Assembly: GCA_030446465.1 (NCBI GenBank)
Contig: JAUJNI010000002.1
Coordinates: 881,273 to 945,272, forward strand
Direction of reading: 5' to 3'
Source of the DNA: Actinomycetota bacterium
GTDB taxonomy: Bacteria; Actinomycetota; CADDZG01; WHSQ01
DNA: 64,000 nucleotides
Of the stretch, positions 1-64,000 are shown piece after piece. Numbering within the stretch: the stretch's first letter is position 1; each line of letters begins with the position of its first letter. A program made the position numbers and the translations under genes. The notes below the pieces were generated by a model that was given only the letters and a program-made list of their open reading frames with translations, did no database searches and was not told the origin of the DNA.

Positions 1-690
1 CCCGGCGCCGCCTACATCGTGACCACCGCCCTCCAGCAGGTGGTGCAGCGCGGCACGGGGTACGCGGCGAACATCGGCCGACCGGTGGCAGGAAAGACGG
101 GAACGGCTCAGGAGTACCGCGACGCTTGGTTCGGCGGCTACACCCCCGACCTTGCCGCTGCAGTGTGGGTGGGCTACCCCGAGGGGGAGATCGAGATGAA
201 ACCATCGTGTGCCGACTCGGAGAGTCTCTGCAGGCCCACTCGCATCGACCAGACCGGCGTGACCGGGGGCTCCTATCCTGCCGACATCTGGCACGACTTC
301 ATGGTCGAGGCGGTTGCGGGCACCCCCATAACGGACTTCGAAGCCCCGGCGGGGCTCGTGACCGTGACGATCGACACGCGTACCGGGTGCCTGGTCGGAG
401 AAAGGACCCCCGACGAACACAGGAGCACCGCAACCTTCGTGCCCGGCACCGAGCCGACGACGAGCTCGGGGCCGGAATGCAAAGTTCCAAAGGAAGACGT
501 GGCGGTTCCGGACGTCTTCAGCTTCCCGGTCGACGACGCGGTCGAGACCTTGGAGGGCGAAGGGTTCGTAGTGATCCAGGTCCAAGAAGAGTCATCGACC
601 TATCCCCCCGGGCGAGTCATCGACCAGAGCCCTCCGGCCGGCGAAGAGATCCCCGAGGGCGAGACCGTGACCCTTACCGTCTCCGACTAA
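1..690 (+). CDS. Penicillin-binding protein with C-terminal PASTA domain (5' truncated by window)
   Basis: This is the C-terminal part of a class A-type penicillin-binding protein, which builds and cross-links peptidoglycan at the outer face of the membrane. The reading frame is open from the first base, so the gene starts outside the window. The KTGT box of the transpeptidase domain is at visible residues 31-34, followed by the usual FGGYTP and AVWVGYP segments. A Pro/Thr-rich linker leads into one PASTA domain (from about VAVPDVF to the end), a module known to bind muropeptides or beta-lactams. The stop codon overlaps the stop of the convergent phosphoesterase gene by three bases, leaving no room for a separate terminator. 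The missing N-terminus prevents confirmation of the glycosyltransferase domain. Confidence 0.9.
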
Positions 691-2141
691 TCCTGGGCCC
701 GGGCGAAGGCCCGTGATGGTCTTTTGTATGCGTTCGTTGTGTCTCTCGGCAACCCTGTACATTCCCGCTCTTCGAGAACGAGCTTTCGATCGGCGGGATC
801 GATGCGCCGGTCGAAGTCGAATGCGTTGAGCATGTTGCTTGCCAGATGATCACGGCGAGCAAGCGTGTCGAGATCGTAGAGGTCCTCCATAAACCTGACG
901 ACCGATGAGAGCTCATAGACCGTGTGGTCGATGTAGCCCTTCTTAGCCCACGGAGAGATAACGAGCAACGGGACGCGGGGCCCCAAGCCCATAACGTCAT
1001 AGTGAGGGGGAGGGACGTGATCGTAGAAGCCCCCGAAGTCGTCCCATGTCAGAAAGATCACGGTGTTCTCCCAGTACTTCGACCGCATGATGGCGTTGAT
1101 ATAGGCGACCGCCCAGTTCTCGCTCATGCACACACTTGTTCCAGCACCGGGATGATCGTTGAATCCAACGGGAGGGATGACCCACGACACCTCTCGTAAT
1201 CGCTCCTCTTGCACGTCTCGTATCGCTTTTTCGGGTCCAACCACGTTAGGGCCCCAATACTTCGAGAACCTGATGTGCCTGATCGCGTGGAGGGCATTCC
1301 TCCAATCGCCGTCGTTGGCGTAGTAGCGCCACGAGATCCCCGCATCGTTGAGCTCGTCGGGGAGGCTCCTGAAGTCGAAGCAGGGCTGGGCAGTCTCGTA
1401 GAACTCCTCTATGCGCTCGATGTCCGCTCTTTCCTCCGCATCAATTAGCTCCTTTTCTTCTTCATCGTCGAGTGCCGGGAAACGACTGACCTTCTCTCCC
1501 GCATCGGTGCAGTAAGAACCCGGACGCCCGTTCTTCTCCATGGCGTTGAATCCCACGTTGAGCTTGTTACTAGTGACGCGTCCGCCTTGCGCTGCGACGG
1601 TGTAGAGGTGTGCGGGAAACGTCGGCCCGTACATCGGCGAAAACATCCGATCGCCGAGAACGAAGTTGTCGGCATACGCCCAGTAGTTCGGGATTCCGTC
1701 TCTCGTGAACGACGTATAGCCGTCCAGAGACTTACCGCCTATGGGGATGAGGTCGAACTGATCCATGCGTCCGCCGTTGATGGCCGTAACCCCGTCCACG
1801 AACTCGTGGCCGAGATCGTGCGTCAGGACGTCTGCGGCCACCCTGAGACGCACTCTCTCGCCGGTCGAGAGGCGGCCGTGGGTGGCGCCGTCCGCTCCCG
1901 GATAGCGTCCGAAGTAGTTGTCGAACGTCCGGTTCTCTTTGATGAGATAAACGACATGCTTGATGTGACGCGATGCCCGATCAGAAGATGACTGACGTTG
2001 CGGCGCCGTAGGAGCGCCCGGTTGCAACCCAGGACGAGCCGACTTCTCCTCACGGATCACCAAGTAGGTGCCGCCCGCTACTCCGGCAGTCAACAACAGC
2101 ACAACGACAGTAAGTCGTCGGATCGAGTCTGGGTGCGCCAT
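687..2141 (-). CDS. Secreted or membrane-anchored phosphoesterase (phospholipase C / acid phosphatase family)
   Basis: The product belongs to the phosphoesterase family that includes bacterial phospholipases C and acid phosphatases (PF04185-type). The family signature [18 protein letters not shown] lies near residue 60 and the metal-site region [14 protein letters not shown] near residue 350. An N-terminal hydrophobic stretch ([18 protein letters not shown]) suggests a signal anchor, so it probably acts outside the cell. The frame is open upstream to 2282, but that extension has no signal-like character. I prefer the ATG at 2141, which has GAGAAG four bases upstream; ATG 2153 is an alternative. 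The substrate cannot be told from sequence. It is convergent with the penicillin-binding protein gene. Confidence 0.82.
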
Positions 2142-2244
2142 GGGGCTTCTCATACCATGCGGGACTGCTCCAGCGGAAGGCGGGCAGTCGACTGCTTCCA
2201 TCCACCCGAAGTCGCTTGGGGCGGCCGGCGAATAAATTACCGTC

Positions 2245-2343
2245 ATGCCAACTATGCGAGGCCGCCTTCTTCCCCTGCTCACGGTCGGCCTGATGTTTCT
2301 GCTCGCGTGCGTTGAAACGCGTGAGGAGGGGGGCGTCGTCTGA
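2245..2343 (+). CDS. Possible 32-residue lipoprotein-like peptide
   Basis: A short frame reads [18 protein letters not shown] and then LLAC, followed by a short Glu-rich tail and a TGA stop. It looks like a lipoprotein signal peptide with a lipobox (LLAC) and almost no mature domain. It lies between the divergent phosphoesterase gene and the convergent membrane-protein gene, with an AT-rich AATAAATTAC just upstream. It may be a real micro-lipoprotein, the relic of a larger lipoprotein gene, or chance. No ribosome binding site is obvious. Confidence 0.3.
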
Positions 2344-2349
2344 TCGCTA

Positions 2350-2820
2350 CTAGCCGAGGTTGGAGCGCTTGTCCGACTGAACAGCGGCTTCGTCTGCCGG
2401 CCCCCAGCGACTTCCGTAGTAGCGCCACATGCTGTAGGCCACGAGCAGGCAGCTAGCGATCACTATGAATCCGAACCCTCTGAGGGTGATCGACTCAGAA
2501 GTCGTCGGGTCGGCCCAGTCGGTCACGCTGTCGAGAAGGAATCCGAGGGTCGAACGACCTATCCGAAGGTAGGTCCCCGCTCCCAGATCCCCCGCGACGA
2601 ATCCGGTCAACGCGACGCCGACTAGAACCAGCATCAGGGCAACCTGGAGCGGCTCCCACGCGATCCGTGTCGCCACCCCGAGACGTGCCTTTATCGAGGC
2701 GCGCCCCTCACCCTTCAGCAGTCGAGCTGCGATCCATGCGAGAGAGGAAAGTACGACGACTGCCGGGATGAGCAGAAAGACGGCTCCCATCGCCGCGCCA
2801 GCGAGAATCCCCCTGGCCAC
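2350..2820 (-). CDS. Membrane protein of unknown function
   Basis: I do not recognise the family. The 156-residue product has an N-terminal membrane segment (about residues 9-32), a second at about 58-78 and a third near 118-136, with a basic loop after the first and a hydrophilic C-terminus. It sits three bases downstream of the DNA glycosylase gene and is probably translated from the same mRNA as the last gene of the infC-pheST-argF-mpg run. No catalytic motif is visible. Confidence 0.6.
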
Positions 2821-2823
2821 CTT

Positions 2824-3426
2824 TCAAGTCCGCCGCGACGCGAACGGGTTGCCTGCAGCCACGAAGCGCCACGGCAGATCGTCGCCCCTTCCTTGGGCCA
2901 AGCCGATCCTGACCGTTTGTGAGATCTCCCTCGTGTGATACCCGTCGGTTGCCGCGTCTTCTGCGCACCAGAAGGATCCACCACGCAGAAGGGTTGCGCC
3001 GTTGTGCTCGGGCCCTATCCCCATCGCCTGCGTAAGACGGGCGGGGCCGGCGGCCAGAAGCCGGTCGTTCGCTATCTTGGGACGGTTGGCCCTCATCAAC
3101 TCCACGCCCTCGAGCGGCTCGCCCGCTCGCAGCAGGACCGCCTCACACCGTCCCTCCTCGGCGCACACGATGTTGGCGCACCAGTGCATACCGTAGGTGA
3201 AATAGACGTAGAGGCGGCCGGGAGGCCCGTACATCACCTCGGTGCGAGGGGTCTTGCCCCTGTAGCCGTGCGATCCGGGGTCGAGGACACCCCTGTACGC
3301 CTCGGTCTCGATCAAGCGCACCGCAATACGCCCCGAGGGACCCTCGTGGACAAAGACGCACCCGATCAGCTCCTTGGCGACCGCCACCGCGTCCCGGGCG
3401 TAGAAGGAGCGATCCAACCGTGGCAC
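2824..3426 (-). CDS. mpg: 3-methyladenine DNA glycosylase (AAG/MPG family)
   Basis: The enzyme removes alkylated purines such as 3-methyladenine in base-excision repair. The 200-residue length is normal for bacterial AAG-type glycosylases. Family features in order are the N-terminal ARDAVAVAKELIGC, the ETEAYRG segment that carries the catalytic Glu, GYRGKTPR, and PGRLYVYFTYGMHWCANIV, followed by the AVLLRAGEP block. It follows argF by six bases and is probably co-transcribed with pheST-argF. Confidence 0.92.
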   Translation of the reverse strand: MPRLDRSFYARDAVAVAKELIGCVFVHEGPSGRIAVRLIETEAYRGVLDPGSHGYRGKTPRTEVMYGPPGRLYVYFTYGMHWCANIVCAEEGRCEAVLLRAGEPLEGVELMRANRPKIANDRLLAAGPARLTQAMGIGPEHNGATLLRGGSFWCAEDAATDGYHTREISQTVRIGLAQGRGDDLPWRFVAAGNPFASRRT

Positions 3427-3432
3427 TCGGAG

Positions 3433-4344
3433 TCAGCTCAGAAGCCAGGCAAGCAGCGCCTTCTGTGTGTGCAAGCGGTTCTCGGCCTGGTCCCACACGA
3501 CCGAATGAGGGCCGTCCATCACCTCGGCAGCGATCTCCTCACCGCGGTGGGCCGGGAGGCAGTGCATGACGATCACGTCTTCGTCTGCAGCCTCGACGAG
3601 GCGTTGATCGAGCTGATAGTCACTAAACAGCTCGAGCCGCTCGGGAGCTTCGCCCTCTTGACCCATCGACGCCCATACGTCGGTGTAGAGGACGTCGGCT
3701 CCTCTGGCTGCCTCCAGAACGTCGTTCGTGACCGTTAGCTTCCCACCGGTCTCTAAGTTGATCTCGTTGCACCGCTCCACGACCTCTCCGAGAGGCTCGT
3801 AGCCGGGTGGCGTCGCGATCCTCACGTCCATCGACGTCTTAGCGCCACCGAACATCAGTGAATGGGCGACGTTGTTGCCGTCGCCGACATAGGCGAGGGC
3901 CAGGCCGCCGAGATCGCCCTTGCTGGCTCTGATGGTCTGGAGATCCGCGAGGCACTGGCACGGGTGTGAGTAGTCGCTCAGGGCATTGACCACAGGTGCG
4001 CTGCCGGACTCGGCGAGAGCGGTGAGGCGCTCCTGGCCGAAGGTCCTCACGACGATCGCATCGACGTAGCGGGACAGCACCCTGCCGGTGTCCTCGATGG
4101 TCTCGCCGCGGCCGAGTTGCAGCTCGTCTCCTCTCAGGACTATTGGGTGCCCGCCCATGGAGGCGACCGCTGCCTCGAACGACACCCGGGTACGGGTGGA
4201 CGGCTTCTCGAAGATGAGCGCCACCTGCTTGCCGGCGATCTGTTGCGAGTACTGATCGGGTTTGCTCTTGACCTCATCGGCCTTGTCCAACAGGGCAACG
4301 AGCTCCTCAGACGAGACGTCGTCGATCGAGAGGAAGTCCCGCAT
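3433..4344 (-). CDS. argF: Ornithine carbamoyltransferase
   Basis: The enzyme transfers the carbamoyl group to ornithine to make citrulline in arginine biosynthesis. The carbamoyl-phosphate binding motif STRTR appears in EKPSTRTRVSFE near residue 50, followed by HPCQ and the C-terminal HCLPAHRGEEI typical of the ornithine enzymes. The second member of the family in this window (39495-40427) carries aspartate-type motifs, so the two are clearly distinct. It begins two bases after pheT. No other arginine gene is present, so it is an isolated arg gene attached to the pheST unit. Its carbamoyl phosphate would come from CarAB encoded further along. Confidence 0.95.
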   Translation of the reverse strand: MRDFLSIDDVSSEELVALLDKADEVKSKPDQYSQQIAGKQVALIFEKPSTRTRVSFEAAVASMGGHPIVLRGDELQLGRGETIEDTGRVLSRYVDAIVVRTFGQERLTALAESGSAPVVNALSDYSHPCQCLADLQTIRASKGDLGGLALAYVGDGNNVAHSLMFGGAKTSMDVRIATPPGYEPLGEVVERCNEINLETGGKLTVTNDVLEAARGADVLYTDVWASMGQEGEAPERLELFSDYQLDQRLVEAADEDVIVMHCLPAHRGEEIAAEVMDGPHSVVWDQAENRLHTQKALLAWLLS

Positions 4345-4346
4345 GT

Positions 4347-6737
4347 CTATGTCCTCAACTTTCCGCCGGTCCGCTCTTGCACGGCCGGCAGTATCCGGTC
4401 ACGCACCGCCATGGCCTCCTCGTCGGTCATCGTCCTGTCGGGACGCCGGAGCTCGAGGGCGAAGGCAAGGCTTCTGCTGCCCTCGGGGAGCTGCTCGCCG
4501 ACGTAGACGTCGAAGAGCCTCACCGAGACGACCTCGGGGGCCCCCGCCTTGCGGATGACCTCTTGCACCGCGCCCGCCGCCACCCGTTCGTCGACCACCA
4601 CTGCAAGGTCGATGAGCGTGGCCGGGTAGCGGGACAGCTCTTGTGCCTTTAGCCGGCCGGGCAACGCGTCGAACAGGGGGCCGAGCGCCAGCTCGAATCC
4701 AACCGCCCCGGGCTCGACCTCGAACCGTTCGCAGACATCAGGATGAAGCTCGCCGACTGCTCCGAGCGCCGTGTCCCCCAGCATGACCGAGGCCGCCCGC
4801 GTCGGGTGAAAGGGCATGACCTTCACGGACCTGAACCTCGGGTCCTCGAGCCCCAGCGCGGAGAAGGCGGCCTCGAGGATCCCCTTGGCCCCATAGAAGT
4901 CCCACCGCCGGGCCGAGCCGAGCCACCGCTGCGGCACCCGCCGGCCCCCGAAGACCGCGGACAGCACGAGGCTCTCGTCGGCAAGCAGGTCGTTGCTCGC
5001 CAGGTAGACCCGGGCCACCTCGAACAGAGCGACGCCTTCTGCTCGCTGCGCCTGATTCAGGGCCACCGCTTTCAAGAGACTGGGAAGGAGCGTTGTCCTC
5101 ATCACGCTCTCTTCCTCGCTCATGGGGTTCCAGATCCTCAGCGCCGCGCGCGCCGGATGCTGGGCGGCGAGGCCGAGGGCGTCGAGATCGCGCGGAGCGA
5201 TAAGCGATGGCGTCCACGCCTCCCACACCCCCAGATCGGCGAGGATGGACCGAAGCCTTCGCTCGGCCGATTGAACGACGTCGAGGCCACCGGCAGGGCC
5301 AGAAGGAAGAGTTGAAGGCAGCTTGTCGAGGCCATGGAGACGGGCAACCTCTTCGACGAGATCGATCTCCCTTATCAGGTCGGGTCTACGCGTCGGGACC
5401 GTCACGGCAATCGTTCCATCGCCTTCCTCGACCTCGAGGCCGATTGAGCGAAGGTGCCACGCCTGCTCCTCGGCAGGCACCGTCACACCCAGGATCGAGT
5501 CGGTGCGAGCGGGCCTCAAGGCGATGCTTGCCCGCTCGATGGGGCGCGGATAGTGGTCGTGCTCCTGATCGGCAACATTCCCGCCGGCGACTTCGGCCAT
5601 CAGCTGGGCGGCGCGCGCTGCGGCGAAGGGCAGCACCTCGGGATCGGTGCCCCGCTCGAAGCGGGCGGAGGCCTCCGTCCTGAGCTGATGGCGGCGAGCC
5701 GTGAAAGCGATGCTCGAGGGGTCGAAGTAGGCGGCCTCGAGGATGACGCTGGTGGTGGTGTCCCCGACCTCTGAATCGGCGCCTCCCATCACGCCCGCCA
5801 TTCCGAGCGCGCGCTCAGGGTCGGCGATGAGCAGGTCTTCTGGATGGAGGTCGCGCTCCCGTCCGTCGAGTGTGGTCAGTCGTTCGCCGTCGCGGGCCCG
5901 ACGGACGACGATGGTGTCGTCGGCTACCGAGGCGCGGTCGAAGGCATGGAGCGGGTGGCCGAGCTCCAGCAGCACGTAGTTGGTGACGTCCACCACGTTG
6001 GAGATGGGACGCAGGCCGCAGGCGAGCAACCTCGTCGCCATCCACTGAGGAGACGGTGCGACCGACAGGTCGGTCACGTAGCGCGCCAGGTACCGCGGGC
6101 ACCCGTCAGGGTCCTCTATCACGACGCGAACCGGCGATGCGAGGTCGTCCGACGGCTTCAGCTCGACGTGCGGGAGCTGCAGCCCCTGACCGAGGAGCGC
6201 CGCGATCTCGCGGGCGACGCCGATGTGGCTCATGCAATCGGGCCGGTTGAGCGTGATCTCGAGCTCCAGGATCGTGTCGTCCAACCCCAGGCTCGCGACG
6301 ACGTCGCTTCCGAGCGGTGCATCCGGAGGGAGCACGAGGATGCCCAAGTGGTCCTTCGAGACGCCGAGCTCCATCCCAGAGCACAGCATCCCGCGGCTGA
6401 TCTGCCCCCGGATCTTGCGCTCGCTAACCCGCAACCCGGGAAGCTGCGCCCCAACCGTCGCGAGCGGGACGCGGTCGCCCACCGAGAAGTTGCGGGCGCC
6501 GCAGACGACCTCTTGGGTCACGTCGCCGTCGAGCCTGACCTCGACCATCGTCAGGTTGTCTGCGTTGGGGTGGTCTCTTATCGCAAGGACCTCGGCGACG
6601 ACCACGCCGCGGACGTTCCGACCGGGCTGATGTACCGCTTCGACCTTGGTCCCGGACAGATCGAGCAGCTCAACGAGTCGCGCCGAGGTGACGTCGATGT
6701 CGACGTAATCGCGTAGCCACTCGAGCGAGACCTTCAT
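4347..6737 (-). CDS. pheT: Phenylalanyl-tRNA synthetase beta subunit
   Basis: PheT pairs with PheS to charge tRNA-Phe. The 796-residue product begins MKVSLEWLRDYVDID, the canonical start of bacterial PheT, at the ATG at 6737, which overlaps the pheS stop as ATGA; the longer open frame upstream is only an extension through pheS. The tRNA-binding OB fold (about 40-150) is followed by the B3/B4 editing region, the B5 region and a C-terminal anticodon-binding (FDX-ACB) domain ending around RPDRTMTDEEA. It is followed two bases later by argF. Confidence 0.96.
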   Translation of the reverse strand: MKVSLEWLRDYVDIDVTSARLVELLDLSGTKVEAVHQPGRNVRGVVVAEVLAIRDHPNADNLTMVEVRLDGDVTQEVVCGARNFSVGDRVPLATVGAQLPGLRVSERKIRGQISRGMLCSGMELGVSKDHLGILVLPPDAPLGSDVVASLGLDDTILELEITLNRPDCMSHIGVAREIAALLGQGLQLPHVELKPSDDLASPVRVVIEDPDGCPRYLARYVTDLSVAPSPQWMATRLLACGLRPISNVVDVTNYVLLELGHPLHAFDRASVADDTIVVRRARDGERLTTLDGRERDLHPEDLLIADPERALGMAGVMGGADSEVGDTTTSVILEAAYFDPSSIAFTARRHQLRTEASARFERGTDPEVLPFAAARAAQLMAEVAGGNVADQEHDHYPRPIERASIALRPARTDSILGVTVPAEEQAWHLRSIGLEVEEGDGTIAVTVPTRRPDLIREIDLVEEVARLHGLDKLPSTLPSGPAGGLDVVQSAERRLRSILADLGVWEAWTPSLIAPRDLDALGLAAQHPARAALRIWNPMSEEESVMRTTLLPSLLKAVALNQAQRAEGVALFEVARVYLASNDLLADESLVLSAVFGGRRVPQRWLGSARRWDFYGAKGILEAAFSALGLEDPRFRSVKVMPFHPTRAASVMLGDTALGAVGELHPDVCERFEVEPGAVGFELALGPLFDALPGRLKAQELSRYPATLIDLAVVVDERVAAGAVQEVIRKAGAPEVVSVRLFDVYVGEQLPEGSRSLAFALELRRPDRTMTDEEAMAVRDRILPAVQERTGGKLRT

Positions 6738-7789
6738 CCGCTTCCTCGGAACTGCGTGAGGAAACGAAGGTCGTTGCCCCACAAGAGCCTTATGTCTGAG
6801 ATGCGATGTGACAGCGCGGCGAGGCGCTCGACTCCCATGCCGAACGCGAACCCCGTGTATCTCTCGGTGTCGTAGCCAACCCACTCGAGGAGGGCCGGGT
6901 CGACCATCCCGCAGCCGAGCAGCTCGATCCAGCCCTCGTGCTTGCAGAGCCTGCAGCCGGACCCCTTGCAAACGAAGCACTGCACGTCCAGCTCCGCAGA
7001 GGGCTCGGTGAAGGGGAAGAAGTGGGGCCGCAGGCGGATGTCGAGCTCGTCGCCGAAGAACGAGCGGGCAAAGAGCTCGAGCGTGCCCTTGAGGTCTCCC
7101 ATGGTTATGCCCTCGTCGACCGCAAGCCCCTCGATCTGCGCGAAGCCCGCCACGTGTGTCGCATCGGCCGTGTCGCGCCGGTAACAGCGGCCAGGAACCA
7201 CCACGTATACCGGTGGTTGTTGCGACTCCATGGTTCTTACCTGGACCGGCGAGGTCTCCGTGCGCAGGCACACGTCGACACCCCGCCCTCCGACGAAGAA
7301 GGTCTGCTCCGGCGAGCGCGCCGGGTGCGCGGGAGGCATGTTCAGCGCGTCGAAGATGTAGCGCGACAGCTCGATCTCCGGGCCCTCCGCCACCTTGTAG
7401 CCGAGCCCCACGAAGATGTCGACGAAGGCCGAGATCGTCTTGGTCAAGGGGTGGATCGAGGCGACCGGCGGAGCGTCGCCCGGCAGCGTCACGTCGATGC
7501 GCTCGCGCTCCCATCTCTTTTCCATGAAGGCCGCCTGGAACGTGGCGCGCTTGGCGGCGATAGCGGCCTCGAGCTCGGCATGCACCTCGTTGGCGAGACG
7601 CCCTAGCTCCTTGCGGTCCTCGGGCGGAACTTGCCTCAGATCGCTGCGCGCCCTCGACAATGCCGCCTTCCTACCGAGGGCGCGGACCTGCGCTTCTTCG
7701 AGACTTGCCAGGTCTTGTGCCCGGGCGATGTGGTGAAGCCCCGAAGCGCGCGCCTCCTCTAGGCGCGTTCTCAAGTCAGCCTGGGTCAT
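6734..7789 (-). CDS. pheS: Phenylalanyl-tRNA synthetase alpha subunit
   Basis: The 351-residue catalytic subunit of PheRS carries an N-terminal coiled coil and a class II synthetase core. Visible motif 2 lies around VPGRCYRRDTADATH and motif 3 in the C-terminal GFAFGMGVERLAAL. A Cys cluster (QCFVCKGSGCRLCKHEG) is present before motif 3, as in other bacterial PheS proteins. It overlaps pheT by four bases downstream and the histidine kinase gene by four bases upstream, indicating strict translational coupling. Confidence 0.96.
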   Translation of the reverse strand: MTQADLRTRLEEARASGLHHIARAQDLASLEEAQVRALGRKAALSRARSDLRQVPPEDRKELGRLANEVHAELEAAIAAKRATFQAAFMEKRWERERIDVTLPGDAPPVASIHPLTKTISAFVDIFVGLGYKVAEGPEIELSRYIFDALNMPPAHPARSPEQTFFVGGRGVDVCLRTETSPVQVRTMESQQPPVYVVVPGRCYRRDTADATHVAGFAQIEGLAVDEGITMGDLKGTLELFARSFFGDELDIRLRPHFFPFTEPSAELDVQCFVCKGSGCRLCKHEGWIELLGCGMVDPALLEWVGYDTERYTGFAFGMGVERLAALSHRISDIRLLWGNDLRFLTQFRGSG

Positions 7790-8475
7790 GCCGGTCCCTT
7801 GGCCGGAAGTCGCATCGTGAAGATCGATCCGACGTTTGGCATGCTCAACACCGAAAGCGAGCCGCCTTGGAACTCGAGGAGCCGGCGCGCGAGGTTAAGG
7901 CCAAGGCCGGTGCCCTTGGGGGTTGCGATCTGCCCGCGAGGGCCCGGGCCGAACAGCACGTGGGGAAGCCTGGCCTTCTCGATGCCGATCCCGTAATCAC
8001 GCACCGCAATCTCGACCCAAGCTTCCTCGGCACGTCTTGCGGTGACGCTTATGGGCCCCTGGGTAGAGAACTTGAGCGAGTTCTCGACGAGATTGGCGAG
8101 ATCTCTCTCCAGCCTTTCCTGGTCGGTCCACGCGGTCAGGCCCTCGGTGACATCCACTGCCACTCGATCGACCTCGGGATAGGCGCCAAGTCGATCGAGG
8201 GCCCTGGACACCACCTCGTCGATCTTTACCTCGCTTTGCTGAAGCTCCAGGGTCCGCGCCTCCAGCCGCGCAAGATCGAGCACCTCGGACATGATCCGTG
8301 CCAACCGCTCGGCGTCTGAGCTGATGGCGCCGACAAACTGTCGTCGCTCGTCGTCGGAAAACCGGTCCCACCTCTTCACCAGCGTGTTGGAGAACCCCTT
8401 GACCGAAGTAAGCGGCGATCGCAGTTCGTGCGCCACGAGAGAGATCAACTGGGCAAAGCTCGGCTGTTCGCTCAT
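7786..8475 (-). CDS. Sensor-less histidine kinase (HisKA + HATPase_c only)
   Basis: The 229-residue protein contains a full kinase core: the H-box LVAHELRSPLTSVKGF near residue 15, an N-box ending NLVENSLKFS near 130, the G1 box DYGIGI and the G2 box GTGLGLNLARRLLEF. There is no transmembrane segment or sensor domain before the H-box and no response regulator beside it. It lies between trmH and pheS and overlaps pheS by four bases, so it should be expressed with the translation genes. It could be a cytoplasmic kinase responding through a partner protein, or a truncated kinase that has been kept. Confidence 0.85.
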   Translation of the reverse strand: MSEQPSFAQLISLVAHELRSPLTSVKGFSNTLVKRWDRFSDDERRQFVGAISSDAERLARIMSEVLDLARLEARTLELQQSEVKIDEVVSRALDRLGAYPEVDRVAVDVTEGLTAWTDQERLERDLANLVENSLKFSTQGPISVTARRAEEAWVEIAVRDYGIGIEKARLPHVLFGPGPRGQIATPKGTGLGLNLARRLLEFQGGSLSVLSMPNVGSIFTMRLPAKGPA

Positions 8476-8497
8476 AGGGGGCCGAGGATAAACGTTG

Positions 8498-9307
8498 CTA
8501 TGGCCGCGCCCGCCGCTGGCGCACTGCCTCGAACAGCAGGATCGATCCTGCTATGCCGACGTTGAGGGATTCGGCAGGACCGGGCATCGGGATACCGACG
8601 ACCTCGTCGAGCAGTTGGTGCGACGCCTCGGGCAGGCCCCAGGACTCGTTTCCGACTACGAACGCAACGGGCCCCCGCATGTCGATGTCGTCGAGGGCCG
8701 TATCGGCGTGGGCCTGAGCTCCGACGATCCTCGTGCCCGCCGCCCGGAGGCGCTCGCACACCTCGGTGAGAGTGAGGCCTGCGATCACCGGAACGTTGAA
8801 GAGCAGTCCGGCGGACGCCCGTACCGTCTTTGCGTTGAGGGGGTCCACCGATCCCTTGACGAAGACGATCCCGCCCGCGCCCGCGGCAACCGCCGAGCGG
8901 ATGAGCGTCCCCGCGTTGCCGGGGTCTCGTACCCCGGCCAGAACCACGACAAGGTCGGCCCGGTCGAGAACGGCGGGGGCCGCTAAAGGTGTGGTCGCGA
9001 CCGCGACGACGCCCTGAGGTGTCGTGGTGTCGCACAGGGCTGCGATAACCGCTGCGGTGACGAGATGGACCGGCACTGCTTCCTTTACCGCTTGCCGGAC
9101 GGTCTCTTGACCCGGCCACGCCTCCGTGTCGACGAATATCTCGACTGCCGCGTTCGCAGCCAGCGCCTCACGTACCGCAAGCGGACCCTCGACGAGGAAG
9201 CGCTTGTTCTGCTCTCGTTCCGAACGTTTCAGCAGCTTGCGCGCCGCGAGCACGCGGGGGTTCCTAAGGCTGCTTATCGGCGAGCCAGCTCCGGGGGCTA
9301 GCTCCAC
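8498..9307 (-). CDS. TrmH/SpoU family RNA 2'-O-methyltransferase
   Basis: The product is a SPOUT-class RNA methyltransferase that uses SAM to methylate ribose on rRNA or tRNA. The N-terminal substrate-binding domain (RNPRVLAARKLLKRSERE...FLVEG) precedes the catalytic knot. Motif 1 is visible as DPGNAGTLIRSA, motif 2 as FVVGNESWGLP and motif 3 as IPMPGPAESLNVGIAGSI. It follows rplT by 14 bases. This rplT-trmH-pheS order is common in Actinomycetota, but the exact target nucleotide cannot be assigned. Confidence 0.9.
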   Translation of the reverse strand: MELAPGAGSPISSLRNPRVLAARKLLKRSEREQNKRFLVEGPLAVREALAANAAVEIFVDTEAWPGQETVRQAVKEAVPVHLVTAAVIAALCDTTTPQGVVAVATTPLAAPAVLDRADLVVVLAGVRDPGNAGTLIRSAVAAGAGGIVFVKGSVDPLNAKTVRASAGLLFNVPVIAGLTLTEVCERLRAAGTRIVGAQAHADTALDDIDMRGPVAFVVGNESWGLPEASHQLLDEVVGIPMPGPAESLNVGIAGSILLFEAVRQRRARP

Positions 9308-9321
9308 TGTGGAATCGTGAA

Positions 9322-9687
9322 TCAGGCGGTCTTGGCCAAGGAGCTCTTGGCAAGCTCGGCGAGCTGCGCGAAGGCCTGAGGCTCGTTCACCGCCAGCTCG
9401 GCAAGCATCTTCCGATCGATCTCGACCTCTGCTACTCGAAGGCCGGCTATCAAATGGCTGTAGCTGATGCCGTTGATGCGCGCCGCAGCATTGATCCGCT
9501 GAATCCAGAGTCGCCGGAAATCACCCTTGCGGGCGCGACGATCCCGGTAGGCGTAGACGCCCGAATGCAGCAGCTGCTCGCGCGCCTTTCGCACGTGTCT
9601 GCCGCGCGCCGAGTAGTAGCCCTTGGCCTTCTTTAGAACTTCCCGGCGCCTCTTTCTGCTGGGCACACTGCGCTTGACGCGTGGCAT
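9322..9687 (-). CDS. rplT: 50S ribosomal protein L20
   Basis: L20 is an early-binding 23S rRNA protein of the large subunit. The sequence [19 protein letters not shown] and the block [19 protein letters not shown] are diagnostic, and the length of 121 is usual. It lies 17 bases downstream of rpmI in the infC-rpmI-rplT operon. Confidence 0.97.
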
Positions 9688-9704
9688 TCGTCACTCCTCC
9701 TTAG

Positions 9705-9902
9705 TTACTTCGTAAGCATGCGCCGGATGCGTTTTGAATCCGGTGCAGACACCTGAGCGTCCGACGCGTCGATCCGCCTCTTGCGGCTGGACGACTTCTT
9801 TCCCAAGATGTGATTGCCGAAGGCGCGGCGACGCCTGATCTTGCCGGTCGGCGACACGTGGAAACGCTTGGCCGATCCGCGATGCGACTTCATCTTTGGC
9901 AC
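9705..9902 (-). CDS. rpmI: 50S ribosomal protein L35
   Basis: This is a 65-residue basic ribosomal protein beginning MPKMKSHRGSAKRF, the standard start of L35, with the AFGNHILGKKSSSRKRR segment. It begins one base after the infC stop, so translation is probably coupled to IF-3 synthesis. Confidence 0.96.
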   Translation of the reverse strand: MPKMKSHRGSAKRFHVSPTGKIRRRRAFGNHILGKKSSSRKRRIDASDAQVSAPDSKRIRRMLTK

Positions 9903-9903
9903 G

Positions 9904-10560
9904 TCAGCCTCCTTCCGCTCTGGTGATCTTTATGGGCCTCGCCGGCTTCGCAGGCCCGTTCTCGACCGCTTTCTCGGCCCCGGGCTCCACCTCTTTCGGT
10001 CGGGCGGCCCGCTTCGGCTTAGGAGCTTGTTGTTTGGCCGAGGCATTGTCTTTATGGGGGCCGAGGACCATCGTCATGTTGCGCCCGTCGAGCTTGGGAG
10101 GCGTGTCCACCTTGGCCAGTTCCGTCACATCCTCCGCAAGCTGGTCGAGCAACCGCCGTCCGAGCTCCGGGTGAACCGTCTCACGACCCCGGAACATGAT
10201 CGTGACCTTCACCTTGTCCCCGTGCTGGAGGAAGCGGACTACGTGCCCCTTCTTGGTCTCGTAGTCGTGGCGGTCGATCTTCGGCCGCATCTTCATCTCT
10301 TTGACCACGATCAGGGACTGCTTCTTGCGAGACTCCTTCTGCTTGACGGCTTGCTCGTACTTGTACTTGCCGTAGTCCATGATCCGGCACACGGGGGGGT
10401 CGGCTTGGGGCGCGATCTCCACGAGGTCGAGGTCCTGGTCTTGAGCCATCCGAAGGGCGCTGTCGATGTCGATGATGCCCACCTGCGACCCGTCGGCCCC
10501 TACGACACGCACCTTCGGGACACGGATGCGGTCGTTGATCCTCAGCTCCTGTTGTGCGAT
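9904..10560 (-). CDS. infC: Translation initiation factor IF-3 (probable ATC start)
   Basis: IF-3 binds the 30S subunit and rejects non-canonical start codons. The N-domain ([15 protein letters not shown]), the lysine-rich linker and the C-domain with [12 protein letters not shown] are all present. The best ribosome binding site, AAGGAG at 10567-10572, sits six bases before the ATC codon at 10560, which opens [10 protein letters not shown]. The only upstream ordinary start is a GTG at 10587 that would put this site inside the gene. A rare AUU/AUC start is known for infC in other bacteria and lets IF-3 repress its own synthesis. I therefore prefer the ATC start. Confidence 0.9.
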
Positions 10561-10566
10561 ACCACT

Positions 10567-10572
10567 CTCCTT
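10567..10572 (-). promoter_or_regulatory. Ribosome binding site deciding the infC start
   Basis: AAGGAG is placed exactly six bases before the in-frame ATC. No comparable site precedes the in-frame GTG at 10587. The placement supports a non-AUG start and the classical IF-3 autoregulation loop. Confidence 0.65.
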
Positions 10573-10788
10573 TTCTCCGGCCCCCACCCGCGGGATCCAC
10601 CCGGACAGCTGCTGCGCCGGCGACCTTCGCCGGGACGCGAAAAAGCCGATGACGCCAAGGAACCGGACGTCACCGGCCCGGCGAGGCCGCGCGTGGCTAC
10701 GCTCGTCTCGCTCTCAACCCCGCGGCTCGGCCGAAGTCTCGAAGACCTCGTGCATTCACCGGGAGGTGAGGGGCAATCAAGCCCCTTC

Positions 10789-10818
10789 TTGGCGATACAT
10801 CAACGAAGGAAGTATAAA
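10789..10818 (+). promoter_or_regulatory. Housekeeping-type promoter giving a leaderless mRNA
   Basis: TTGGCG (10789-10794) and TATAAA (10813-10818) are separated by 18 bases. The ATG of the DUF1844 gene begins only eight bases after the -10 hexamer, so transcription would start at or next to the start codon. No ribosome binding site is present, in keeping with leaderless translation, which is common in Actinomycetota. Confidence 0.6.
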
Positions 10819-10826
10819 GCCCCCAC

Positions 10827-11351
10827 ATGACCCATCACGAGCACGACCCCGAGGAGGAGGCTGAGGCCCGCCGTCCGAGGGTGGTGGACAAGCGCATTTC
10901 AGCCCGAGGCGCTGCACCCGAGGGACCCGCGGCTCAGCCCGTCGCGGAGCCCGCAGCTCCTTCGGGCGAGCCTGCGTCCGAGAGCACCGCACCCGCCACC
11001 GACCCCGCTCCGTCCCCGCGGCAACAGGCCCCAAGCCGCGAGGCGGATGACCTGTGGACCCCCGAGCAGGAGGCGCAGGCGCGCAAGATGGCAGAGGAGA
11101 TGGCTCAGGTTCCAAGCCTCGATTGGGTCATCAACGTGGCGGTGAGCCTCGCCAACGCCGCAGGAGTCAAGCTCAACTCCCGCCAGCTCGAAGACGCCAG
11201 GCTCGCCATCGACGCACTCGCCGGGTTGATGGGGTCTGTGGGCTCGAGGCTCGAAGACGCCGAGACGCCTTTGCGCCAAACCCTCGCCGAGCTCCAGATG
11301 GCCTACACACAGGTGGCCAGCGCGCCACCCCCTCAGCAGCCCGAGGCCTGA
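10827..11351 (+). CDS. DUF1844 domain protein
   Basis: The 174-residue protein has a disordered Pro/Ala/Glu-rich N-terminal half (about residues 1-70) and a C-terminal DUF1844 domain with WTPEQEAQARKMAEEM, VSLANAAGVKL and LAIDALAGLM. DUF1844 proteins are small, conserved in Actinomycetota and of unknown role. They are often encoded beside infC, as here, on the opposite strand. Confidence 0.85.
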   Translation: MTHHEHDPEEEAEARRPRVVDKRISARGAAPEGPAAQPVAEPAAPSGEPASESTAPATDPAPSPRQQAPSREADDLWTPEQEAQARKMAEEMAQVPSLDWVINVAVSLANAAGVKLNSRQLEDARLAIDALAGLMGSVGSRLEDAETPLRQTLAELQMAYTQVASAPPPQQPEA

Positions 11352-11545
11352 CAGTCTCGCGTCCTACCTCCCACATGTAGCGAACGCCTTGCCGGCGAGG
11401 TTGGAATAGGACTGTGGTGGTTCGATCCTCTTAGTAACTCGCGCCCCCCTGTGGGCCAGGACAGCGGTCGAGAAAAGTTGTCGGTGTGGGGCCGATGAAG
11501 GAGTTTTGTGGGCTCTCCACGAGGGTTTGCGTCGTAGGCCAGCAG

Positions 11546-11566
11546 TACTATCGAACTTATGTTCGA
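11546..11566 (+). promoter_or_regulatory. LexA (SOS) box over the start codon and -10 of the HNH gene
   Basis: TCGAACTTATGTTCGA at 11551-11566 is a perfect match to the actinobacterial/Bacillus SOS box TCGAAC-N4-GTTCGA. A -10-like TACTAT (11546-11551) abuts it and the ATG at 11559 lies in the N4-arm region. LexA bound here would block a leaderless transcript at its start point. The -35 region is weak. Confidence 0.8.
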
Positions 11567-12764
11567 ACAGATAGCCGAAGCCAAGAGGCTTCTTAAGGAG
11601 CTGGTAGCGCAACTCCAGCCCGAGACCTTTGACGGTGCCGCGGCCGCACAGCTGGTCGAGGAGTTCACCGCAATCGAGCGGATAGCGGCGGCCGGAAAGG
11701 CGCTGAGCGCCGCGCGGGTCGCTCAGTCCGGGGTATGGCGTCGAGAGGGCGACCGCTCGCCGGCGCGCTGGATGGCACGCACGACCGGGACCTCGGTGGG
11801 TCACGCTCTCGGCGTGCTCCAGACCGCCGAGCAGGTCGCGCAGTTGCCCACGACCGAGACCGCGCTGCGCTCTGGGGAGCTGTCTGAGGTGCAGGCAAAA
11901 GAGATCGTCGCCGCAGCAGCCGCAAGCCCTTCATCCGAGCAGGAGCTCTTGGCCACGGCCAAGACGGAAAGCGTCTCGGAGCTCAGAGAGCGGTGCGCCA
12001 AGATCAAGAGCGCGGCTTGTTCGGATGAGCTCGAGCGCTACGAAGCGATCAGGGCCCGCCGGCGTCTGCGGCACTGGCGCGACCCCGACGGCGCCTTCCA
12101 CCTCGACGCGGTCCTGACGCCAGACGCTGGCGCGGTGGTGGTGGCCGCGCTAACGCCCTACAGCGAGCGGATCTTCCAGGAGGCTCGCAAGCAGGGTCGA
12201 CGCGAATCGCACGACGCCTATGCCGCAGACGCCCTGGTGGAGCTCGCCGAGCACACCCGCGGCTGCGACAACGACTCCTCGCGCCGGGGCCCAGGCGCGG
12301 TGGTGCATGTGCTGGCCGACCACCAGGCGCTCCTGCGGGGCTCCACCGAAGACGGCGAAACCTGTGAGATCGCCGGGGTCGGTCCGGTTCCGGTGGCGAC
12401 CGCGCAGGCGCTTGCCGGCGATGCTTTCTTGCGTGCGCTCGTCACCGACGGCACCGACGTCAAGGCGGTGTCGCATGCCGGGCGCACCATCCCTGCGCGC
12501 CTGCGCACCGCCTTAGAACAGCGCGACCGCACCTGCGTGGTGCCGGGCTGCGACGTCCGCCGCCACCTCCAGATTGACCACATTCGGCCGGTGCCCCAAG
12601 GAGGGCGCACTTGTTTGGCGAACCTAGACAGGCTGTGCCCGTGGCACCACTATCTAAAAACCCATCGCGGCTACCAGCTGCACGGTCCTCCGGGGTCGTG
12701 GCGCTTCGAGCCGCCCGAGCGGCCCCCGCCGCGAGAGGGACCGGACGGCACTCTGCAGATCTAG
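11559..12764 (+). CDS. DUF222 / HNH endonuclease-like protein of the 13E12 repeat family
   Basis: The 401-residue product has an N-terminal DUF222 region (about residues 20-300) and a C-terminal HNH nuclease motif: CVVPGCDVRRHLQIDHIRP near 327 with the second half CPWHHYLKTH. The Cys pairs and His residues needed for the HNH zinc/metal site are intact. Members of this family are multi-copy in many actinobacterial genomes, and some mycobacterial members are known to belong to the LexA regulon. The perfect SOS box at the start codon supports damage-induced expression. Its biochemical target is not known. Confidence 0.88.
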   Translation: MFEQIAEAKRLLKELVAQLQPETFDGAAAAQLVEEFTAIERIAAAGKALSAARVAQSGVWRREGDRSPARWMARTTGTSVGHALGVLQTAEQVAQLPTTETALRSGELSEVQAKEIVAAAAASPSSEQELLATAKTESVSELRERCAKIKSAACSDELERYEAIRARRRLRHWRDPDGAFHLDAVLTPDAGAVVVAALTPYSERIFQEARKQGRRESHDAYAADALVELAEHTRGCDNDSSRRGPGAVVHVLADHQALLRGSTEDGETCEIAGVGPVPVATAQALAGDAFLRALVTDGTDVKAVSHAGRTIPARLRTALEQRDRTCVVPGCDVRRHLQIDHIRPVPQGGRTCLANLDRLCPWHHYLKTHRGYQLHGPPGSWRFEPPERPPPREGPDGTLQI

Positions 12765-12871
12765 GGCAAGCGTAGCCGACACGTAGCCCGGGCCGCGGAC
12801 CCGAAAAGGTGAGAGCAGCGGTCTGATCCTGCGGATCGTCATCTACCTTCGATCAGCTACCCACCCGCCGC

Positions 12872-13354
12872 TCAGAGGTTGGTTTGGGGCTTCGGTAGGG
12901 ACGCGAAGAGGTTGGCCATCTCGATTGCCGCGGCGGCGGCCTCGAAGCCCTTGTTGCCCATCTTTCCCCCGGCCCGCTCCTCGGCCTGAGCCGCCGTCTC
13001 GGTCGTCAGGACACCGAAGGCGATGGGCACCCCCGTGTCGAGGGCGGCTTGTCCGATGCCGTGCGCTGCGTGGCCTGCGACGTAGTCGAAGTGAGGGGTG
13101 GCGCCCTTGATCACGACACCGAGGCACACCACCGCGTCGAACTCTCCGGAAGATGCCACCCGTTTGGCCGCGCTCGGCAGCTCGAAGGCTCCCGGCACCC
13201 ACGCGACCCAAACCTCTTCTGGGGGTATGCCGTGGCGTATCAGGCAGTCGAGCGCGCCGTCGAGCAGCCGCTTCGAGATCGTCTCATTGAAGCGGGCGGC
13301 GATTACCGCCACGCGCAAGTGGCGAGCGTCGAAGCTTCCTTCATAGGTGGGCAT
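12872..13354 (-). CDS. ribH: 6,7-dimethyl-8-ribityllumazine synthase
   Basis: The enzyme condenses the pyrimidine intermediate with dihydroxybutanone phosphate to form lumazine in riboflavin synthesis. The sequence shows ARFNETISKRLLDGAL, the GAFELP segment, the VCLGVVIKGATPHFDYV block and GVLTTETAAQAEERAGG, all standard for RibH. I start it at the ATG at 13354, which overlaps the ribBA stop as TGATG; a GTG three bases earlier is possible. It is the last gene of the rib operon. Confidence 0.95.
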   Translation of the reverse strand: MPTYEGSFDARHLRVAVIAARFNETISKRLLDGALDCLIRHGIPPEEVWVAWVPGAFELPSAAKRVASSGEFDAVVCLGVVIKGATPHFDYVAGHAAHGIGQAALDTGVPIAFGVLTTETAAQAEERAGGKMGNKGFEAAAAAIEMANLFASLPKPQTNL

Positions 13355-14607
13355 CACTGCACCTCCGTGGTTTCCTCGATGGTCTCGGTCGCGGTCGCTC
13401 CGATCGACTCGAGCAGGTGGCCGAGCTTGGCCCTCTTGGTGCGGAGGTATCCGATGTTCTCGGGGGTCGGTTCGCTCTCCAGAGCGACGCGCTCCGCGAT
13501 CTCGAGCCCATAGCCCTCGAGCCCCGCTCGCTTGGTCGGATTGTTGGTGAGCAGTCGCATCCTCGAAACGCCGAGGTCGACAAGGATCTGGGCCCCCACC
13601 CCGTAGTCCCTGGCGTCGGGTAGGAACCCCAGCTCCACGTTCGCGTCAACGGTGTCGAGACCACCGTCCTGGAGGGCGTAGGCGTCGAGCTTGTGGCGGA
13701 GCCCGATCCCTCTTCCCTCGTGTCCCCGTATGTAGACGATGACGCCTTCCCCCGCCTCGTCAATACGCCTCATCGACTCGGTTAACTGCGCCCCGCAGTC
13801 GCAGCGGGTGCTGGCGAGCACGTCGCCGGTGAAGCATTCGGAGTGAACCCGGACGAGCACGGGGTGCCCGCCGCCGGGATTGCCCTTCACGAGGGCGACA
13901 TGCGTCCGCCCGTCGTGCGACTCGTAGGCGATCGCCCTGAACGAGCCGAACATGGTCGGGATGCGGGCCTCGGTCACGCGCTGCACGAGGCTCTCTTGTC
14001 GGCGTCTGAATGCAATGAGGTCGGTTATCGAAACGATCAGGAGATCGTGCTCGCCTGCGAACCGTTCGAGGTCGGCGAGACGCGCCATGCTCCCGTCTTC
14101 GTTGACGACCTCGCAGACCACGCCGGCGGGACGAAGGCCTGCAAGGCGGGCGAGATCGACCGATGCCTCGGTGTGGCCCGCCCTGCGCAACACGCCACCT
14201 TGGGTGTAGCGCAGCGGAAAGATGTGGCCCGGGCGAGCGAGATCGCCAGGGCCAGACGCAGGATCGATGAGCGTCTCGATCGTCTTCGCCCGGTCCGCCG
14301 CAGAGATGCCGGTGGTCGTGTGGTTCCGGGCATCGACGCTGATGGTGAAGGCGGTTCCCTGTGCGTCCGAACCGTGCGGCGCCATGAGGGGGAGCTGCAG
14401 CTCATCGAGGCGCTCGGCCTCCATCGGGACGCAAATGATGCCCGAGCAATGCCGGACCATGAAGGTGATGTGCTTGGGCGTGACCTTCTCGGCCGCAAAG
14501 ACCAGATCGCCTTCGTTCTCCCGGCCCTCATCGTCGACAACGATGACCATGTTGCCGTTGCGGATCTCTTCCAGCGCGTCGGGAATCCCCGAAAGAGGCA
14601 CGGTCAT
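13354..14607 (-). CDS. ribBA: Bifunctional 3,4-dihydroxy-2-butanone-4-phosphate synthase / GTP cyclohydrolase II
   Basis: The fused enzyme supplies both branches of riboflavin synthesis. The N-terminal RibB domain (about 1-200) shows VVDDEGRENEGDLV and HTEASVDLARLAGL. The C-terminal RibA domain has the zinc ligands in CFTGDVLASTRCDCG and the GHEGRGIGLRHK active-site segment. The length (417) is usual for RibBA. It overlaps ribE upstream and ribH downstream by a few bases. Confidence 0.96.
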   Translation of the reverse strand: MTVPLSGIPDALEEIRNGNMVIVVDDEGRENEGDLVFAAEKVTPKHITFMVRHCSGIICVPMEAERLDELQLPLMAPHGSDAQGTAFTISVDARNHTTTGISAADRAKTIETLIDPASGPGDLARPGHIFPLRYTQGGVLRRAGHTEASVDLARLAGLRPAGVVCEVVNEDGSMARLADLERFAGEHDLLIVSITDLIAFRRRQESLVQRVTEARIPTMFGSFRAIAYESHDGRTHVALVKGNPGGGHPVLVRVHSECFTGDVLASTRCDCGAQLTESMRRIDEAGEGVIVYIRGHEGRGIGLRHKLDAYALQDGGLDTVDANVELGFLPDARDYGVGAQILVDLGVSRMRLLTNNPTKRAGLEGYGLEIAERVALESEPTPENIGYLRTKRAKLGHLLESIGATATETIEETTEVQ

Positions 14608-15191
14608 CTCCTTTCGAGAAGCTTCTCGACGTACTTGGCGAGGACGTCGACTTCGAGGTTCATGACCGAGCCGACCTCAAGCTCGTTGAAGTTGGTCACC
14701 TCGAGGGTGTGTGGAATGAGAGCTATCTCGAAGCTCGACGGTCCGACCTCGACCACCGTCAATGAGACTCCATCGAGGGTCACCGAGCCCTTGGGGACCA
14801 GGTACTTGACTACTTCTTCGCTCGCTTGCAACCACACTCGTCGGGCTCCGCCTTCTTCTTGCATACGAACGACCCGCGCCACTGAATCGACGTGGCCCTG
14901 GACCAGGTGTCCCCCGATGCGATCGGACAGCTTGGCGGCGAGCTCGAGGTGCACCACAGAGCCCCGCCGGAGAGATCCGAGGGAGGTCCTGTCAAGCGTC
15001 TCCTTCATCGCCTCGGTGGAAAACCCGCGCCTGGACGCCTTCGTGGCGGTGAGGCAGACGCCGTTGACGGCAACCGAGTCCCCCACCTCAAGCTCCCGTG
15101 CGATCGCAGCCTGGATCCCAAGCTCGAGAAGGTCGCCTTTTCGCTTTGCTTTCTTGACGGTCCCGCGTTCGGCGACGATGCCGGTGAACAT
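14604..15191 (-). CDS. ribE: Riboflavin synthase alpha chain
   Basis: The enzyme dismutates two lumazine molecules into riboflavin. The duplicated lumazine-binding fold is visible: MFTGIVAERGTV and AVNGVCLTATK in the first half, GHVDSVARV, then SVTLDGVSLTVVEV in the second half. The length of 195 is typical. It overlaps the last base of ribD and the first bases of ribBA. Confidence 0.95.
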   Translation of the reverse strand: MFTGIVAERGTVKKAKRKGDLLELGIQAAIARELEVGDSVAVNGVCLTATKASRRGFSTEAMKETLDRTSLGSLRRGSVVHLELAAKLSDRIGGHLVQGHVDSVARVVRMQEEGGARRVWLQASEEVVKYLVPKGSVTLDGVSLTVVEVGPSSFEIALIPHTLEVTNFNELEVGSVMNLEVDVLAKYVEKLLERR

Positions 15192-16267
15192 CAGCGCGTC
15201 CTCTCGTAGGCGAGCAAGACGTCATCGTCGAGATGATCGAAGTTCGTGAGCTTCCAGCGTCCTGCCGTCGCCATGGACGTAACGCCGAGGTCGCCGATCC
15301 CCGGCCCCCCCGACCCAATAGACACCGGCCCGTAATGAAGCTCGAGGCGATTGACTAGATCGGCCTTGAGCAGTGAGGTCGCGAGCCGAGCGCCCCCCTC
15401 GCAATAGACCTCGAGAAAGCCCCGGCCGCCGAGGAAGCGAGCCAGTTCAAAGAGATCGATCCCCTCAGGCGAGCCCGCCAGCACGACGACCTCGGCGCCG
15501 CGCTCCTTCCACGTGGTAGCCGCCTCGTGGGCCACCTGATCGGAAGTGACGACGATGGTCGTGCCACTGTCGAACACCGCGGCGCCGCCCGGGATCTGTC
15601 CCCTCGAGTCAAGAACTACCTTTGTCGGTTGATGAGGGGCAGGCGCGTCCCTCGCGGTCAACCGGGGATCATCGGAGACCACCGTCCCCGCGCCCACCAT
15701 GACCGCGTCGACCGCCGCTCGGCGAGCGTGAACCGTACGGCGGCTCCGGGGGCCCGTGATCCACCGTGCCGACCGGTCGGGTGCTGCCAGCCGGCCGTCG
15801 AGGCTGAGCGCCAGCTTCAGCGATATCCAGGGGCGACCGGTGAGGCGCTGATGCAGGTAAGGCGCATTGATGCTCCACGCCTCGTCTTCCAGGACTCCCA
15901 ACTCGACGGCTACCCCGTGACCCAAGAGATAGCCGATCCCACGGCCGCAGACACGATCGTCGGGGTCCTTGGCTCCGATCACGACCCTTCGGACACCCGC
16001 CTCCACCAGCGCGGGAGCGCACGGTGGCGTTCGGCCGTGGTGAACGCAGGGCTCGAGGTTCACGTAGGCGGTAGCGCCGTTAGGGTCCGCGGCGGCAGCC
16101 AGAGCAACCGCTTCGGCGTGAGGATGCCCCGGGCCCTCGTGATAGCCCTCGCCGACGATCTCTCCATCTCTTACGAGGACGGCCCCGACGCGGGGGTTGG
16201 GAGAGGGGAACACGGCGCGGCCGGCGAGCTCGATCGCCCGCCTCATGAAACTGTCATCACCCCGCAC
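15191..16267 (-). CDS. ribD: Bifunctional diaminohydroxyphosphoribosylaminopyrimidine deaminase / reductase
   Basis: RibD carries out the deamination and reduction steps of riboflavin synthesis. The N-terminal zinc deaminase domain shows HAEAVAL and PCVHHGRTPPC; the C-terminal reductase has RPWISLKLALSLDGR and the GGARLATSLL block. An AAGGAG ribosome binding site (16275-16280) lies only one base before the GTG at 16273 but seven bases before the in-frame GTG at 16267, so I choose 16267. It is the first gene of the operon and is preceded by an FMN riboswitch. Confidence 0.95.
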   Translation of the reverse strand: MRGDDSFMRRAIELAGRAVFPSPNPRVGAVLVRDGEIVGEGYHEGPGHPHAEAVALAAAADPNGATAYVNLEPCVHHGRTPPCAPALVEAGVRRVVIGAKDPDDRVCGRGIGYLLGHGVAVELGVLEDEAWSINAPYLHQRLTGRPWISLKLALSLDGRLAAPDRSARWITGPRSRRTVHARRAAVDAVMVGAGTVVSDDPRLTARDAPAPHQPTKVVLDSRGQIPGGAAVFDSGTTIVVTSDQVAHEAATTWKERGAEVVVLAGSPEGIDLFELARFLGGRGFLEVYCEGGARLATSLLKADLVNRLELHYGPVSIGSGGPGIGDLGVTSMATAGRWKLTNFDHLDDDVLLAYERTR

Positions 16268-16369
16268 CGGCACGCTCCTTCGCCGGCCGACTGCTCATTG
16301 CCGACCCATATAGCGCCACCAACCGAGCACTCGGCGACTCTGGGAACTCCGCGGGGCATGCGTACCCTG

Positions 16370-16391
16370 CCGCGGCGCGTCCGCGCCGCGG
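16370..16391 (-). promoter_or_regulatory. GC-rich palindrome downstream of the FMN aptamer
   Basis: Two perfect 10-base arms, CCGCGGCGCG and its complement, face each other across two bases between the aptamer and ribD. No T-run follows, so it is not a standard terminator. It may be part of the riboswitch expression platform or a Rho/pausing element. Confidence 0.45.
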
Positions 16392-16395
16392 CCTG

Positions 16396-16538
16396 CCTCT
16401 TCTCCCATCCGGGCTTGTCGCCGTAACACGGCGATTCACCGTCGGCCCCGGAGTTCCACCGGATCAGCCCTCCGTGCTCGACGCCTGGAGGGGTCGCGGG
16501 CTCTAACCGCCGGCCGGGAGTTTCACCCTGCCCCGAAG
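16396..16538 (-). ncRNA. FMN riboswitch (RFN element) upstream of ribD
   Basis: Read on the minus strand, the leader has the conserved RFN blocks in order: CTTCGGGGCAGGGTGAAA, CCCGGCCGGCGGT, GAGCCCGCGA, GGTGGAACTCCGGGGCCGAC, and a closing GGATGGGAGAAG. These match the six-helix FMN aptamer. A -10-like TATACT (16589-16594) lies about 50 bases upstream and could start the leader. High FMN would be expected to shut down the ribD-ribE-ribBA-ribH operon. Confidence 0.93.
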
Positions 16539-16649
16539 AGGTTCCTTTGTTGTCCACTGGCACCGGTATGCCGGTTCCAGATCAAGCAAGTATACGACCG
16601 CCAACCGGCGGTGGGCAGCCCGGTTGGTCCAACCACCCGGGCGCAGGGG

Positions 16650-17648
16650 TCAGCTTCCGGCAACGCCAGTCTGAGCCGCCTCACCCTCCCTCGGTTCCTC
16701 TCCGTCAACCGGCGTGGCGCGGCGACGATCGATGGCATAGGAGGATCCGTGGTCCTTCTTGGCGACCTGCTTCATCTCCGTGGCGATCTCCGAAGCCTCC
16801 CAATGGCTCGAGATCGGCCGTTGCTCGGTTGTCGCTATCCCCACGCTCACTGAGACCAACGGGAAGTGATGGATCTCGCTGCGCCTGTCTGCCACGACGA
16901 TGTAGCCCCTCTCGACATCCAGAGGGTCGTACAGCTCGATGATCGAGCGATCCCAACATTCGCAAATGTCCTTGGCGACTCCCTCGCAGGCTGGAGGCGC
17001 GACGATCGCCACGAAATCGTCGCCACCGACATGACCCACGAATGCGCCGTCGCGGCCATGGTTACGAACCGACTCGCCGATGCATCTCGCAAGAAGCTTG
17101 ATGACCTCGTCACCACGCAAGAAGCCGTAGTGGTCGTTGAACGACTTGAAGTTGTCGAGGTCCACGTACATGAGGGCGAACTCGGCTTGCGCATCGACGC
17201 GAGCGATCACTTCTTCTTGGACCTGCACGTTGCCCGGGAGCTTCGTGAGCGGGTTTAGGTCTCTCATCTCACGGGATCTTCTGAGGGCCGACTTCACTCG
17301 GGCGACCAGCTCCAGGGGGTCGAAGGGCTTGATGATGTAGTCGTCGGCCCCCCTGGTCAGCCCCACAACTTTGTCCGCAGACAATGACTTGGCCGTGAGC
17401 ATGACCACCGACATGTGTCTCGTGCGTGGATCGCTCCTCAACCGCTCGCAGACTTCGTAGCCGTCGAGTCTCGGCATCATCACGTCGAGAAGGACGAGAT
17501 CAGGCAACATGTCATAGGCGGCCTGGAGCGCCTGCTCACCGTTGTTGGCGACTGCGACCTCGAACCCTTCGAGCCTCAGGTTCACTTCAACAAAACGTGC
17601 GATGTCCTCGTCGTCATCCGCGACCAGCACTAGATCCCGCCTAGTCAT
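16650..17648 (-). CDS. Response regulator with diguanylate cyclase domain (REC-GGDEF, GGDDF variant)
   Basis: The 332-residue protein has an N-terminal receiver domain (acidic DDDED near residue 12, phospho-acceptor Asp in LVLLDVMMPRLDGYE, Lys in DYIIKPFDP) and a C-terminal GGDEF domain starting at NPLTKLPGN. The signature motif reads GGDDF, a conservative change seen in some active cyclases, with the metal-binding YVDLDNFKSFND intact. It probably makes cyclic di-GMP when phosphorylated. No cognate kinase lies beside it; it overlaps rpe by eight bases. Cyclic di-GMP is relevant because a c-di-GMP riboswitch precedes pilA in this window. Confidence 0.88.
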   Translation of the reverse strand: MTRRDLVLVADDDEDIARFVEVNLRLEGFEVAVANNGEQALQAAYDMLPDLVLLDVMMPRLDGYEVCERLRSDPRTRHMSVVMLTAKSLSADKVVGLTRGADDYIIKPFDPLELVARVKSALRRSREMRDLNPLTKLPGNVQVQEEVIARVDAQAEFALMYVDLDNFKSFNDHYGFLRGDEVIKLLARCIGESVRNHGRDGAFVGHVGGDDFVAIVAPPACEGVAKDICECWDRSIIELYDPLDVERGYIVVADRRSEIHHFPLVSVSVGIATTEQRPISSHWEASEIATEMKQVAKKDHGSSYAIDRRRATPVDGEEPREGEAAQTGVAGS

Positions 17649-18312
17649 GCCCTAGCTCTCGCAATCTCTCTTTGAGCCTGTACGCCGCTGCCGGAGCATT
17701 CAATCCGTCGAACAGGGCGCTCCCCGCAACCAGCGAGTTGCCCCCCGCCGCAACCGCGCGGCCCACTGTATCTAGGTTGACGCCGCCATCAACCTCTATA
17801 TCGGCAGCCCGCCCTGATTGATTCACGATTTCTCGAGCTTCTTTAATCTTGGGGAGGACCTCCTCGAGAAAGGCCTGGCCCCCGAAGCCCGGTCGCACGG
17901 TCATCATAAGGATCACGTCCAGGGCCTCAAGGTGGGCGCGCACCTGCTCAAGCCCCACGTCCGGGTGAACCGCGACGCCAGCCCCGGCCCCCGCCGAACC
18001 AATTGCGTCGATTACCCCGGCGGGGTCGTCGGTGACCTCGGGGTGAAACGAGATGCGGTCAGCCCCGGCCTTGACGAAGACGTCGACGTACTTGGCGGGC
18101 TGCTCGATCATGAGGTGCACGTGCAGAGGGAGGTCGCAAGAGCGTCTCACCGCATCGACGATGGAAGGTCCGAAGGTCAGGTTGTCGACGTAGTGGCCGT
18201 CCATCACGTCGAGGTGGAACCAGTCGACGTAAGGCGCCACCGAGCGAATCTCCTCGCCAAGACGGGCGAAGTCGGCAGTGAGTATGGAGGGTGCGAGCTT
18301 TAGCTGAGACAT
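17641..18312 (-). CDS. rpe: Ribulose-phosphate 3-epimerase
   Basis: The enzyme interconverts ribulose 5-phosphate and xylulose 5-phosphate in the pentose phosphate pathway. The TIM-barrel signatures are LAPSILTADFARLGEE, the metal ligands in DWFHLDVMDGHYVDN, HLMI, MTVRPGFGGQ and EVDGGVN. The length of 223 is usual. It lies downstream of fmt and overlaps the GGDEF gene. Confidence 0.95.
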   Translation of the reverse strand: MSQLKLAPSILTADFARLGEEIRSVAPYVDWFHLDVMDGHYVDNLTFGPSIVDAVRRSCDLPLHVHLMIEQPAKYVDVFVKAGADRISFHPEVTDDPAGVIDAIGSAGAGAGVAVHPDVGLEQVRAHLEALDVILMMTVRPGFGGQAFLEEVLPKIKEAREIVNQSGRAADIEVDGGVNLDTVGRAVAAGGNSLVAGSALFDGLNAPAAAYRLKERLRELGHD

Positions 18313-18324
18313 GGCCGCGAGAAC

Positions 18325-19251
18325 CTACTCAAAACGCTCGGCCTCGACCAGATGAAGGCCTCGGGCGAGCTCTGCGCCGGTCATTCTGCGCCTGCCTTCC
18401 ATCTGGACCTCCTGGAGAAGAAGGGTCGAGGTCCCGGTTCCGGCCACGAGACCATCCTCTTCACAAAGGGCGCCCGGGGCCAGCGCGCTCTTCTGCTTAT
18501 CGCTGTCCGCCGACCAGATCTTCACCCTCTTGCTGCGCAGGATCGTCCACGCGCCGGGGGCGGGGTTGAGGGCCCGGACGTGGTTGCGAATCGCCTCGGC
18601 CGGCGCGCTCCAGTCGATGCGAGCTTGCTCGGTCGTGATCTTGGGAGCGTAGGTGGCGGCGGAATGGTCCTGTGGTTCTGGCTCGGCCGTTCCCTCGACG
18701 TAGGCGATCAGGCTTCGCACCAACAGACCGGCCCCCCTGCGGGCAAGCCTCTCACCGAGCGTCCCGGCGGTGTCATTCGGTCTTACCTCCTCCTGGAGGC
18801 GAGCCAACACCGGTCCCCCGTCCATGCCCTCGGTGAGGACCATGGTGGATACGCCCGTCACCGTCGCGCCATCCATGATCGCCCGCTGCACCGGCGCCGC
18901 CCCGCGGTACTCGGGAAGCAGTGAGAAATGCAGGTTGACGAACCCCCTGGCCGGCAGATCCAAAAGGGTCACCGGCAGGATCTTTCCGTAGGCGACCACC
19001 GCGGCGACATCGACGTCCAGCTCGGCGAGGCGTGCGTGAATCTCGGCGTCTCGGACACGCGCCGGCTGCAGCACCTCGAGCCCGGCCTCGAGGGCAAGCT
19101 CCTTGACCGGTGAGGGCTTGCGCTCCAGCCCCCTGTCGGCGGGTTTGTCCGGGTTGGTGACCACTGCAGCCACCTCTATCTGCTGCGAGTCGAGCAAGCT
19201 ACGGAGGCTCGGCACGGCCCAGGAAGGCGTGCCAAAAAAGACGGTCCTCAG
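18325..19251 (-). CDS. fmt: Methionyl-tRNA formyltransferase (apparent CTG start)
   Basis: Fmt formylates initiator Met-tRNA. The first ordinary start in frame (19215) would remove the conserved N-terminus. Reading upstream gives LRTVFFGTPSWAVPSLR, which matches the family start MR-VFFGTPEFAVPSL exactly when the CTG at 19251 is the start. That CTG overlaps the def stop as CTGA, and GGAAAG lies six bases before it. The core shows NLHFSLLPEYRGAAPVQRAI and the SLL-YRG formyl-binding region. With this start the product is 308 residues, the usual length. Confidence 0.93.
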   Translation of the reverse strand: MRTVFFGTPSWAVPSLRSLLDSQQIEVAAVVTNPDKPADRGLERKPSPVKELALEAGLEVLQPARVRDAEIHARLAELDVDVAAVVAYGKILPVTLLDLPARGFVNLHFSLLPEYRGAAPVQRAIMDGATVTGVSTMVLTEGMDGGPVLARLQEEVRPNDTAGTLGERLARRGAGLLVRSLIAYVEGTAEPEPQDHSAATYAPKITTEQARIDWSAPAEAIRNHVRALNPAPGAWTILRSKRVKIWSADSDKQKSALAPGALCEEDGLVAGTGTSTLLLQEVQMEGRRRMTGAELARGLHLVEAERFE

Positions 19252-19799
19252 AGTGAGCTTTCCGTCGCCGGCAGCCCGTGGTGGCGTGAGGGGCTTGGCG
19301 GCAGACCCAGCGCTTGGTCGGCGAGGGTCCGCCGAGCTTCACGCCTGAGGCGGGGCGGCAGGTGATCGATGAAAAGGATCCCGTCGAGATGGTCCGTCTC
19401 GTGCTGAAAGACTCGCGCCAGCAACTCTCGGGCCTCGCGGTTGACCGGGTTGCCGTGCTGGTCGAGGCCCTCGATCGTCACCTCTTCCGGTCGCTCGAGC
19501 GGGTAGAGGAGCCCGGGCAGCGACAGGCACGCCTCCTCGGCCTCGACCGTGGTGTCTGATCGAGTGACGATGCGCGGGTTGATCACGACCCCGTGCTCGC
19601 CATCGACCTCCCACACGAAGATGCGCTCGAGCACACCGACCTGGGTGGCCGCAAGCCCCACCCCTGGGGCCTCGCGCATGGTGTCCAGCATGTCGGCGAT
19701 CAGCTTGTGGTGCATCTCCGTGACCCGCTCGACCTCGCGGGCGCGCTGCCTGAGGGCCGGGTCGCCGAAGGTTCGAATCGTCAGAACTGCCAAGCTCAA
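19248..19799 (-). CDS. def: Peptide deformylase
   Basis: The metalloenzyme removes the N-formyl group from new proteins, so it pairs with Fmt. All three motifs are present: GVGLAATQVG, EEACLSLPG and QHETDHLDGILF, including the metal-binding HExxH. It is translated between priA and fmt with short spacing. Confidence 0.96.
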   Translation of the reverse strand: MSLAVLTIRTFGDPALRQRAREVERVTEMHHKLIADMLDTMREAPGVGLAATQVGVLERIFVWEVDGEHGVVINPRIVTRSDTTVEAEEACLSLPGLLYPLERPEEVTIEGLDQHGNPVNREARELLARVFQHETDHLDGILFIDHLPPRLRREARRTLADQALGLPPSPSRHHGLPATESSL

Positions 19800-19817
19800 C
19801 TCCTCAACACGTGGCGT

Positions 19818-21716
19818 TCAGTGGGGATCGACGTCCACCCGCAAACGGTTGCCTGCAGGCACCGACGCCAGGATAGCGCGCAGGGCCACGGCCACCGGCT
19901 CGGCGTCGGGACACTTGACCAGGATCTCGAGGCCTTCTTCCTCTGCGCCCGAGCCGGTTCTCGAGGTCACCGGGATGGGCCCCAGGACCCGGCCCTCGGC
20001 CCGGGCGATGCCGGCGGCACGCTCGATCAGCCCCGCTCGGCGCGGCCCGGTGGCGATCACCCTGATGAGTTCAGAGAACGGCGGATACCCAAGCTCCTTG
20101 CGCTGGGCGAGCTCTCGCTGCAAAAAGAAGTCGTAGCTTGCACGGGCTAGCGCCTGGACGACGTAGTGAGAGGGCTCGGCCGTCTCGACGATCAAGCGGC
20201 CGCCGGCGGCAGCCGGTCCCGCCCATTCGGCCATCGCCACGAGAGCCTGGTAAGCCCTTTCCGTAGCTCGCCAGTCCGGCCGCCGCAGCAAGGCGTCGGC
20301 GTCCAGTACGCCGACCAGGGAGACCGGGGGCCTGATGGTGGGCTTGGTCCCTATCCACGTCGTCACGTAGATGTCGACAGGTTCGTCTCCAGCACCAGCG
20401 CCATCGATTAGCTCGGGGTCCATGCGCACCACCCTGGCACGGGGAAACGACTTCGCCACCTGCTCGGCCAGCCGCTCGCTTCCCGCCCCCATGAACCTCA
20501 GACCGGCTGCACCACAGCTGGGACAAGAAACCGGCGTCGGCGCCTGGAATCCGCAGCGGCCGCAGCGCACGGTCCGCATCGCGGGCCCCCCGTGGAGGCC
20601 CCTCTCGCACCGGGGGCACCTGAGCGATCGCTGACAGCTAGGGCACCAGACCGAGCGGGCAAAGCCGCGCCGAGGGGCCAGCAAGGCCACGGCGCGGCCT
20701 GCGTAGAGGGACTCCTTGATCCTGTCGTGAAGGGTGTGTGACAGGATCCTGTTGGAAGGGGGCTCGACCGTCTCTATCACCGGGAGAGATGCCCGCCCCG
20801 CGGAGGGCTCCTGGTCGATCACCTGGATATCGCCCCTTCTGCCCGCAGGCGCCAGCTCGACCGAGGGAGTGTGGCTCATGAGCACGCACACCGCCCCCTG
20901 GCGTTCGGCCCGCGCCATGGCCACCCTGCGGGCGTCGTAGCGAGGGCTGCGATCCTCCTTGTAGCTCGGGTGCTCCTCCTCGTCGAGCACGATCAGCCTC
21001 AGCGGCGAGGCGGGGGCCAGCACCGTCGCCCGGCCCCCCATACCGAGACGGTGACCAACCGCGAGCTGAAGCCAGGACCGAGAGCGATCCCCATCGCTCT
21101 GACTCGAGTCCACCCTCGCCACGCCGGGCCACGACTCGGCCAGCGCCTCCAGGACACGGGAGCCGAAGCGCACCTCGGGCACGGCCACCAGCGCCGCCCC
21201 CTCGGGGGCCCGAAGCGACGCCGCAACCAGCTCTGCAATCAGAACGCCGTGGTCCTCGCCCCACGCGGTCCGGAAACTGTAGATGCCTCCGGTGCTGGAC
21301 TCGATTGCCCGGATGAGCCCGTCGCCTCCTCGGTACTGCGCCAGGCGGCCGCCGACGGGAACGCCTGCCGGGGCCTCGGGGGCAGGAGCTTTGACTCTTA
21401 CCCGTGGGGGCACGCAGCGATCCAACGCCGCTCCCAGTGGAACCGCGTAGCGACGGGCGATCCACGCCATGACCTGGTCGAGGGGCGGGGGGGCCAGCGG
21501 GGGTTGCACGATCAGGGCCGCTATCGCCTCGAGCTCTTCCTCCGCGGCTTCCTCCACCAGCTCTGACACGATGCCCCGGACCCTTCGCCCTCCCAACGGT
21601 ATTCGCACCAGGCACCCGAGTTGCAGGTGCGGCGCCATGTCCTGCGGGACGCGGTAGTGAAAGGCGCGGTCCAAGCGCCAGGCTGGGACGAGCGGGACGA
21701 CCGCGGCTACGGTCAG
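19818..21716 (-). CDS. priA: Primosomal protein N' (PriA) lacking a visible Walker A motif
   Basis: PriA restarts stalled replication forks. The C-terminal half has the paired zinc-binding cluster (CPSCQRSLRCPRC, CGRCGF, CPSCGAAG). The helicase core is degenerate: where a GxTGSGKT is expected the sequence reads SSTGGIYSFRTAWGED, though DEEE follows further on. Actinobacterial PriA proteins are known to lack ATPase motifs. The usual N-terminal strand is encoded upstream of the TTG at 21674 (AAVVPLVPAWRLDRAFHY); the only start-like codon between that and an in-frame stop is CTG at 21716, four bases after metK. Confidence 0.88.
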   Translation of the reverse strand: MTVAAVVPLVPAWRLDRAFHYRVPQDMAPHLQLGCLVRIPLGGRRVRGIVSELVEEAAEEELEAIAALIVQPPLAPPPLDQVMAWIARRYAVPLGAALDRCVPPRVRVKAPAPEAPAGVPVGGRLAQYRGGDGLIRAIESSTGGIYSFRTAWGEDHGVLIAELVAASLRAPEGAALVAVPEVRFGSRVLEALAESWPGVARVDSSQSDGDRSRSWLQLAVGHRLGMGGRATVLAPASPLRLIVLDEEEHPSYKEDRSPRYDARRVAMARAERQGAVCVLMSHTPSVELAPAGRRGDIQVIDQEPSAGRASLPVIETVEPPSNRILSHTLHDRIKESLYAGRAVALLAPRRGFARSVWCPSCQRSLRCPRCERGLHGGPAMRTVRCGRCGFQAPTPVSCPSCGAAGLRFMGAGSERLAEQVAKSFPRARVVRMDPELIDGAGAGDEPVDIYVTTWIGTKPTIRPPVSLVGVLDADALLRRPDWRATERAYQALVAMAEWAGPAAAGGRLIVETAEPSHYVVQALARASYDFFLQRELAQRKELGYPPFSELIRVIATGPRRAGLIERAAGIARAEGRVLGPIPVTSRTGSGAEEEGLEILVKCPDAEPVAVALRAILASVPAGNRLRVDVDPH

Positions 21717-21720
21717 TGCG

Positions 21721-22920
21721 TCACGTTGTCAGGCGAACGAGCTCGTCGACGAGGTCGATACGCTCCCAGGTGAAGTCCTTGTCCGAGCGCCCGAAGTGTC
21801 CGTAGCTCGCGGTGTTCTTGTAGATCGGCCGCCGCAGGTCGAGGTCCCGGATTATCGCCGCGGGACGCAGATCAAAGACCTGGTCGATGGCGCTCTCGAT
21901 CCTTTCCGGCGCGACCTTTTCGGTTCCGAAAGTCTCGACGTTTACCGACACTGGACGGGCGACTCCGATTGCGTAGGCGACGTGGACCTCGAGTCGTTCG
22001 GCAAGGCCGGCCGCGACCACGTTCTTTGCGATGTACCGGCACGCGTACGCGGCGGACCGGTCGACCTTGGTCGGGTCCTTCCCCGAGAAGGCGCCGCCTC
22101 CGTGACGGGCCATGCCCCCGTAGCTGTCGATGATGATCTTTCTTCCGGTGAGGCCGGTGTCGGCTCGGGGGCCGCCAATCTCGAACACCCCGGTGGGGTT
22201 AACGAGGACCTTCATGTCGCTCGTATCGAGCGAGTGAGGCACCAAGGGCTCGATAACGTGTTGGAGCAAATCCGGTGCCAGCAGGGTGTTGATGTCGACG
22301 TCTGGTCGATGCTGGGTCGAGCACACGATGGTGTGCAGCGTCCGGGGCTTGCCGTTGTCGTATCCCAGTGTCACCTGGATCTTGCCGTCCGGTCTCAAAT
22401 ACGGGACCACACCGGCCTTTCGAACCTCGGAGAGCCGCTGCGCCAAGCGGTGCGCAAGCCATATCGGCATGGGCATGAAATCGTCGTTGTCCGCGCAGGC
22501 GTAGCCGAACATCATCCCCTGATCGCCCGCGCCCTGGCTGTCGAGGCCGTCTGAGCCGGCGCCCGTCCTCTCCTCGAGGGCATGCTCCACGCCCGCAGAG
22601 ATGTCGGGGCTCTGCTCCTGAATCGAGACGGTGACCCCGCAAGTCGCACCGTCGAAGCCGATCTTGGACGACGTGTAGCCAACGTCGGTGACGGTCTTTC
22701 TGACCACCGCGGGGATGTCTACATAGGTCGAGGTAGTGATCTCCCCCGCGACCACCACGAGGCCGGTCGTGACGAGGGTCTCGCACGCGACCCGCCCGAA
22801 CGGATCGTCCGTGAGGATCTCGTCGAGCACTGCATCCGATATCTGATCGGCGAGCTTGTCTGGATGCCCCTCGGTGACCGACTCGGACGTAAACAGGTGA
22901 GCTGGTTGGCCGCTATTCAT
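21721..22920 (-). CDS. metK: S-adenosylmethionine synthase
   Basis: MetK makes SAM from ATP and methionine. The 399-residue product shows [13 protein letters not shown] at the N-terminus, the [12 protein letters not shown] loop and the phosphate-binding [16 protein letters not shown]. It is the first gene of metK-priA-def-fmt-rpe-GGDEF. I looked for a SAM riboswitch in the leader and saw none. Confidence 0.97.
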
Positions 22921-22997
22921 TTACGGCATCCTAATGCTCCCCTACACGCCCCAACCGTTTCTGAACAGTCCCCGGACGAGGGATCGTCAAGGCCCGA

Positions 22998-23032
22998 TAG
23001 TGGGAACTTTGGCGCGCTCTCACTATTTTTTT
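22998..23032 (+). terminator. Possible intrinsic terminator on the + strand
   Basis: TAGTGGGA (22998-23005) and TCTCACTA (23018-23025) can pair at seven of eight positions, followed at once by seven Ts. It lies between the divergent metK gene and the metzincin-like gene, where no + strand gene has been seen to end. It could terminate a short RNA or antisense transcript, or act on a leader. Apart from this the 22921-23163 gap holds no gene I can see. Confidence 0.4.
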
Positions 23033-23163
23033 ACGCTCGGTCTTCCAGTCTAGATATCCGCATGGCAGACTTCTCCCGGGCGACTCTGGCGGGCCTCTTG
23101 GGTGACATGTTGCGGCATCCGCCTGCGTCGCCGTATGAGACGGGATGGGGAAAGGGGTGATGT

Positions 23164-23718
23164 GTGAGCCGTAAACATGTAGCTCTGTGGCTGTCTGTGT
23201 TCATGGGAGCCCTGGCGTTCGGGATTGCGCCGGCCGCATCAGGTGGGCACTACTGGTATTGCAGCGGTTCGACGCCGTGGAAGTACGCCAACTACTACAT
23301 CAACTATTACAACGGCGCTGGCGGCGACTACTACAACATCTATCAAGAGGAGTCGAAGACCGATTCCAATGCGTGGTCGCCCTACACCGACATCTATCTG
23401 AACCAGGTGTCGGCTGCAGGCAGCACGGATCATCTCAACACCTATGCGGGTTCCTACGGAGCAACCGGGTGGCTCGGGCTCGCATCAATCGAGAGCAATA
23501 GCGGATGCACGATTCTGAAGGGCACCGCCCGCCTCAACAAGAGCTACCTGGACAACGGTAGCTACAGCCGCACCAACAAGAAGCACGTTGCGTGTCAGGA
23601 GGTCGGCCATCTCTTCGGCCTCCACCACACGTCGGGGACCACGTGCATGAACGACCAGATTCTGAACGCGCCCTATCCGAACAGCCACGACCGTGACGCG
23701 GTCAACGCGATCTATTGA
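23164..23718 (+). CDS. Secreted metzincin-like protein with Gln in place of the first zinc His
   Basis: The 184-residue product has a clear signal peptide (hydrophobic VALWLSVFMGALAFGIAPAASG) and an aromatic, Asn-rich mature part. Near the C-terminus it reads CQEVGHLFGLHH, which fits the metzincin zinc site HExxHxxGxxH except for Gln at the first position. A Met follows in TCMND, where the Met-turn would be. It may be a protease with an altered site or an inactive relative. The GTG start has AAAGGGG eight bases upstream. A second secreted protein follows after 11 bases, suggesting a two-gene operon. Confidence 0.7.
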   Translation: MSRKHVALWLSVFMGALAFGIAPAASGGHYWYCSGSTPWKYANYYINYYNGAGGDYYNIYQEESKTDSNAWSPYTDIYLNQVSAAGSTDHLNTYAGSYGATGWLGLASIESNSGCTILKGTARLNKSYLDNGSYSRTNKKHVACQEVGHLFGLHHTSGTTCMNDQILNAPYPNSHDRDAVNAIY

Positions 23719-23729
23719 AGGTGGTGACG

Positions 23730-24329
23730 ATGAGCGCAATCAACACAAAAGCTAGAGTTCTCGCGGTCGCCGTCGCCCTGGGGGTACTCGGGCTCGCGGC
23801 CGCTAGTCTGATCGGACCCGCCCGCGGCACTAGCGGACCAGGTGAGACCATCGAGAGGGCCGTTCACGCGAGCTGGGCGAACTACTACAAGCGTCCCGCC
23901 GCCCTGGCGCGCGACGTTGACGCAATCGTGGTCGCACGCCTGACCGGCACATCTCCCGGACGAGTCGCCGTTGGGGACAGCCCCCAGGACAAGGTGCCGT
24001 TCGAGCTGGCTCACTTCAAAGTCGAGCGCGCGCTGAAGGGCTCAACCGGTCCGACCGTCGTCGTGGAACGAGTCGGCGGGGTGGTCGAGGGTCAGCGCGT
24101 GGTGTTCCAGTCGGACGGCGGACCCTACGTGGTCGGCCAGCGCTACGCGCTATTCCTGAAGAAGCAGCCGGCAACGGGGCTCTATTACCTCATCAACGAC
24201 CAGGGACGCTACTCGCTCGGCTCTTCCGGGCTGAAACCGGTTGCCGAGTCGGGACGCGTGACCGAAGCTTTTTCGGGCAAGACCCTGTCCCAGTTCACCT
24301 CGATGATCGTCCGTTACCTGAACCACTGA
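23730..24329 (+). CDS. Secreted protein of unknown function
   Basis: I do not recognise a named family. The product is about 199 residues with a signal peptide (VLAVAVALGVLGLAAASLIGP ends near residue 35). It has a beta-rich body containing FKVERALKG, GQRVVFQSDGG and GQRYALFLKK, a pattern seen in several uncharacterised secreted proteins. I choose the ATG at 23730 because AAGGTGG lies just before it; the frame is open slightly further upstream. It follows the metzincin-like gene and ends before a GC-rich hairpin. Confidence 0.65.
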   Translation: MSAINTKARVLAVAVALGVLGLAAASLIGPARGTSGPGETIERAVHASWANYYKRPAALARDVDAIVVARLTGTSPGRVAVGDSPQDKVPFELAHFKVERALKGSTGPTVVVERVGGVVEGQRVVFQSDGGPYVVGQRYALFLKKQPATGLYYLINDQGRYSLGSSGLKPVAESGRVTEAFSGKTLSQFTSMIVRYLNH

Positions 24330-24339
24330 TCCACAGAGA

Positions 24340-24368
24340 GGGGCGGCGCGCACGACGCGCGCCGCCCC
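24340..24368. terminator. GC-rich hairpin between convergent genes
   Basis: Two perfect 12-base arms (GGGGCGGCGCGC and its complement) flank a five-base loop between the secreted-protein gene and the convergent padR gene. No T-run follows on either strand, but its place suggests a bidirectional terminator of the type common in GC-rich genomes. Confidence 0.6.
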
Positions 24369-24371
24369 TGC

Positions 24372-25001
24372 TCACTTGGCAGTCCCGAGTCCGGACGCTG
24401 GTTCTTGGTAATCCGAATCCGCTCCCTGGTGCTCACGCGTTTCCCTGTTGGCAACTTCCTCCAAGACCTGCTCGGTCCAGCGAATCTCCGCTTCGGCGTG
24501 GGCCAGGCCTTGCTTCAGGGTTAGATAGGGAAAGAAGAGGGACTCCTGGTCCTTGATCGACTGCTCTATAGCCAGGAGCTCCTCGAAGTGTGCCCGAGCG
24601 GCGCGGTGCATCTCCTTGACCTGAGCCACGAACGACTCCCTGGGCATCAGAGCTCCGAAGAAGACCTTCAGCGTAAAAACGCTCTTTATCTGCTCGGGGG
24701 CCACCTCGGCGGTCTCGAGCCAGGTGCGGAGGGCGCGCTCTCCCTCCGGGGTGATGGAATAGACGCGTTTGTCGGGCCTTTGCGCCTGCTCGACCTGGGT
24801 CTCCAAGGCGTAGCCGTGGTCCCTGAGGCGGCGAAGCTCGGCGTAGAGGTGGCTCTTTGCGGGGCCCCAGAAGTAACCGATGCTCTTGTGGGCAAACTTC
24901 ATCAGGTCGTAGCCGGATTGCTCTCCGAAAGTGAGCAGCCCGAGCACCGCGAAAGACGTAGTGGGCAGCTTTGGTTCCTGTTTTGCCGGTTCGGCCGCCA
25001 T
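24372..25001 (-). CDS. PadR-family transcriptional regulator
   Basis: The winged-helix domain starts FAVLGLLTFGEQSGYDLMKF and runs through SHLYAELRRLRDHGY and KRVYSITPEGERALRTWL, as in PadR regulators. The C-terminal half is the helical dimerisation region. I choose ATG 25001 because it lies four bases after the upstream membrane-protein gene; the frame is open to 25040. PadR proteins often repress a transporter or membrane gene in their own operon, which fits here. Confidence 0.88.
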   Translation of the reverse strand: MAAEPAKQEPKLPTTSFAVLGLLTFGEQSGYDLMKFAHKSIGYFWGPAKSHLYAELRRLRDHGYALETQVEQAQRPDKRVYSITPEGERALRTWLETAEVAPEQIKSVFTLKVFFGALMPRESFVAQVKEMHRAARAHFEELLAIEQSIKDQESLFFPYLTLKQGLAHAEAEIRWTEQVLEEVANRETREHQGADSDYQEPASGLGTAK

Positions 25002-25005
25002 AGCG

Positions 25006-25419
25006 CTACGCGGTGACCAAGCCGACGCCGAGCGAGACAACGCCCACCGCCAGGCAGATGGCCCCTACATAGAGCACCCCGATGAACCGGTTGGGCTTGG
25101 TGGTGCCTTTACCGAGCGACGAGAGAAAGAACCCGGCGGACATGAGCACCGCTGCGAGGGGGATGCCGCTGCGTGCCAGAGTGGACGGCAGACCGCTCAT
25201 CCGGGCAGCGTCGACGAAGATTTGCGCAACCAGCGCCAGGATCACAAGCACACCGGCATGAGCATGCCCGGCCCGGGCGAACGCCTTCTGGAACTCGGTA
25301 GCGGGCTCGCGGCCCCTGACGATACGAAGAAGGTAGAGCCCGCCCCACTCGATGGTCACGATTGCCAACAGCAGCACGCCGGCGGTGCTGAGCGACTCGG
25401 GAGACAGCAGTTGCTCCAT
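25006..25419 (-). CDS. Four-helix membrane protein in a padR operon
   Basis: The 137-residue protein has about four membrane segments (VLLLAIVTIEWGGLYLL, AGVLVILALVAQIFV, IPLAAVLMSAGFFLSSL, and a C-terminal IGVLYVGAICLAVGVVSL). I do not recognise the family. It is transcribed ahead of padR and has a good ribosome binding site (AAGGAG) before its ATG. It is probably the regulator's target. Confidence 0.65.
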   Translation of the reverse strand: MEQLLSPESLSTAGVLLLAIVTIEWGGLYLLRIVRGREPATEFQKAFARAGHAHAGVLVILALVAQIFVDAARMSGLPSTLARSGIPLAAVLMSAGFFLSSLGKGTTKPNRFIGVLYVGAICLAVGVVSLGVGLVTA

Positions 25420-25429
25420 GAAGGCTCCT

Positions 25430-25484
25430 TAGTTCTAACCGATCTAGTTCCCATAGAACTATCGCCTCCGACGCTGGTTGTCAA
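25430..25484 (-). promoter_or_regulatory. Promoter with overlapping TAGTTC/GAACTA operator for the padR operon
   Basis: On the minus strand TTGACA (25479-25484) is followed after 17 bases by a -10 position occupied by TAGTTC. This hexamer forms a perfect inverted repeat TAGTTC-N5-GAACTA at 25445-25461, and another TAGTTC lies at 25430-25435. An inverted repeat over the -10 is the expected place for an autoregulating PadR repressor. Binding by this PadR is an inference. Confidence 0.55.
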
Positions 25485-25574
25485 GGCTCCGAACCGGCTG
25501 CCTCTCCAAAGTTCTCTCGCGGCGCGGGTCGGAGTCCGCCCTTGAGCGGGAAGGAATCTCCTTTCTGGGGTCAG

Positions 25575-26831
25575 CTAGCGCAGGCGCTCGGCGATGGTGT
25601 CGACCAGAGCCGCCGCCAGCGCATCCTTGGTCACCAGCCCGATGTCTGCGACCCCTTCGGACGAGGCGATCACGGCCCGGTTGGTGCGCGACCCGAAGCC
25701 AGAGTCGTTGCTGCCGACCTCGTTCGCGACGATGAGGTCGGCGCCCTTGGAGCGGAGCTTCTCGACTGCAAGCTCCGACAACCGGCGGGGGTCCTGTTCG
25801 GTCTCCGCCGCAAAGCCGACGAGGAGACTCCCCGGCTTGCGCAGGGAAGGCGTCGAACCAAGCTCGGCGAGGATGTCGGGGGTCGGGACAAGCGAGATAT
25901 CGGGGGGGCCGGCCGCTTTCTTCAGCTTGCGATCCGAGTGCTGGACCGGCTTGAAGTCGGCGACGGCCGCAGCCTTGATGACCACGTCGGCGTCGGCCGC
26001 CGCCTGAAGCACCGCCTCACGCATCTCGTCGGCAGTACCGACTGAGACGACATCGACACCTCCCGGAGGCGCCAGGTTGTGGGGGCCGGCGATCAAGGTC
26101 ACCTTGCCCCCGCGCCGAGCCGCCTCCCGAGCGATGGTGAAGCCCATCAGCCCCGACGAACGGTTTCCGATGAAACGGACCGGGTCGATTGGCTCCTGGG
26201 TGCCCCCGGCGGTCACGACCACTCGACGCCCTTCGAGGTCGCGCGCTTGCTCCAGCACGGAAGCAAGGACGGCCACGATCTCGTCCGGCTCGGCCATGCG
26301 CCCCACACCTTCATCTCCAGACATCAGGGAACCGGCGTCGGGACCAACCAGCATGACCCCGCGCCGCTCCAGCTCCGCCAGGTTTGCTCCAGTCGCAGGG
26401 TGGTCCCACATCTCGGCGTGCATAGCGGGGGCGACGACCACTGGGCAACGCACGCTGAGAAGCGTGGCTGAGAAGGCGTCGTCGGCGAGACCGGCGGTCA
26501 TCTTCGCCAGAGCGTTGGCCGTAGCGGGGGCCACAACCGCGACGTCGGCCCCTCGAGCCAGCTCGACGTGGGGGGCGAAAGGAGCATCGGTGAACAGCTC
26601 GGTCACCACGGGGTTCCCCGTGACCCCGGCAAAGGTCTGTGCACCGACGAATCTCTGTGCGGCTTCGGTCATTACGACCCTGACGTCGCCGCCCAGCAGG
26701 GTCAGCGAGCGGGCCAGGTATACCGCCTTGTAGGCGGCGATTCCTCCGCTGACGCAGAGGATGACCTTCTTGCCTTGGAGGGCGACGGCGACCTGCGCCT
26801 GCCTATCCGGCGACGAGCCCTCCGAGCCCAT
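25575..26831 (-). CDS. coaBC: Bifunctional phosphopantothenoylcysteine decarboxylase / phosphopantothenate-cysteine ligase
   Basis: The fused enzyme performs two steps of coenzyme A synthesis. The N-terminal flavoprotein decarboxylase shows LCVSGGIAAYKAVYLAR and the active-site His in ASTLL/PAMHAEMWDHP. The C-terminal ligase has VVTAGGTQEPIDPVRFIGNRSSG. The length of 418 is usual. It follows rpoZ after 11 bases in the mihF-gmk-rpoZ-coaBC unit. Confidence 0.95.
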   Translation of the reverse strand: MGSEGSSPDRQAQVAVALQGKKVILCVSGGIAAYKAVYLARSLTLLGGDVRVVMTEAAQRFVGAQTFAGVTGNPVVTELFTDAPFAPHVELARGADVAVVAPATANALAKMTAGLADDAFSATLLSVRCPVVVAPAMHAEMWDHPATGANLAELERRGVMLVGPDAGSLMSGDEGVGRMAEPDEIVAVLASVLEQARDLEGRRVVVTAGGTQEPIDPVRFIGNRSSGLMGFTIAREAARRGGKVTLIAGPHNLAPPGGVDVVSVGTADEMREAVLQAAADADVVIKAAAVADFKPVQHSDRKLKKAAGPPDISLVPTPDILAELGSTPSLRKPGSLLVGFAAETEQDPRRLSELAVEKLRSKGADLIVANEVGSNDSGFGSRTNRAVIASSEGVADIGLVTKDALAAALVDTIAERLR

Positions 26832-26842
26832 GAGCCCCGGGC

Positions 26843-27091
26843 TTACTTGATGCCGTCTGCGGTCCGCTCGTACGTGACCGTGCCCTCTGAGATCTCCTGG
26901 AGAGCGATGGACAACGACTTGGGGGCCCGGTCGGCCCTAAGCGGGACCTGCGGAGGCGTGTACTCGGCGGTGCCCTCGCCCAGCTGCGTGAAGTAGGCGT
27001 TGATCTGGCGGCTTCGCTTCGCCGAGAGGATGACGAGGGTGTACTTCGAGTCGACATCCTCGAGGAGCGTTTCGATCTTGGGTTCGATCAC
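26843..27091 (-). CDS. rpoZ: RNA polymerase omega subunit
   Basis: Omega helps assemble RNA polymerase by binding beta'. The 82-residue product has EPKIETLLEDVDSKYTLVIL followed by AKRSRQIN, the signature of RpoZ, and an actinobacterial-type C-terminus. The gmk-rpoZ-coaBC order is common in bacteria. Confidence 0.92.
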   Translation of the reverse strand: MIEPKIETLLEDVDSKYTLVILSAKRSRQINAYFTQLGEGTAEYTPPQVPLRADRAPKSLSIALQEISEGTVTYERTADGIK

Positions 27092-27115
27092 TGAGGGGAC
27101 CTTCCTGAAGCATCG

Positions 27116-27694
27116 CTATTCTTTGCGGGACGACTCCAGTATACGGAGGACCTCGGCTACGGCGTCCTCGAGCTTGTCGTTGATCACGATGTGGTCGTAT
27201 TGGCCGGAGCTCTTGATCTCTTCGTAAGCGGCCTTGACCCTCGTCCTCATGGTGTCGGGATCCTCAGTGCCTCGCCCTCTGAGCCTCGATGAGAGCTCGT
27301 CGAGCGACGACGGCTCGATGAAGATCAGGATGGCGTCCGGCCGTGACCGCTTCACCGCCAGAGCGCCCTGGATGTCGAGCTCGCAGATGACGTCGCGGCC
27401 GGCCTTCAAAGCATTCTCGACGGGCGCCCGCGGCGTGCCGTAGAGGTGACCGTAGACCTCGGCGCTCTCGAGAAAGTCCCCGCGATCGCGTCCCGAAATG
27501 AACTCCCGTTCGGGAAGGAACCGGTAATTTATCCCATTGCGTTCCCCGCGGCGCATCGGTCGGGTCGTGGCTGAGATCGACAAGAAGATGTCCGGACGCT
27601 GCTCGAGAACCTGGCCCACGACCGTCCCTTTGCCTGCCCCCGAGGGCCCCGAGACGACGAAGAGCCGACCTCCGCCGGAAGCGAGGGCGGCCAT
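27116..27694 (-). CDS. gmk: Guanylate kinase
   Basis: The enzyme phosphorylates GMP to GDP. The P-loop SGPSGAGKGTV is followed by SISATTRPMRRGERNGINY, the GMP-binding region, and DFLESAEVYGHLYGTP. The length of 192 is usual. It lies between mihF and rpoZ. Confidence 0.96.
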   Translation of the reverse strand: MAALASGGGRLFVVSGPSGAGKGTVVGQVLEQRPDIFLSISATTRPMRRGERNGINYRFLPEREFISGRDRGDFLESAEVYGHLYGTPRAPVENALKAGRDVICELDIQGALAVKRSRPDAILIFIEPSSLDELSSRLRGRGTEDPDTMRTRVKAAYEEIKSSGQYDHIVINDKLEDAVAEVLRILESSRKE

Positions 27695-27766
27695 CAGCGG
27701 CGTCCGGACGGTCCGACGACGAACCTGGGATCAGGTGGCGGCACGTTGGGCAACGGGGGCCCGCCT

Positions 27767-28084
27767 CTAGCGCCGGGCGAATTCGTCCAGCAGGTGCTCT
27801 TTCTGCTTGGCACCGAGCCCCCGCATGCGCCTCGAGTCGGAGATGTCAAGTCGCTCCATGATCTTGCGGGCGCGGACGCGGCCAACCCCGGGCAGCGACT
27901 CCAGCACCGTGGAGACCTTCATCTTCCCCACCACCTCGTCCCTGGTGCGGTCGAGGAGCTCCTTCAGCGTCGTGCGTCCGCTCTTCAGTTGCTCCTTAAG
28001 CTCGGCCCGCTTTTTGCGGGCGGCGGCGGCCTTCTGAAGCGCGTCCTTTCTTTGCTCGTCGCTGAGGGGAGGTGGCAAGGGCAT
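27767..28084 (-). CDS. mihF: Actinobacterial integration host factor (mIHF)
   Basis: This nucleoid protein is restricted to Actinomycetota and is unrelated to the IHF of enteric bacteria. The 105-residue product shows the helical N-terminus, LLDRTRDEVVGKMKVSTVLE and the helix-hairpin DNA-binding segment SLPGVGRVRARKIMERLDI. It is preceded by a good ribosome binding site (AAGGAGG) and its own promoter. Confidence 0.94.
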   Translation of the reverse strand: MPLPPPLSDEQRKDALQKAAAARKKRAELKEQLKSGRTTLKELLDRTRDEVVGKMKVSTVLESLPGVGRVRARKIMERLDISDSRRMRGLGAKQKEHLLDEFARR

Positions 28085-28174
28085 AGGGCGTCCTCCTTGT
28101 GGTGCTTCGCTCGAAATCGGAGATTAGTCGGCCGGAGGCACGGGTCGGTCGTTCGCCTCCGCGGACCGTGCCGG

Positions 28175-28203
28175 AGTATAGGCACCGACGGCGCCCCTCG
28201 CAA
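28175..28203 (-). promoter_or_regulatory. Housekeeping promoter for mihF-gmk-rpoZ-coaBC
   Basis: TTGCGA (28198-28203) and TATACT (28175-28180) are spaced by 17 bases on the minus strand. Transcription would start about 85 bases before mihF. Nothing else is seen in the 28085-28298 gap. Confidence 0.7.
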
Positions 28204-28298
28204 CGCTACGACAACGTCATCGTCGGCTGCCACAGCGTTTCTGCGGCTCTGGAAGGAGCGGACTGGGTCTCTTGTGAACTGGGCTGAAGATCTCCCCT

Positions 28299-29566
28299 CT
28301 AGTAAGTCACGAAGCCGCCGCACCTGAATTCGTGGAAGCCGCCCACGCGGCGATCATCCTTGCGGCCCCGATATTCGAACGAGCCCGTCACCTTCTCTCG
28401 AAAGAGCACCCTGAATCCCTCCCACTCGTAGATGTCCTTTTTCCAGGCATGACGGCTGCCCTGGGCCGAGTGGACTTCGAACAAGACGAGTTCCGGATTA
28501 CCGTCGCCGTCCACGTCCTTGCAAGCCCCACCGCTTCCGAAGTCCGCCGGCCCACCCACATCGATGAGCAATGGGCCCTCACCGGCCTCTTCTACCTGGA
28601 TCAGTTCCGATCCCGTCAGTGCAAAGACGCCCATGAAGTCGTTTGCGGCTCCTCGGCTGAGGCTGACGAACGCTTCCTGCAACCCGTCGCCGTTCGCGTC
28701 TGCGAGTCCCCTGAGCGCCATGTGCGTCTCCGAAAACCCGGAGGCCTCTCGAGATCGATGTCGACTGAACCTCCAGGATCGAGGGCCGCCCGTCCAGTCC
28801 ATCGAAGTGGAAAGCCTCGTTCGTCAAGAGTCGCGAAAACGTAGAAGGTGTCTCCCCCACCGCGTCCGTCGAGGTCGCCTCGTGCCGCCGACACGCATCC
28901 GGCCCCCTCGGGGACATGCGGGTAACCAACCGCTCTCGGGCACGGTTGGCCCTCCTGGACCCCCTGGATGTAGAAGCTCTGGGACCTATCGGGGGCTGGC
29001 ACCAGCCCCCACGCGAACCCCTTTAGCGCAGCGGGTTGGACGCCCCTTGCCACTAGAGAGAAGTCACAGTTCCGGTAGCTGAAATTGACTGAGTAGCCGT
29101 CGGCGGTTTCGCCGAGGGACCCTCTCGAGTCGAGCACGCTGATCCGCCGTGTCGTAGCGGGGATCTGGTCGACGTGGGTGCCGGTCACCACCTCGATCCC
29201 CACGGCGTCCGTGCCGTAGCGCAGAAAGGCAGGTGCTTGCGCAGGTTGTGGCTCAGCACCGACGCCGCGGGGAAGAAAGCTGGGCTCGACGGTGTACTTC
29301 CTCACACAGGAAGGGTCGGCCGAAAGCCGAGACGGTGTCGGATGTGGCGTCACCGCCGGCGGGGCGGGCGGCGGCTTGTCGGGCTCACGTGTGCCTATCC
29401 AGCCCCCGCCAATGAGGCCGAGCAGCAACACCGCCATGCCCACGCCGTTAATTGCCCGCCGGCGGCGCACTCTGGCCAGCACGCGCCCCGACAACTCGGG
29501 AGGGGGTGTCGCCGCGACTGCAACTCGCTTTAGGAGGTCACGAACTTCATGGTCCAGGTCACTCAT
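28299..29566 (-). pseudogene. Membrane-anchored FG-GAP-like protein (putative sigma partner), frameshifted
   Basis: Two frames together encode one protein of about 422 residues. The first frame starts at 29566 with a short cytoplasmic region, a membrane helix (INGVGMAVLLLGLIGGGWI) and a beta-rich body. At GGGTTTT (28733-28739) the coding sense passes to the -1 frame and continues SETHMALRGLADANGDGLQ to a stop at 28299. Asp/Gly-rich repeats (GDLDGRGGGD, ADANGDGLQEA, KDVDGDGNPEL) resemble FG-GAP/VCBS calcium-binding blades. Position after a sigma gene and the N-terminal topology suggest an anti-sigma-like partner. The shift falls on a slippery-type heptamer, but decay or a sequencing error is more likely because the sigma gene is also broken. 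Confidence 0.65.
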
Positions 29567-29884
29567 GAGCAGTCGCCTTCAACTGCTTTCTAAGGGTTCC
29601 CATCGCTCGGGACACCAGGGAATTGACGGCGCCACTCGAGCATCCCAGCACCTCCGCGGTGTGCTCTTCGCTCAGATCCTCGTAGTAAGGAAGGACCAGT
29701 GCAGCCCTCTGCCGGTGAGGCAACCCCTGAAGAAGCCTCCACATGGCATCACGCCCTTCCAGGTCGGGGGTGGGGAAAGCATCGGAGTGGCGAGAAGCCT
29801 CGCGCCGTGCAAGGTCTCGCTCGATGCGTAGCCGTCGAAGTGCTCGTGGTAGAGCCGTTCGAACCCCAAAGTCCGCCTCTTCAC
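29559..29884 (-). pseudogene. ECF-type sigma factor missing most of region 2
   Basis: The C-terminal part is a clear sigma region 4 (RLLQGLPHRQRAALVLPYYE, then TAEVLGCSSGAVNSLVSRA). A region 2 start, GFERLYHEHFDGY, is encoded in a different frame from the GTG at 29884. It is followed at once by what should be the end of region 2 (RIERDLARREASRH). About 50-60 residues carrying the promoter -10 recognition helix are missing and the frame changes, so this looks like an internal deletion. A longer open frame reaching to 30041 overlaps pyrE and has no sigma features. The gene follows pyrE. Confidence 0.65.
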
Positions 29885-29994
29885 CCCTTGCCCTTCGCGC
29901 CACTGTGATCGACTCGGTTGTGCTCACGCTACTTAGACGCGTGAGTGGGGGTTCTGACTGCGCTCGGGCGAGGTTGCGTGACCGTGCCGAGGGT

Positions 29995-30552
29995 TTAGAG
30001 GCGGCGACTGCCGGGGTCGGTGATGGGCTCTCCTGCAGCACACAGCGGGCACTCGTCCGGCGCCCAAGCCGGCGCGTCCACGTGCACCAGAGCCTTCAGG
30101 CGGGCGCCGAGGTCTAGAGGATCGGCGCGCTCCGACCGGTCGATCAGGGTACCCACACCCACCGGTTCGCCGCCCGAAAGGCTGACGAGATCGACGACCT
30201 CCTTGGCAGACCCGCCGGTGGTGACCACGTCTTCGACGACCAGGACGCGTTCGTGAGGCCCGACCTCGAATCCACGTCTAAAGCTCAGCGTGCCGTCGAC
30301 CCGCTCCGCGAAGATGAACCGGGCGTCGGCTTCCAGGGCGGTGGCGAAACCCAACACGACTGCGCCGACGGCAGGGCTCGCCACGACATCGAACTCGCAG
30401 CCGAACGCTTGAGCTATCGCCCCCCCAAAGCTCTGTGCGAGCCTGGGACGCTCGAGCACCCGGAACTTCTGGACGAAGGTGTCGGAGTGGCGTCCCGAGC
30501 TGAGGCGAAAGTGCCCGGTCAGCACGGCGCCGTTGCGCTCCAAGACGTCCAT
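29995..30552 (-). CDS. pyrE: Orotate phosphoribosyltransferase
   Basis: The enzyme joins orotate to PRPP to form OMP. The PRPP-binding motif VLVVEDVVTTGGSAKE is typical, as are GHFRLSSGRHSDTFVQK and ASPAVGAVVLG. The ATG at 30552 lies 14 bases after the pyrF stop. A Cys pair near the C-terminus (CPLCAAGEP) is seen in some relatives. It is the last biosynthetic gene of the pyr operon. Confidence 0.95.
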   Translation of the reverse strand: MDVLERNGAVLTGHFRLSSGRHSDTFVQKFRVLERPRLAQSFGGAIAQAFGCEFDVVASPAVGAVVLGFATALEADARFIFAERVDGTLSFRRGFEVGPHERVLVVEDVVTTGGSAKEVVDLVSLSGGEPVGVGTLIDRSERADPLDLGARLKALVHVDAPAWAPDECPLCAAGEPITDPGSRRL

Positions 30553-30566
30553 CACCTCGGCGGGGT

Positions 30567-31262
30567 TCAGCTCAGCTCCTCGAGCAGGTCCGCAGCCGCC
30601 GTGGCCGGGTCGGGGGATGCAGTTATGGGCCGTCCGATCACCAAGAGGTCCGCCCCCGCGTCAAGCGTTGCGCGCGCGTCCAGGGTCCTTTTTTGATCGT
30701 CGGAGCTCCACGTTCGGGGACGTATCCCAGGAACGACAAGCAGTGGGCCGCCTCGGTCTCTCGGTCCGAAGCGACTCCTGAGCGCGGCAACCTCGAGCGG
30801 GGAGCACACCAGCCCGCTCGCCCCGGCTTCGAGCGCTCGCTCAGCAAGCCTCACGACGGTGTCTTCGGTCGATCCGGCGAAACCGAGATGCTCCAACTCG
30901 GCGTCGTCGAGGCTGGTGAGAACGGTTACCGCAAGGACCGTGAGGGAGGCGCCGGCGGCGGAGCTCGCCGCCTTGACCATGTCGTAGCCCCCCGCCGCAT
31001 GCACGGTCACGAAGCGGGGGCCCATAGCAGCGATCGCGGTGACCGCCCCCTCGACCTGGGCGGGGATGTCGTGGAGCTTCGCGTCCAAGAAGACGGGGCG
31101 CTGGGCGCTGAGTTCCCCGACCATTCGGGCCCCCGTCCCGTAAACGGTTGTCAAGCCGATCCTCAAGACCCCGGCGTACGGGGCGGTCGCCGCCGCAATT
31201 CTTCTGACGCTGGGAGCGTCGGGGAAGTCGAGCGCGACGCACAGAGGTGAGTGGAATTGCAT
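30567..31262 (-). CDS. pyrF: Orotidine 5'-phosphate decarboxylase
   Basis: The enzyme decarboxylates OMP to UMP. The catalytic region FLDAKLHDIPAQVEGAV contains the Asp-x-Lys-x-x-Asp pattern, and LCVALDFPDA is the usual first strand. I choose ATG 31262, which places that strand a few residues from the N-terminus; the frame is open to a GTG at 31283 overlapping the pyrD stop. Confidence 0.94.
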   Translation of the reverse strand: MQFHSPLCVALDFPDAPSVRRIAAATAPYAGVLRIGLTTVYGTGARMVGELSAQRPVFLDAKLHDIPAQVEGAVTAIAAMGPRFVTVHAAGGYDMVKAASSAAGASLTVLAVTVLTSLDDAELEHLGFAGSTEDTVVRLAERALEAGASGLVCSPLEVAALRSRFGPRDRGGPLLVVPGIRPRTWSSDDQKRTLDARATLDAGADLLVIGRPITASPDPATAAADLLEELS

Positions 31263-31279
31263 AACCTCGGCTCCGCACA

Positions 31280-32212
31280 TCACCCTTCGAGCTTCACCAT
31301 GCCGACGAGATCCACCACGCTATCGATGTCGTGACTTTGCATGTAGGAAGCGATGCCCTGCGCGACATCCACAGACGCGCGGGGGTTGACGAAGTTATGG
31401 GTCCCGACTGCTACCGCCGAGGCCCCGGCCATCATGAGCTCGAGCGCGTCCTCCGCGGACGTGACCCCGCCTTGCCCGATGATTGGAACGTGGGGGAAAG
31501 CGCGGTGCACCTCATGGATCGCGCGGACCGCTATCGGCTTGATGGCCGGGCCCGAAAGGCCACCGACAACACCGGCTAGCTTGGGGCGCCGAGACTCCAC
31601 GTCGATCGCCATGCCGAACAGCGTGTTGATCAGCGAGAGCCCGTCGGCCCCTGCCTCCAGCGCGGCTCCGGCAATGGCGGTGAGCGAAGTGACGTTTGGG
31701 GAGAGCTTGGGCCAGACCGCGACGCGCGGCAGAGCCCGCTTGACCTCGGATACCACTTCGGCAGTCGCATCGGGCGAATGGGCAAACATGTTGTTGCGGT
31801 CCTCCAGGTTCGGGCACGAGATATTGAGCTCGACCGCCGCGAGCTCTCGGGCACCGGTCCTCAACTTGTCCGCGACCTTGACGTATTCGTCCACCGTGTT
31901 GCCGGCGATCGACGCGATAACAGTTGCTTTGCTGTTGAGCAGCCAGGGCAGGTCTTGGGAGACGAAGTAATCGACCCCCTTGTTCTGAATGCCGATGGCG
32001 TTCAGCATGCCCGAGGGCGTCTCGCACATCCTGGGTGTCGGCTTCCCCTTCCATGGGACCAGGGTCATCGACTTGGTGATGATCCCGCCCACCTGGCCGA
32101 CTTCGAGGAAGTTAGCGCCCTCTCGACCCGAACCGAAGGTGCCGGAGGCGACCAACACCGGGTTCTTGAGCTCGACGCTTCCAACGCGGACCGACAGATC
32201 GACAGGACTCAT
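31280..32212 (-). CDS. pyrD: Dihydroorotate dehydrogenase, class 1B catalytic subunit
   Basis: The FMN enzyme oxidises dihydroorotate to orotate. LKNPVLVASGTFGSG, VELNISCPNLEDRNN with the class 1 catalytic Cys, and the C-terminal GQGGVTSAEDALELMMAGASA flavin-binding region are present. The class 1B type uses NAD through PyrK, encoded just before it. The ATG at 32212 is ten bases after pyrK; an upstream extension to 32251 overlaps pyrK and adds nothing family-like. Confidence 0.95.
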   Translation of the reverse strand: MSPVDLSVRVGSVELKNPVLVASGTFGSGREGANFLEVGQVGGIITKSMTLVPWKGKPTPRMCETPSGMLNAIGIQNKGVDYFVSQDLPWLLNSKATVIASIAGNTVDEYVKVADKLRTGARELAAVELNISCPNLEDRNNMFAHSPDATAEVVSEVKRALPRVAVWPKLSPNVTSLTAIAGAALEAGADGLSLINTLFGMAIDVESRRPKLAGVVGGLSGPAIKPIAVRAIHEVHRAFPHVPIIGQGGVTSAEDALELMMAGASAVAVGTHNFVNPRASVDVAQGIASYMQSHDIDSVVDLVGMVKLEG

Positions 32213-32222
32213 TCGACCGTCA

Positions 32223-33155
32223 CTAGTTCCCGGGGGGCGCATGCTCGTCACCGCTCGTATCGACGAAGCTCTGCCTTACGGGGACGCCGGTCGGAGAGAG
32301 CTCGGACTGGTCCTTGGCGACGGCCTCCGCCGCTCCGTTCCACAGCACGGCGGCACCGTTGAACACGGGACCCTCCGTGCAGGACCGCGCGTAGATCACT
32401 TCCTCTTCGACCTCGTCCTTTCCCCTCCTCCTGGAGCGCACCGGCATGACGCACGTCATGCAGACGCCGTACCCGCATGCCATCAGCTCTTCCACTGCGA
32501 CCTGAACGGGAATCTCCTTGTCGACGCACACCTTGGAGACCGCCTCGAGCATGGGGTGAGGGCCGCAGGTGTAGATGATCTCCGTTTCACAGCGCTCCAT
32601 CATTTCCTCGAGACCGTCCGTGACCCGGCCCCTCTCACCAGCGCTGCCGTCCTCAGTGGTGATGCGGCTAATAGATGCCAGACGGCGGACCTCGATGGGA
32701 TTTAGCAACATCCTGGTGCTGCGAGCACCGAGGACGACATCGACGCGATGGCCGTCGTTGCGCAGCTCATCGGCCAAGAAGAACAGTGGCGCGGCACCAA
32801 CCCCGCCTCCGACCAACAGGCAGTGAGCGCGACGGGTGGGAAGCGCGAACCCACGTCCCAGGGGACCTACAAGGTCGACGCTGGAGTGCTGACGCAACTG
32901 CGACAGATGCCGCGTGCCGGCCCCCCTGATGTCGAAGACGATCTCGATGGTGGACGCCCAGCCCCCTCGCTTGTGGACCCGGTAAACGGAGAAGGGCCGC
33001 CTCAGGATGTGGGCGCTGCCGTCGCCGCACTTGATGTTGACGAACTGCCCGGGAGTTATGCGCTCCCCGATTTCGGGGGCCACGATGGTCAGCGAGTGGT
33101 AGTGCTCCGAATATCTCTTGTGGCCCAGCACCTCACCCCGCGTAAGCAGCATCAC
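32223..33155 (-). CDS. pyrK: Dihydroorotate dehydrogenase electron transfer subunit
   Basis: PyrK carries electrons from PyrD to NAD through FAD and a [2Fe-2S] cluster. The FAD/NAD domains show [12 protein letters not shown] and [20 protein letters not shown]. The cluster ligands are visible as CGYGVCMTC with the fourth Cys downstream in [10 protein letters not shown]. It overlaps carB by four bases. Confidence 0.94.
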
Positions 33156-36100
33156 TCGCCTCTAGCTCCTCGTTGTTCTATGTCGCTGAGGAAGTCTTGC
33201 AGAGGTCGCACGCTCAGGTCACCATCGATAAGCGCCTCGATGGCATGGACCGCCGCAGCCATCCCGGCCATGGTGGTGACGCAGGGGACGCCTGCCTCCA
33301 CGGAAGCCGTCCTGATGAAGTATCCATCGGTCCTCGCGCCACGCCCCAGGGGCGTGTTGAACACCAGGTCGATCTCGCCGGAGGCGATCTTGCTCACGAC
33401 GTCGGCCCCATCCTTGGCAGCAGAGGACGCCAGCTTGGGCACTACCTTCACGTCGACGCCCACCCGCCTCAACACGGCGGCGGTCCCCGCGGTCGCCATC
33501 AGGTCGAAACCGAGGTCGTGCAGCCTCTTCGCAGGGAACACGACACCACGCTTGTCCCGGTTGCTGACGGATATGAACACTGTGCCCTTCGAGGGCAGCG
33601 GGGCGCCGGCCGCAGCTTGTGCCTTGGCAAAGGCCACGCCGAAGGTCGAGTCGATCCCGATGACCTCACCGGTCGAACGCATCTCGGGGCCCAGGACCGT
33701 GTCGACGCCGGGGAAGCGCTCGAACGGCATGACCGCGACCTTGATTGCAACGTGGTCGATGCCCTCGTGACCGACGGAACGCTCGGTCAGGAGGCCCTCG
33801 GCGCGCAGCTCCGCGAGCGAGGAGCCCGCCATGACTCGAGCCGCCACCTTGGCCAGCGGTACGCCGGTTGCCTTCGACACGAAGGGAACGGTCCGAGACG
33901 CGCGCGGGTTCGCTTCGAGGACGTAGACATCTTCGTCCTTCACTGCGAATTGGATGTTGATCAGCCCTCTGACCCGAAGAGCGCGTGCGATCGCTTCTGT
34001 ATGGTCGATCACCTGGGCGACTTGTTTGGCGCCGAGCGTGAACGGCGGCACCACGCAGGCGGAGTCACCGGAATGGACCCCCGCCTCTTCGATGTGCTCT
34101 AGCACCGCTCCGACATAGAGCTCCTGGCCGTCGAAGACCGCATCGCAGTCCACCTCGACCGCGCTCTCGAGAAACCGGTCGATCAGCACGGGGTGTGAAG
34201 GAGAGACCAGGGCGGCGTTCTTCATGTAGGCCTCGAGGGCGCTCGGTTCGTAGACGATCTCCATCGCGCGGCCCCCGAGAACGTAGGAGGGCCGGACGAC
34301 CACCGGGTAGCCGATGGACGCCGCAACCGCCGTGGCTTCCGCTAGAGACCGAGCGGTGCCGTTCGGAGGCTGGGACAGTCCGAGATCTGCAAGCAGGGCC
34401 CCGAATCTCTCCCGATCCTCGGCCCGGTCTATGTCGCTCGGCGAGGTCCCGAGAATCGACACCCCCGCTTCGTCAAGCGCCCCGGCCAGCTTCAGGGGAG
34501 TCTGTCCCCCGAGCTGGACGATGACACCCTCGGGCCGCTCCCGTTCGATGACGTTCATGACGTCTTCGAGCACCAGCGGCTCGAAGTAGAGGCGGTCGGA
34601 GGTGTCGTAATCGGTGGACACGGTCTCGGGGTTGCAGTTCAGCATGATGGTCTCGTAGCCGGCGGCCCGCAAGGCAAAGGACGCATGCACGCAGCAGTAG
34701 TCGAACTCGATCCCCTGGCCGATGCGGTTCGGCCCCGATCCGAGAATGAGCACCTTTGGCCGCTCAGAGCCGGTGACCTCGTCCTCCTCTTCGTAGGTCG
34801 AGTAGTAGTAGGGAGTGTGCGCCTCGAACTCAGCCGCGCAGGTGTCGACCGTCTTATAGGTGGGAGCGATACCCAGGAACAGGCGCTTCGTCCTGACCTC
34901 GGCTTCCGAGCAGTTCAGGATCGCGGCAAGCTGGGCGTCGGAGAAGCCCATTCTCTTGGCGTCCCTTAGCCCATCGAGGCCCACGACCTCGAGCGAAGCC
35001 AGCTCGGCAAGCTCCCTGCGCAGACGGGCCACGCGAGCGATCTGATCGACGAACCAACCATCGATGCCGGACGCGCTCGCCACGCTCGGTGGGTCGAGAC
35101 CCCGGCACAGCGCCTCCTCGACCAGGTGGAGCCGCTCTTGGGTCGGAACAGCCAGGCGCTCGAGCAACTCGCCGGCCGTGCCGACCTCGTCTTCGACGGG
35201 CTCCACGCCGTCTCGCTCCAAGGAGCGGAATCCCTTCTGGAGCGCCTCGATAAAGGTCCGGCCGATCGCCATGACCTCCCCCACCGACTTCATCTTCGTT
35301 CCGAGGACTCGATCGGCGGCGGGGAACTTCTCGAACGCCCAGCGAGGAATCTTCACTACCACGTAGTCGATGCTCGGCTCGAAGCTTGCGGGGGTCTTCT
35401 TCGTTATGTCGTTGGTGATCTCATCGAGCGAGTAGCCGACCGCCAGCTTCGCCGCGATCTTGGCTATCGGGAAGCCGGTTGCTTTGGAAGCCAGTGCGCT
35501 CGATCGAGAGACGCGCGGGTTCATCTCGATCACGACGCGTCGACCGGTGTGGGGATGGACCGCAAACTGCACGTTCGACCCACCGGTTTCGACCCCGATC
35601 GCCCGCATCACCGTCGCACCGTCGTCGCGCATCCCCTGATACTCGACGTCGGTGAGCGTCATCGCGGGGGCAACGGTTATCGAGTCGCCGGTGTGGACGC
35701 CCATGGGATCGAGGTTCTCGATCGAGCACACCACGACCACGTTGTCGTTGCGGTCGCGCATCAGCTCAAGCTCGAACTCCTTCCAACCCGAGATCGACTC
35801 CTCGATAAGGACTTCCCCGATGGGCGAGACGCGAAGGCCGCCCGCCACCACACGCTCGAGCTCTGTCTGGTCTCCGACGACACCCGACCCGCCGCCGCCC
35901 AGCGCATAACTGGGACGGACCACCACCGGGTAGCCAAGATCCTCTGCGATGCCGACGGCGTCCTTGACGGAATAAGCGAAAGAGGACTCCGGGAGGTCCA
36001 AGCCGGCCTCCTGCATCGTCTGCTTGAAGAGCCTCCTGTCCTCTGCCCGCCTGATGGTCTCCGGAGTCGCGCCGATGAGCTCGACCCCGTACGCGTCCAA

Positions 36101-36421
36101 CACTCCGCTGTGGGCAAGGTCCATCGCCACGTTCAGGCCGGTCTGGCCGCCGAGAGTGGGAAGGCAAGCGTCCGGTTTCTCCCTGGCGACGACCTTCGCT
36201 ACGTATTCGGCGGTGATGGGCTCGACGTAAGTCGCATCGGCGAACTCGGGGTCGGTCATGATCGTGGCCGGATTGGAGTTGATCAGCACCACGCGGTAGC
36301 CCTCCGCACGCAGCACTTTGCACGCCTGGGCGCCGGAGTAGTCGAACTCGCAAGCCTGACCGATGACGATGGGGCCGGAACCGATGACGAGGATGGTCCT
36401 CAAATCGGTTCTCGCCGGCAT
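33152..36421 (-). CDS. carB: Carbamoyl-phosphate synthase large subunit
   Basis: The 1089-residue product has two ATP-grasp halves, each with the GSGPIVIGQ / GSGPNRIGQ opening and an ExNPR motif ([20 protein letters not shown]), and a C-terminal regulatory domain from about residue 940. It makes carbamoyl phosphate for pyrimidines and arginine together with CarA. It lies between the VOC gene and pyrK. Confidence 0.97.
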
Positions 36422-36806
36422 CTAGCCGTTCCCCTCCGCCTGATCGAAGGCGATCAGCTCGATGCGGTTGCCCGCGGGGTCACGGGTGAAGAAGCGGTGC
36501 CTGCCTTCCATCGGATGGGCCTGCTCGATGTGGCACCCCGAATCTCTCAACCTGTCGATGACCGCGTCGAGATCGTCGACCACCACACCGAAGTGGGCGC
36601 ACTTGGGCGGATTGTGCTCGTCGAGCGCCACGTGAAGCTCTCCTGCCCGAGCTTGAACCAGCCGCCCCTTCGCCCGGCGCCCCCGGCTTATCGAGCGCCT
36701 CCAGACCGAGGCAGCTCCCGTACCACTCGAGAACCTGCTCCTCGAGCTCCTCGGGAGTCGTCACGTTGACGTGGTCGAGCCGGACTACAGAAAAATCAGA
36801 AGCCAT
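36422..36806 (-). pseudogene. VOC/glyoxalase-like protein gene with a single-base frameshift
   Basis: The first frame starts at 36806 (VVRLDHVNVTTPEELEEQVL ...) and the second ends at 36422 (AHFGVVVDDLDAVIDRL, RHRFFTRDPAGNRIELIAF). They join in one 127-residue VOC-fold protein if one G is removed from the GGGG run at 36665-36668, giving EGRLVQARAGELHVALDEH. The complete length fits a single VOC domain. It is either a recent pseudogene or an assembly error. Its position between carA and carB, sharing the operon, is unusual; no substrate can be inferred. Confidence 0.75.
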
Positions 36807-36815
36807 CGGTGTGAA

Positions 36816-36923
36816 CTACCTCCGGGCGCCCGACTTCGCCTCGGCGCGTCGCTTCTCGCGCTCCCTCTTTTTGCGCTGCCGGTCCTTCTTCCAACGAGTG
36901 CTCTTACGGTCTCCGCGTCCCAC
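36816..36923 (-). CDS. 35-residue very basic small protein inside the pyr operon
   Basis: A GTG at 36923, preceded by GGAGG four bases upstream, opens a 35-codon frame beginning VGRGDRKSTRWKKDRQRKK and rich in Arg/Lys throughout. The stop is nine bases before the VOC gene. The GRGD(R/K)K start resembles small basic ribosome-associated proteins such as bTHX, but the rest differs. It may bind RNA; function is unknown. Confidence 0.5.
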   Translation of the reverse strand: MGRGDRKSTRWKKDRQRKKREREKRRAEAKSGARR

Positions 36924-37012
36924 GTGTCCTCCGTTTCTCTTCCTTCTCCGAGCGGGCTCTCCGCGAGCGGAGGTCTCGCTCTGCGAACTCGGGGGGAACC
37001 CCGGCGTCCGAG

Positions 37013-37091
37013 GCCGCCTCACTGGTTCCCCCGAACCCCCTCCTTTCTCTTTCCTTCGCCGCCTCACTGGTTCCCTCGAACCCCCTCCTCT
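37013..37091 (-). repeat. Tandem duplication of the carA 3' end (45-bp period)
   Basis: GCCGCCTCACTGGTTCCC begins at 37013 and again at 37058, and the copies continue alike for about 33 bases with one mismatch. The 37058 copy contains the carA stop codon and its last codons (GVRGNQ). The other copy repeats the same codons and stop in the same frame, 15 codons downstream. It looks like a recent slippage duplication. Confidence 0.75.
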
Positions 37092-38182
37092 ACCATCCTG
37101 CGGAAGCTGTCGAACAGGTAGCGCGAGTCGTGCGGCCCTGGGGCCGCCTCGGGATGGTACTGGACGCCCATGCACAGCCCGGGGACCTCGAGCCCCTCGA
37201 CGGTCTGATCGTTGAGGTTGACGTGGGTGAGGCGGGCCTCGGTGGACGCAAGAGACACCGCGTCGACCGCGAAGCCGTGGTTCTGGCAGGTGATCTCTAC
37301 CTGCCCGGACCCCACGCGCAGCACCGGATGGTTTGCACCTCGGTGACCGAACGGCAGCTTGTAGGTGCGAGCCCCCAGCGCCAGGGCGAGGATCTGGTGA
37401 CCGAGGCAGATCCCGAAGATCGGCAATCGCCCGAGCAACGCCCTAACCGTCGCGATGGCATATTCGACGGGATCGGGGTCTCCTGGCCCGTTGGACAAGA
37501 AGACGCCGTCGAAGCCGCCGGCAAGGACGTCTTCGGCCGTCGTGCGGGCAGGGACAACCGTGACGTCACTGCCCATCGACGCGAGCAGCTTGACGATGTT
37601 TGTCTTTATCCCGAAGTCAAAGGCCGCGATCCGCAGCCGCGGCCGCCCCTTGCCGGCGGGGCCGGTTGCCGGGCGGGTGTAAGGCTCCTTGGTGCTCACT
37701 GCTGACGCAAGATCGAGCCCGACCATCGCCGGTGAGCTGCGAGCGACATCAACGAGCTCGTCTGCCGCTATTGGAACACTCGACAGAGCCGCACGCATCG
37801 CCCCGGCCTCGCGTACGTGCCGCGCCAGCCTGCGCGTGTCGACCCCCGAGACCCCCGCGGTGCCATGGCGGGACATGTAGTCATCGAGCGGCTCCTCGGC
37901 GCGCCACGAGGAATGGGTTCGCGACAGCTCCCTGACTACGAAACCAGACACGCGGGGGGCCGCGGACTGATCGTCGTCTGCATTCACTCCGGTGTTTCCG
38001 ATATGGGGAGCCGTCATCGCGACGATCTGACCGTGGTAGCTCGGGTCGGTCAGAACCTCTTGATAGCCCGTCATGGAGGTGTTGAAGCAGATCTCTCCGG
38101 CGACCACCCGGCCTGATCCGAAGCCGACACCGGTAAAGGTGGCCCCGTCCTCGAGGGCGAGCAGCCCGGTCCCCCCGGTCAC
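37064..38182 (-). CDS. carA: Carbamoyl-phosphate synthase small subunit
   Basis: CarA supplies ammonia from glutamine to CarB. The glutamine amidotransferase triad is visible: Cys in [10 protein letters not shown], and the His and Glu in [11 protein letters not shown]. The N-terminal domain shows [21 protein letters not shown]. The GTG at 38182 overlaps the pyrC stop (GTGA); the upstream open frame is only an extension through pyrC. Confidence 0.96.
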
Positions 38183-39498
38183 ACCGTCGCCCCGACCAGC
38201 ACCTCGCCGTCGCGCACGGTGTGGCGGCCCTCGAAGAAGGTATGCCTGACCTTGCCCGTGACGGTCCTGCCCGCCAGGGGCGTGTTGCGGCTTTTGGACA
38301 AAAAGGCAGAGGGATCGATGGTCCAAGTAGCAGCAGGGTCGAACACCACCAGGTTGGCAGAGGCCCCCACCGCCGGAGGCACTCCCTGGTGTTCGAGGCC
38401 AAGGATGCGGGCGGGGGCAGAGGACATCCGGACCAGCACGTCGGCAAGGGTCATGTGTCCTGGCGCGACCAGCTCCGTCACTGACAGAGCGAGGGCCGTC
38501 TCCAGCCCGAGCATCCCCGGCGGCGCGTGGCCGAACTCCTGGTCCTTCTCCTCATGCGCGTGGGGGGCGTGGTCGGTCGCAATGACGTCGATGGTGCCGT
38601 CCGCCAGTCCCTCGATCACCGCAATCCGGTCCCGCTCGGTCCTAAGGGGAGGGTTCACCTTGGCGTTGGGGTCGTAGCCCTGGAGCGCCTCCTCGGTCAG
38701 CGTGAAGTGGTGTGGCGTCGCTTCCGCAGTGATGCACACGCCTTCCGCCTTGGCTCTGCGAACCAGCGCGACGGTGCCGGCGGTCGAAACGTGAAGAAGG
38801 TGCAACCGACAACCGGTCAGTCTCGCAAGGGCGATGTCGCGTGCGGCCATGAGCTCTTCGGCTTCGGCCGGTATGCCCGTGAGACCCAACGAGGCAGAAA
38901 TCTCGCCCTCGTTCATCTCACCCCCGGCCGCGAGAGACTGGTCCTCGCAGTGCTCGGCGTAGACGGCGTCAAAGGCAACGAGGTATTCCATCGTTCTGCG
39001 AGCGAAGAGCGCGTCCTGCACGCCCTTGCCGTCGTCGGTGAACATCCTGACGCGGGCGAAGGAGCGCGCCATCTCCCCGATGTCGGCCATCTGCCTGCCC
39101 TCGAGGCCGCGACTCAAGGCGCCGGCGACCCGCACGTCCACCAGGCCCGCTTCCCGGCCGAGAGCCCAGACCTTCTCGACCACCGCCGCGTTGTCCGCCA
39201 CGGGATCGGTGTTGGGCATCGCGCAGATTGCGGTGTAACCCCCCGCGGCCGCGGCGGCCGACGCAGACGCGATGGTCTCTTCGTCCTCTCGCCCCGGCTC
39301 TCTCACGTGCGTGTGCATGTCGACCAGGCCCGGAGCAACCACGCATCCCGAGGCATCGACTACTTCCGCCCCGTCCGGAGAGGCGGCGTCCGCGCCGACT
39401 TGAGTAACGAGCCCGCCGGCGACAACAACGTCCGCCAGTTGCTCGCGGCCGGTGGCCGGGTCGATAACCCTGCCCCCTCTGATGAAGTACGGGCTCAC
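38179..39498 (-). CDS. pyrC: Dihydroorotase
   Basis: The enzyme closes carbamoyl-aspartate to dihydroorotate. The metal site [10 protein letters not shown], the later HLLHVSTA block and the [12 protein letters not shown] motif are typical of class I amidohydrolase-type dihydroorotases of about 430 residues. It overlaps pyrB and carA by four bases each. Confidence 0.95.
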
Positions 39499-40427
39499 TC
39501 GAGCCCACCCTCTTCGCGGCCCCCGAGCATCAGATAGAGGAGGCTCATCCTGACGGCCAGTCCGTTGGCGACCTGATCCAGGATGATCGATCGGGGTGAC
39601 TCAGAGACCTCTGCCGCGATCTCGACACCGCGGTTCATGGGGCCGGGATGCATCACCAGCGACTCGGGCCGCATGCGCGCGAGACGGCGGGAATCGAGCC
39701 CCCACAACGCCGCGTACTCCCGCAAGCTGGGGAACAGTTGCTCGGACTGACGCTCCTGCTGAACCCGCAGCAGGTAGCAGATATCCACGTCTTCGATGAC
39801 CTCGTCGAGGTCGTAGTTGATCGACGCGCCCCACGTCGTTGCCTGGCGTGGGATGAGGGTCGGAGGGCCCACCAGGGTCACGTCGGCCCCCAACGTCACG
39901 AGGCCCCTCACGTTCGAGCGGGCGACACGCGAGTGCAGGATGTCGCCCACGATGGCAACCCGAAGACCTTGGAAGTCCTTGAAGTGCTCTCTTATCGAGA
40001 AGAGATCGAGCAGCGCCTGAGTCGGATGCTCGTGGGACCCATCTCCTGCGTTGAGGACACTTGCCTTGACCCATTGGGCAAGCTGGTGCGGCGCCCCGGA
40101 GCTCGAGTGCCGAACGATGATCGCATCGACCCCCATGGCTTCGAGCGTCCATGCGGTGTCCTTGAACGACTCTCCCTTGGCGACCGCCGACTTGGAGTCC
40201 GCCGAGAAGTTGATGACATCGGCGGACAACCTCTTGGCCGCCAGCTCAAAGGAGATCCTCGTGCGAGTGGACGCCTCGTAGAACAGGTTGCAAACTGTGC
40301 GCCCCCTGAGAGTCGCCAACTTCTTGATCGGCCTGTCCGTCACCTGCCGCAGCGAGTCTGCGGTGTCGAGGATCCGGATGATGTCTTCGGCAGCGAGCTG
40401 ATCCATCGACAACAGATGCTTGATCAC
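39495..40427 (-). CDS. pyrB: Aspartate carbamoyltransferase catalytic subunit
   Basis: The first committed step of pyrimidine synthesis. The carbamoyl-phosphate site [32 protein letters not shown] and the C-terminal [13 protein letters not shown] identify an aspartate enzyme. No regulatory subunit gene is present. It overlaps pyrR and pyrC by four bases. Confidence 0.96.
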
Positions 40428-41062
40428 GTGTTGCTCCCCTCCGTCGAAGCCGTCCGGTACCCGCCAATCAGGACCGCGTCTTCGCCATCAATCTCGGCCA
40501 CGTGAACCTTCACGACCTCGTGGGCCGCGGTCGGAAGGTTCTTGCCGACGTGGTCCGCCCTGATCGGAAACTCCCGATGGCCCCGGTCGACAAGCACCGC
40601 CAGTCGGATGGCGCGTGGGCGCCCGAGGTCGAGGACCGCGTCGAACGCCGCCCTGATGGTCCGCCCGGTGAACAGGACGTCGTCCACCAGCACGACTATC
40701 CTTCCGTCGAGGTCGGGGGGAACCGTGGTCGCCTCGAGATTCCGGGGGCCGCGCAGAGCGACATCGTCTCTGTACAGGGTGACGTCGAGCGCGCCGGAAA
40801 GAATGTCGACTCCCTCGAACGATGCAATCGTTGAGGCGACCCTCTCTGCAAGCGGCGCCCCTCGGGTCCTTATGCCGACGATGACCAAGTCGTCGGTCCC
40901 CTTGTTGCGCTCCACGATCTCGTGCGAGACGCGCACCAGCGCTCGGCGAACGTCATCCGCCTCCATGACCCTGGTCTTGGTGACGAACTCGGCTCGGGCC
41001 GCCCAGGCGCCACCCGCCCGGTGGCTGAGGTCGTCGCCCGAGGGACGCATGGCCGCGGCCAT
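40424..41062 (-). CDS. pyrR: Bifunctional pyr operon regulator / uracil phosphoribosyltransferase
   Basis: PyrR binds pyr mRNA when UMP is high. The PRPP motif [18 protein letters not shown] and [18 protein letters not shown] are typical. I start it at ATG 41062, which overlaps the stop of a short leader ORF (TGATG). This leaves about 30 residues more than usual at the N-terminus; ATG 41050 or 40966 are alternatives. It leads the pyr operon and is preceded by a PyrR-binding hairpin. Confidence 0.92.
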
Positions 41063-41106
41063 CAAAAAACGCCTCCCCCGGCGGAGGAAGCGTGCGCGTG
41101 GTGCAT
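41062..41106 (-). CDS. 14-codon leader ORF ahead of pyrR
   Basis: ATG at 41106 opens [14 protein letters not shown] and ends at a TGA that overlaps the pyrR ATG. The nearest ribosome binding site, AAAGGAG (41120-41126), is 13 bases upstream, longer than ideal. The ORF covers the terminator hairpin completely, so its translation would prevent that hairpin from forming. Existence as a translated ORF is inferred. Confidence 0.45.
41064..41088 (-). terminator. Attenuator-type terminator in the pyrR leader
   Basis: CCTCC and GGAGG pair across GCCGGG, an outer ACG/CGT pair can extend the stem across a small bulge, and six Ts follow (41064-41069) directly before the pyrR start. This is an intrinsic terminator shape placed to stop the operon before pyrR. 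Confidence 0.6.
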
Positions 41107-41119
41107 ATGAGTGTCTCTA

Positions 41120-41143
41120 CTCCTTTCCGACCTCTCGGGGCCG
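41120..41143 (-). promoter_or_regulatory. PyrR-binding hairpin abutting a ribosome binding site
   Basis: CGGCC-CCGAGA-GGTCG (41128-41143 on the minus strand) forms a five-pair stem whose hexaloop CCGAGA matches the PyrR-binding consensus CNGNGA; the wider block CCCGAGAGG matches CCNGNGAGG. One base later comes AAAGGAG (41120-41126). PyrR bound to the hairpin would cover this site, as in the translational repression known for mycobacterial PyrR. Confidence 0.8.
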
Positions 41144-41179
41144 AGTTAAAGGGTTGACCGGAAGCAGGCTACACGAATC

Positions 41180-42433
41180 GTGGCGACAAGCGGGCGATTT
41201 CGGCCACTGTGGTGGCGATCGTGTCATACTGGCTTGTTGCTTGTGTGGGCATTGTTGCTTGTGAGGCTGGGTGACACCTTGAACATCAACCGGTTCCTGA
41301 CCGTCACGGCCACCGTTGCCGTCTTGTCGCTTGCCATGGCATCCACAGCACAGGCGGAACCCACCTGCGACGGCAGAAGCGCCACCATCGTCGGAACCAG
41401 CGGACGGGACCGTATCGAGGGAACGCCGGGATCCGACGTCATCGTAGGGCGAGGCGGCGACGACGTCCTGCGGGGCGCCGGTGGAGACGACGCCATCTGC
41501 GGGGGAGACGGCAGGGACCGCATCGTCGGGGGCGGTGGCTCGGATGCAGCGTTCGGCGACGAGGGAGGCGACCGGCTGAGAGGCGGGCGGGGGGCCGACC
41601 ATCTGAGAGGCGGGACGGGAAGCGACGAGGTCCTGGGAGGCTTCGCCGACGATTCGATGCTGGGCGGGGCTGGACACGATGTGGTTTCTGGCGCCGGTGG
41701 GTTCGATGTCATCTTCCTCGACGCAGGGAACGACCTTCTCTCGGGCGGGAACGGGCGCAATACTCTGCGAGTGGATCGTCTCCGCAGCGATCTGCTGGTC
41801 GATCTGCCCAGGGGTGTCGCGGTCGGGTGGGGCACCGACACCCTGGTCGATGGAACCATCACAAACGTCTTCAACTTCACCAAAGAGCCGAGCACCGTAG
41901 TCGGCGACGCGCAAGACAACTGGCTGATCGGCGGCAGCGCCGACGACGACCTTTACGGCAGAGGCGGCAAGGACCGCCTGACCGGCAGTCGAGGGCAGGA
42001 CAACCTTTACGCCGGTCGAGGCGACGATGCTCTCAGCGGTGAGCGCGGCGACGACTCCATGGTCGGCGGCGGGGGCGTCGACCTGGTCAGCTTTGAAGAG
42101 AGCCCGAGGGCCGTGAGCGTCGATCTCGTGGACGGATTTGCCACCGGCGAAGGATCCGACTCAATCGCTGGCATTGAAGACGTCAGGGGCTCTCACTTCG
42201 AGGGTGACCTTCTGATGGGAGATGGTGGGGCCAATGTCCTCGAGGGCAGCCATGGGGGCGACACGCTCATCGGGCGTGCGGGAGACGACAAGCTCTACGG
42301 TTGGTACCGGCCCCCTACGTCAGAAGACATGGGCGGCGACGATCCTGGTGACCTCCTGGACGGTGGGCTCGGGCACGACGAGTGCCTGCAGGCCGAGAGA
42401 GCCTACAACTGCGAGTCGACCGGGACGGGTTGA
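41180..42433 (+). CDS. Secreted RTX-type calcium-binding repeat protein
   Basis: The product has a signal peptide (FLTVTATVAVLSLAMASTAQA) and then many GG-x-G-x-D nonapeptide repeats (GRGGDDVLRGAGGDDAIC, GGRGADHLRGG, RGGKDRLTGS) that form a calcium-binding beta roll. No catalytic domain is visible. The GTG at 41180 adds a second hydrophobic stretch before the signal; GTG 41261 or TTG 41279 are likely alternatives, since the intervening DNA contains an 18-bp-spaced direct repeat (TTGTTGCTTGTG at 41234 and 41252). It is convergent with nusB and divergent from pyrR. Confidence 0.82.
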   Translation: MATSGRFRPLWWRSCHTGLLLVWALLLVRLGDTLNINRFLTVTATVAVLSLAMASTAQAEPTCDGRSATIVGTSGRDRIEGTPGSDVIVGRGGDDVLRGAGGDDAICGGDGRDRIVGGGGSDAAFGDEGGDRLRGGRGADHLRGGTGSDEVLGGFADDSMLGGAGHDVVSGAGGFDVIFLDAGNDLLSGGNGRNTLRVDRLRSDLLVDLPRGVAVGWGTDTLVDGTITNVFNFTKEPSTVVGDAQDNWLIGGSADDDLYGRGGKDRLTGSRGQDNLYAGRGDDALSGERGDDSMVGGGGVDLVSFEESPRAVSVDLVDGFATGEGSDSIAGIEDVRGSHFEGDLLMGDGGANVLEGSHGGDTLIGRAGDDKLYGWYRPPTSEDMGGDDPGDLLDGGLGHDECLQAERAYNCESTGTG

Positions 42434-42440
42434 GGACGAG

Positions 42441-42911
42441 TTACTCAGACCTTTCCTGCTCGACGATCTTGCCCAACAGCCCGTTGACAAAGCGCCCCGA
42501 GTCCTCGGTCGACAGCTCTTTGGCCAGCTCGACCGCCTCGTTGATCGCGACGGGCACCGGGATGTCGTTGCGCCACAGCAGCTCGTAGAGAGCGATCCGC
42601 ACGAGAGCCCTGTCTATGACCGGCATCCTTTGAATCGCCCACCGGTCGGCGTAGCGGGCGATCAACGCATCGATCTCCGCCTGGTGTACCTGGACGCCCC
42701 CGACTAGACCACGGGCGTAAGCGATCGCATCTGGGGACCTGATCCCATTCGTGTTCGCGCCGGCAGGTTCACCCGGCTCCCCTTCGCTCGCCGGTTCTTG
42801 CCCATCCGGCTGTTGGGCTGCGGTCCAGGCCTCCTCCGGGAGCTGGTCGCGTATCTCCGCCTGGTACAGGACGTCGAGGGCGAGGCGTCGGGCGGCGCGC
42901 CGATCCTTCAT
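42441..42911 (-). CDS. nusB: Transcription antitermination protein NusB
   Basis: NusB binds boxA RNA with NusE in rRNA antitermination. From ATG 42911 the product starts MKDRRAARRLALDVLYQAEI and contains MPVIDRALVRIALYELLW and PVAINEAVELAKELS, the family core. There is an insertion of about 30 residues rich in Glu, Gly and Pro after the first helix. It follows efp. Confidence 0.93.
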   Translation of the reverse strand: MKDRRAARRLALDVLYQAEIRDQLPEEAWTAAQQPDGQEPASEGEPGEPAGANTNGIRSPDAIAYARGLVGGVQVHQAEIDALIARYADRWAIQRMPVIDRALVRIALYELLWRNDIPVPVAINEAVELAKELSTEDSGRFVNGLLGKIVEQERSE

Positions 42912-42936
42912 CCTCCGCCGGTTGCCGAGAACCGCA

Positions 42937-43494
42937 TCACGCCCTCGAGATGTAGGTGCCCGAGCGCGTGTCCACCTTAATGCTCGACCCGCTCTCCACG
43001 AACAGCGGAACTTGAACAACCGCTCCCGTCTCCACCGTCGCCGGCTTGAGCGCACCAGAAACCCGGTCCCCCTTGAGGCCGGGCTCGGTCGCTACCACCT
43101 GGACGACCAGCGTATTGGGAAGCTCCGCGCCCACAGGTGTCCCCTCGTAGACCGGGATGAGACAGGTGGTCCCGTCCTTCAGAAAAGCCACCGACTCGCC
43201 CAGCAGCTCGGGGTCGACATGGACTTGCTCGTAGCTCTCGTTGTCCATGAAGACAAGCCCTGCGTCATCGCGGTAGAGGTACTGCATCTCTCGCTTGTCG
43301 AGGACCGCCAGGTTGACTTTCTCGTCGGCCCTGAAGGTCCTGTCGATGACGGCCCCCGTCTTGACATTCTTTAGCTTTGTCTTGACGAAGGCTTGCCCCT
43401 TGCCCGGCTTGACGTGCTGATAGGTAGTGATCGTGAACAGCGTCCCATCCAAATCGAGGTTCTGTCCGGGCCTCATGTCGTTGGTGGAGATCAT
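42937..43494 (-). CDS. efp: Elongation factor P
   Basis: EF-P relieves ribosome stalling at proline runs. The loop HVKPGKGQAF contains the Lys that is modified in some bacteria; no modification gene lies nearby. Domains follow the usual order, ending with the C-terminal OB fold. ATG 43494 overlaps the pepQ stop as TGATG. Confidence 0.96.
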   Translation of the reverse strand: MISTNDMRPGQNLDLDGTLFTITTYQHVKPGKGQAFVKTKLKNVKTGAVIDRTFRADEKVNLAVLDKREMQYLYRDDAGLVFMDNESYEQVHVDPELLGESVAFLKDGTTCLIPVYEGTPVGAELPNTLVVQVVATEPGLKGDRVSGALKPATVETGAVVQVPLFVESGSSIKVDTRSGTYISRA

Positions 43495-44570
43495 CACAGC
43501 TCGATCAGCTCCTGCTTCGGCGCCGCGCTGAGGACCTCGGGGCCGGACTCGGTTACCAGGACGAGGTCCTCGATCCGAATGCCCCCCGACCCCACCACAT
43601 AGATGCCCGGCTCGTTGCTGACGACGTCGCCCGCCGCCAAGGTGTCTTCCGAGATCCGGCTTTGACTCGGAGCTTCGTGGACGTCGAGACCAACTCCGTG
43701 GCCGAGGCCGTGTCCGAAGTCATCACCATGCCCTGCCTGCTCGATGACCGCGCGCGCGGCGCGGTCGACCTCTTTGCCGGCGCCCCCGACCCTCATGGCG
43801 TCCAACGCCGCTGCCTGAGCCGCAAGGACGATGTCGTACTGCTCCCTCTGCTCGTTCGTCGCGCCACCCAGGACCACCGTGCGGGTCAGATCGGAGCAAT
43901 AACCATCGACCCTGCACCCGAAGTCGAGCAGCACGAGGTCCCCCTTCTCGAAGCTTCTGTCGCTCGGGCTGTGGTGTATGTGAGCCGAGAGGGGCCCGGA
44001 GCCCACGATGGGATCGAACGACACCTCGTCTGCCTCGCTTTGTCTCATGTGAACCTCGAGCTCGAGGGCTATCTCTCTTTCTGTCTGACCCGGGGCCAGC
44101 CGCTCGACGATGTACCCAAAGGTCTGGTCGCCGATGGCGATCGCCGTTCGCATCAGGGCTATCTCGGCTTCGCCCTTGGTCCTCCTGAGCTTTTCGACCA
44201 GGCCGGAAGTGGAGGCAAGCTCCACGCCCTCGAGGCGCTCACCAAGGTCGTCACGCTGAGCAAGAGTCATCGTCTTCGCCTCGACGCCGAGCTTGTCGAT
44301 GCCGGCCGACCTCAGATGATCCACGAGCACGTCCGTAAGGCGAGTGAGGTAGACGTTGATGTCGACCCCCGAGACCAGGTCCTTGGCGCGCGCCGCGTAG
44401 CGACCGTCGGTGAAGAACTGCGCCGTGCGGGGGCCGACGAGCACCTGTCCGTTGGTCCCCGAGAAGCCTGTGAGGTAGCGAACGTTCGTGAGGTTGGTAA
44501 TGAGCACCGCGTCGACGCCCTCTGTCGCCAGCTCGCCCTGCAGCTTCGCGATCCGGCCCTCGTAATCCAT
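43494..44570 (-). CDS. pepQ: Xaa-Pro aminopeptidase / dipeptidase (M24 family)
   Basis: The metallopeptidase cleaves peptides next to proline. The creatinase-type N-domain is followed by the M24 core with metal ligands in LLDFGCRVDGYCSDLTRT, GHGLGHGVGLDVHE, SNEPGIYV and GGIRIEDL. ATG 44570 overlaps the aroQ stop; upstream frame extension is not family-like. The aroQ-pepQ-efp-nusB order is classical. Confidence 0.92.
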   Translation of the reverse strand: MDYEGRIAKLQGELATEGVDAVLITNLTNVRYLTGFSGTNGQVLVGPRTAQFFTDGRYAARAKDLVSGVDINVYLTRLTDVLVDHLRSAGIDKLGVEAKTMTLAQRDDLGERLEGVELASTSGLVEKLRRTKGEAEIALMRTAIAIGDQTFGYIVERLAPGQTEREIALELEVHMRQSEADEVSFDPIVGSGPLSAHIHHSPSDRSFEKGDLVLLDFGCRVDGYCSDLTRTVVLGGATNEQREQYDIVLAAQAAALDAMRVGGAGKEVDRAARAVIEQAGHGDDFGHGLGHGVGLDVHEAPSQSRISEDTLAAGDVVSNEPGIYVVGSGGIRIEDLVLVTESGPEVLSAAPKQELIEL

Positions 44571-45001
44571 CACTGCACCATTCCTTTCAGCAGGGACAAC
44601 GCAGCACCGTAGGAGTGTGCGCCGAACCCTGCAACTATTCCTCGTGCAGCCTCCGCGGTGACGGACCGACGGCGCCACGGCTCACGAGCATGGATGTTCG
44701 ACAAGTGGACCTCGATCACCGGGTACGGCACCGCCCTGATGGCGTCCGCAATTGCACGGCTCGTGTGAGCGTACGCCGCAGGGTTCAGCACGGCACCGTC
44801 CGCGTCACCAATCGCCCCATGAAGAAGCTCGATGATCTCTCCCTCGCGCGCCGTCTGGTGGATGTCGACGTCGATCCCGATGGCGGCCGCCTCTGTGCGT
44901 ATGACCTCGTTGATCTCGGCCAAGGTCTGTGGGCCGTACACCTCCAGCTCCCGAGTTCCAAGCAGGTTGAGGTTGGGGCCATGCACAACGAGGGCCCTCA
45001 C
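44570..45001 (-). CDS. aroQ: Type II 3-dehydroquinate dehydratase
   Basis: Third step of the shikimate pathway. VVHGPNLNLLGTRELEVYG, the NPAAYAHTSRAIADA segment and EVHLSNIHAREPWRR are typical of the dodecameric type II enzyme. It overlaps aroKB by four bases. Confidence 0.96.
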   Translation of the reverse strand: MRALVVHGPNLNLLGTRELEVYGPQTLAEINEVIRTEAAAIGIDVDIHQTAREGEIIELLHGAIGDADGAVLNPAAYAHTSRAIADAIRAVPYPVIEVHLSNIHAREPWRRRSVTAEAARGIVAGFGAHSYGAALSLLKGMVQ

Positions 45002-46560
45002 GACGCCATGCTCGCAACCATTTTGAGCAGAGCTTCGCGGGGGACGGCGATGCCCGCCTCTGCGTCACCAATCGCGCGCAAGAGCACGAAGCGAACCCCC
45101 TTTCGATACTTCTTGTCGTGCTGCCACGCTTTTTCGAGCACCTCGATGTCTAACGGCGCAGAGGTTGGCAGCCCCACAGAGCTCAGGACCTCTCGATGGC
45201 GGTCCACGACCGAATCGTCGACGCGGCCGAGCTCACGAGCGACGTGAGCGGCGGCCATCATACCGATGGAGACCGCCTCGCCGTGGCGCATGCCGTGGTA
45301 ACCGGCAGCCTGTTCCAGAGCATGAGCGAAGGTATGACCGTAGTTCAGGATCGCTCGAACACCGATGTCTTGTTCATCGGCAGAGACGACCTCGGCTTTG
45401 ATTGCGACGCAGCGGGTAACGAGTTCTATAAGCACCCTCGCGTCACGGGCCAGGATCGCATCGACGTTGTCTGCCACCAGGTCGAGTAACTCGGGACTCC
45501 GGATGAGCCCGTACTTGATCACTTCTGCGAGACCGCTTCTTAGCTCGGCTTCGTCCAGGGTTCGCAACAAGGCGACATCGCAGACCACGCCGACCGGTTG
45601 ATGAATCGTCCCCACGAGATTCTTGCCGGCATCCAGATTCACCCCGGTCTTGCCCCCGATGGCCGCGTCGACCTGGGCCAGAAGCGTTGTCGGGAAGTGC
45701 GCCACCCCAATACCCCGGTAGTAGGTCGACGCCACGAACCCCGCAAGATCGGTGACCACTCCCCCGCCCAGGGCGATGACGAGATCGTCCCGGCGTATGT
45801 TCCCCGCGGCCAGCTTGTCGTACAGGGTCGCGGCCGTGGCCAGTGACTTCGACTCCTCGCCCTCAGGGATCGGTGTGGTGACGACCCTGAGACCCGCGGA
45901 CCGAAGGGTCTCGATCAAGGGAGCCGCCAGCTCGACAAGCCTCGGGTGGGTGATGACGAAAGCGCTCTCCGCATCCTTGATGCCTGGGAGCAGCTCAGGG
46001 GCGCGGGCGGCCGTCCCCTGTCCGATGTGGACCGGATACGACCTCTCCGCGAGGTCCACGGTGACGGCCCGGGACGGTTCCTTCGACTCGACCGCCGCCG
46101 CGATCGCCACCGCGACCTGATCCGGCGAGCGTCCGTCGGTGGCGACCACATCTGTTGCGACCGAGCGATAGAGCTCGGCGCGCTCTTCGAACAGCCCCCT
46201 CGGCTCCCTCGACCGGAGCATGGGACGCTCGCCACCCACTCGCCTGAGCGCCTCCTCGAAACCGACCTCTAGATGAACCACTCGAAACCCTCGCAATGCT
46301 GCCCGGGTACCCGGGTCCTCCAGCGCGCCTCCGCCGAGAGCGACGACCCCGGGGGCCTCCGCCAGCGCCTCTGCCACCACCTCGCGTTCGAGGGCCCGGA
46401 AGGTCGGCTCCCCAGCAGTGGCGAAGATGGCCTCGATGGAGGCGCCGGCGCGCTGCTCGATCACCTGATCGGTGTCCATGAACGAGAGCCCCAACCGGTC
46501 TGCGAGCAGCGGGCCGACCGTCGACTTGCCCGCCCCCATGAAACCCACGAGAACTATCAC
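44998..46560 (-). CDS. aroKB: Fused shikimate kinase / 3-dehydroquinate synthase
   Basis: One 520-residue frame carries two enzymes. Residues 1-165 are shikimate kinase with the P-loop [14 protein letters not shown] and the FRALEREVV segment. Residues about 170-520 are 3-dehydroquinate synthase with [28 protein letters not shown], the zinc ligands in the E-VIKYGLI region and [11 protein letters not shown]. The two steps are not adjacent in the pathway. Such AroKB fusions are known in a few lineages; most bacteria keep two genes. Confidence 0.93.
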
Positions 46561-47717
46561 CGCTCCAGGCGCTGCGACGTCCGCCGCAGGTAGCGCTCGT
46601 GCGCCGCCACCAGATCGTCCATCGTGTCACCACCGAACATCTCGAGAACCGCGTCGGCAAGGACCAGGGCCATCACTGCCTCGCACACGACTCCGGCCGC
46701 AGGCACCGCGCAGACGTCGGTTCGCTCCTGAAACGCCTCCGCCGGCTCCCCGGTCGCCAGGTCGACGGTCGGCAGGCGCTTCTTCAAGGTCGACAACGGC
46801 TTCATTGCGGCCCGCAGACGAAGCTGGCCCCCTATCGTCATGCCGCCCTCTGTTCCCCCCGCTCGGTTGGTCGACCTGGTGAGATCGGGCTCGATCGCAT
46901 CGTGCGCAACCGAGCCTCGCCGAGCCGCAGATGCAAAGCCGTCGCCCACCTCCACGGCCTTGATCGCAGGAACCGCCATGAGGGCTCCCGCAAGACGCCC
47001 ATCTATCTTTCGGTCCCAATGAACGTGCGAGCCGAGTCCTGCGGGCAGGCCGAACGCAACCACCTCCACGATTCCCCCCAGCGAGTCCCCGTCGGCACCC
47101 GCGGCCTCGATCTCCGCAACCATCCCGTCGGTTGTCGCCTCGTTGAAGCAGCGCACCGGGGATGAGTCGATGGACTCGAGGTCGCGGGGGCCGGGGGTGG
47201 GTGCGTCGAGGGGAACCGCCACGGTCCCGATGCGAACCACGTGCGAGATGACGGTGACGCCGATGCGAGCAAGCAGCGCCTTGGCTAGAGCTGCTATCGC
47301 GACGCGGGCGGCGGTCTCTCGTGCGCTGGCGCGCTCCAGGACGTTCCGTGCGTCGTCGAAGTCGTACTTGAGCATCCCGGGAAGGTCGGCGTGCCCCGGG
47401 CGGGGACGCGTCAGCTCCCGTCCTCCGGGACTGCCCTCGACCGCCATCACGTGAGACCACTTGTCCCATTCCGAGTTGGCGATCGTGATTGCCACCGGGC
47501 TTCCCAAGGTGAGGCCCCCTCTCACCCCCGCGACGACCTCGAGCGCATCCTTTTCGATCTTCATGCGGGGCCCCCGGCCGTAGCCCGCCCGCCGCCTGGC
47601 GAGCTCGTCCTCGATGGCCTTGATCGAGACGGGGAGCCCCGCGGGCAGGCCCTCGAGGACTGCGACCAGGGCCCGGCCGTGCGATTCCCCCGCGGTGAGA
47701 TACCGAAGCCTGTTCAT
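46557..47717 (-). CDS. aroC: Chorismate synthase
   Basis: Last common step of aromatic synthesis. [20 protein letters not shown] starts at ATG 47717, the canonical N-terminus, and [33 protein letters not shown] and [13 protein letters not shown] are the family signatures. The longer open frame upstream is not family-like. It begins the aroC-aroKB-aroQ-pepQ-efp-nusB unit. Confidence 0.96.
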
Positions 47718-47797
47718 GGAGCAATCCTCGCACCCTGTGGGGGCCACCGAGCATTTGAACCGTTCGGGCCGGTGCGTCGCCGCGTGAAGAAGGGGCG

Positions 47798-47944
47798 CGT
47801 TACTTGTTCGCCGATTCGCCCTCGCACAGGGTGAGGCTGGCGCCGCGCCGGTCGATCGATGCACAGTCGCCCGAGGACGACATCACCCGGAAGCCATCTG
47901 CGAACGGCTCGCCGCGCCCACGGTGTAAACGGTGGTGTTCACTG
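47798..47944 (-). repeat. 145-bp direct repeat, copy A (aroC side)
   Basis: This segment matches 52737-52884 in the same orientation with about a dozen differences and one indel. The two copies bracket the island of insertion sequences, Rhs remnant and small membrane proteins. Confidence 0.8.
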
Positions 47945-48010
47945 AACGCGCGGGCCCTCCCAGAAGGCGTGGATGATCTTTGCCTGCCAGACACGGTCGG
48001 TGATGTTGAA
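47800..48010 (-). pseudogene. Decayed copy of the 3' end of the pilus gene at 52737
   Basis: The minus strand reads [18 protein letters not shown], then [17 protein letters not shown], nearly identical to the C-terminus of the protein at 52737-53492. One C is missing from a run (47928-47930 region), so the preceding VNTTVYTVG is in another frame. Upstream of about 47945 similarity falls off, although VWQAKIIHAFWEGPRVQ still resembles the equivalent part weakly. No start codon of its own is likely. It adjoins aroC, and the stretch 47718-48072 holds nothing else I can recognise. Confidence 0.75.
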
Positions 48011-48072
48011 GAGCATCGATGCAGGGAGGGAGTCTATGTGCGGGTATTCAAGGGACACTTTCCCCGCCTGAT

Positions 48073-48435
48073 TCAATGCCTCGTCGTATGGCTTGAGCGC
48101 GATTCTTGAGTGACTCTCACTAAGCCCTTGAGAACGTACGTCACTACGAATCCGATGACCAGAGCTGCCGACACGATGGCAAGACGCGGCTTCTGAGCAA
48201 CGATGGGAGGCAGCGCCGCCAACAACGCGCCGATGACAAGACCAAGTGGCAGTATCACCAGGAAGCGCCACGAGTGTTTGCGTAAGAGCCAATCTAACCC
48301 TTTGAGGATGCCCACGGTTCCCAAGAGAACTACGAGAAGCGTACCCGTGAACTTAAGCACCTTGACCAGTCTGCCCTCTTTAAGAGCACGCCTGAACCGC
48401 CGAAACGACGGCTGCAGCCACGGAACTGCCGGCAA
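48073..48435 (-). CDS. Small membrane protein of the island
   Basis: The 120-residue product has membrane segments at about 30-46 (FTGTLLVVLLGTVGILK), 53-72 and 82-104, with basic ends. I do not recognise a family. Base composition is less GC-rich than the neighbours, as expected for acquired DNA. It may be an immunity-type gene of the Rhs remnant or a chance survivor. Confidence 0.45.
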   Translation of the reverse strand: MPAVPWLQPSFRRFRRALKEGRLVKVLKFTGTLLVVLLGTVGILKGLDWLLRKHSWRFLVILPLGLVIGALLAALPPIVAQKPRLAIVSAALVIGFVVTYVLKGLVRVTQESRSSHTTRH

Positions 48436-48512
48436 TCATCATAAGCAGTGCGCCTCCAGCAATAGCCAGTGAACCGGGCCCGGTTCCTTGGACAACTTCC
48501 TGACCTTAACCA

Positions 48513-49580
48513 TCATGCTGCCTTGCTCTCCATCGCGGCCGCGTAAGCCTCGCGCGGTGTGCAGTGTCCGTGTCGCTCGATGAGCCACTGCTCGTTGTAT
48601 CGACGGGTGAACTCAAGCACTGCCTGGCGGAGGTCCTCGATGTCTTCGTAGAGGCGTGCCCACAAGCATTGTTCCTTGAGCGTCCGGATAAAGCGCTCGG
48701 CGCAGCCGTTGCACGGCGGCTCGCCGGCGAACGCAGGGCTGTCCTCGATCCCGAGCCAGGTGATGGCCCCTTGGAAGTGGCCCGAGGTGTATTGCGGTCC
48801 CCAGTCATGGCGCAGCGCGATGCCGCGGGCGACGTCGGCGTCGACGCGGCCGAAGCGGTCGGTGACCGCGTCGTAGATCGGCTCGAGGCAGGCGAAGCGG
48901 TCGCCCCGCTTGGCAACCGAGGTCCACGCTTCGGCGGTGAAGTGGTCGACACAGCAGAAGGCCCACACCCAGCCGTTGTTTCTGGTCCAGGCCATGGTCG
49001 CGTCCGTTCCCCACAGAAGATCGGGGCCCTCGGGGATGATGGTGCCGTCGTGGGGTCGGGCCTTACGGCGCTTCTTGTCGCGTTGAGGAGCCAGCAGGCC
49101 ATTGGCTCGCATGATGCGCAGGACCCGCTTGCGGCCGACGTGGACCTTCTTGTTGCGCCGTAGATAGGCGGTGATCTTGCGATGGCCCTCACCCGAGAAG
49201 GGGCTCTCCTCGATCACCTCACGGATCAGCTCCAGCAAGCGCTCGTCGGAGATCTGGGTGCTGGGGCCGCGCTTGGGGAAGCCGATCACCACACCGCCCT
49301 CGTCCCGGATCGCGGCTGCCTCGCGGGCGTAGATCGTCGAGCGCGGCGCGCCGAGGACGTCGCACACTCGCTTGCGCGCGAGGTCGAGCTCCACGGCTAT
49401 CTCGGCCGCTTCCGCGGCGGGATCGAGAGCCCCCTTTTTCGGGTCGCCGCCCGCAGCACCTCGTTCTCGAGCGTCAGCTCGCCGATCTTGCGTTCGGCCT
49501 CTTTGAGCTTGCGGTCCTCCGGCTGCAACGGCTTTGCCTTCAACCCCTCTATGCCGCCGGCCAGAAACTCGTCCCGCCAC
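48513..49580 (-). CDS. IS3-family transposase OrfB (integrase core)
   Basis: The DDE residues are visible as GTDATMAW, RHDWGPQYTSGHF and CNGCAERFIRTLKEQ, with the HTH_21 region EGHRKITAYLRRN before them. The frame is open from 49580, but the functional part begins near 49445 (PKKGALDP), where it is reached by a -1 shift from orfA at a CGAAAAAGG stretch. The C-terminus is complete (CTPREAYAAAMESKAA). It appears intact. Confidence 0.9.
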   Translation of the reverse strand: MAGRVSGRRHRGVEGKAVAAGGPQAQRGRTQDRRADARERGAAGGDPKKGALDPAAEAAEIAVELDLARKRVCDVLGAPRSTIYAREAAAIRDEGGVVIGFPKRGPSTQISDERLLELIREVIEESPFSGEGHRKITAYLRRNKKVHVGRKRVLRIMRANGLLAPQRDKKRRKARPHDGTIIPEGPDLLWGTDATMAWTRNNGWVWAFCCVDHFTAEAWTSVAKRGDRFACLEPIYDAVTDRFGRVDADVARGIALRHDWGPQYTSGHFQGAITWLGIEDSPAFAGEPPCNGCAERFIRTLKEQCLWARLYEDIEDLRQAVLEFTRRYNEQWLIERHGHCTPREAYAAAMESKAA

Positions 49581-49747
49581 GCCTGCAGCCTGTGCGCTTC
49601 GACACGCAGCTCGCGGCTCAGCTCGTCGAGGCTCTCACCGCGCAACAGCCGAACCACCGCGTCGGCCTTCCTCCGTGCCGACCAGCGTGACTCCGCCGGT
49701 CGTTCGTCACGCTTCGGTGTCGCCACCGCAGACCTCCCGTGTCCCAC
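49397..49747 (-). CDS. IS3-family transposase OrfA (helix-turn-helix)
   Basis: The 116-residue protein contains a transposase_8-type HTH (ARRKADAVVRLLRGESLDEL to LQAWRDEFLAGGIEGL) and a leucine-rich coiled coil (EAERKIGELTLENEVLRAA). It ends just after the A5 stretch where OrfAB fusion by frameshifting is expected. Confidence 0.85.
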   Translation of the reverse strand: MGHGRSAVATPKRDERPAESRWSARRKADAVVRLLRGESLDELSRELRVEAHRLQAWRDEFLAGGIEGLKAKPLQPEDRKLKEAERKIGELTLENEVLRAATRKRGLSIPPRKRPR

Positions 49748-49819
49748 GGATCACCTCCTCCGCGGACCATCATCATGTCCGCTTATCGGGTGTCCAAGGA
49801 AATCGACCTTCTATGTGTG

Positions 49820-50851
49820 TCAAGCGGCGATCGCGAGCTCCCTCAGCTCGGGCAACATCTGGCGGTAGACGACGTTGGAGAGGTGCCGCTTCAAGCACCG
49901 AAGCGCTTCCTTCTTTGACTTGCCTTCGCCCGTTCGCCGCGCGACATAGGCCCTCGTGTCTGGATCCGTGCGCAGGCAGCTGACCGCGATCATGTGCAGA
50001 GCAGAGTTCAGCTGTCGATTGCCTCCCCGATTGAGTCGATGCCGGTTGGTGGCTCCCGACGACGCGAGCAACGGCGCGCTCCCATTGAGCATGGCGAAGG
50101 CGGCCTTGGATCGGATGCGTCCGATGTCCCCAACCTCTCCCAGGATCTTGGCTGCCAGGACCGGTCCGACGCCTCGCAGCTCCGTCAGCGTCGTCGCGGA
50201 CTCCTTGATCTTGAGTGCGATCTGGCCCCTAATGACCTTCAACTCGGCATCGAGGCGACGGAGCTCACGGACATAGGAGCGGATTAGCTCCGCGCGCACG
50301 CTGTTGTTACCTCGGAGGAACCTGAGCACGGAGGCAATGTGCTTGGCGGCCGTGAGATTGGGAATGCGCTCGTGATAGGCGGGGTCGAGCGCCACCAGAC
50401 AGCGGTGCGTGCGGTTGGCGGTCTGGTTGCGGGCCCGTTTGAGCTGGTCGTGGTGGTCGCTTAGGAGCTTGAGATCCTCGAGAATGGGGCTCCTCTGGAC
50501 GGAGAAGAGCGGTTCTTCCCGCGCCACCACACGCGCGATCGCGATTGCATCCGAGGGGTCGGACTTTCCCTTCGAAGGCCGTTTCTTGCGCTCCCTGTGG
50601 GTCAGAAACGCCGGCACTTCCCGAACGTCGTGGCCGGCCAGCAGGAGATGACGACACGCGCTTGCTCCGTAGCTCCCGGAGCCCTCCACTCCGATCCTCG
50701 ACACACCGTGGACGCTCGCCCATGTGTCGAGCTGCCTGTGTCCCGCGTCGCTGTTGGTGAATTGTGCGACGTCGAGCACTCGACCGAGCTCGTCCACGGC
50801 TGCCGCGGCGAGGGTCCGCTTGTGCGAATCGATTCCACCGACCACGTTCAT
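49820..50851 (-). CDS. IS110-family transposase
   Basis: The N-terminal DEDD (RuvC-like) domain starts NVVGGIDSHKRTLAAAAV, with Glu in GVEGSGSYG and Asp in KSDPSDAIAIARV. The C-terminal Tnp_20 domain shows LRGVGPVLAAKILGEVGD and SSGATNRHRLNRGGNRQL with the serine needed for catalysis. The 343-residue length is complete. IS110-family enzymes recombine without terminal inverted repeats and are known to use a bridge RNA encoded in a non-coding end. Confidence 0.92.
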   Translation of the reverse strand: MNVVGGIDSHKRTLAAAAVDELGRVLDVAQFTNSDAGHRQLDTWASVHGVSRIGVEGSGSYGASACRHLLLAGHDVREVPAFLTHRERKKRPSKGKSDPSDAIAIARVVAREEPLFSVQRSPILEDLKLLSDHHDQLKRARNQTANRTHRCLVALDPAYHERIPNLTAAKHIASVLRFLRGNNSVRAELIRSYVRELRRLDAELKVIRGQIALKIKESATTLTELRGVGPVLAAKILGEVGDIGRIRSKAAFAMLNGSAPLLASSGATNRHRLNRGGNRQLNSALHMIAVSCLRTDPDTRAYVARRTGEGKSKKEALRCLKRHLSNVVYRQMLPELRELAIAA

Positions 50852-50886
50852 GACTGGCCTCCTTCTCTGGACCGGGCCTACTATGT

Positions 50887-50956
50887 GGACCTGCGGAAGG
50901 ACAACCGGGCGTCGAGACTCAGCGTCAGCCTTCTATCAAGTCACTTCCGCAGATCC
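50887..50956 (-). ncRNA. Candidate bridge RNA segment of the IS110-type element
   Basis: Upstream of the transposase the minus strand forms a 13-pair stem (GGATCTGCGGAAG at 50944-50956 with CTTCCGCAGGTCC at 50887-50899, one G-U pair) around a 44-base loop. The loop contains ATAGAAGG (50929-50936), which recurs just past the transposase stop at 49807-49814. This arrangement fits a guide loop of a bridge RNA, but ends and boundaries are not established. I see no gene in the rest of the 50852-51197 gap. Confidence 0.4.
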
Positions 50957-51197
50957 GGTCCCGGCCGAGGAGACCGTCGATTTCAAAGTCAGCGCCACGG
51001 TGCTGGCGGCGACAGGGTGCGGTGGAGTCATCCCCGGCCGGTACCGGACACTCTCGTTTAGAACCAGACTCCACCCGTGGATTCATACGCCCGGGTGCGG
51101 TGGACCAGTAGGTACTTACCCAACCAGCTCACCCAAGCCGGAGACGTTGGTGGTGACTGGGTGAAAGCTTCCCTCGACATCATGAAGCACGGGGTTC

Positions 51198-51491
51198 TTA
51201 GAGGACGTGCCTGAGGGTCGGCCACGCGGCAAGCAGGAGGAGGGTGACCAGCGACACGCCAAGAATCCAAAGCCGGGTCCGCAGAGGGATCTGGATCAAC
51301 AATTTAGGGTTAGTGACCTTTGCGGTCTTCGATATCCTGTCGTCTATCTCTAAGAGCACTAAGACAACCAGCGAAGCAAACATCGTAAGGAAACCTTCCC
51401 AGAGTCCCTGTACCAAGAACCACGCGCACAGGCCAGCAAACACGGCTAACGCGGTGCGCCGAAAGATCCGAATCACCTCGTGCATCGTCAT
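51198..51491 (-). CDS. Small membrane protein of the island
   Basis: The 97-residue product has hydrophobic segments at about 12-29, 33-47 and 73-91 (LWILGVSLVTLLLLAAWP). I do not recognise it. It lies between the IS110-type element and the Rhs remnant in the same orientation as Rhs, the position in which orphan immunity genes collect. Confidence 0.45.
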   Translation of the reverse strand: MTMHEVIRIFRRTALAVFAGLCAWFLVQGLWEGFLTMFASLVVLVLLEIDDRISKTAKVTNPKLLIQIPLRTRLWILGVSLVTLLLLAAWPTLRHVL

Positions 51492-51689
51492 TTGTGGAGT
51501 TCCCCCGGTTCAGTGGACAGTTTCTAGTTGAGGCCTGCTGATCTTCTCGTAGTACCTCCTTTCGTACTCCACCGGCGGCCAGAGGTGCTTCAGTCGTTGT
51601 TGGTGTACTCCTTGACGTTGCTGTTGCAGGTGTAGCTGGTCGAGCGACGTTGCCCTTGGCGTCGATGGCGGACTAGGAGGTTGAGATCC

Positions 51690-51863
51690 TCATTTACTCC
51701 TTCGGCGTTCTACCAATAACCAGACTGCGGAAGGGCCCAGTAAAGCGATTGTTGAGAAAGGAAGAAATTCAAATCGCGTGATCGTACCGCTAAGAAGCAA
51801 AATAGCACTGATGAGGATGATCACCGCAGCCATCACGAAAGCTACCTTGACTGCGACGTGCAT
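51690..51863 (-). CDS. 57-residue two-helix membrane protein directly after the Rhs tip
   Basis: ATG 51863 opens MHVAVKVAFVMAAVIILISA, a first membrane helix, and a second helix follows (STIALLGPSAVWLLV) before a basic end and TGA. It starts 62 bases after the Rhs stop, the standard place of an immunity gene. Function is inferred only from position. Confidence 0.45.
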   Translation of the reverse strand: MHVAVKVAFVMAAVIILISAILLLSGTITRFEFLPFSTIALLGPSAVWLLVERRRSK

Positions 51864-51925
51864 GCGATATTCGTCTCTCCCGACAACTTGCGATGCCTCG
51901 GACCCTATGGCTTCAAGACTTAACC

Positions 51926-52720
51926 CTATTCTTCTTCCTCACAGCCATAGCTTATTGCTGCGCCTGCAATCGCAAAGCCCGCGCCGAATGAGGTTGTGAT
52001 GCCAAATGTTGCTCCTCCTAGACCCATGAGCGCTCTGGTTGCAACGCCCCAGAATCCCCCGATCGTGCTTCCTGCGGCGCAATGCGAGCGACCGCTGCGA
52101 TCCAAGTGATTGACCGGTCGCAGGCAGCGTACAAGTACTGATTCAACACATTGGGCTGGACAGCTGGCCCTTGACCGGATCCGTCTGTGTCCACCGCAGC
52201 AGGCCGGGGTCGTAGTAGCGGGTGCCGAACTTGTAGAGGCCGGTCTGTTTGTCGAAGTAGCCTCCTGCGAAGCGCCACGGGTTGTCGACCAGGGGCTCGT
52301 CGCTGATGAGCTTGCATACGGATCGTACCGGTACCGTGCGACGACCTCTCCGGATGCGTTGGTCAGGCCCACCACCGAACCGAGCGCGTCGAACAGGTAG
52401 TAGTGCCTGCCCGTGGGCGTCCGCTGGCTGATGAGCTTGCCGTCCGGGTCCCGCGTGTAGGAGGTCACGGGCGGTGCCTTGACCCCTCCGACCGGGGGCT
52501 GCTCGACTGCGACTCCGAGGAGGTCGTAGGAGAAGCCCTTGTTGCCTGCGGTGATTCGTTCGTCCTGGCTCGCGTCCGCCTAGGTCATGTCGAAGGGCAC
52601 GCCCCCAGGCGGCGTGATGGAGGTCGTCTGGTCCTTGGCGTTGTGGACAGCTTCATCCCTGTGAGCTCGAGGTCATGTTGCCGTTGGGATCGTAGTCGTA
52701 CGTCACATCGCCGGACTACT
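51926..52720 (-). pseudogene. Rhs/YD-repeat protein fragment, 5' truncated and frameshifted
   Basis: YD-repeat sequence is spread over three frames: VTYDYDPNGNMTSS near 52710, SYTRDPDGKLISQRTPTGRH, HYYLFDALGSVVGLTNASGE, VARYRYDPY, then GGYFDKQTGLYKFGTRYYDP and LLRWTQTDPV, then NQYLYAACD and NHLDRSG. An in-frame TAG follows PFDMT. The order and spacing match an Rhs core end, with a short Gly/Ala-rich tip (GGATFGITTSFGAGFAIAGA) after it. The 5' part of the gene is absent, ending about 17 bases from the pilus gene stop. Confidence 0.85.
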
Positions 52721-52736
52721 CCATCTCACCGGGCGC

Positions 52737-52884
52737 TTACTTCCGGACCATCTCGCCCTCGCACAGGGTGAAGCTGTCGCCGCGCCGGTCGATCGATGCA
52801 CAGTCACCCGAGAACGACATCACCCGGAAGCCATCTGCGAACGGCTCGCCGCGCCCCACGGTATAGACGGTGCTGTTCACCTGC
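52737..52884 (-). repeat. 145-bp direct repeat, copy B (pilus side)
   Basis: The intact 3' end of the pilus gene, matching the decayed copy at 47798-47944. The two copies face the same way and enclose about 4.8 kb. Confidence 0.8.
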
Positions 52885-53492
52885 ACGCGGGCCGCTCGGG
52901 AGCCTTGGCGATCGAAAACATCGATTAGCTTCACTTCCCTGCCGGAGACGATCTGGGTCCCATCGCCCGCCGCGTCGCCCTCCTGGGCGCCCGTGCTCCC
53001 CGAGTCCCCCGAACCGCTGCCGTCATCCGTGGTGTCGCCGTCACCGGTGCCGGTCCCATCACCGGTGTCGCCGGTTCCCGTGGTGTCGCCGGTTCCCGTG
53101 GTACCGCCGGTGCCCGTGGTGTCGCCGGTTCCCGTGGTGTCGCCTGTGTCGGTCGTCCCTGTCCCCTCGTCCGTGGCGCCGGTCGTCGCGCCGTCACCCC
53201 CTCCGGTGGTGTCGACGAGCGGCTCGAAGGGGTCCCGAGAAGCGAAGACGTCGAAGCTCTTCACCTTCTTGTCGTCATTCTTGCCTCCGGGGATGGCAGG
53301 GGCGGTTGGGGATGGCGTAGCCGTCGGCGCCGCAACCGGAACGTCGGCCTCCGCCGAGGTGTCGTCTCCCCCACCACCTCCTCCAAGGAAGGTGACCGCC
53401 AGGACGATCAGAAGGACGGCGAACAGAATCGCCACAATGATGAGCTGGCGCTTGGACGCCGACCCACCCAGAGAACGAGACGAAGTCGACAT
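52737..53492 (-). CDS. Type IV pilus-associated protein in the PilP position
   Basis: The 251-residue protein has one N-terminal membrane helix (QLIIVAILFAVLLIVLAVTF), a long linker of Thr, Gly and Asp, and a C-terminal domain (VKLIDVFDRQGSRAARVQVN, TVYTVGRGEPFADGFRV, SIDRRGDSFTLCEGE). Its place after pilM-N-O suggests a PilP-like role aligning the inner-membrane complex, but sequence similarity to PilP is not evident to me. Its stop is three to four bases from the island boundary. Confidence 0.7.
   Translation of the reverse strand: MSTSSRSLGGSASKRQLIIVAILFAVLLIVLAVTFLGGGGGGDDTSAEADVPVAAPTATPSPTAPAIPGGKNDDKKVKSFDVFASRDPFEPLVDTTGGGDGATTGATDEGTGTTDTGDTTGTGDTTGTGGTTGTGDTTGTGDTGDGTGTGDGDTTDDGSGSGDSGSTGAQEGDAAGDGTQIVSGREVKLIDVFDRQGSRAARVQVNSTVYTVGRGEPFADGFRVMSFSGDCASIDRRGDSFTLCEGEMVRK
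53071..53142 (-). repeat. 18-bp tandem repeat (four copies) in the PilP-position gene
   Basis: CCGGTTCCCGTGGTGTCG starts at 53071, 53089, 53107 and 53125 with small differences. It encodes the hexapeptide pattern GTGDTT in the linker. Being a multiple of three, copy-number changes keep the frame. Confidence 0.85.
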
Positions 53493-53495
53493 CGC

Positions 53496-54107
53496 CTAAC
53501 CCGTGGGGCTCGGCGCCGGGCTGGGGGCCGGCGCGGTGGTAGTCGTCGTCGCGGGGGTCGTGGTTCCCTGGAAGAAGATGCGGGCGGTCGCCTGGAGGTC
53601 GATGGTGGTCGCGCCCCCGTTGGGATCCTGCTCACCCGTCATGGTGAAGTTGTCGATCCTCAACGCCCGCTCGAGCTCGTAGAGGCGGCGCATGAAGTCC
53701 TGAACCGCGAAGTAGCCGCCCTTGGCGCCGACCGTCATCCTGACCTCGGCCACCGCCGTTGTCTCGGGCGGCGACTTGGGAAGCTCCGGGGTGATCTTCA
53801 CGAAGTCGAGGCCCGCTTCGACCGACGCCTGCTGGACCTGGAAGATAAACTCGGGAATGTCGTAGTCCTCGGGCACCAGCTTGGTGAACTTCTGAAGCGC
53901 CGCCCGCAATTGCGGCGCCTGCTTCTCGAGCGCTCGCAGGCGCGCCAGCTCGGTGGTCAGAACGGTGGAGCGATCCTCTTCCGCCGCAATGTCTTTGTTG
54001 ACCTCGGTCAGGTCGCTCTGACGGCTCCTGATCAAGAAGAAGTAGGTAGCCAGCAGTACGAGAAGCACCGCTACCAACGTGAGCACCATCCGGGCGCGGG
54101 CGCTCAC
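53496..54107 (-). CDS. pilO: Type IV pilus inner-membrane component PilO
   Basis: The 203-residue protein has an N-terminal helix (MVLTLVAVLLVLLATYFFLI), a coiled coil of about 40 residues (SDLTEVNKDIAAEEDRSTVL on) and a C-terminal ferredoxin-like domain (VPEDYDIPEFIFQVQQASV, GGYFAVQDFMRRLYELERAL). It overlaps pilN by four bases. A Thr/Pro-rich tail ends the protein. Confidence 0.85.
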   Translation of the reverse strand: MSARARMVLTLVAVLLVLLATYFFLIRSRQSDLTEVNKDIAAEEDRSTVLTTELARLRALEKQAPQLRAALQKFTKLVPEDYDIPEFIFQVQQASVEAGLDFVKITPELPKSPPETTAVAEVRMTVGAKGGYFAVQDFMRRLYELERALRIDNFTMTGEQDPNGGATTIDLQATARIFFQGTTTPATTTTTAPAPSPAPSPTG

Positions 54108-54763
54108 TCCAGACCCTCGAGGAAGGGATGGAAGGCGGCAGCCTTGGCGTTCAGCTCGAGCGTGCTGTCGAAGTCAACCACCTCGCGGCCACCCGCTTCG
54201 GTCGCTTCGGTCTCCGTTGCGTCGTTCAAATAGACGCTGTCGAACTCCTTGACGGTGTCGAGACTCAAGAGCCACTTGGCGACTCCGGGCTGAGACAAAG
54301 AGGAGCCCTGGAACTGGATGCGACCGTAGGCGACCTGATCAGAGATCCGCACCGGCGCGGTCTCGGTCCCCACGGGCGTCGCACCCTCGGTCGCGCCGGC
54401 CGATGCGGTCATGGAACGCAGCCAGATCTCACCGGGAAGGATGCTTGAGATGTCGTTCAGGACCGAGGGCCACGCGACGTCTCCTGCCAGAACCGCCTGC
54501 AACGCGGCCCTCTTCGAGGTCACATCTGCTGCCATGTCGGAGTAGACCTGCAACTCGTCGACTTGGCTCTGGAGCTCGTCGTTGCGCGCCCGGGCCGCGG
54601 CGAGATCCTCATTGGCGACGGAGAGACGCCCCCCTAGAAGGAACCAATAGAACAGCAAGAGGCTCAGCAAGACCGCTCCACCAATCAAGATGCCGGTGAG
54701 AACACGCCGCTCGCGCTGCCTCCTCGCATACATCTGCGGCAGGAGATCGATGCGTCGGATCAT
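54104..54763 (-). CDS. pilN: Type IV pilus inner-membrane component PilN
   Basis: The protein begins with the conserved IRRIDLLPQMYARR, the segment by which PilN binds PilM, then a membrane helix (GILIGGAVLLSLLLFYWFLL), a coiled coil and a periplasm-side domain with LNDISSILPGEIWLRSMTAS. It overlaps pilM and pilO. Confidence 0.88.
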   Translation of the reverse strand: MIRRIDLLPQMYARRQRERRVLTGILIGGAVLLSLLLFYWFLLGGRLSVANEDLAAARARNDELQSQVDELQVYSDMAADVTSKRAALQAVLAGDVAWPSVLNDISSILPGEIWLRSMTASAGATEGATPVGTETAPVRISDQVAYGRIQFQGSSLSQPGVAKWLLSLDTVKEFDSVYLNDATETEATEAGGREVVDFDSTLELNAKAAAFHPFLEGLE

Positions 54764-55821
54764 CGGCCGTCTCTTCCCAGCGCCAATCCGACGGCCGCGG
54801 CGGCAACGGGCTCCACCTGGGCGACCTGCTCATCGGTGAGCCCTGACCTCGTGACGTCGACCTCCGCCAGAGGTGCCGCCACCTCGACCGACTGTTCCAG
54901 CGCTTGCTCGAGCTCGTCGAGCAGGCCGGGCGTGAGTGAGCCTCCTCCGGTCACCAAGACCGAGGACACCGGCTCGCTGTCCTCTTGTGAAAGGTAGTAA
55001 TCGATCGAGCCCCGGATCTCCTGCACCAACCTGGTCACCGGGCCCGCCACGACCCGCCGGGCATCCTCCGATCCGAAGCCTCCGGCGAGGTCGAACTTGG
55101 CAGCCTCGGCGTCCTCGAACGACCATCCCATCGCCTGCTCCAGAGCGTGAGTGGCGTCGTCTGCCCCAATGACGAGGATCCGAACGAAGCGGGGCTCGCC
55201 GTTGTGGTGAACCACGATGTTGGTCACTTCACCGCCGATGTCCACGATCGCCTCGGCCCCCGCCAGACCGACCTCGCCCCGCGCCGCGGGACTAACTGCT
55301 CTGGCGATTGCAAAGGGGGCCAGGTCGACTCCAACGGGCTGCAGGCCTGCGGCCGCGGCGACGCCCACGAACTGTTCCACCATGTCGCTCGAGGCGGCGA
55401 CGAGCAGGACCCGCATGACGCGGCCCTGATCGGCAGACTCGTAGTCGGCCAGGATCTCATAGTCGATTTCCGCCTCGTCCACGGACAGGGGGATGTGATC
55501 GGCGATCTGGAAGCGCAGAGAGGACCTGAACTCCTTCTCCTCCAGGTACGGCAGCTCGACCTGACGCACGACAACGCGCTGGTTCGCCACTCCAAGGACT
55601 GCCTTCTTAGACCGCAGCTTGGCCCGCTTCCACAGCTCTGCTATGGCCTCTGACAAAGACCCCTCGTCGCGGATCTCGCCTTGCGCGACGACTCCTGGAG
55701 GCAGAGCGACCTGGGCGAACTTGACCAGCGAAGGGCCGGACCTCCCGGAGGTGATCTGGGCTGCTCTGACCGCGCTGGTGCCGATGTCCAGACCGACCAC
55801 AGGGGCCGATCCGATACCCAC
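54760..55821 (-). CDS. pilM: Type IV pilus assembly actin-like ATPase PilM
   Basis: The actin-like fold is visible as PVVGLDIGTSAVRAAQI, RQVELPYLEEKEFRSSLRF, AIVDIGGEVTNIVVH and VLVTGGGSLTPGLLDELEQA. PilM links the cytoplasmic ATPases to PilN-PilO. The length of 353 is usual. It follows the HTH gene by three bases. Confidence 0.94.
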   Translation of the reverse strand: MGIGSAPVVGLDIGTSAVRAAQITSGRSGPSLVKFAQVALPPGVVAQGEIRDEGSLSEAIAELWKRAKLRSKKAVLGVANQRVVVRQVELPYLEEKEFRSSLRFQIADHIPLSVDEAEIDYEILADYESADQGRVMRVLLVAASSDMVEQFVGVAAAAGLQPVGVDLAPFAIARAVSPAARGEVGLAGAEAIVDIGGEVTNIVVHHNGEPRFVRILVIGADDATHALEQAMGWSFEDAEAAKFDLAGGFGSEDARRVVAGPVTRLVQEIRGSIDYYLSQEDSEPVSSVLVTGGGSLTPGLLDELEQALEQSVEVAAPLAEVDVTRSGLTDEQVAQVEPVAAAAVGLALGRDGR

Positions 55822-55824
55822 GGC

Positions 55825-56022
55825 CTACCTCTCCGTGTAGACCGCTCGCTCAGTCAGATAGCGCTCGACATCCCGTCGCCGGATCCTGTAGTTCTTGCCG
55901 ACGCGTATGGCGGCAAGCTGCCCGGCTTTGATAAGGCGGTACACGGTCATGTTCGACACGCGCATGATCTGGGCGACCTCGGCCACGGTGAGCAAGTGCT
56001 CATCGAAGTCCCGTACGGCCAT
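55825..56022 (-). CDS. Excisionase-type (HTH_17) DNA-binding protein at the head of pilMNO
   Basis: The 65-residue protein (from ATG 56022, preceded by GGTGAGG) has a MerR-like helix-turn-helix: LLTVAEVAQIMRVSNMTVYR followed by GKNYRIRRRDVERYL. The frame is open to 56103. It is the first gene of the pilMNO unit and could be a pilus regulator or a leftover excisionase; its three-base distance to pilM favours a functional link. Confidence 0.75.
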   Translation of the reverse strand: MAVRDFDEHLLTVAEVAQIMRVSNMTVYRLIKAGQLAAIRVGKNYRIRRRDVERYLTERAVYTER

Positions 56023-56118
56023 CCCAGCCTCACCTTCGGATAGATGTCGACCATTGGTCATCCCCGCCTTTTGGGCGGGAACACATTGAACAATGGTGCA
56101 CAACAGCGGTCAAGAGCA

Positions 56119-56145
56119 ATATCGGCACGCACCACTGGCCCTTTA
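56119..56145 (-). promoter_or_regulatory. WhiG/sigma-28-type promoter before HTH-pilMNO
   Basis: TAAA (56142-56145) is spaced by 15 bases from GCCGATAT (56119-56126) on the minus strand, matching the TAAA-N15/16-GCCGATA(A/T) pattern of WhiG and SigD. It lies in the gap between the PilX-like gene and the HTH gene. Confidence 0.7.
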
Positions 56146-56187
56146 CCGTCTGGGCAACATTCCTCTAGGCACATTCCGTGGAGCTGC

Positions 56188-57699
56188 TCAGCGATCGAGC
56201 TCGCTCCAGTGGGTAGGGACGACGTCGAGAAAGGGGCCCGGCATGTTCTGCACCCAGCATTCATCGAGCTGGAAGGTCGCCCCTCCAACCACGTTGAAGC
56301 GATCGGCTATGACCGTCCCGTTGATCGTGGCGCCACCCGTGTACTTGATCTCGCCGTCCAGGATGACCGCGCCGTTGACCTTGACGTTGGAGTTCAGGTC
56401 CGCCCCGCCGTTTCTAACGACCATGACCACCGACTTCGTGTTATCGGGGTTGGCGGCGTCACAGCTCCAAACGTCCGCATTCCATCTGATCTCATTGGAG
56501 GTCGGGGTGCCGGTGAGGAAGTCGAAGTAGGCGACGAAGTTATTGATGCCTTGGCCCTGCAAGGGCGTCGAGACTTGACCGGTCTGCCAATTCGACGACG
56601 CCGTGATGGGTGCGCCGGCCAGCGTGCAGCTCGAGGTCGAGCCACTGATCGAGCAATAGAGCCCACTTGCCTTGGCGGCCTCTTTCAGGAGCTGGTGATC
56701 CTGCTCGTCGAGCAACTTGGGCCTCGCCGTCACGAGGTCGTTCGCGGAGAAGCGTGACGACAGCGGAAACCCCGTCTGGCCGTCGCACCCGCCGGTGATC
56801 GGACCGGATCCGGAGGAGCCGTCGCTGTCCCACAGCGACTGTGTGCTCCCTGTGCCGTTCGGCTTGCCACTCTTGTTCGCGCCGCAGTTCTTGGTCCCCT
56901 CCGCGCCACCCGTGAACTCGGGGACGCTTCCGTTGGATTGGAGAAATATTCCCTGCGCGGCGTGGGCGGCAGAGGGAACCTGCTCGGTCATCGAGCGGCC
57001 GCTGACCCCCGACGTCGAGAAGAAGTCACTCATCTTGTAATAGGGGTCGATGCCGGTGAATTCGAGTTGCTTACGGCCGGTGATCACCGTCTCCGACACC
57101 ATGCTGGCACCGATGATGCTTGGCGTCCCGTTGCCCTCGATGCGGTTGGCGTAGATCCCAATGGGGAAGCCAAGTGGCTTTACGGCGACGACCTGGCGGA
57201 TGACCCGCTTGGCGTCGGGTTGAACGGTTGGAGAGTTGCTCGTGCATGTCGGAGTCGGGATCGCGCATCCGGTCGCGGTGATCGCAAAGTACGCGTTGCG
57301 GTCGTGAGCGCTGAGGGGGGGACCCCCCGTCTCGGGGCTGCAGGTCTGAGGGGGGAGCTTTCCCGCAGGAACGGACGCGTCTGGGTTGAAAGGAACCAGC
57401 TCGGCGCTGAAGCTTCCGCTTCCTATCTTGCCGGTAGGAATGGCAAGAGCGGGCTTGCCGTTGCATCCCGCGGTACGCAGCTGCGCATAGGTGAACCGCC
57501 CGCTTCTGATCAATTGAATGAACCGGTCGATGCCCGCCTCTGCGTACGACAGCGCCTCTGTTGCCTTGCGATCCTCGCGCCCGGCCCGCAGCTCCTGGAT
57601 CGTCGTCAGCGCTGCCACCGAGGTGACCGCGGTGAGCGCGGCGCCGACGAACAGCACGGTCACCATCGCAACTCCCCTCTGGTTCCCAATCCGGTTCAT
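56188..57699 (-). CDS. PilX-like pilus assembly protein
   Basis: The N-terminus RGVAMVTVLFVGAALTAVTS is the PilX-type start (no FTLIE motif), followed by LRAGREDRKATEALSYAEAG, a usual PilX feature. The large remainder (about 503 residues) is beta-rich with Ser/Gly/Thr loops and several Cys. It overlaps the PilW-like gene by four bases. It is probably a minor pilin-complex component on the cell surface. Confidence 0.72.
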   Translation of the reverse strand: MNRIGNQRGVAMVTVLFVGAALTAVTSVAALTTIQELRAGREDRKATEALSYAEAGIDRFIQLIRSGRFTYAQLRTAGCNGKPALAIPTGKIGSGSFSAELVPFNPDASVPAGKLPPQTCSPETGGPPLSAHDRNAYFAITATGCAIPTPTCTSNSPTVQPDAKRVIRQVVAVKPLGFPIGIYANRIEGNGTPSIIGASMVSETVITGRKQLEFTGIDPYYKMSDFFSTSGVSGRSMTEQVPSAAHAAQGIFLQSNGSVPEFTGGAEGTKNCGANKSGKPNGTGSTQSLWDSDGSSGSGPITGGCDGQTGFPLSSRFSANDLVTARPKLLDEQDHQLLKEAAKASGLYCSISGSTSSCTLAGAPITASSNWQTGQVSTPLQGQGINNFVAYFDFLTGTPTSNEIRWNADVWSCDAANPDNTKSVVMVVRNGGADLNSNVKVNGAVILDGEIKYTGGATINGTVIADRFNVVGGATFQLDECWVQNMPGPFLDVVPTHWSELDR

Positions 57700-58352
57700 C
57701 GCTGGTTCCTCAGCTGCACTTGGGTGAAGAACTCGCTCGTCGCCTCGTCCTCTGTGACCTGCATCGCGATGGTCACCTCCGAGATGAAGCCCAGCTCGTC
57801 GCCGTCGAGCGCCCCGTTGTTGTTGCCGACGCCGGGGGCCTGGTCGATCTCGCCTGCAGACACCGAGCCGTTCTTGTTCGAGTCGTATTCCAGTCGCCCG
57901 CTCGAGTAGGTGAAGACGGGTTGACGGCAGTTGCCAGAGCCGTCCCGCAGGCAGTCGACCCCGCGCATGAGCACCTCTCCGTTCAAGGTCACAGTTCCCC
58001 TGCGGTTACTCGACGGATTGAACTGGAACCTCACGCGCTCGTAGTCCCCGGACGGATCGGCCGGCGTTGGCTGGATGCTGCCGTTGCCGTTGAAGTCGAT
58101 GTCGACCGAGTAGGAGCTCGACTGCGCGCTCCTCAGGGCCTGACCCTCCCGCGTGTCCCTCACCAAGCGGTTGAAGCCGAGGCGGGCCTCCTGGGACACG
58201 CCCGACACCGACGTCGTCCTGTCGGAACCCGAGGACACCGAGAACATCACTGTGTAGAACCCCACCGACACGACTGCGAAGAGCCCCATGGCAACGAGCA
58301 TCTCGATCAACGTGAAGCCGCGCTGGGAGTCGGTAGCGAAGGAGCTAGGCAC
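57696..58352 (-). CDS. PilW-like prepilin with N-terminal methylation motif
   Basis: QRGFTLIEMLVAMGLFAVVS is a type III prepilin motif cut after Gly by prepilin peptidase. The mature part is a pseudopilin of about 200 residues. I choose GTG 58352, overlapping the stop of the PilV-like gene; the frame is open to 58370. Confidence 0.8.
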   Translation of the reverse strand: MPSSFATDSQRGFTLIEMLVAMGLFAVVSVGFYTVMFSVSSGSDRTTSVSGVSQEARLGFNRLVRDTREGQALRSAQSSSYSVDIDFNGNGSIQPTPADPSGDYERVRFQFNPSSNRRGTVTLNGEVLMRGVDCLRDGSGNCRQPVFTYSSGRLEYDSNKNGSVSAGEIDQAPGVGNNNGALDGDELGFISEVTIAMQVTEDEATSEFFTQVQLRNQR

Positions 58353-60144
58353 GCTTGTCCACCGCCTCACAAGAGAGCTTGCCGAGCGCCACGTTCAGCG
58401 AGGTGTTCGGGTCCTGGGGATCGGTGGGGGCAGTAATGATGCCGATCGCCGAGTCCAGGGAGGCCGAGGTCGCACCTGTCGCCTCGACGATCGCCTTTGG
58501 GCTGGTCGTTGTGAAGCTGTCCAGGTAGCCGTTCTGGAGGACGTTCCCGGTGGAGTCGGTCACTCGAAAGAGATGGACATCCTCTTGGTCGGTTAGCCCG
58601 TCGAACACGATCGGGTTCGTGGACTTCAAGTCCGCGAGGACCGTCGCCGCGTTGTCCGAGTTGAACGGTACGTCGACCGCCTCGACCACCGGAATACCGC
58701 CATCCTGGAGGTTGGCGTCGCGGTAATAGCGCAGCGTGCTGCTCCACGTCGCGGAGGCGGTCGACGTCGAGGCGCTCCCGGTCGACCGGCAGGTCGTCGC
58801 GGCCGCAAAGTTGAACAGCGACAGGACGGCCTTGTCCCCAGGGATGAAGGTCGTCGGCAGCAGGAGCAGCCTTCCAATGGAGGCGGAGGCCGCGGTCTCG
58901 ACCCTTCGAAGAGACGCCGGAACCGTGGGAGTGGTCTCCGCCGACGAGCTCCCGCTTATCTTGCCGCCGCCGAAGGGCGCAACGGACAACACGTGAGCGG
59001 TGGGGTCCAGCTTGAGGGCGGCCGTGGTTCTCGTGTCCGCTTGATTGTTGACCCAGAAGAGCTCGCCCCCGCCCGTGAACTCAAAGGGGCCCGAGGTCTT
59101 CGGGAGCTCGTTGACGACCTCGGCCCCCGGATCGTTTACGAGGGTGGCGTCGGCAAAGGCGACCTGAGCCGCCGGCACGAGGTCCGTGTTGATTGCGGCG
59201 ATCGAACCGGCCGATGCGTCCGGCGCCGGAAAGCTGTTGGGCGGCGCCCTCAGGACCACCGAGGCCCCCGACTCGTCCACGAAGGTCGAGCCCGGCGTCC
59301 CCTCGAACTCCCCCCGCGTCAGGGTGAGCTGGGCGGCGCGCACATCGGTCTCCGCCGCAGCGGTCGCCTGGATCTCCACTGCGGAGGTCGAGCGCCCTGC
59401 GGTCGCCACCAAGCTGCTGGTCCGGCCCAGCGGGTCGGTAAAGGAGGTGAAGGCTTGCACCGCGTAGTCGGTGCGCGCGGTAGCTCTGAGCTTGTCGGGG
59501 GTCAGCCTGCGGGGGCCGATGAGGCTTGCGAGCGAGAACTGCTTGGTTCTTCCTCCCAGCGCCCACTCGGCGGTGATGTTCAGCCGGAGCAGCTGCGAGG
59601 GGGGAAGCTCCGTTGTGACCGAGCTCCAGCTGTAATCACTCGGCGGCGGCGTGACCTGAAAGCTTTGCGGCGTATCCGTAGTCACCGGGGACACGAAAGC
59701 TGCGCTGTAGGTGAGCGTGTAGCCCTGCGGTAAGCCGGCCGATCCGTCGCTCAGGTTGATCGGACATGCGAGCGTCGCACTGGCGCTGGGCTGCTTCGAC
59801 GAAGCGGAGCACACGGTCTTGAAGGTCCCGGCGTCGTCTCCCGACGATATGTATCCAGCGCCGCTGCCCGACACCCTGTCTGGGAAGTACAGATCCAGCA
59901 CGTCAACGCGGGCCGGGGTCGTCTGGTTCTTCACCGATTCGAAAAACGGCAGACCTCGGACCCGCTCCATCGCCTGCACCGCGACGCTCTTGCCGCGGGT
60001 GAACGACCTCGACAGGTTGGAACCCCTGAGCGAGCTCGCAAGCAGCGGCACCACTCCGAGAGTGACGATCGAGAAGACCAACAGGGCCGCGAGCGTCTCG
60101 ATGAGCGTGTAGCCGGCGGAGCCTTTGTCGCGCCAGACGCTCAC
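58345..60144 (-). CDS. PilV-like prepilin with unusually large C-terminal domain
   Basis: The N-terminus has AGYTLIETLAALLVFSIVTL, a prepilin motif with Tyr in place of Phe. At 599 residues it is three to four times longer than usual PilV proteins. The extra part is Ser/Thr/Ala-rich and beta-like, with a few Cys. It might be an adhesive tip pilin. It overlaps neighbours on both sides. Confidence 0.78.
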   Translation of the reverse strand: MSVWRDKGSAGYTLIETLAALLVFSIVTLGVVPLLASSLRGSNLSRSFTRGKSVAVQAMERVRGLPFFESVKNQTTPARVDVLDLYFPDRVSGSGAGYISSGDDAGTFKTVCSASSKQPSASATLACPINLSDGSAGLPQGYTLTYSAAFVSPVTTDTPQSFQVTPPPSDYSWSSVTTELPPSQLLRLNITAEWALGGRTKQFSLASLIGPRRLTPDKLRATARTDYAVQAFTSFTDPLGRTSSLVATAGRSTSAVEIQATAAAETDVRAAQLTLTRGEFEGTPGSTFVDESGASVVLRAPPNSFPAPDASAGSIAAINTDLVPAAQVAFADATLVNDPGAEVVNELPKTSGPFEFTGGGELFWVNNQADTRTTAALKLDPTAHVLSVAPFGGGKISGSSSAETTPTVPASLRRVETAASASIGRLLLLPTTFIPGDKAVLSLFNFAAATTCRSTGSASTSTASATWSSTLRYYRDANLQDGGIPVVEAVDVPFNSDNAATVLADLKSTNPIVFDGLTDQEDVHLFRVTDSTGNVLQNGYLDSFTTTSPKAIVEATGATSASLDSAIGIITAPTDPQDPNTSLNVALGKLSCEAVDKRA

Positions 60145-60668
60145 TGCAGCTCAACCCTTCCGGTGATGGGCGTCACCTCGACCGTGCGTGAGCGGTCGAT
60201 TGCATCGACGGTCACCTCGACCTCGCCCTGAGTTGCGGTCCCCCTCGCATAGAAGAAGACGAACTGGCTTGCCGTCGATCCGGGAAACTTGGTGGAGCAC
60301 AGCGGCGTAACTCCGGGGGCCGGCTGAAACGAGACGCTCGTCACCGTGGCCGAACCCTCGAGGCTTCTCGTACCTATTGGCGAGCAGACGTCGTCGTCCG
60401 AGGTCGACAAGCTCTTGGGGTCGTAGCGAACCAGCGAGTAATCGGACGAGCCGGCCACGAACCTGGCTCCGTAGACCAACGGGTGCGATTGCGATGTCGA
60501 GAGCACCTGCAGCTGGCGAAGTTGACCGACGACTTCATCGGCGGACCCGGTGAGCTGCCGCTGCAACCAGTAGTGACGGACCGCACTTCCGCCCAAGGTC
60601 AAAAGGATGGCGGCAATAGCCATCACAACAAGCAGCTCGATGAGTGTGAAACCGTCGTCCCTGTGCAT
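60141..60668 (-). CDS. GspH/FimT-type pseudopilin
   Basis: DDGFTLIELLVVMAIAAILL lies at the N-terminus, followed by a GspH-like domain of about 150 residues. It is the first gene of the minor pilin set fimT-V-W-X and lies behind the pilA terminator. Confidence 0.82.
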   Translation of the reverse strand: MHRDDGFTLIELLVVMAIAAILLTLGGSAVRHYWLQRQLTGSADEVVGQLRQLQVLSTSQSHPLVYGARFVAGSSDYSLVRYDPKSLSTSDDDVCSPIGTRSLEGSATVTSVSFQPAPGVTPLCSTKFPGSTASQFVFFYARGTATQGEVEVTVDAIDRSRTVEVTPITGRVELQ

Positions 60669-60692
60669 GAGGGTCCTTAGTGGGGCGTGGAG

Positions 60693-60728
60693 AAAAAAGA
60701 GGAGCGGGGAAGCCGGTCCCCGCCCCTC
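60693..60728 (-). terminator. Intrinsic terminator after pilA
   Basis: GAGGGGCGGGG (60718-60728) and CCCCGCTCCTC (60699-60709) form a stem with a small bulge, and six Ts follow (60693-60698). It would let pilA be expressed far above the minor pilins, with some read-through. Confidence 0.9.
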
Positions 60729-60749
60729 CTACAGTGATGCCTAGATCGA

Positions 60750-61187
60750 TCAGCCGGTAGGACCGGTGCAGGCCGTGCTCTGCGGCGAACCGACACCCGA
60801 TGCGTACCACCGGTCGATGCTGGTGTCGTTCTTGGACTCCGCGTGCAGGCAGTAGCCGTCGGTCGCCGTGGCGCCGGCGGCCGGGTAGATGATCTTCACG
60901 GTCAGCTCGCTGGCCGAGTACGTGAACCCTTCCTTCGACGCTCCTTGAAGATCGGACAGAGTGCCCGTGTATTTGCCGTCATTGCCAGTTGCATACGACT
61001 CCTGAGCCGTGGCGAGGTTCTTGACGGCCGACTCCGCTTGCGACTCCCAACCCTTCTTGCGCTGGTTCAGGAAAACCGGGATTGCGATCGCCGCCAGGAT
61101 GGCGATGATCAGGATCACTACGAGAAGCTCGATGAGGGTGAAACCGCCCTCACGCTCTTCTCTCATGCTGCGGAATCGCTGGAACAT
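60750..61187 (-). CDS. pilA: Type IV major pilin PilA
   Basis: The protein starts MFQRFRSMREEREG|GFTLIELLVVILIIAILAAI (cut after the Gly before Phe), with Glu at position 5 of the mature pilin. The mature part is about 130 residues, with two Cys (YCLHAESK and TACTGPTG) that could form the D-loop disulfide. GGAGG lies six bases before the ATG. It is controlled by a promoter and riboswitch of its own and followed by a terminator. Confidence 0.92.
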   Translation of the reverse strand: MFQRFRSMREEREGGFTLIELLVVILIIAILAAIAIPVFLNQRKKGWESQAESAVKNLATAQESYATGNDGKYTGTLSDLQGASKEGFTYSASELTVKIIYPAAGATATDGYCLHAESKNDTSIDRWYASGVGSPQSTACTGPTG

Positions 61188-61294
61188 CCAGCACCTCCCC
61201 CTTCTTCGTGTCCCCGCAGCCGGTCCGGGGACATCTACAGGACTGTTCGGTTGCTGCCTGCCTGTGGGGGGGTCGCTGAAGGACCACCCTGTCG

Positions 61295-61375
61295 CAGGTA
61301 GCCCGGCTGGCCTCGAGGGCCCCGTGGCTTTGCGTCCCCGCCTCGCGACGGGTTTGCCTTTGCTGTGCTACAAGG
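61295..61375 (-). ncRNA. c-di-GMP-I riboswitch (GEMM) upstream of pilA
   Basis: The minus strand reads GCACAGCAAAGGCAAACC, then a hairpin CCCGTC-GCGA-GGCGGG with a GNRA loop, then GGGACGCAAAGCCACGGGG and AGCCGGGCTACC. These are the conserved blocks of the GEMM-I aptamer, including both GCAAA segments and the GNRA tetraloop. A strong hairpin (61209-61233, TGTCCCC/GGGGACA) lies between aptamer and pilA without a T-run, so control may be at translation. Confidence 0.88.
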
Positions 61376-61394
61376 TTCCGGCTTGCTACCAGAT

Positions 61395-61422
61395 TTATCG
61401 GCGAACGGGAAGGCCGCCTTTA
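61395..61422 (-). promoter_or_regulatory. WhiG/sigma-28-type promoter of pilA
   Basis: TAAA (61419-61422), 16 bases, then GCCGATAA (61395-61402) on the minus strand is an exact match to the WhiG/SigD/FliA consensus. The predicted transcription start falls about 10-15 bases before the riboswitch aptamer. Confidence 0.82.
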
Positions 61423-61463
61423 GCTGCCGGTTCTCCGCAAAACTACCCAGCGAGCCACTCGGA

Positions 61464-62681
61464 TCACTTGATCAGGTCGAAGATCTTGAACATGGGCATG
61501 TAGAGAGCGATGACCATTGCCCCCACGATGCTGCCGAGCACCGCGATCATGACCGGCTCTATCAACGAGGTCAGCGACTCCGTCGTGGATTCCACCTCTT
61601 GATCGTAGAAGTCGGCGACCTTGTCTAGCATCGCGTCGAGGGCGCCGGTGTCCTCCCCCACCGCGATCATCTGGATGACCATGGGCGGAAAGATCTTGTG
61701 GCGGCCGAGCGGCGCGGACATGCTCTCGCCGCTGCGCACGCTGTCCTTGACGTCCTGGGAAGCACGGGCCAGGACCTCGTTTCCGGTCGACTCCGACACG
61801 ATGTCGAGCGCCTGCAGAACCGGCACACCGGCGCGCAGAAGCAGGCCGAGGGTTCTCGTGAAGCGCGACAGTGCAACCTTCCTGAAGAGGTCCCCGAAGA
61901 CGGGGATCTTCAACTTGGCCTGGTCGAACTTGAGCCTTGCCGCGGCATTGCTCCTACGAGCACGCTTGTAAGCGATCGTCCCCGCGATTGCTACCAATAC
62001 CAGAATGGGCGTGATGATCTTGGCCTGCGCGCTGATCGCCACAAGGATCTTCGTGGGCAAGGGAAGCTCTCCGCCGAGGTCGTCGAACATATTGGCGAAG
62101 GTCGGAACTATGAAGATCAGCATGATCGTCAACAGCATCACCGCGATCCCCGCGACCACCACCGGATAGGTCATCGCCGACTTGACCTTCTGCCTTAGCT
62201 TGTAGTCGGCCTCGAACGTGTCGGCGACCCGCATGAGCACGGTGTCCAGCTGGCCACCGGTCTCACCAGCACGAACCATCGAGACGTAAAGGGTGCTGAA
62301 GACCTTGGGGAACTTGGTCATCGCCGCCGACAGGCTGGAACCACGTTCGACGTCCTCGCGCAGGGACCCAAGCGAGCTCGCTAGCAACTTATTCTCCGTC
62401 TGCTCGGCCAGGATGTTGAGCGCCCGTAGAAGCGACAAGCCGCTGTTGATCATGGTCGCAAATTGACGCGAGAAGATGGCCAGGTCCTTCAGCTTCACCT
62501 TCTTGGGCAGAAGGTTGATCTCCATCTTCATCGAGACCTTCGACTCTTTGGTTATCTGGATGGGAACGAGCCCCTGGGAACGCAGGCGCGACGCCACCGC
62601 CGCCTCGCCGTCGGCCTCTATGTTTCCTGTGACGAGCCGTCCTTCCTTGGTCCGAACGCGGTATGCGTAAGAGTCGGCCAT
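61464..62681 (-). CDS. pilC: Type IV pilus platform protein PilC
   Basis: The 405-residue protein has the T2SSF repeats (LAIFSRQFATMINSGLSLLR and ALSRFTRTLGLLLRAGVPVL) and three or more membrane helices. It organises pilus assembly at the inner membrane. It overlaps pilT by one base. Confidence 0.94.
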   Translation of the reverse strand: MADSYAYRVRTKEGRLVTGNIEADGEAAVASRLRSQGLVPIQITKESKVSMKMEINLLPKKVKLKDLAIFSRQFATMINSGLSLLRALNILAEQTENKLLASSLGSLREDVERGSSLSAAMTKFPKVFSTLYVSMVRAGETGGQLDTVLMRVADTFEADYKLRQKVKSAMTYPVVVAGIAVMLLTIMLIFIVPTFANMFDDLGGELPLPTKILVAISAQAKIITPILVLVAIAGTIAYKRARRSNAAARLKFDQAKLKIPVFGDLFRKVALSRFTRTLGLLLRAGVPVLQALDIVSESTGNEVLARASQDVKDSVRSGESMSAPLGRHKIFPPMVIQMIAVGEDTGALDAMLDKVADFYDQEVESTTESLTSLIEPVMIAVLGSIVGAMVIALYMPMFKIFDLIK

Positions 62682-63823
62682 CAGTGTCTGCCCGCCAGGC
62701 GGTTGAACTCCTCGACATGGTGGCAGCGCTCGAGCGCCATCTCGTACGTCACCTTGTTCTTCTTGACCAGCTCGGCCAGGTGCTGGTCCATGACCTGCAT
62801 CCCGTACCGGCCCCCAGACTGCATCGAGGTGTAGATCTGGTGCGTCTTCCCCTCCCGGATGAGGTTTCTGACTGCGGGAGTAGCAACCAGCACCTCTGCT
62901 GCAACCGCTCGACCCGCGCCGCCGGCGAGAGGCAGGAGCTGCTGCGACACGACGCCCGCAAGGGTGCCGGCGAGCTGAACCCGGATCTGCTGCTGCTGGT
63001 GAGGGGGAAAGACATCGATCACACGGTCGATCGACTGGGGCGCGTCCTGCGTGTGCAAGGTTCCAAAGACGATGTGACCCGTCTCGGCTGCGGTCAGTGC
63101 CGTCGAGATGGTCTCGAGGTCTCGCATCTCGCCCACCAGGATGACGTCCGGGTCTTGGCGAAGCGCATGCTTGAGGGCGTTTCCGAACCCGTGCGTATCG
63201 ACGCCGACCTCTCGCTGGTTGACCACCGACTTCTTGTGGCTGTGGAGGAACTCGATCGGGTCCTCGACCGTCATGATGTGCTCCTGGCGTTCGGAGTTGA
63301 TCACGTCGACCATGGCTGCGAGCGTGGTCGACTTCCCCGAGCCGGTCACGCCCGTGACGAGGACCAGACCCCGCCGGAGGTCGGCGAACTCCCTCACCGA
63401 GGGAGGAAGGCCTAGCTGGTCGAGCGTCTTGATCTCGAAGGGGATCATTCGCATCACCGATCCGAGCGAGTCCCGCTGCTGGAACACGTTCACGCGAAAG
63501 CGAGCTTTACCCGGAAGCGAGTAAGAGACGTCGAGCTCGAGATTCGACTCGAAGGTCTCACGCTGGCGCTGCGTGAGCATCGAATAGATCATCTCCTGCA
63601 GGTCTTGGCGGCCCATCTTCCGATAGCCCTCGAGTGGTTTCAGAGCGCCGTTGACTCTGACCATCGGGGGCCGGCCTGCGGTCAGGTGGAGGTCCGAAGC
63701 GCCGCCGTCGATCATCTCCATGAGGAAGGCTCCGAGGTCGGGCTCCCTCTCGGGCACCGTGACGGTGCCGGTCGCGCCGTAAGGGCGCTCGACCACTGCG
63801 TCGTTCAACCTGTTCGTTTGCAT
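62681..63823 (-). CDS. pilT: Twitching motility ATPase PilT
   Basis: The 380-residue retraction ATPase shows the Walker A VTGVTGSGKSTT, the Asp box EDPIEF, Walker B-like DPDVILVGEMRD and the His box TGHIVFGTLHT. The N-terminal part (about 1-30) is variable. A ribosome binding site AGGAAAG precedes the ATG. Confidence 0.95.
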   Translation of the reverse strand: MQTNRLNDAVVERPYGATGTVTVPEREPDLGAFLMEMIDGGASDLHLTAGRPPMVRVNGALKPLEGYRKMGRQDLQEMIYSMLTQRQRETFESNLELDVSYSLPGKARFRVNVFQQRDSLGSVMRMIPFEIKTLDQLGLPPSVREFADLRRGLVLVTGVTGSGKSTTLAAMVDVINSERQEHIMTVEDPIEFLHSHKKSVVNQREVGVDTHGFGNALKHALRQDPDVILVGEMRDLETISTALTAAETGHIVFGTLHTQDAPQSIDRVIDVFPPHQQQQIRVQLAGTLAGVVSQQLLPLAGGAGRAVAAEVLVATPAVRNLIREGKTHQIYTSMQSGGRYGMQVMDQHLAELVKKNKVTYEMALERCHHVEEFNRLAGRH

Positions 63824-63869
63824 GCGCTTTCCTCAGCTAGTAGGCCTGCGTTCGCAGGGCTCCCGTCGG

Positions 63870-63897
63870 TTATCGGCGGGCCAAGCGAAAAGGTTCA
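63870..63897 (-). promoter_or_regulatory. WhiG/sigma-28-like promoter before pilT
   Basis: TGAA (63894-63897), 16 bases, then GCCGATAA (63870-63877) on the minus strand: the -10 is perfect and the -35 has one mismatch to TAAA. It is about 47 bases upstream of pilT. A CCTGCGAACGCAGG hairpin lies in the leader. Confidence 0.6.
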
Positions 63898-63924
63898 GCC
63901 CCAGCGAGGAATTCGACGAAGGAA

Positions 63925-64000
63925 TCAGACGACGACACGCAGGATTTCCTCTATCGAGGTGATGCCGGCCTTGACCTTGGCCATGCCGTCGTGGCGCAGC
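63925..64000 (-). CDS. pilB: Type IV pilus extension ATPase PilB, C-terminal end
   Basis: Only the last 25 codons are inside the window: LRHDGMAKVKAGITSIEEIL before the stop, the typical C-terminus of PilB/GspE ATPases. The pilB-pilT-pilC order confirms it. Confidence 0.8.
   Translation of the reverse strand, partial: LRHDGMAKVKAGITSIEEILRVVV

Follow-up and report, generated by a model that had tools for sequence, protein, structure and literature searches.

The pilA gene of an uncultured actinobacterium (genome size 2.76 Mb), located in the 64,000-nt stretch of DNA analysed here (the window), is preceded by an exact WhiG-type promoter followed by a c-di-GMP-I riboswitch aptamer. We consider it probable that c-di-GMP acts on pilA serially, through RsiG and WhiG at initiation and through an OFF riboswitch in the leader, that pili are made at low c-di-GMP, and that pilA belongs to a conserved WhiG-riboswitch regulon. 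At the level of sequence, the promoter, the aptamer, WhiG, an RsiG with twin c-di-GMP motifs, and the association of promoter with aptamer across both the genome and the phylum are established.

The pilA product, a type IV major pilin-like protein of 145 aa (60750..61187, minus strand), carries the N-methylation motif (PF07963 N_methyl, 30.6 bits; GFTLIE) and has pilC, pilT and pilM as neighbours, which identifies it as a type IV pilin. Upstream on the same strand lie pilC (61464..62681; PF00482 T2SSF, 233 bits) and pilT (62681..63823; PF00437, 160.8 bits). A gap of 276 nt separates the pilC stop (61464) from the pilA start (61187), and it is this gap that holds the WhiG-type promoter. The Shine-Dalgarno (SD) sequence of pilA, GGGGGAGG, is found at 61194..61201 (minus strand). 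A second pilin-like protein with a GFTLIE motif is encoded 3' of pilA (60141..60668, minus strand), probably on the same transcript. It should be noted that the start codon of pilA lies inside a small hairpin, GCTGGATGTTCCAGC, at about 61177-61195 of the window (GTCGGATGTTCCGAC in genome G001); this hairpin covaries in family members and is also present in those without the riboswitch.

The promoter, TAAA-GGCGGCCTTCCCGTTC-GCCGATAA at 61422-61395 on the minus strand, matches the sigma-28/WhiG consensus (TAAA-N15/16-GCCGATAA) at every position, with an exact -35 element TAAA at 61419..61422, a 16-nt spacer and an exact -10 element GCCGATAA at 61395..61402. It is the sole exact match in the window when spacers of 14-17 are allowed (0 expected from shuffles) and the sole exact N16 match in the whole genome. 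The exact promoter reported upstream of the aptamer in the first-pass annotation was thus recovered letter for letter; the same annotation placed the transcription start 10-15 bases before the aptamer, and this distance has to be revised, because the -10 box predicts a start 6-9 nt further on (61384..61390, centre about 61388), about 20 nt before the aptamer. No sigma-70-like promoter was found at 61150-61520. The pilA promoter is presumably used by WhiG-RNA polymerase. Another WhiG-type promoter with one mismatch, TGAA-N16-GCCGATAA, lies 46 nt 5' of pilT (63870..63897, minus strand) and is not followed by a riboswitch.

The aptamer occupies 61293..61367 of the minus strand and matches the Rfam family RF03167 (c-di-GMP-I-GGC) over its full length (positions 1-80) with 61.5 bits and an E value of 4.5e-12, above the gathering score of 59 bits; the Rfam search thereby bore out its presence in the leader. 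It had been described as a complete GEMM-I aptamer. Completeness stands, but the subclass does not: the best Rfam family is the GGC family RF03167 rather than RF01051/GEMM-I, its sister family in the same clan. Ligand-contact equivalents were read by eye from the RF03167 alignment and the five aptamer sequences of the genome; an automated count of position 20 put several aptamers out of register and does not enter the statistics. The positions that we take to be equivalent to G20, A47 and C92 of the Vc2 aptamer are G, A and C in the pilA aptamer. Its core is almost identical to that of the other copies in the genome, and its outer P1 pairs are poor. The ligand is presumably c-di-GMP.

The first-pass annotation treated the WhiG-RsiG part of its proposal as conjecture, neither gene being in the window; both have now been located elsewhere in the genome, which was searched by family and by pattern. 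WhiG (C6:519025-519699) is the one match to FliA_WhiG that lies far above the cut-off, with 279.4 bits against 189.6; the absence of a WhiG homologue is excluded. It carries Sigma70_r2, r3 and r4 (regions 2, 3 and 4), is flanked by an xerC-like ORF and rpsB as read from the translations, and has as its best solved relative the Streptomyces venezuelae WhiG in complex with RsiG (6pfj, 353 bits). RsiG (C1:276399-276875) matches PF22802 in two stretches (95.8 bits) and S. venezuelae RsiG (6pfj_T) with an E value of 2.8e-13, and it contains twin perfect c-di-GMP signatures of the form E(X)3S(X)2R(X)3[QH](X)3D, ENEVSFERRLCHARID and EAVLSTRRQGLHEVLD. Seven GGDEF proteins are encoded in the genome. 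This RsiG would be expected to hold WhiG in a c-di-GMP-dependent manner. The gene of a GAF-GGDEF diguanylate cyclase has a two-mismatch WhiG-type site at its start (L309, C6:52050-52077), a hint that c-di-GMP may be under feedback of the kind reported for Rubrobacter.

The pairing of promoter and aptamer is not confined to pilA. Four of the five RF03167 aptamers in the genome follow a WhiG-type promoter (two mismatches or fewer) at distances of 5, 11, 12 and 27 nt; considering how dense such sites are genome-wide, this would occur by chance with a probability of about 1e-12. The products behind the four pairs are PilA, a CAP-domain secreted protein, an Asp-rich repeat protein and a repetitive membrane or secreted protein. 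The fifth aptamer, without a promoter, precedes a secreted glycosyl hydrolase. One riboswitch-controlled protein (L012, C6:749070 region) is made up, beyond a membrane segment, of numerous DNSAGTTAGDVSGQT-like repeats.

Across the phylum, the sample comprised 121 genomes (this one and its relatives), 59 of which contain the aptamer, and the best promoter site within 90 nt upstream was recorded for each of their 114 aptamers. Four sites were exact, 18 had one mismatch and 21 had two, i.e., 43 at two mismatches or fewer, against expectations from shuffles of 0, 0.05 and 0.65, or about 0.7 in total. At the same threshold the reversed motif gave 0 matches, downstream DNA 0, and far-upstream DNA 2. 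The aptamers with promoter matches are spread over many families, and about 40% of aptamers have no promoter even at three mismatches. In the genus of Rubrobacter marinus, nine of ten genomes have the aptamer, and a promoter with at most one mismatch is found at 21 of the 30 Rubrobacter aptamers and in none of 1,500 shuffled sequences. RsiG is likewise associated with the aptamer, being present in 58 of the 59 genomes with an aptamer versus 30 of the 62 without (Fisher 6e-11, with related genomes counted as independent and P values inflated for this reason). In the exception, genome G030, the aptamer is present, RsiG and WhiG are both missing at the threshold applied, and there is no promoter either (5 mismatches). 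Thus, the earlier suggestion that one messenger could act on pilA twice gains support from the presence of WhiG and a twin-motif RsiG and from a pairing that recurs far beyond chance. On balance, we incline to the broader reading that the c-di-GMP riboswitch regulon of Actinomycetota is largely a sub-regulon of a c-di-GMP-controlled sigma factor, which would place a phylum-wide serial double lock on surface-protein genes, with pilA as the clearest case.

An independent scan of 84,980 species genomes used a pattern consisting of the -10 box and the aptamer core only. It returned 52 loci, more than half of which have an exact TAAA 14-17 nt upstream, and most have TAAA or one mismatch to it at the right distance, although the -35 element was outside the scan pattern. 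A chance origin of the promoter was rejected by the shuffles, by the reversed-motif, downstream and far-upstream controls, and by this post hoc test of the -35 element. The 52 loci include Actinomycetota, Desulfobacterota, Nitrospira and Armatimonadota, so the combination of sigma-28 with the riboswitch extends beyond the range of RsiG, and what the actinobacteria add to it is a sigma factor gated by c-di-GMP. In the Armatimonadota-type contigs (L171, L175, L176, L192, L201, L204, L205), a sigma-28 promoter and a c-di-GMP-I riboswitch precede, as judged by eye, a small protein resembling FlgM, the anti-sigma-28 factor. In these candidates c-di-GMP may control the sigma factor's own inhibitor via RNA. 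In Nitrospira and Desulfobacterota (L161, L165, L168, L188, L180, L208), the pair stands before proteins that look like flagellar rod or hook proteins.

Pilin genes follow about 20 of the 114 aptamers, with the aptamer mostly 60-125 nt from the start codon, and a promoter with at most two mismatches is present at 14 of the 20 pilin aptamers, as counted by reading. In the 16 genomes of the window's own family, a WhiG-type promoter precedes pilA in most of those in which pilA was found, and the riboswitch is present in six only. Thus, the promoter looks like the older layer of control, and the riboswitch like one that has been either acquired or lost. The relative L270 (genome G004) has an exact WhiG promoter on pilA and lacks the riboswitch, which represents either a natural loss or the state before gain; L272, L274, L275 and L278 have a weaker WhiG-type promoter on pilA, again without the riboswitch. 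Two aptamers, L112 (which precedes a pilin) and L069, have A instead of G at the equivalent of G20, a substitution that in Geobacter is associated with the sensing of c-GAMP.

The region between the pilA aptamer and the start codon, 105 nt long (61188..61292, minus strand), is a putative expression platform, and leaders of homologues have similar lengths. No U-tract terminator was found at 61150-61520; the Cd1-like layout, in which such a terminator and a competing antiterminator follow the aptamer, is thus absent from the window copy. A hairpin, GTCCCCG-CGGGGAC, lies 5' of the SD at 61210..61232 (minus strand), and a similar one is present in L270, the family member without the riboswitch. 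In addition, AGCCGG near the 5' end of the mRNA (61378..61383, minus strand) is complementary to CCGGCT at 61223-61218, just 5' of the SD. The helix between the mRNA 5' end (GCAAGCCGG) and the pre-SD segment (CCGGCTTGC) is kept in five family members, where it has 9-10 pairs and a covarying change (P 0.004-0.018 each), and is weaker in the window copy (6 pairs, P 0.13). Folding revealed no consistent masking of the SD across the window's family. Masking by a CCCCCCC run was seen when the window leader was folded, but the run is absent from four folded relatives, and for this reason we do not rely on it. A conserved antisequestor helix at the aptamer 3' end (CCTGC:GCAGG) was no better than shuffles in this family.

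The sign of the two inputs can be predicted from several observations. RsiG in complex with c-di-GMP sequesters WhiG (PMC8325347), which predicts less initiation when c-di-GMP is high. Leaders of other families, those of pilins among them, have terminators that lie downstream of the aptamer and separate from it. In L093 the 5' side of the terminator pairs with an aptamer strand (GGCAAACCA:TGGTTTGCC), a pairing that 6 of 200 shuffles equalled; the corresponding counts for the antiterminators of L113, L110 and L124 were 0, 5 and 7 of 200, and among the terminator leaders L057, L059, L061 and L085 no significant antiterminator was found. Separate terminators together with antiterminators built from aptamer strands predict a switch that is OFF when c-di-GMP is high, in agreement with the sign of RsiG. 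The layout of the terminator-bearing pilin leaders resembles that of the OFF switch Cd1 and differs from that of the ON switch pilM (PMC9262584). Moreover, 62 of 144 aptamers have an SD that overlaps or directly adjoins their 3' end, the start codon following 5-17 nt further on; this suggests a translational OFF switch. The window's own pilA copy is presumably OFF as well. At high c-di-GMP, then, ligand-loaded RsiG would hold WhiG and few pilA transcripts would be started; in those that leak through, the aptamer would bind c-di-GMP and turn expression down. Pili would be made at low c-di-GMP only, and pilA would belong to a larger set of surface- and secreted-protein genes under WhiG-riboswitch control, an arrangement conserved in many Actinomycetota.

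The two inputs might instead have opposed signs, with RsiG shutting WhiG off at high c-di-GMP and the riboswitch being ON, so that pilA would be expressed at intermediate c-di-GMP only. The terminator missing from the window's pilA leader is consistent with this arrangement, and there are precedents: the pilM riboswitch of the pilus operon of Geobacter metallireducens, a member of the same superfamily, is an ON switch for c-GAMP (PMC9262584), and tfoY of Vibrio cholerae receives c-di-GMP inputs of opposite sign (PMC7371385). We nevertheless regard it as unlikely, given that the terminators of other pilin leaders compete with antiterminators formed by aptamer strands, which predicts OFF, and that many non-pilin copies have the SD at the aptamer 3' end. 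It is also conceivable, with a still lower probability, that the riboswitch works as proposed while the sigma factor is free of c-di-GMP control, the coupling being a sigma-28-type one inherited from flagellar regulation. RsiG is reported to be limited to Actinobacteria (PMC8325347); the occurrence of the pairing in Desulfobacterota, Nitrospira and Armatimonadota, on genes of flagellar type by reading, implies that the pairing does not need RsiG. Against such a coupling in the present lineage are the RsiG with both c-di-GMP motifs, the near-universal presence of RsiG in aptamer-bearing relatives (58 of 59), and the finding that G030, in which neither RsiG nor WhiG was found, has also no promoter match at its aptamer.

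That the aptamer senses another ligand (e.g., c-GAMP) or has decayed, in which case the two inputs would differ, seems very improbable. RF03167 is a separate variant family, the score exceeds the gathering score by just 2.5 bits, and the weak outer P1 points in the same direction; the retained G20, A47 and C92 equivalents (by eye) and a core almost identical to those of the other genome copies argue for an intact c-di-GMP aptamer. We give even less credence to a fortuitous promoter match with pilA expressed by read-through from pilT-pilC. No terminator separates pilC from pilA and the upstream operon has a WhiG-type promoter of its own, but the pilA promoter is exact where none is expected, and exact or near-exact versions recur at pilA in relatives and at aptamers across families.

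Both parts of the proposed serial control are already known separately, namely WhiG control of pili in Rubrobacter and c-di-GMP riboswitches on pilus genes. In R. radiotolerans, type IV pilus genes are transcribed from WhiG promoters whose starts have been mapped (PMC8325347). The genome studied here shares with Rubrobacter the WhiG and RsiG homologues and the TAAA / GCCGATAA promoters in a type IV pilus cluster; in Rubrobacter such promoters also precede diguanylate cyclase genes (PMC8325347). The two differ in that RsiG has twin motifs here and a single motif in Rubrobacter, and in that a c-di-GMP riboswitch follows the promoter here, while the main text of that study mentions none (PMC8325347). 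Cd1 of the C. difficile flagellar operon and the c-GAMP riboswitch of Geobacter pilM belong to the same aptamer superfamily and likewise occupy leaders of surface-appendage genes (PMC9262584); unlike these, the aptamer described here is of the GGC subclass, its presumed sigma factor is in turn a predicted target of c-di-GMP, and the window copy has no terminator. In V. cholerae, tfoY is likewise a single gene on which c-di-GMP acts at two stages, through VpsR at initiation and through the Vc2 riboswitch, but there the VpsR promoters give riboswitch-free transcripts and the signs oppose (PMC7371385), whereas the pilA transcript from the gated promoter carries the riboswitch and agreement of the two signs is predicted. 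Bdellovibrio similarly combines FliA promoters as global regulators, a c-di-GMP-responsive life cycle and a c-di-GMP riboswitch RNA; this merRNA is non-coding, with no gene behind it, and that paper does not mark it as driven by FliA (PMC3627812). A literature search, with subscription papers outside its scope, found nothing on the pairing of WhiG/RsiG with a riboswitch. The serial, phylum-wide coupling of a WhiG promoter to a c-di-GMP riboswitch is new as far as the searched literature goes.

The significance of the coupling, in our opinion, is that an anti-sigma factor and a riboswitch, both of them known receptors of c-di-GMP, are joined in series on one transcript, and that in many Actinomycetota this pairing is the rule rather than a curiosity. 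It raises a testable question, namely whether one signal acting at two stages sharpens the response, cuts leakage or combines two affinity ranges. It also ties the c-di-GMP-I-GGC riboswitches to one specific sigma factor and supplies a ready set of WhiG targets in lineages that form neither spores nor flagella.

Elsewhere in the window, the sole other Rfam match is an FMN riboswitch (RF00050, 92 bits) at 16393-16544 on the minus strand. A response regulator with a degenerate GGDEF domain is encoded nearby (16650-17648, minus strand); the coding region of the gene upstream of it contains a two-mismatch WhiG-like site, which is probably due to chance.
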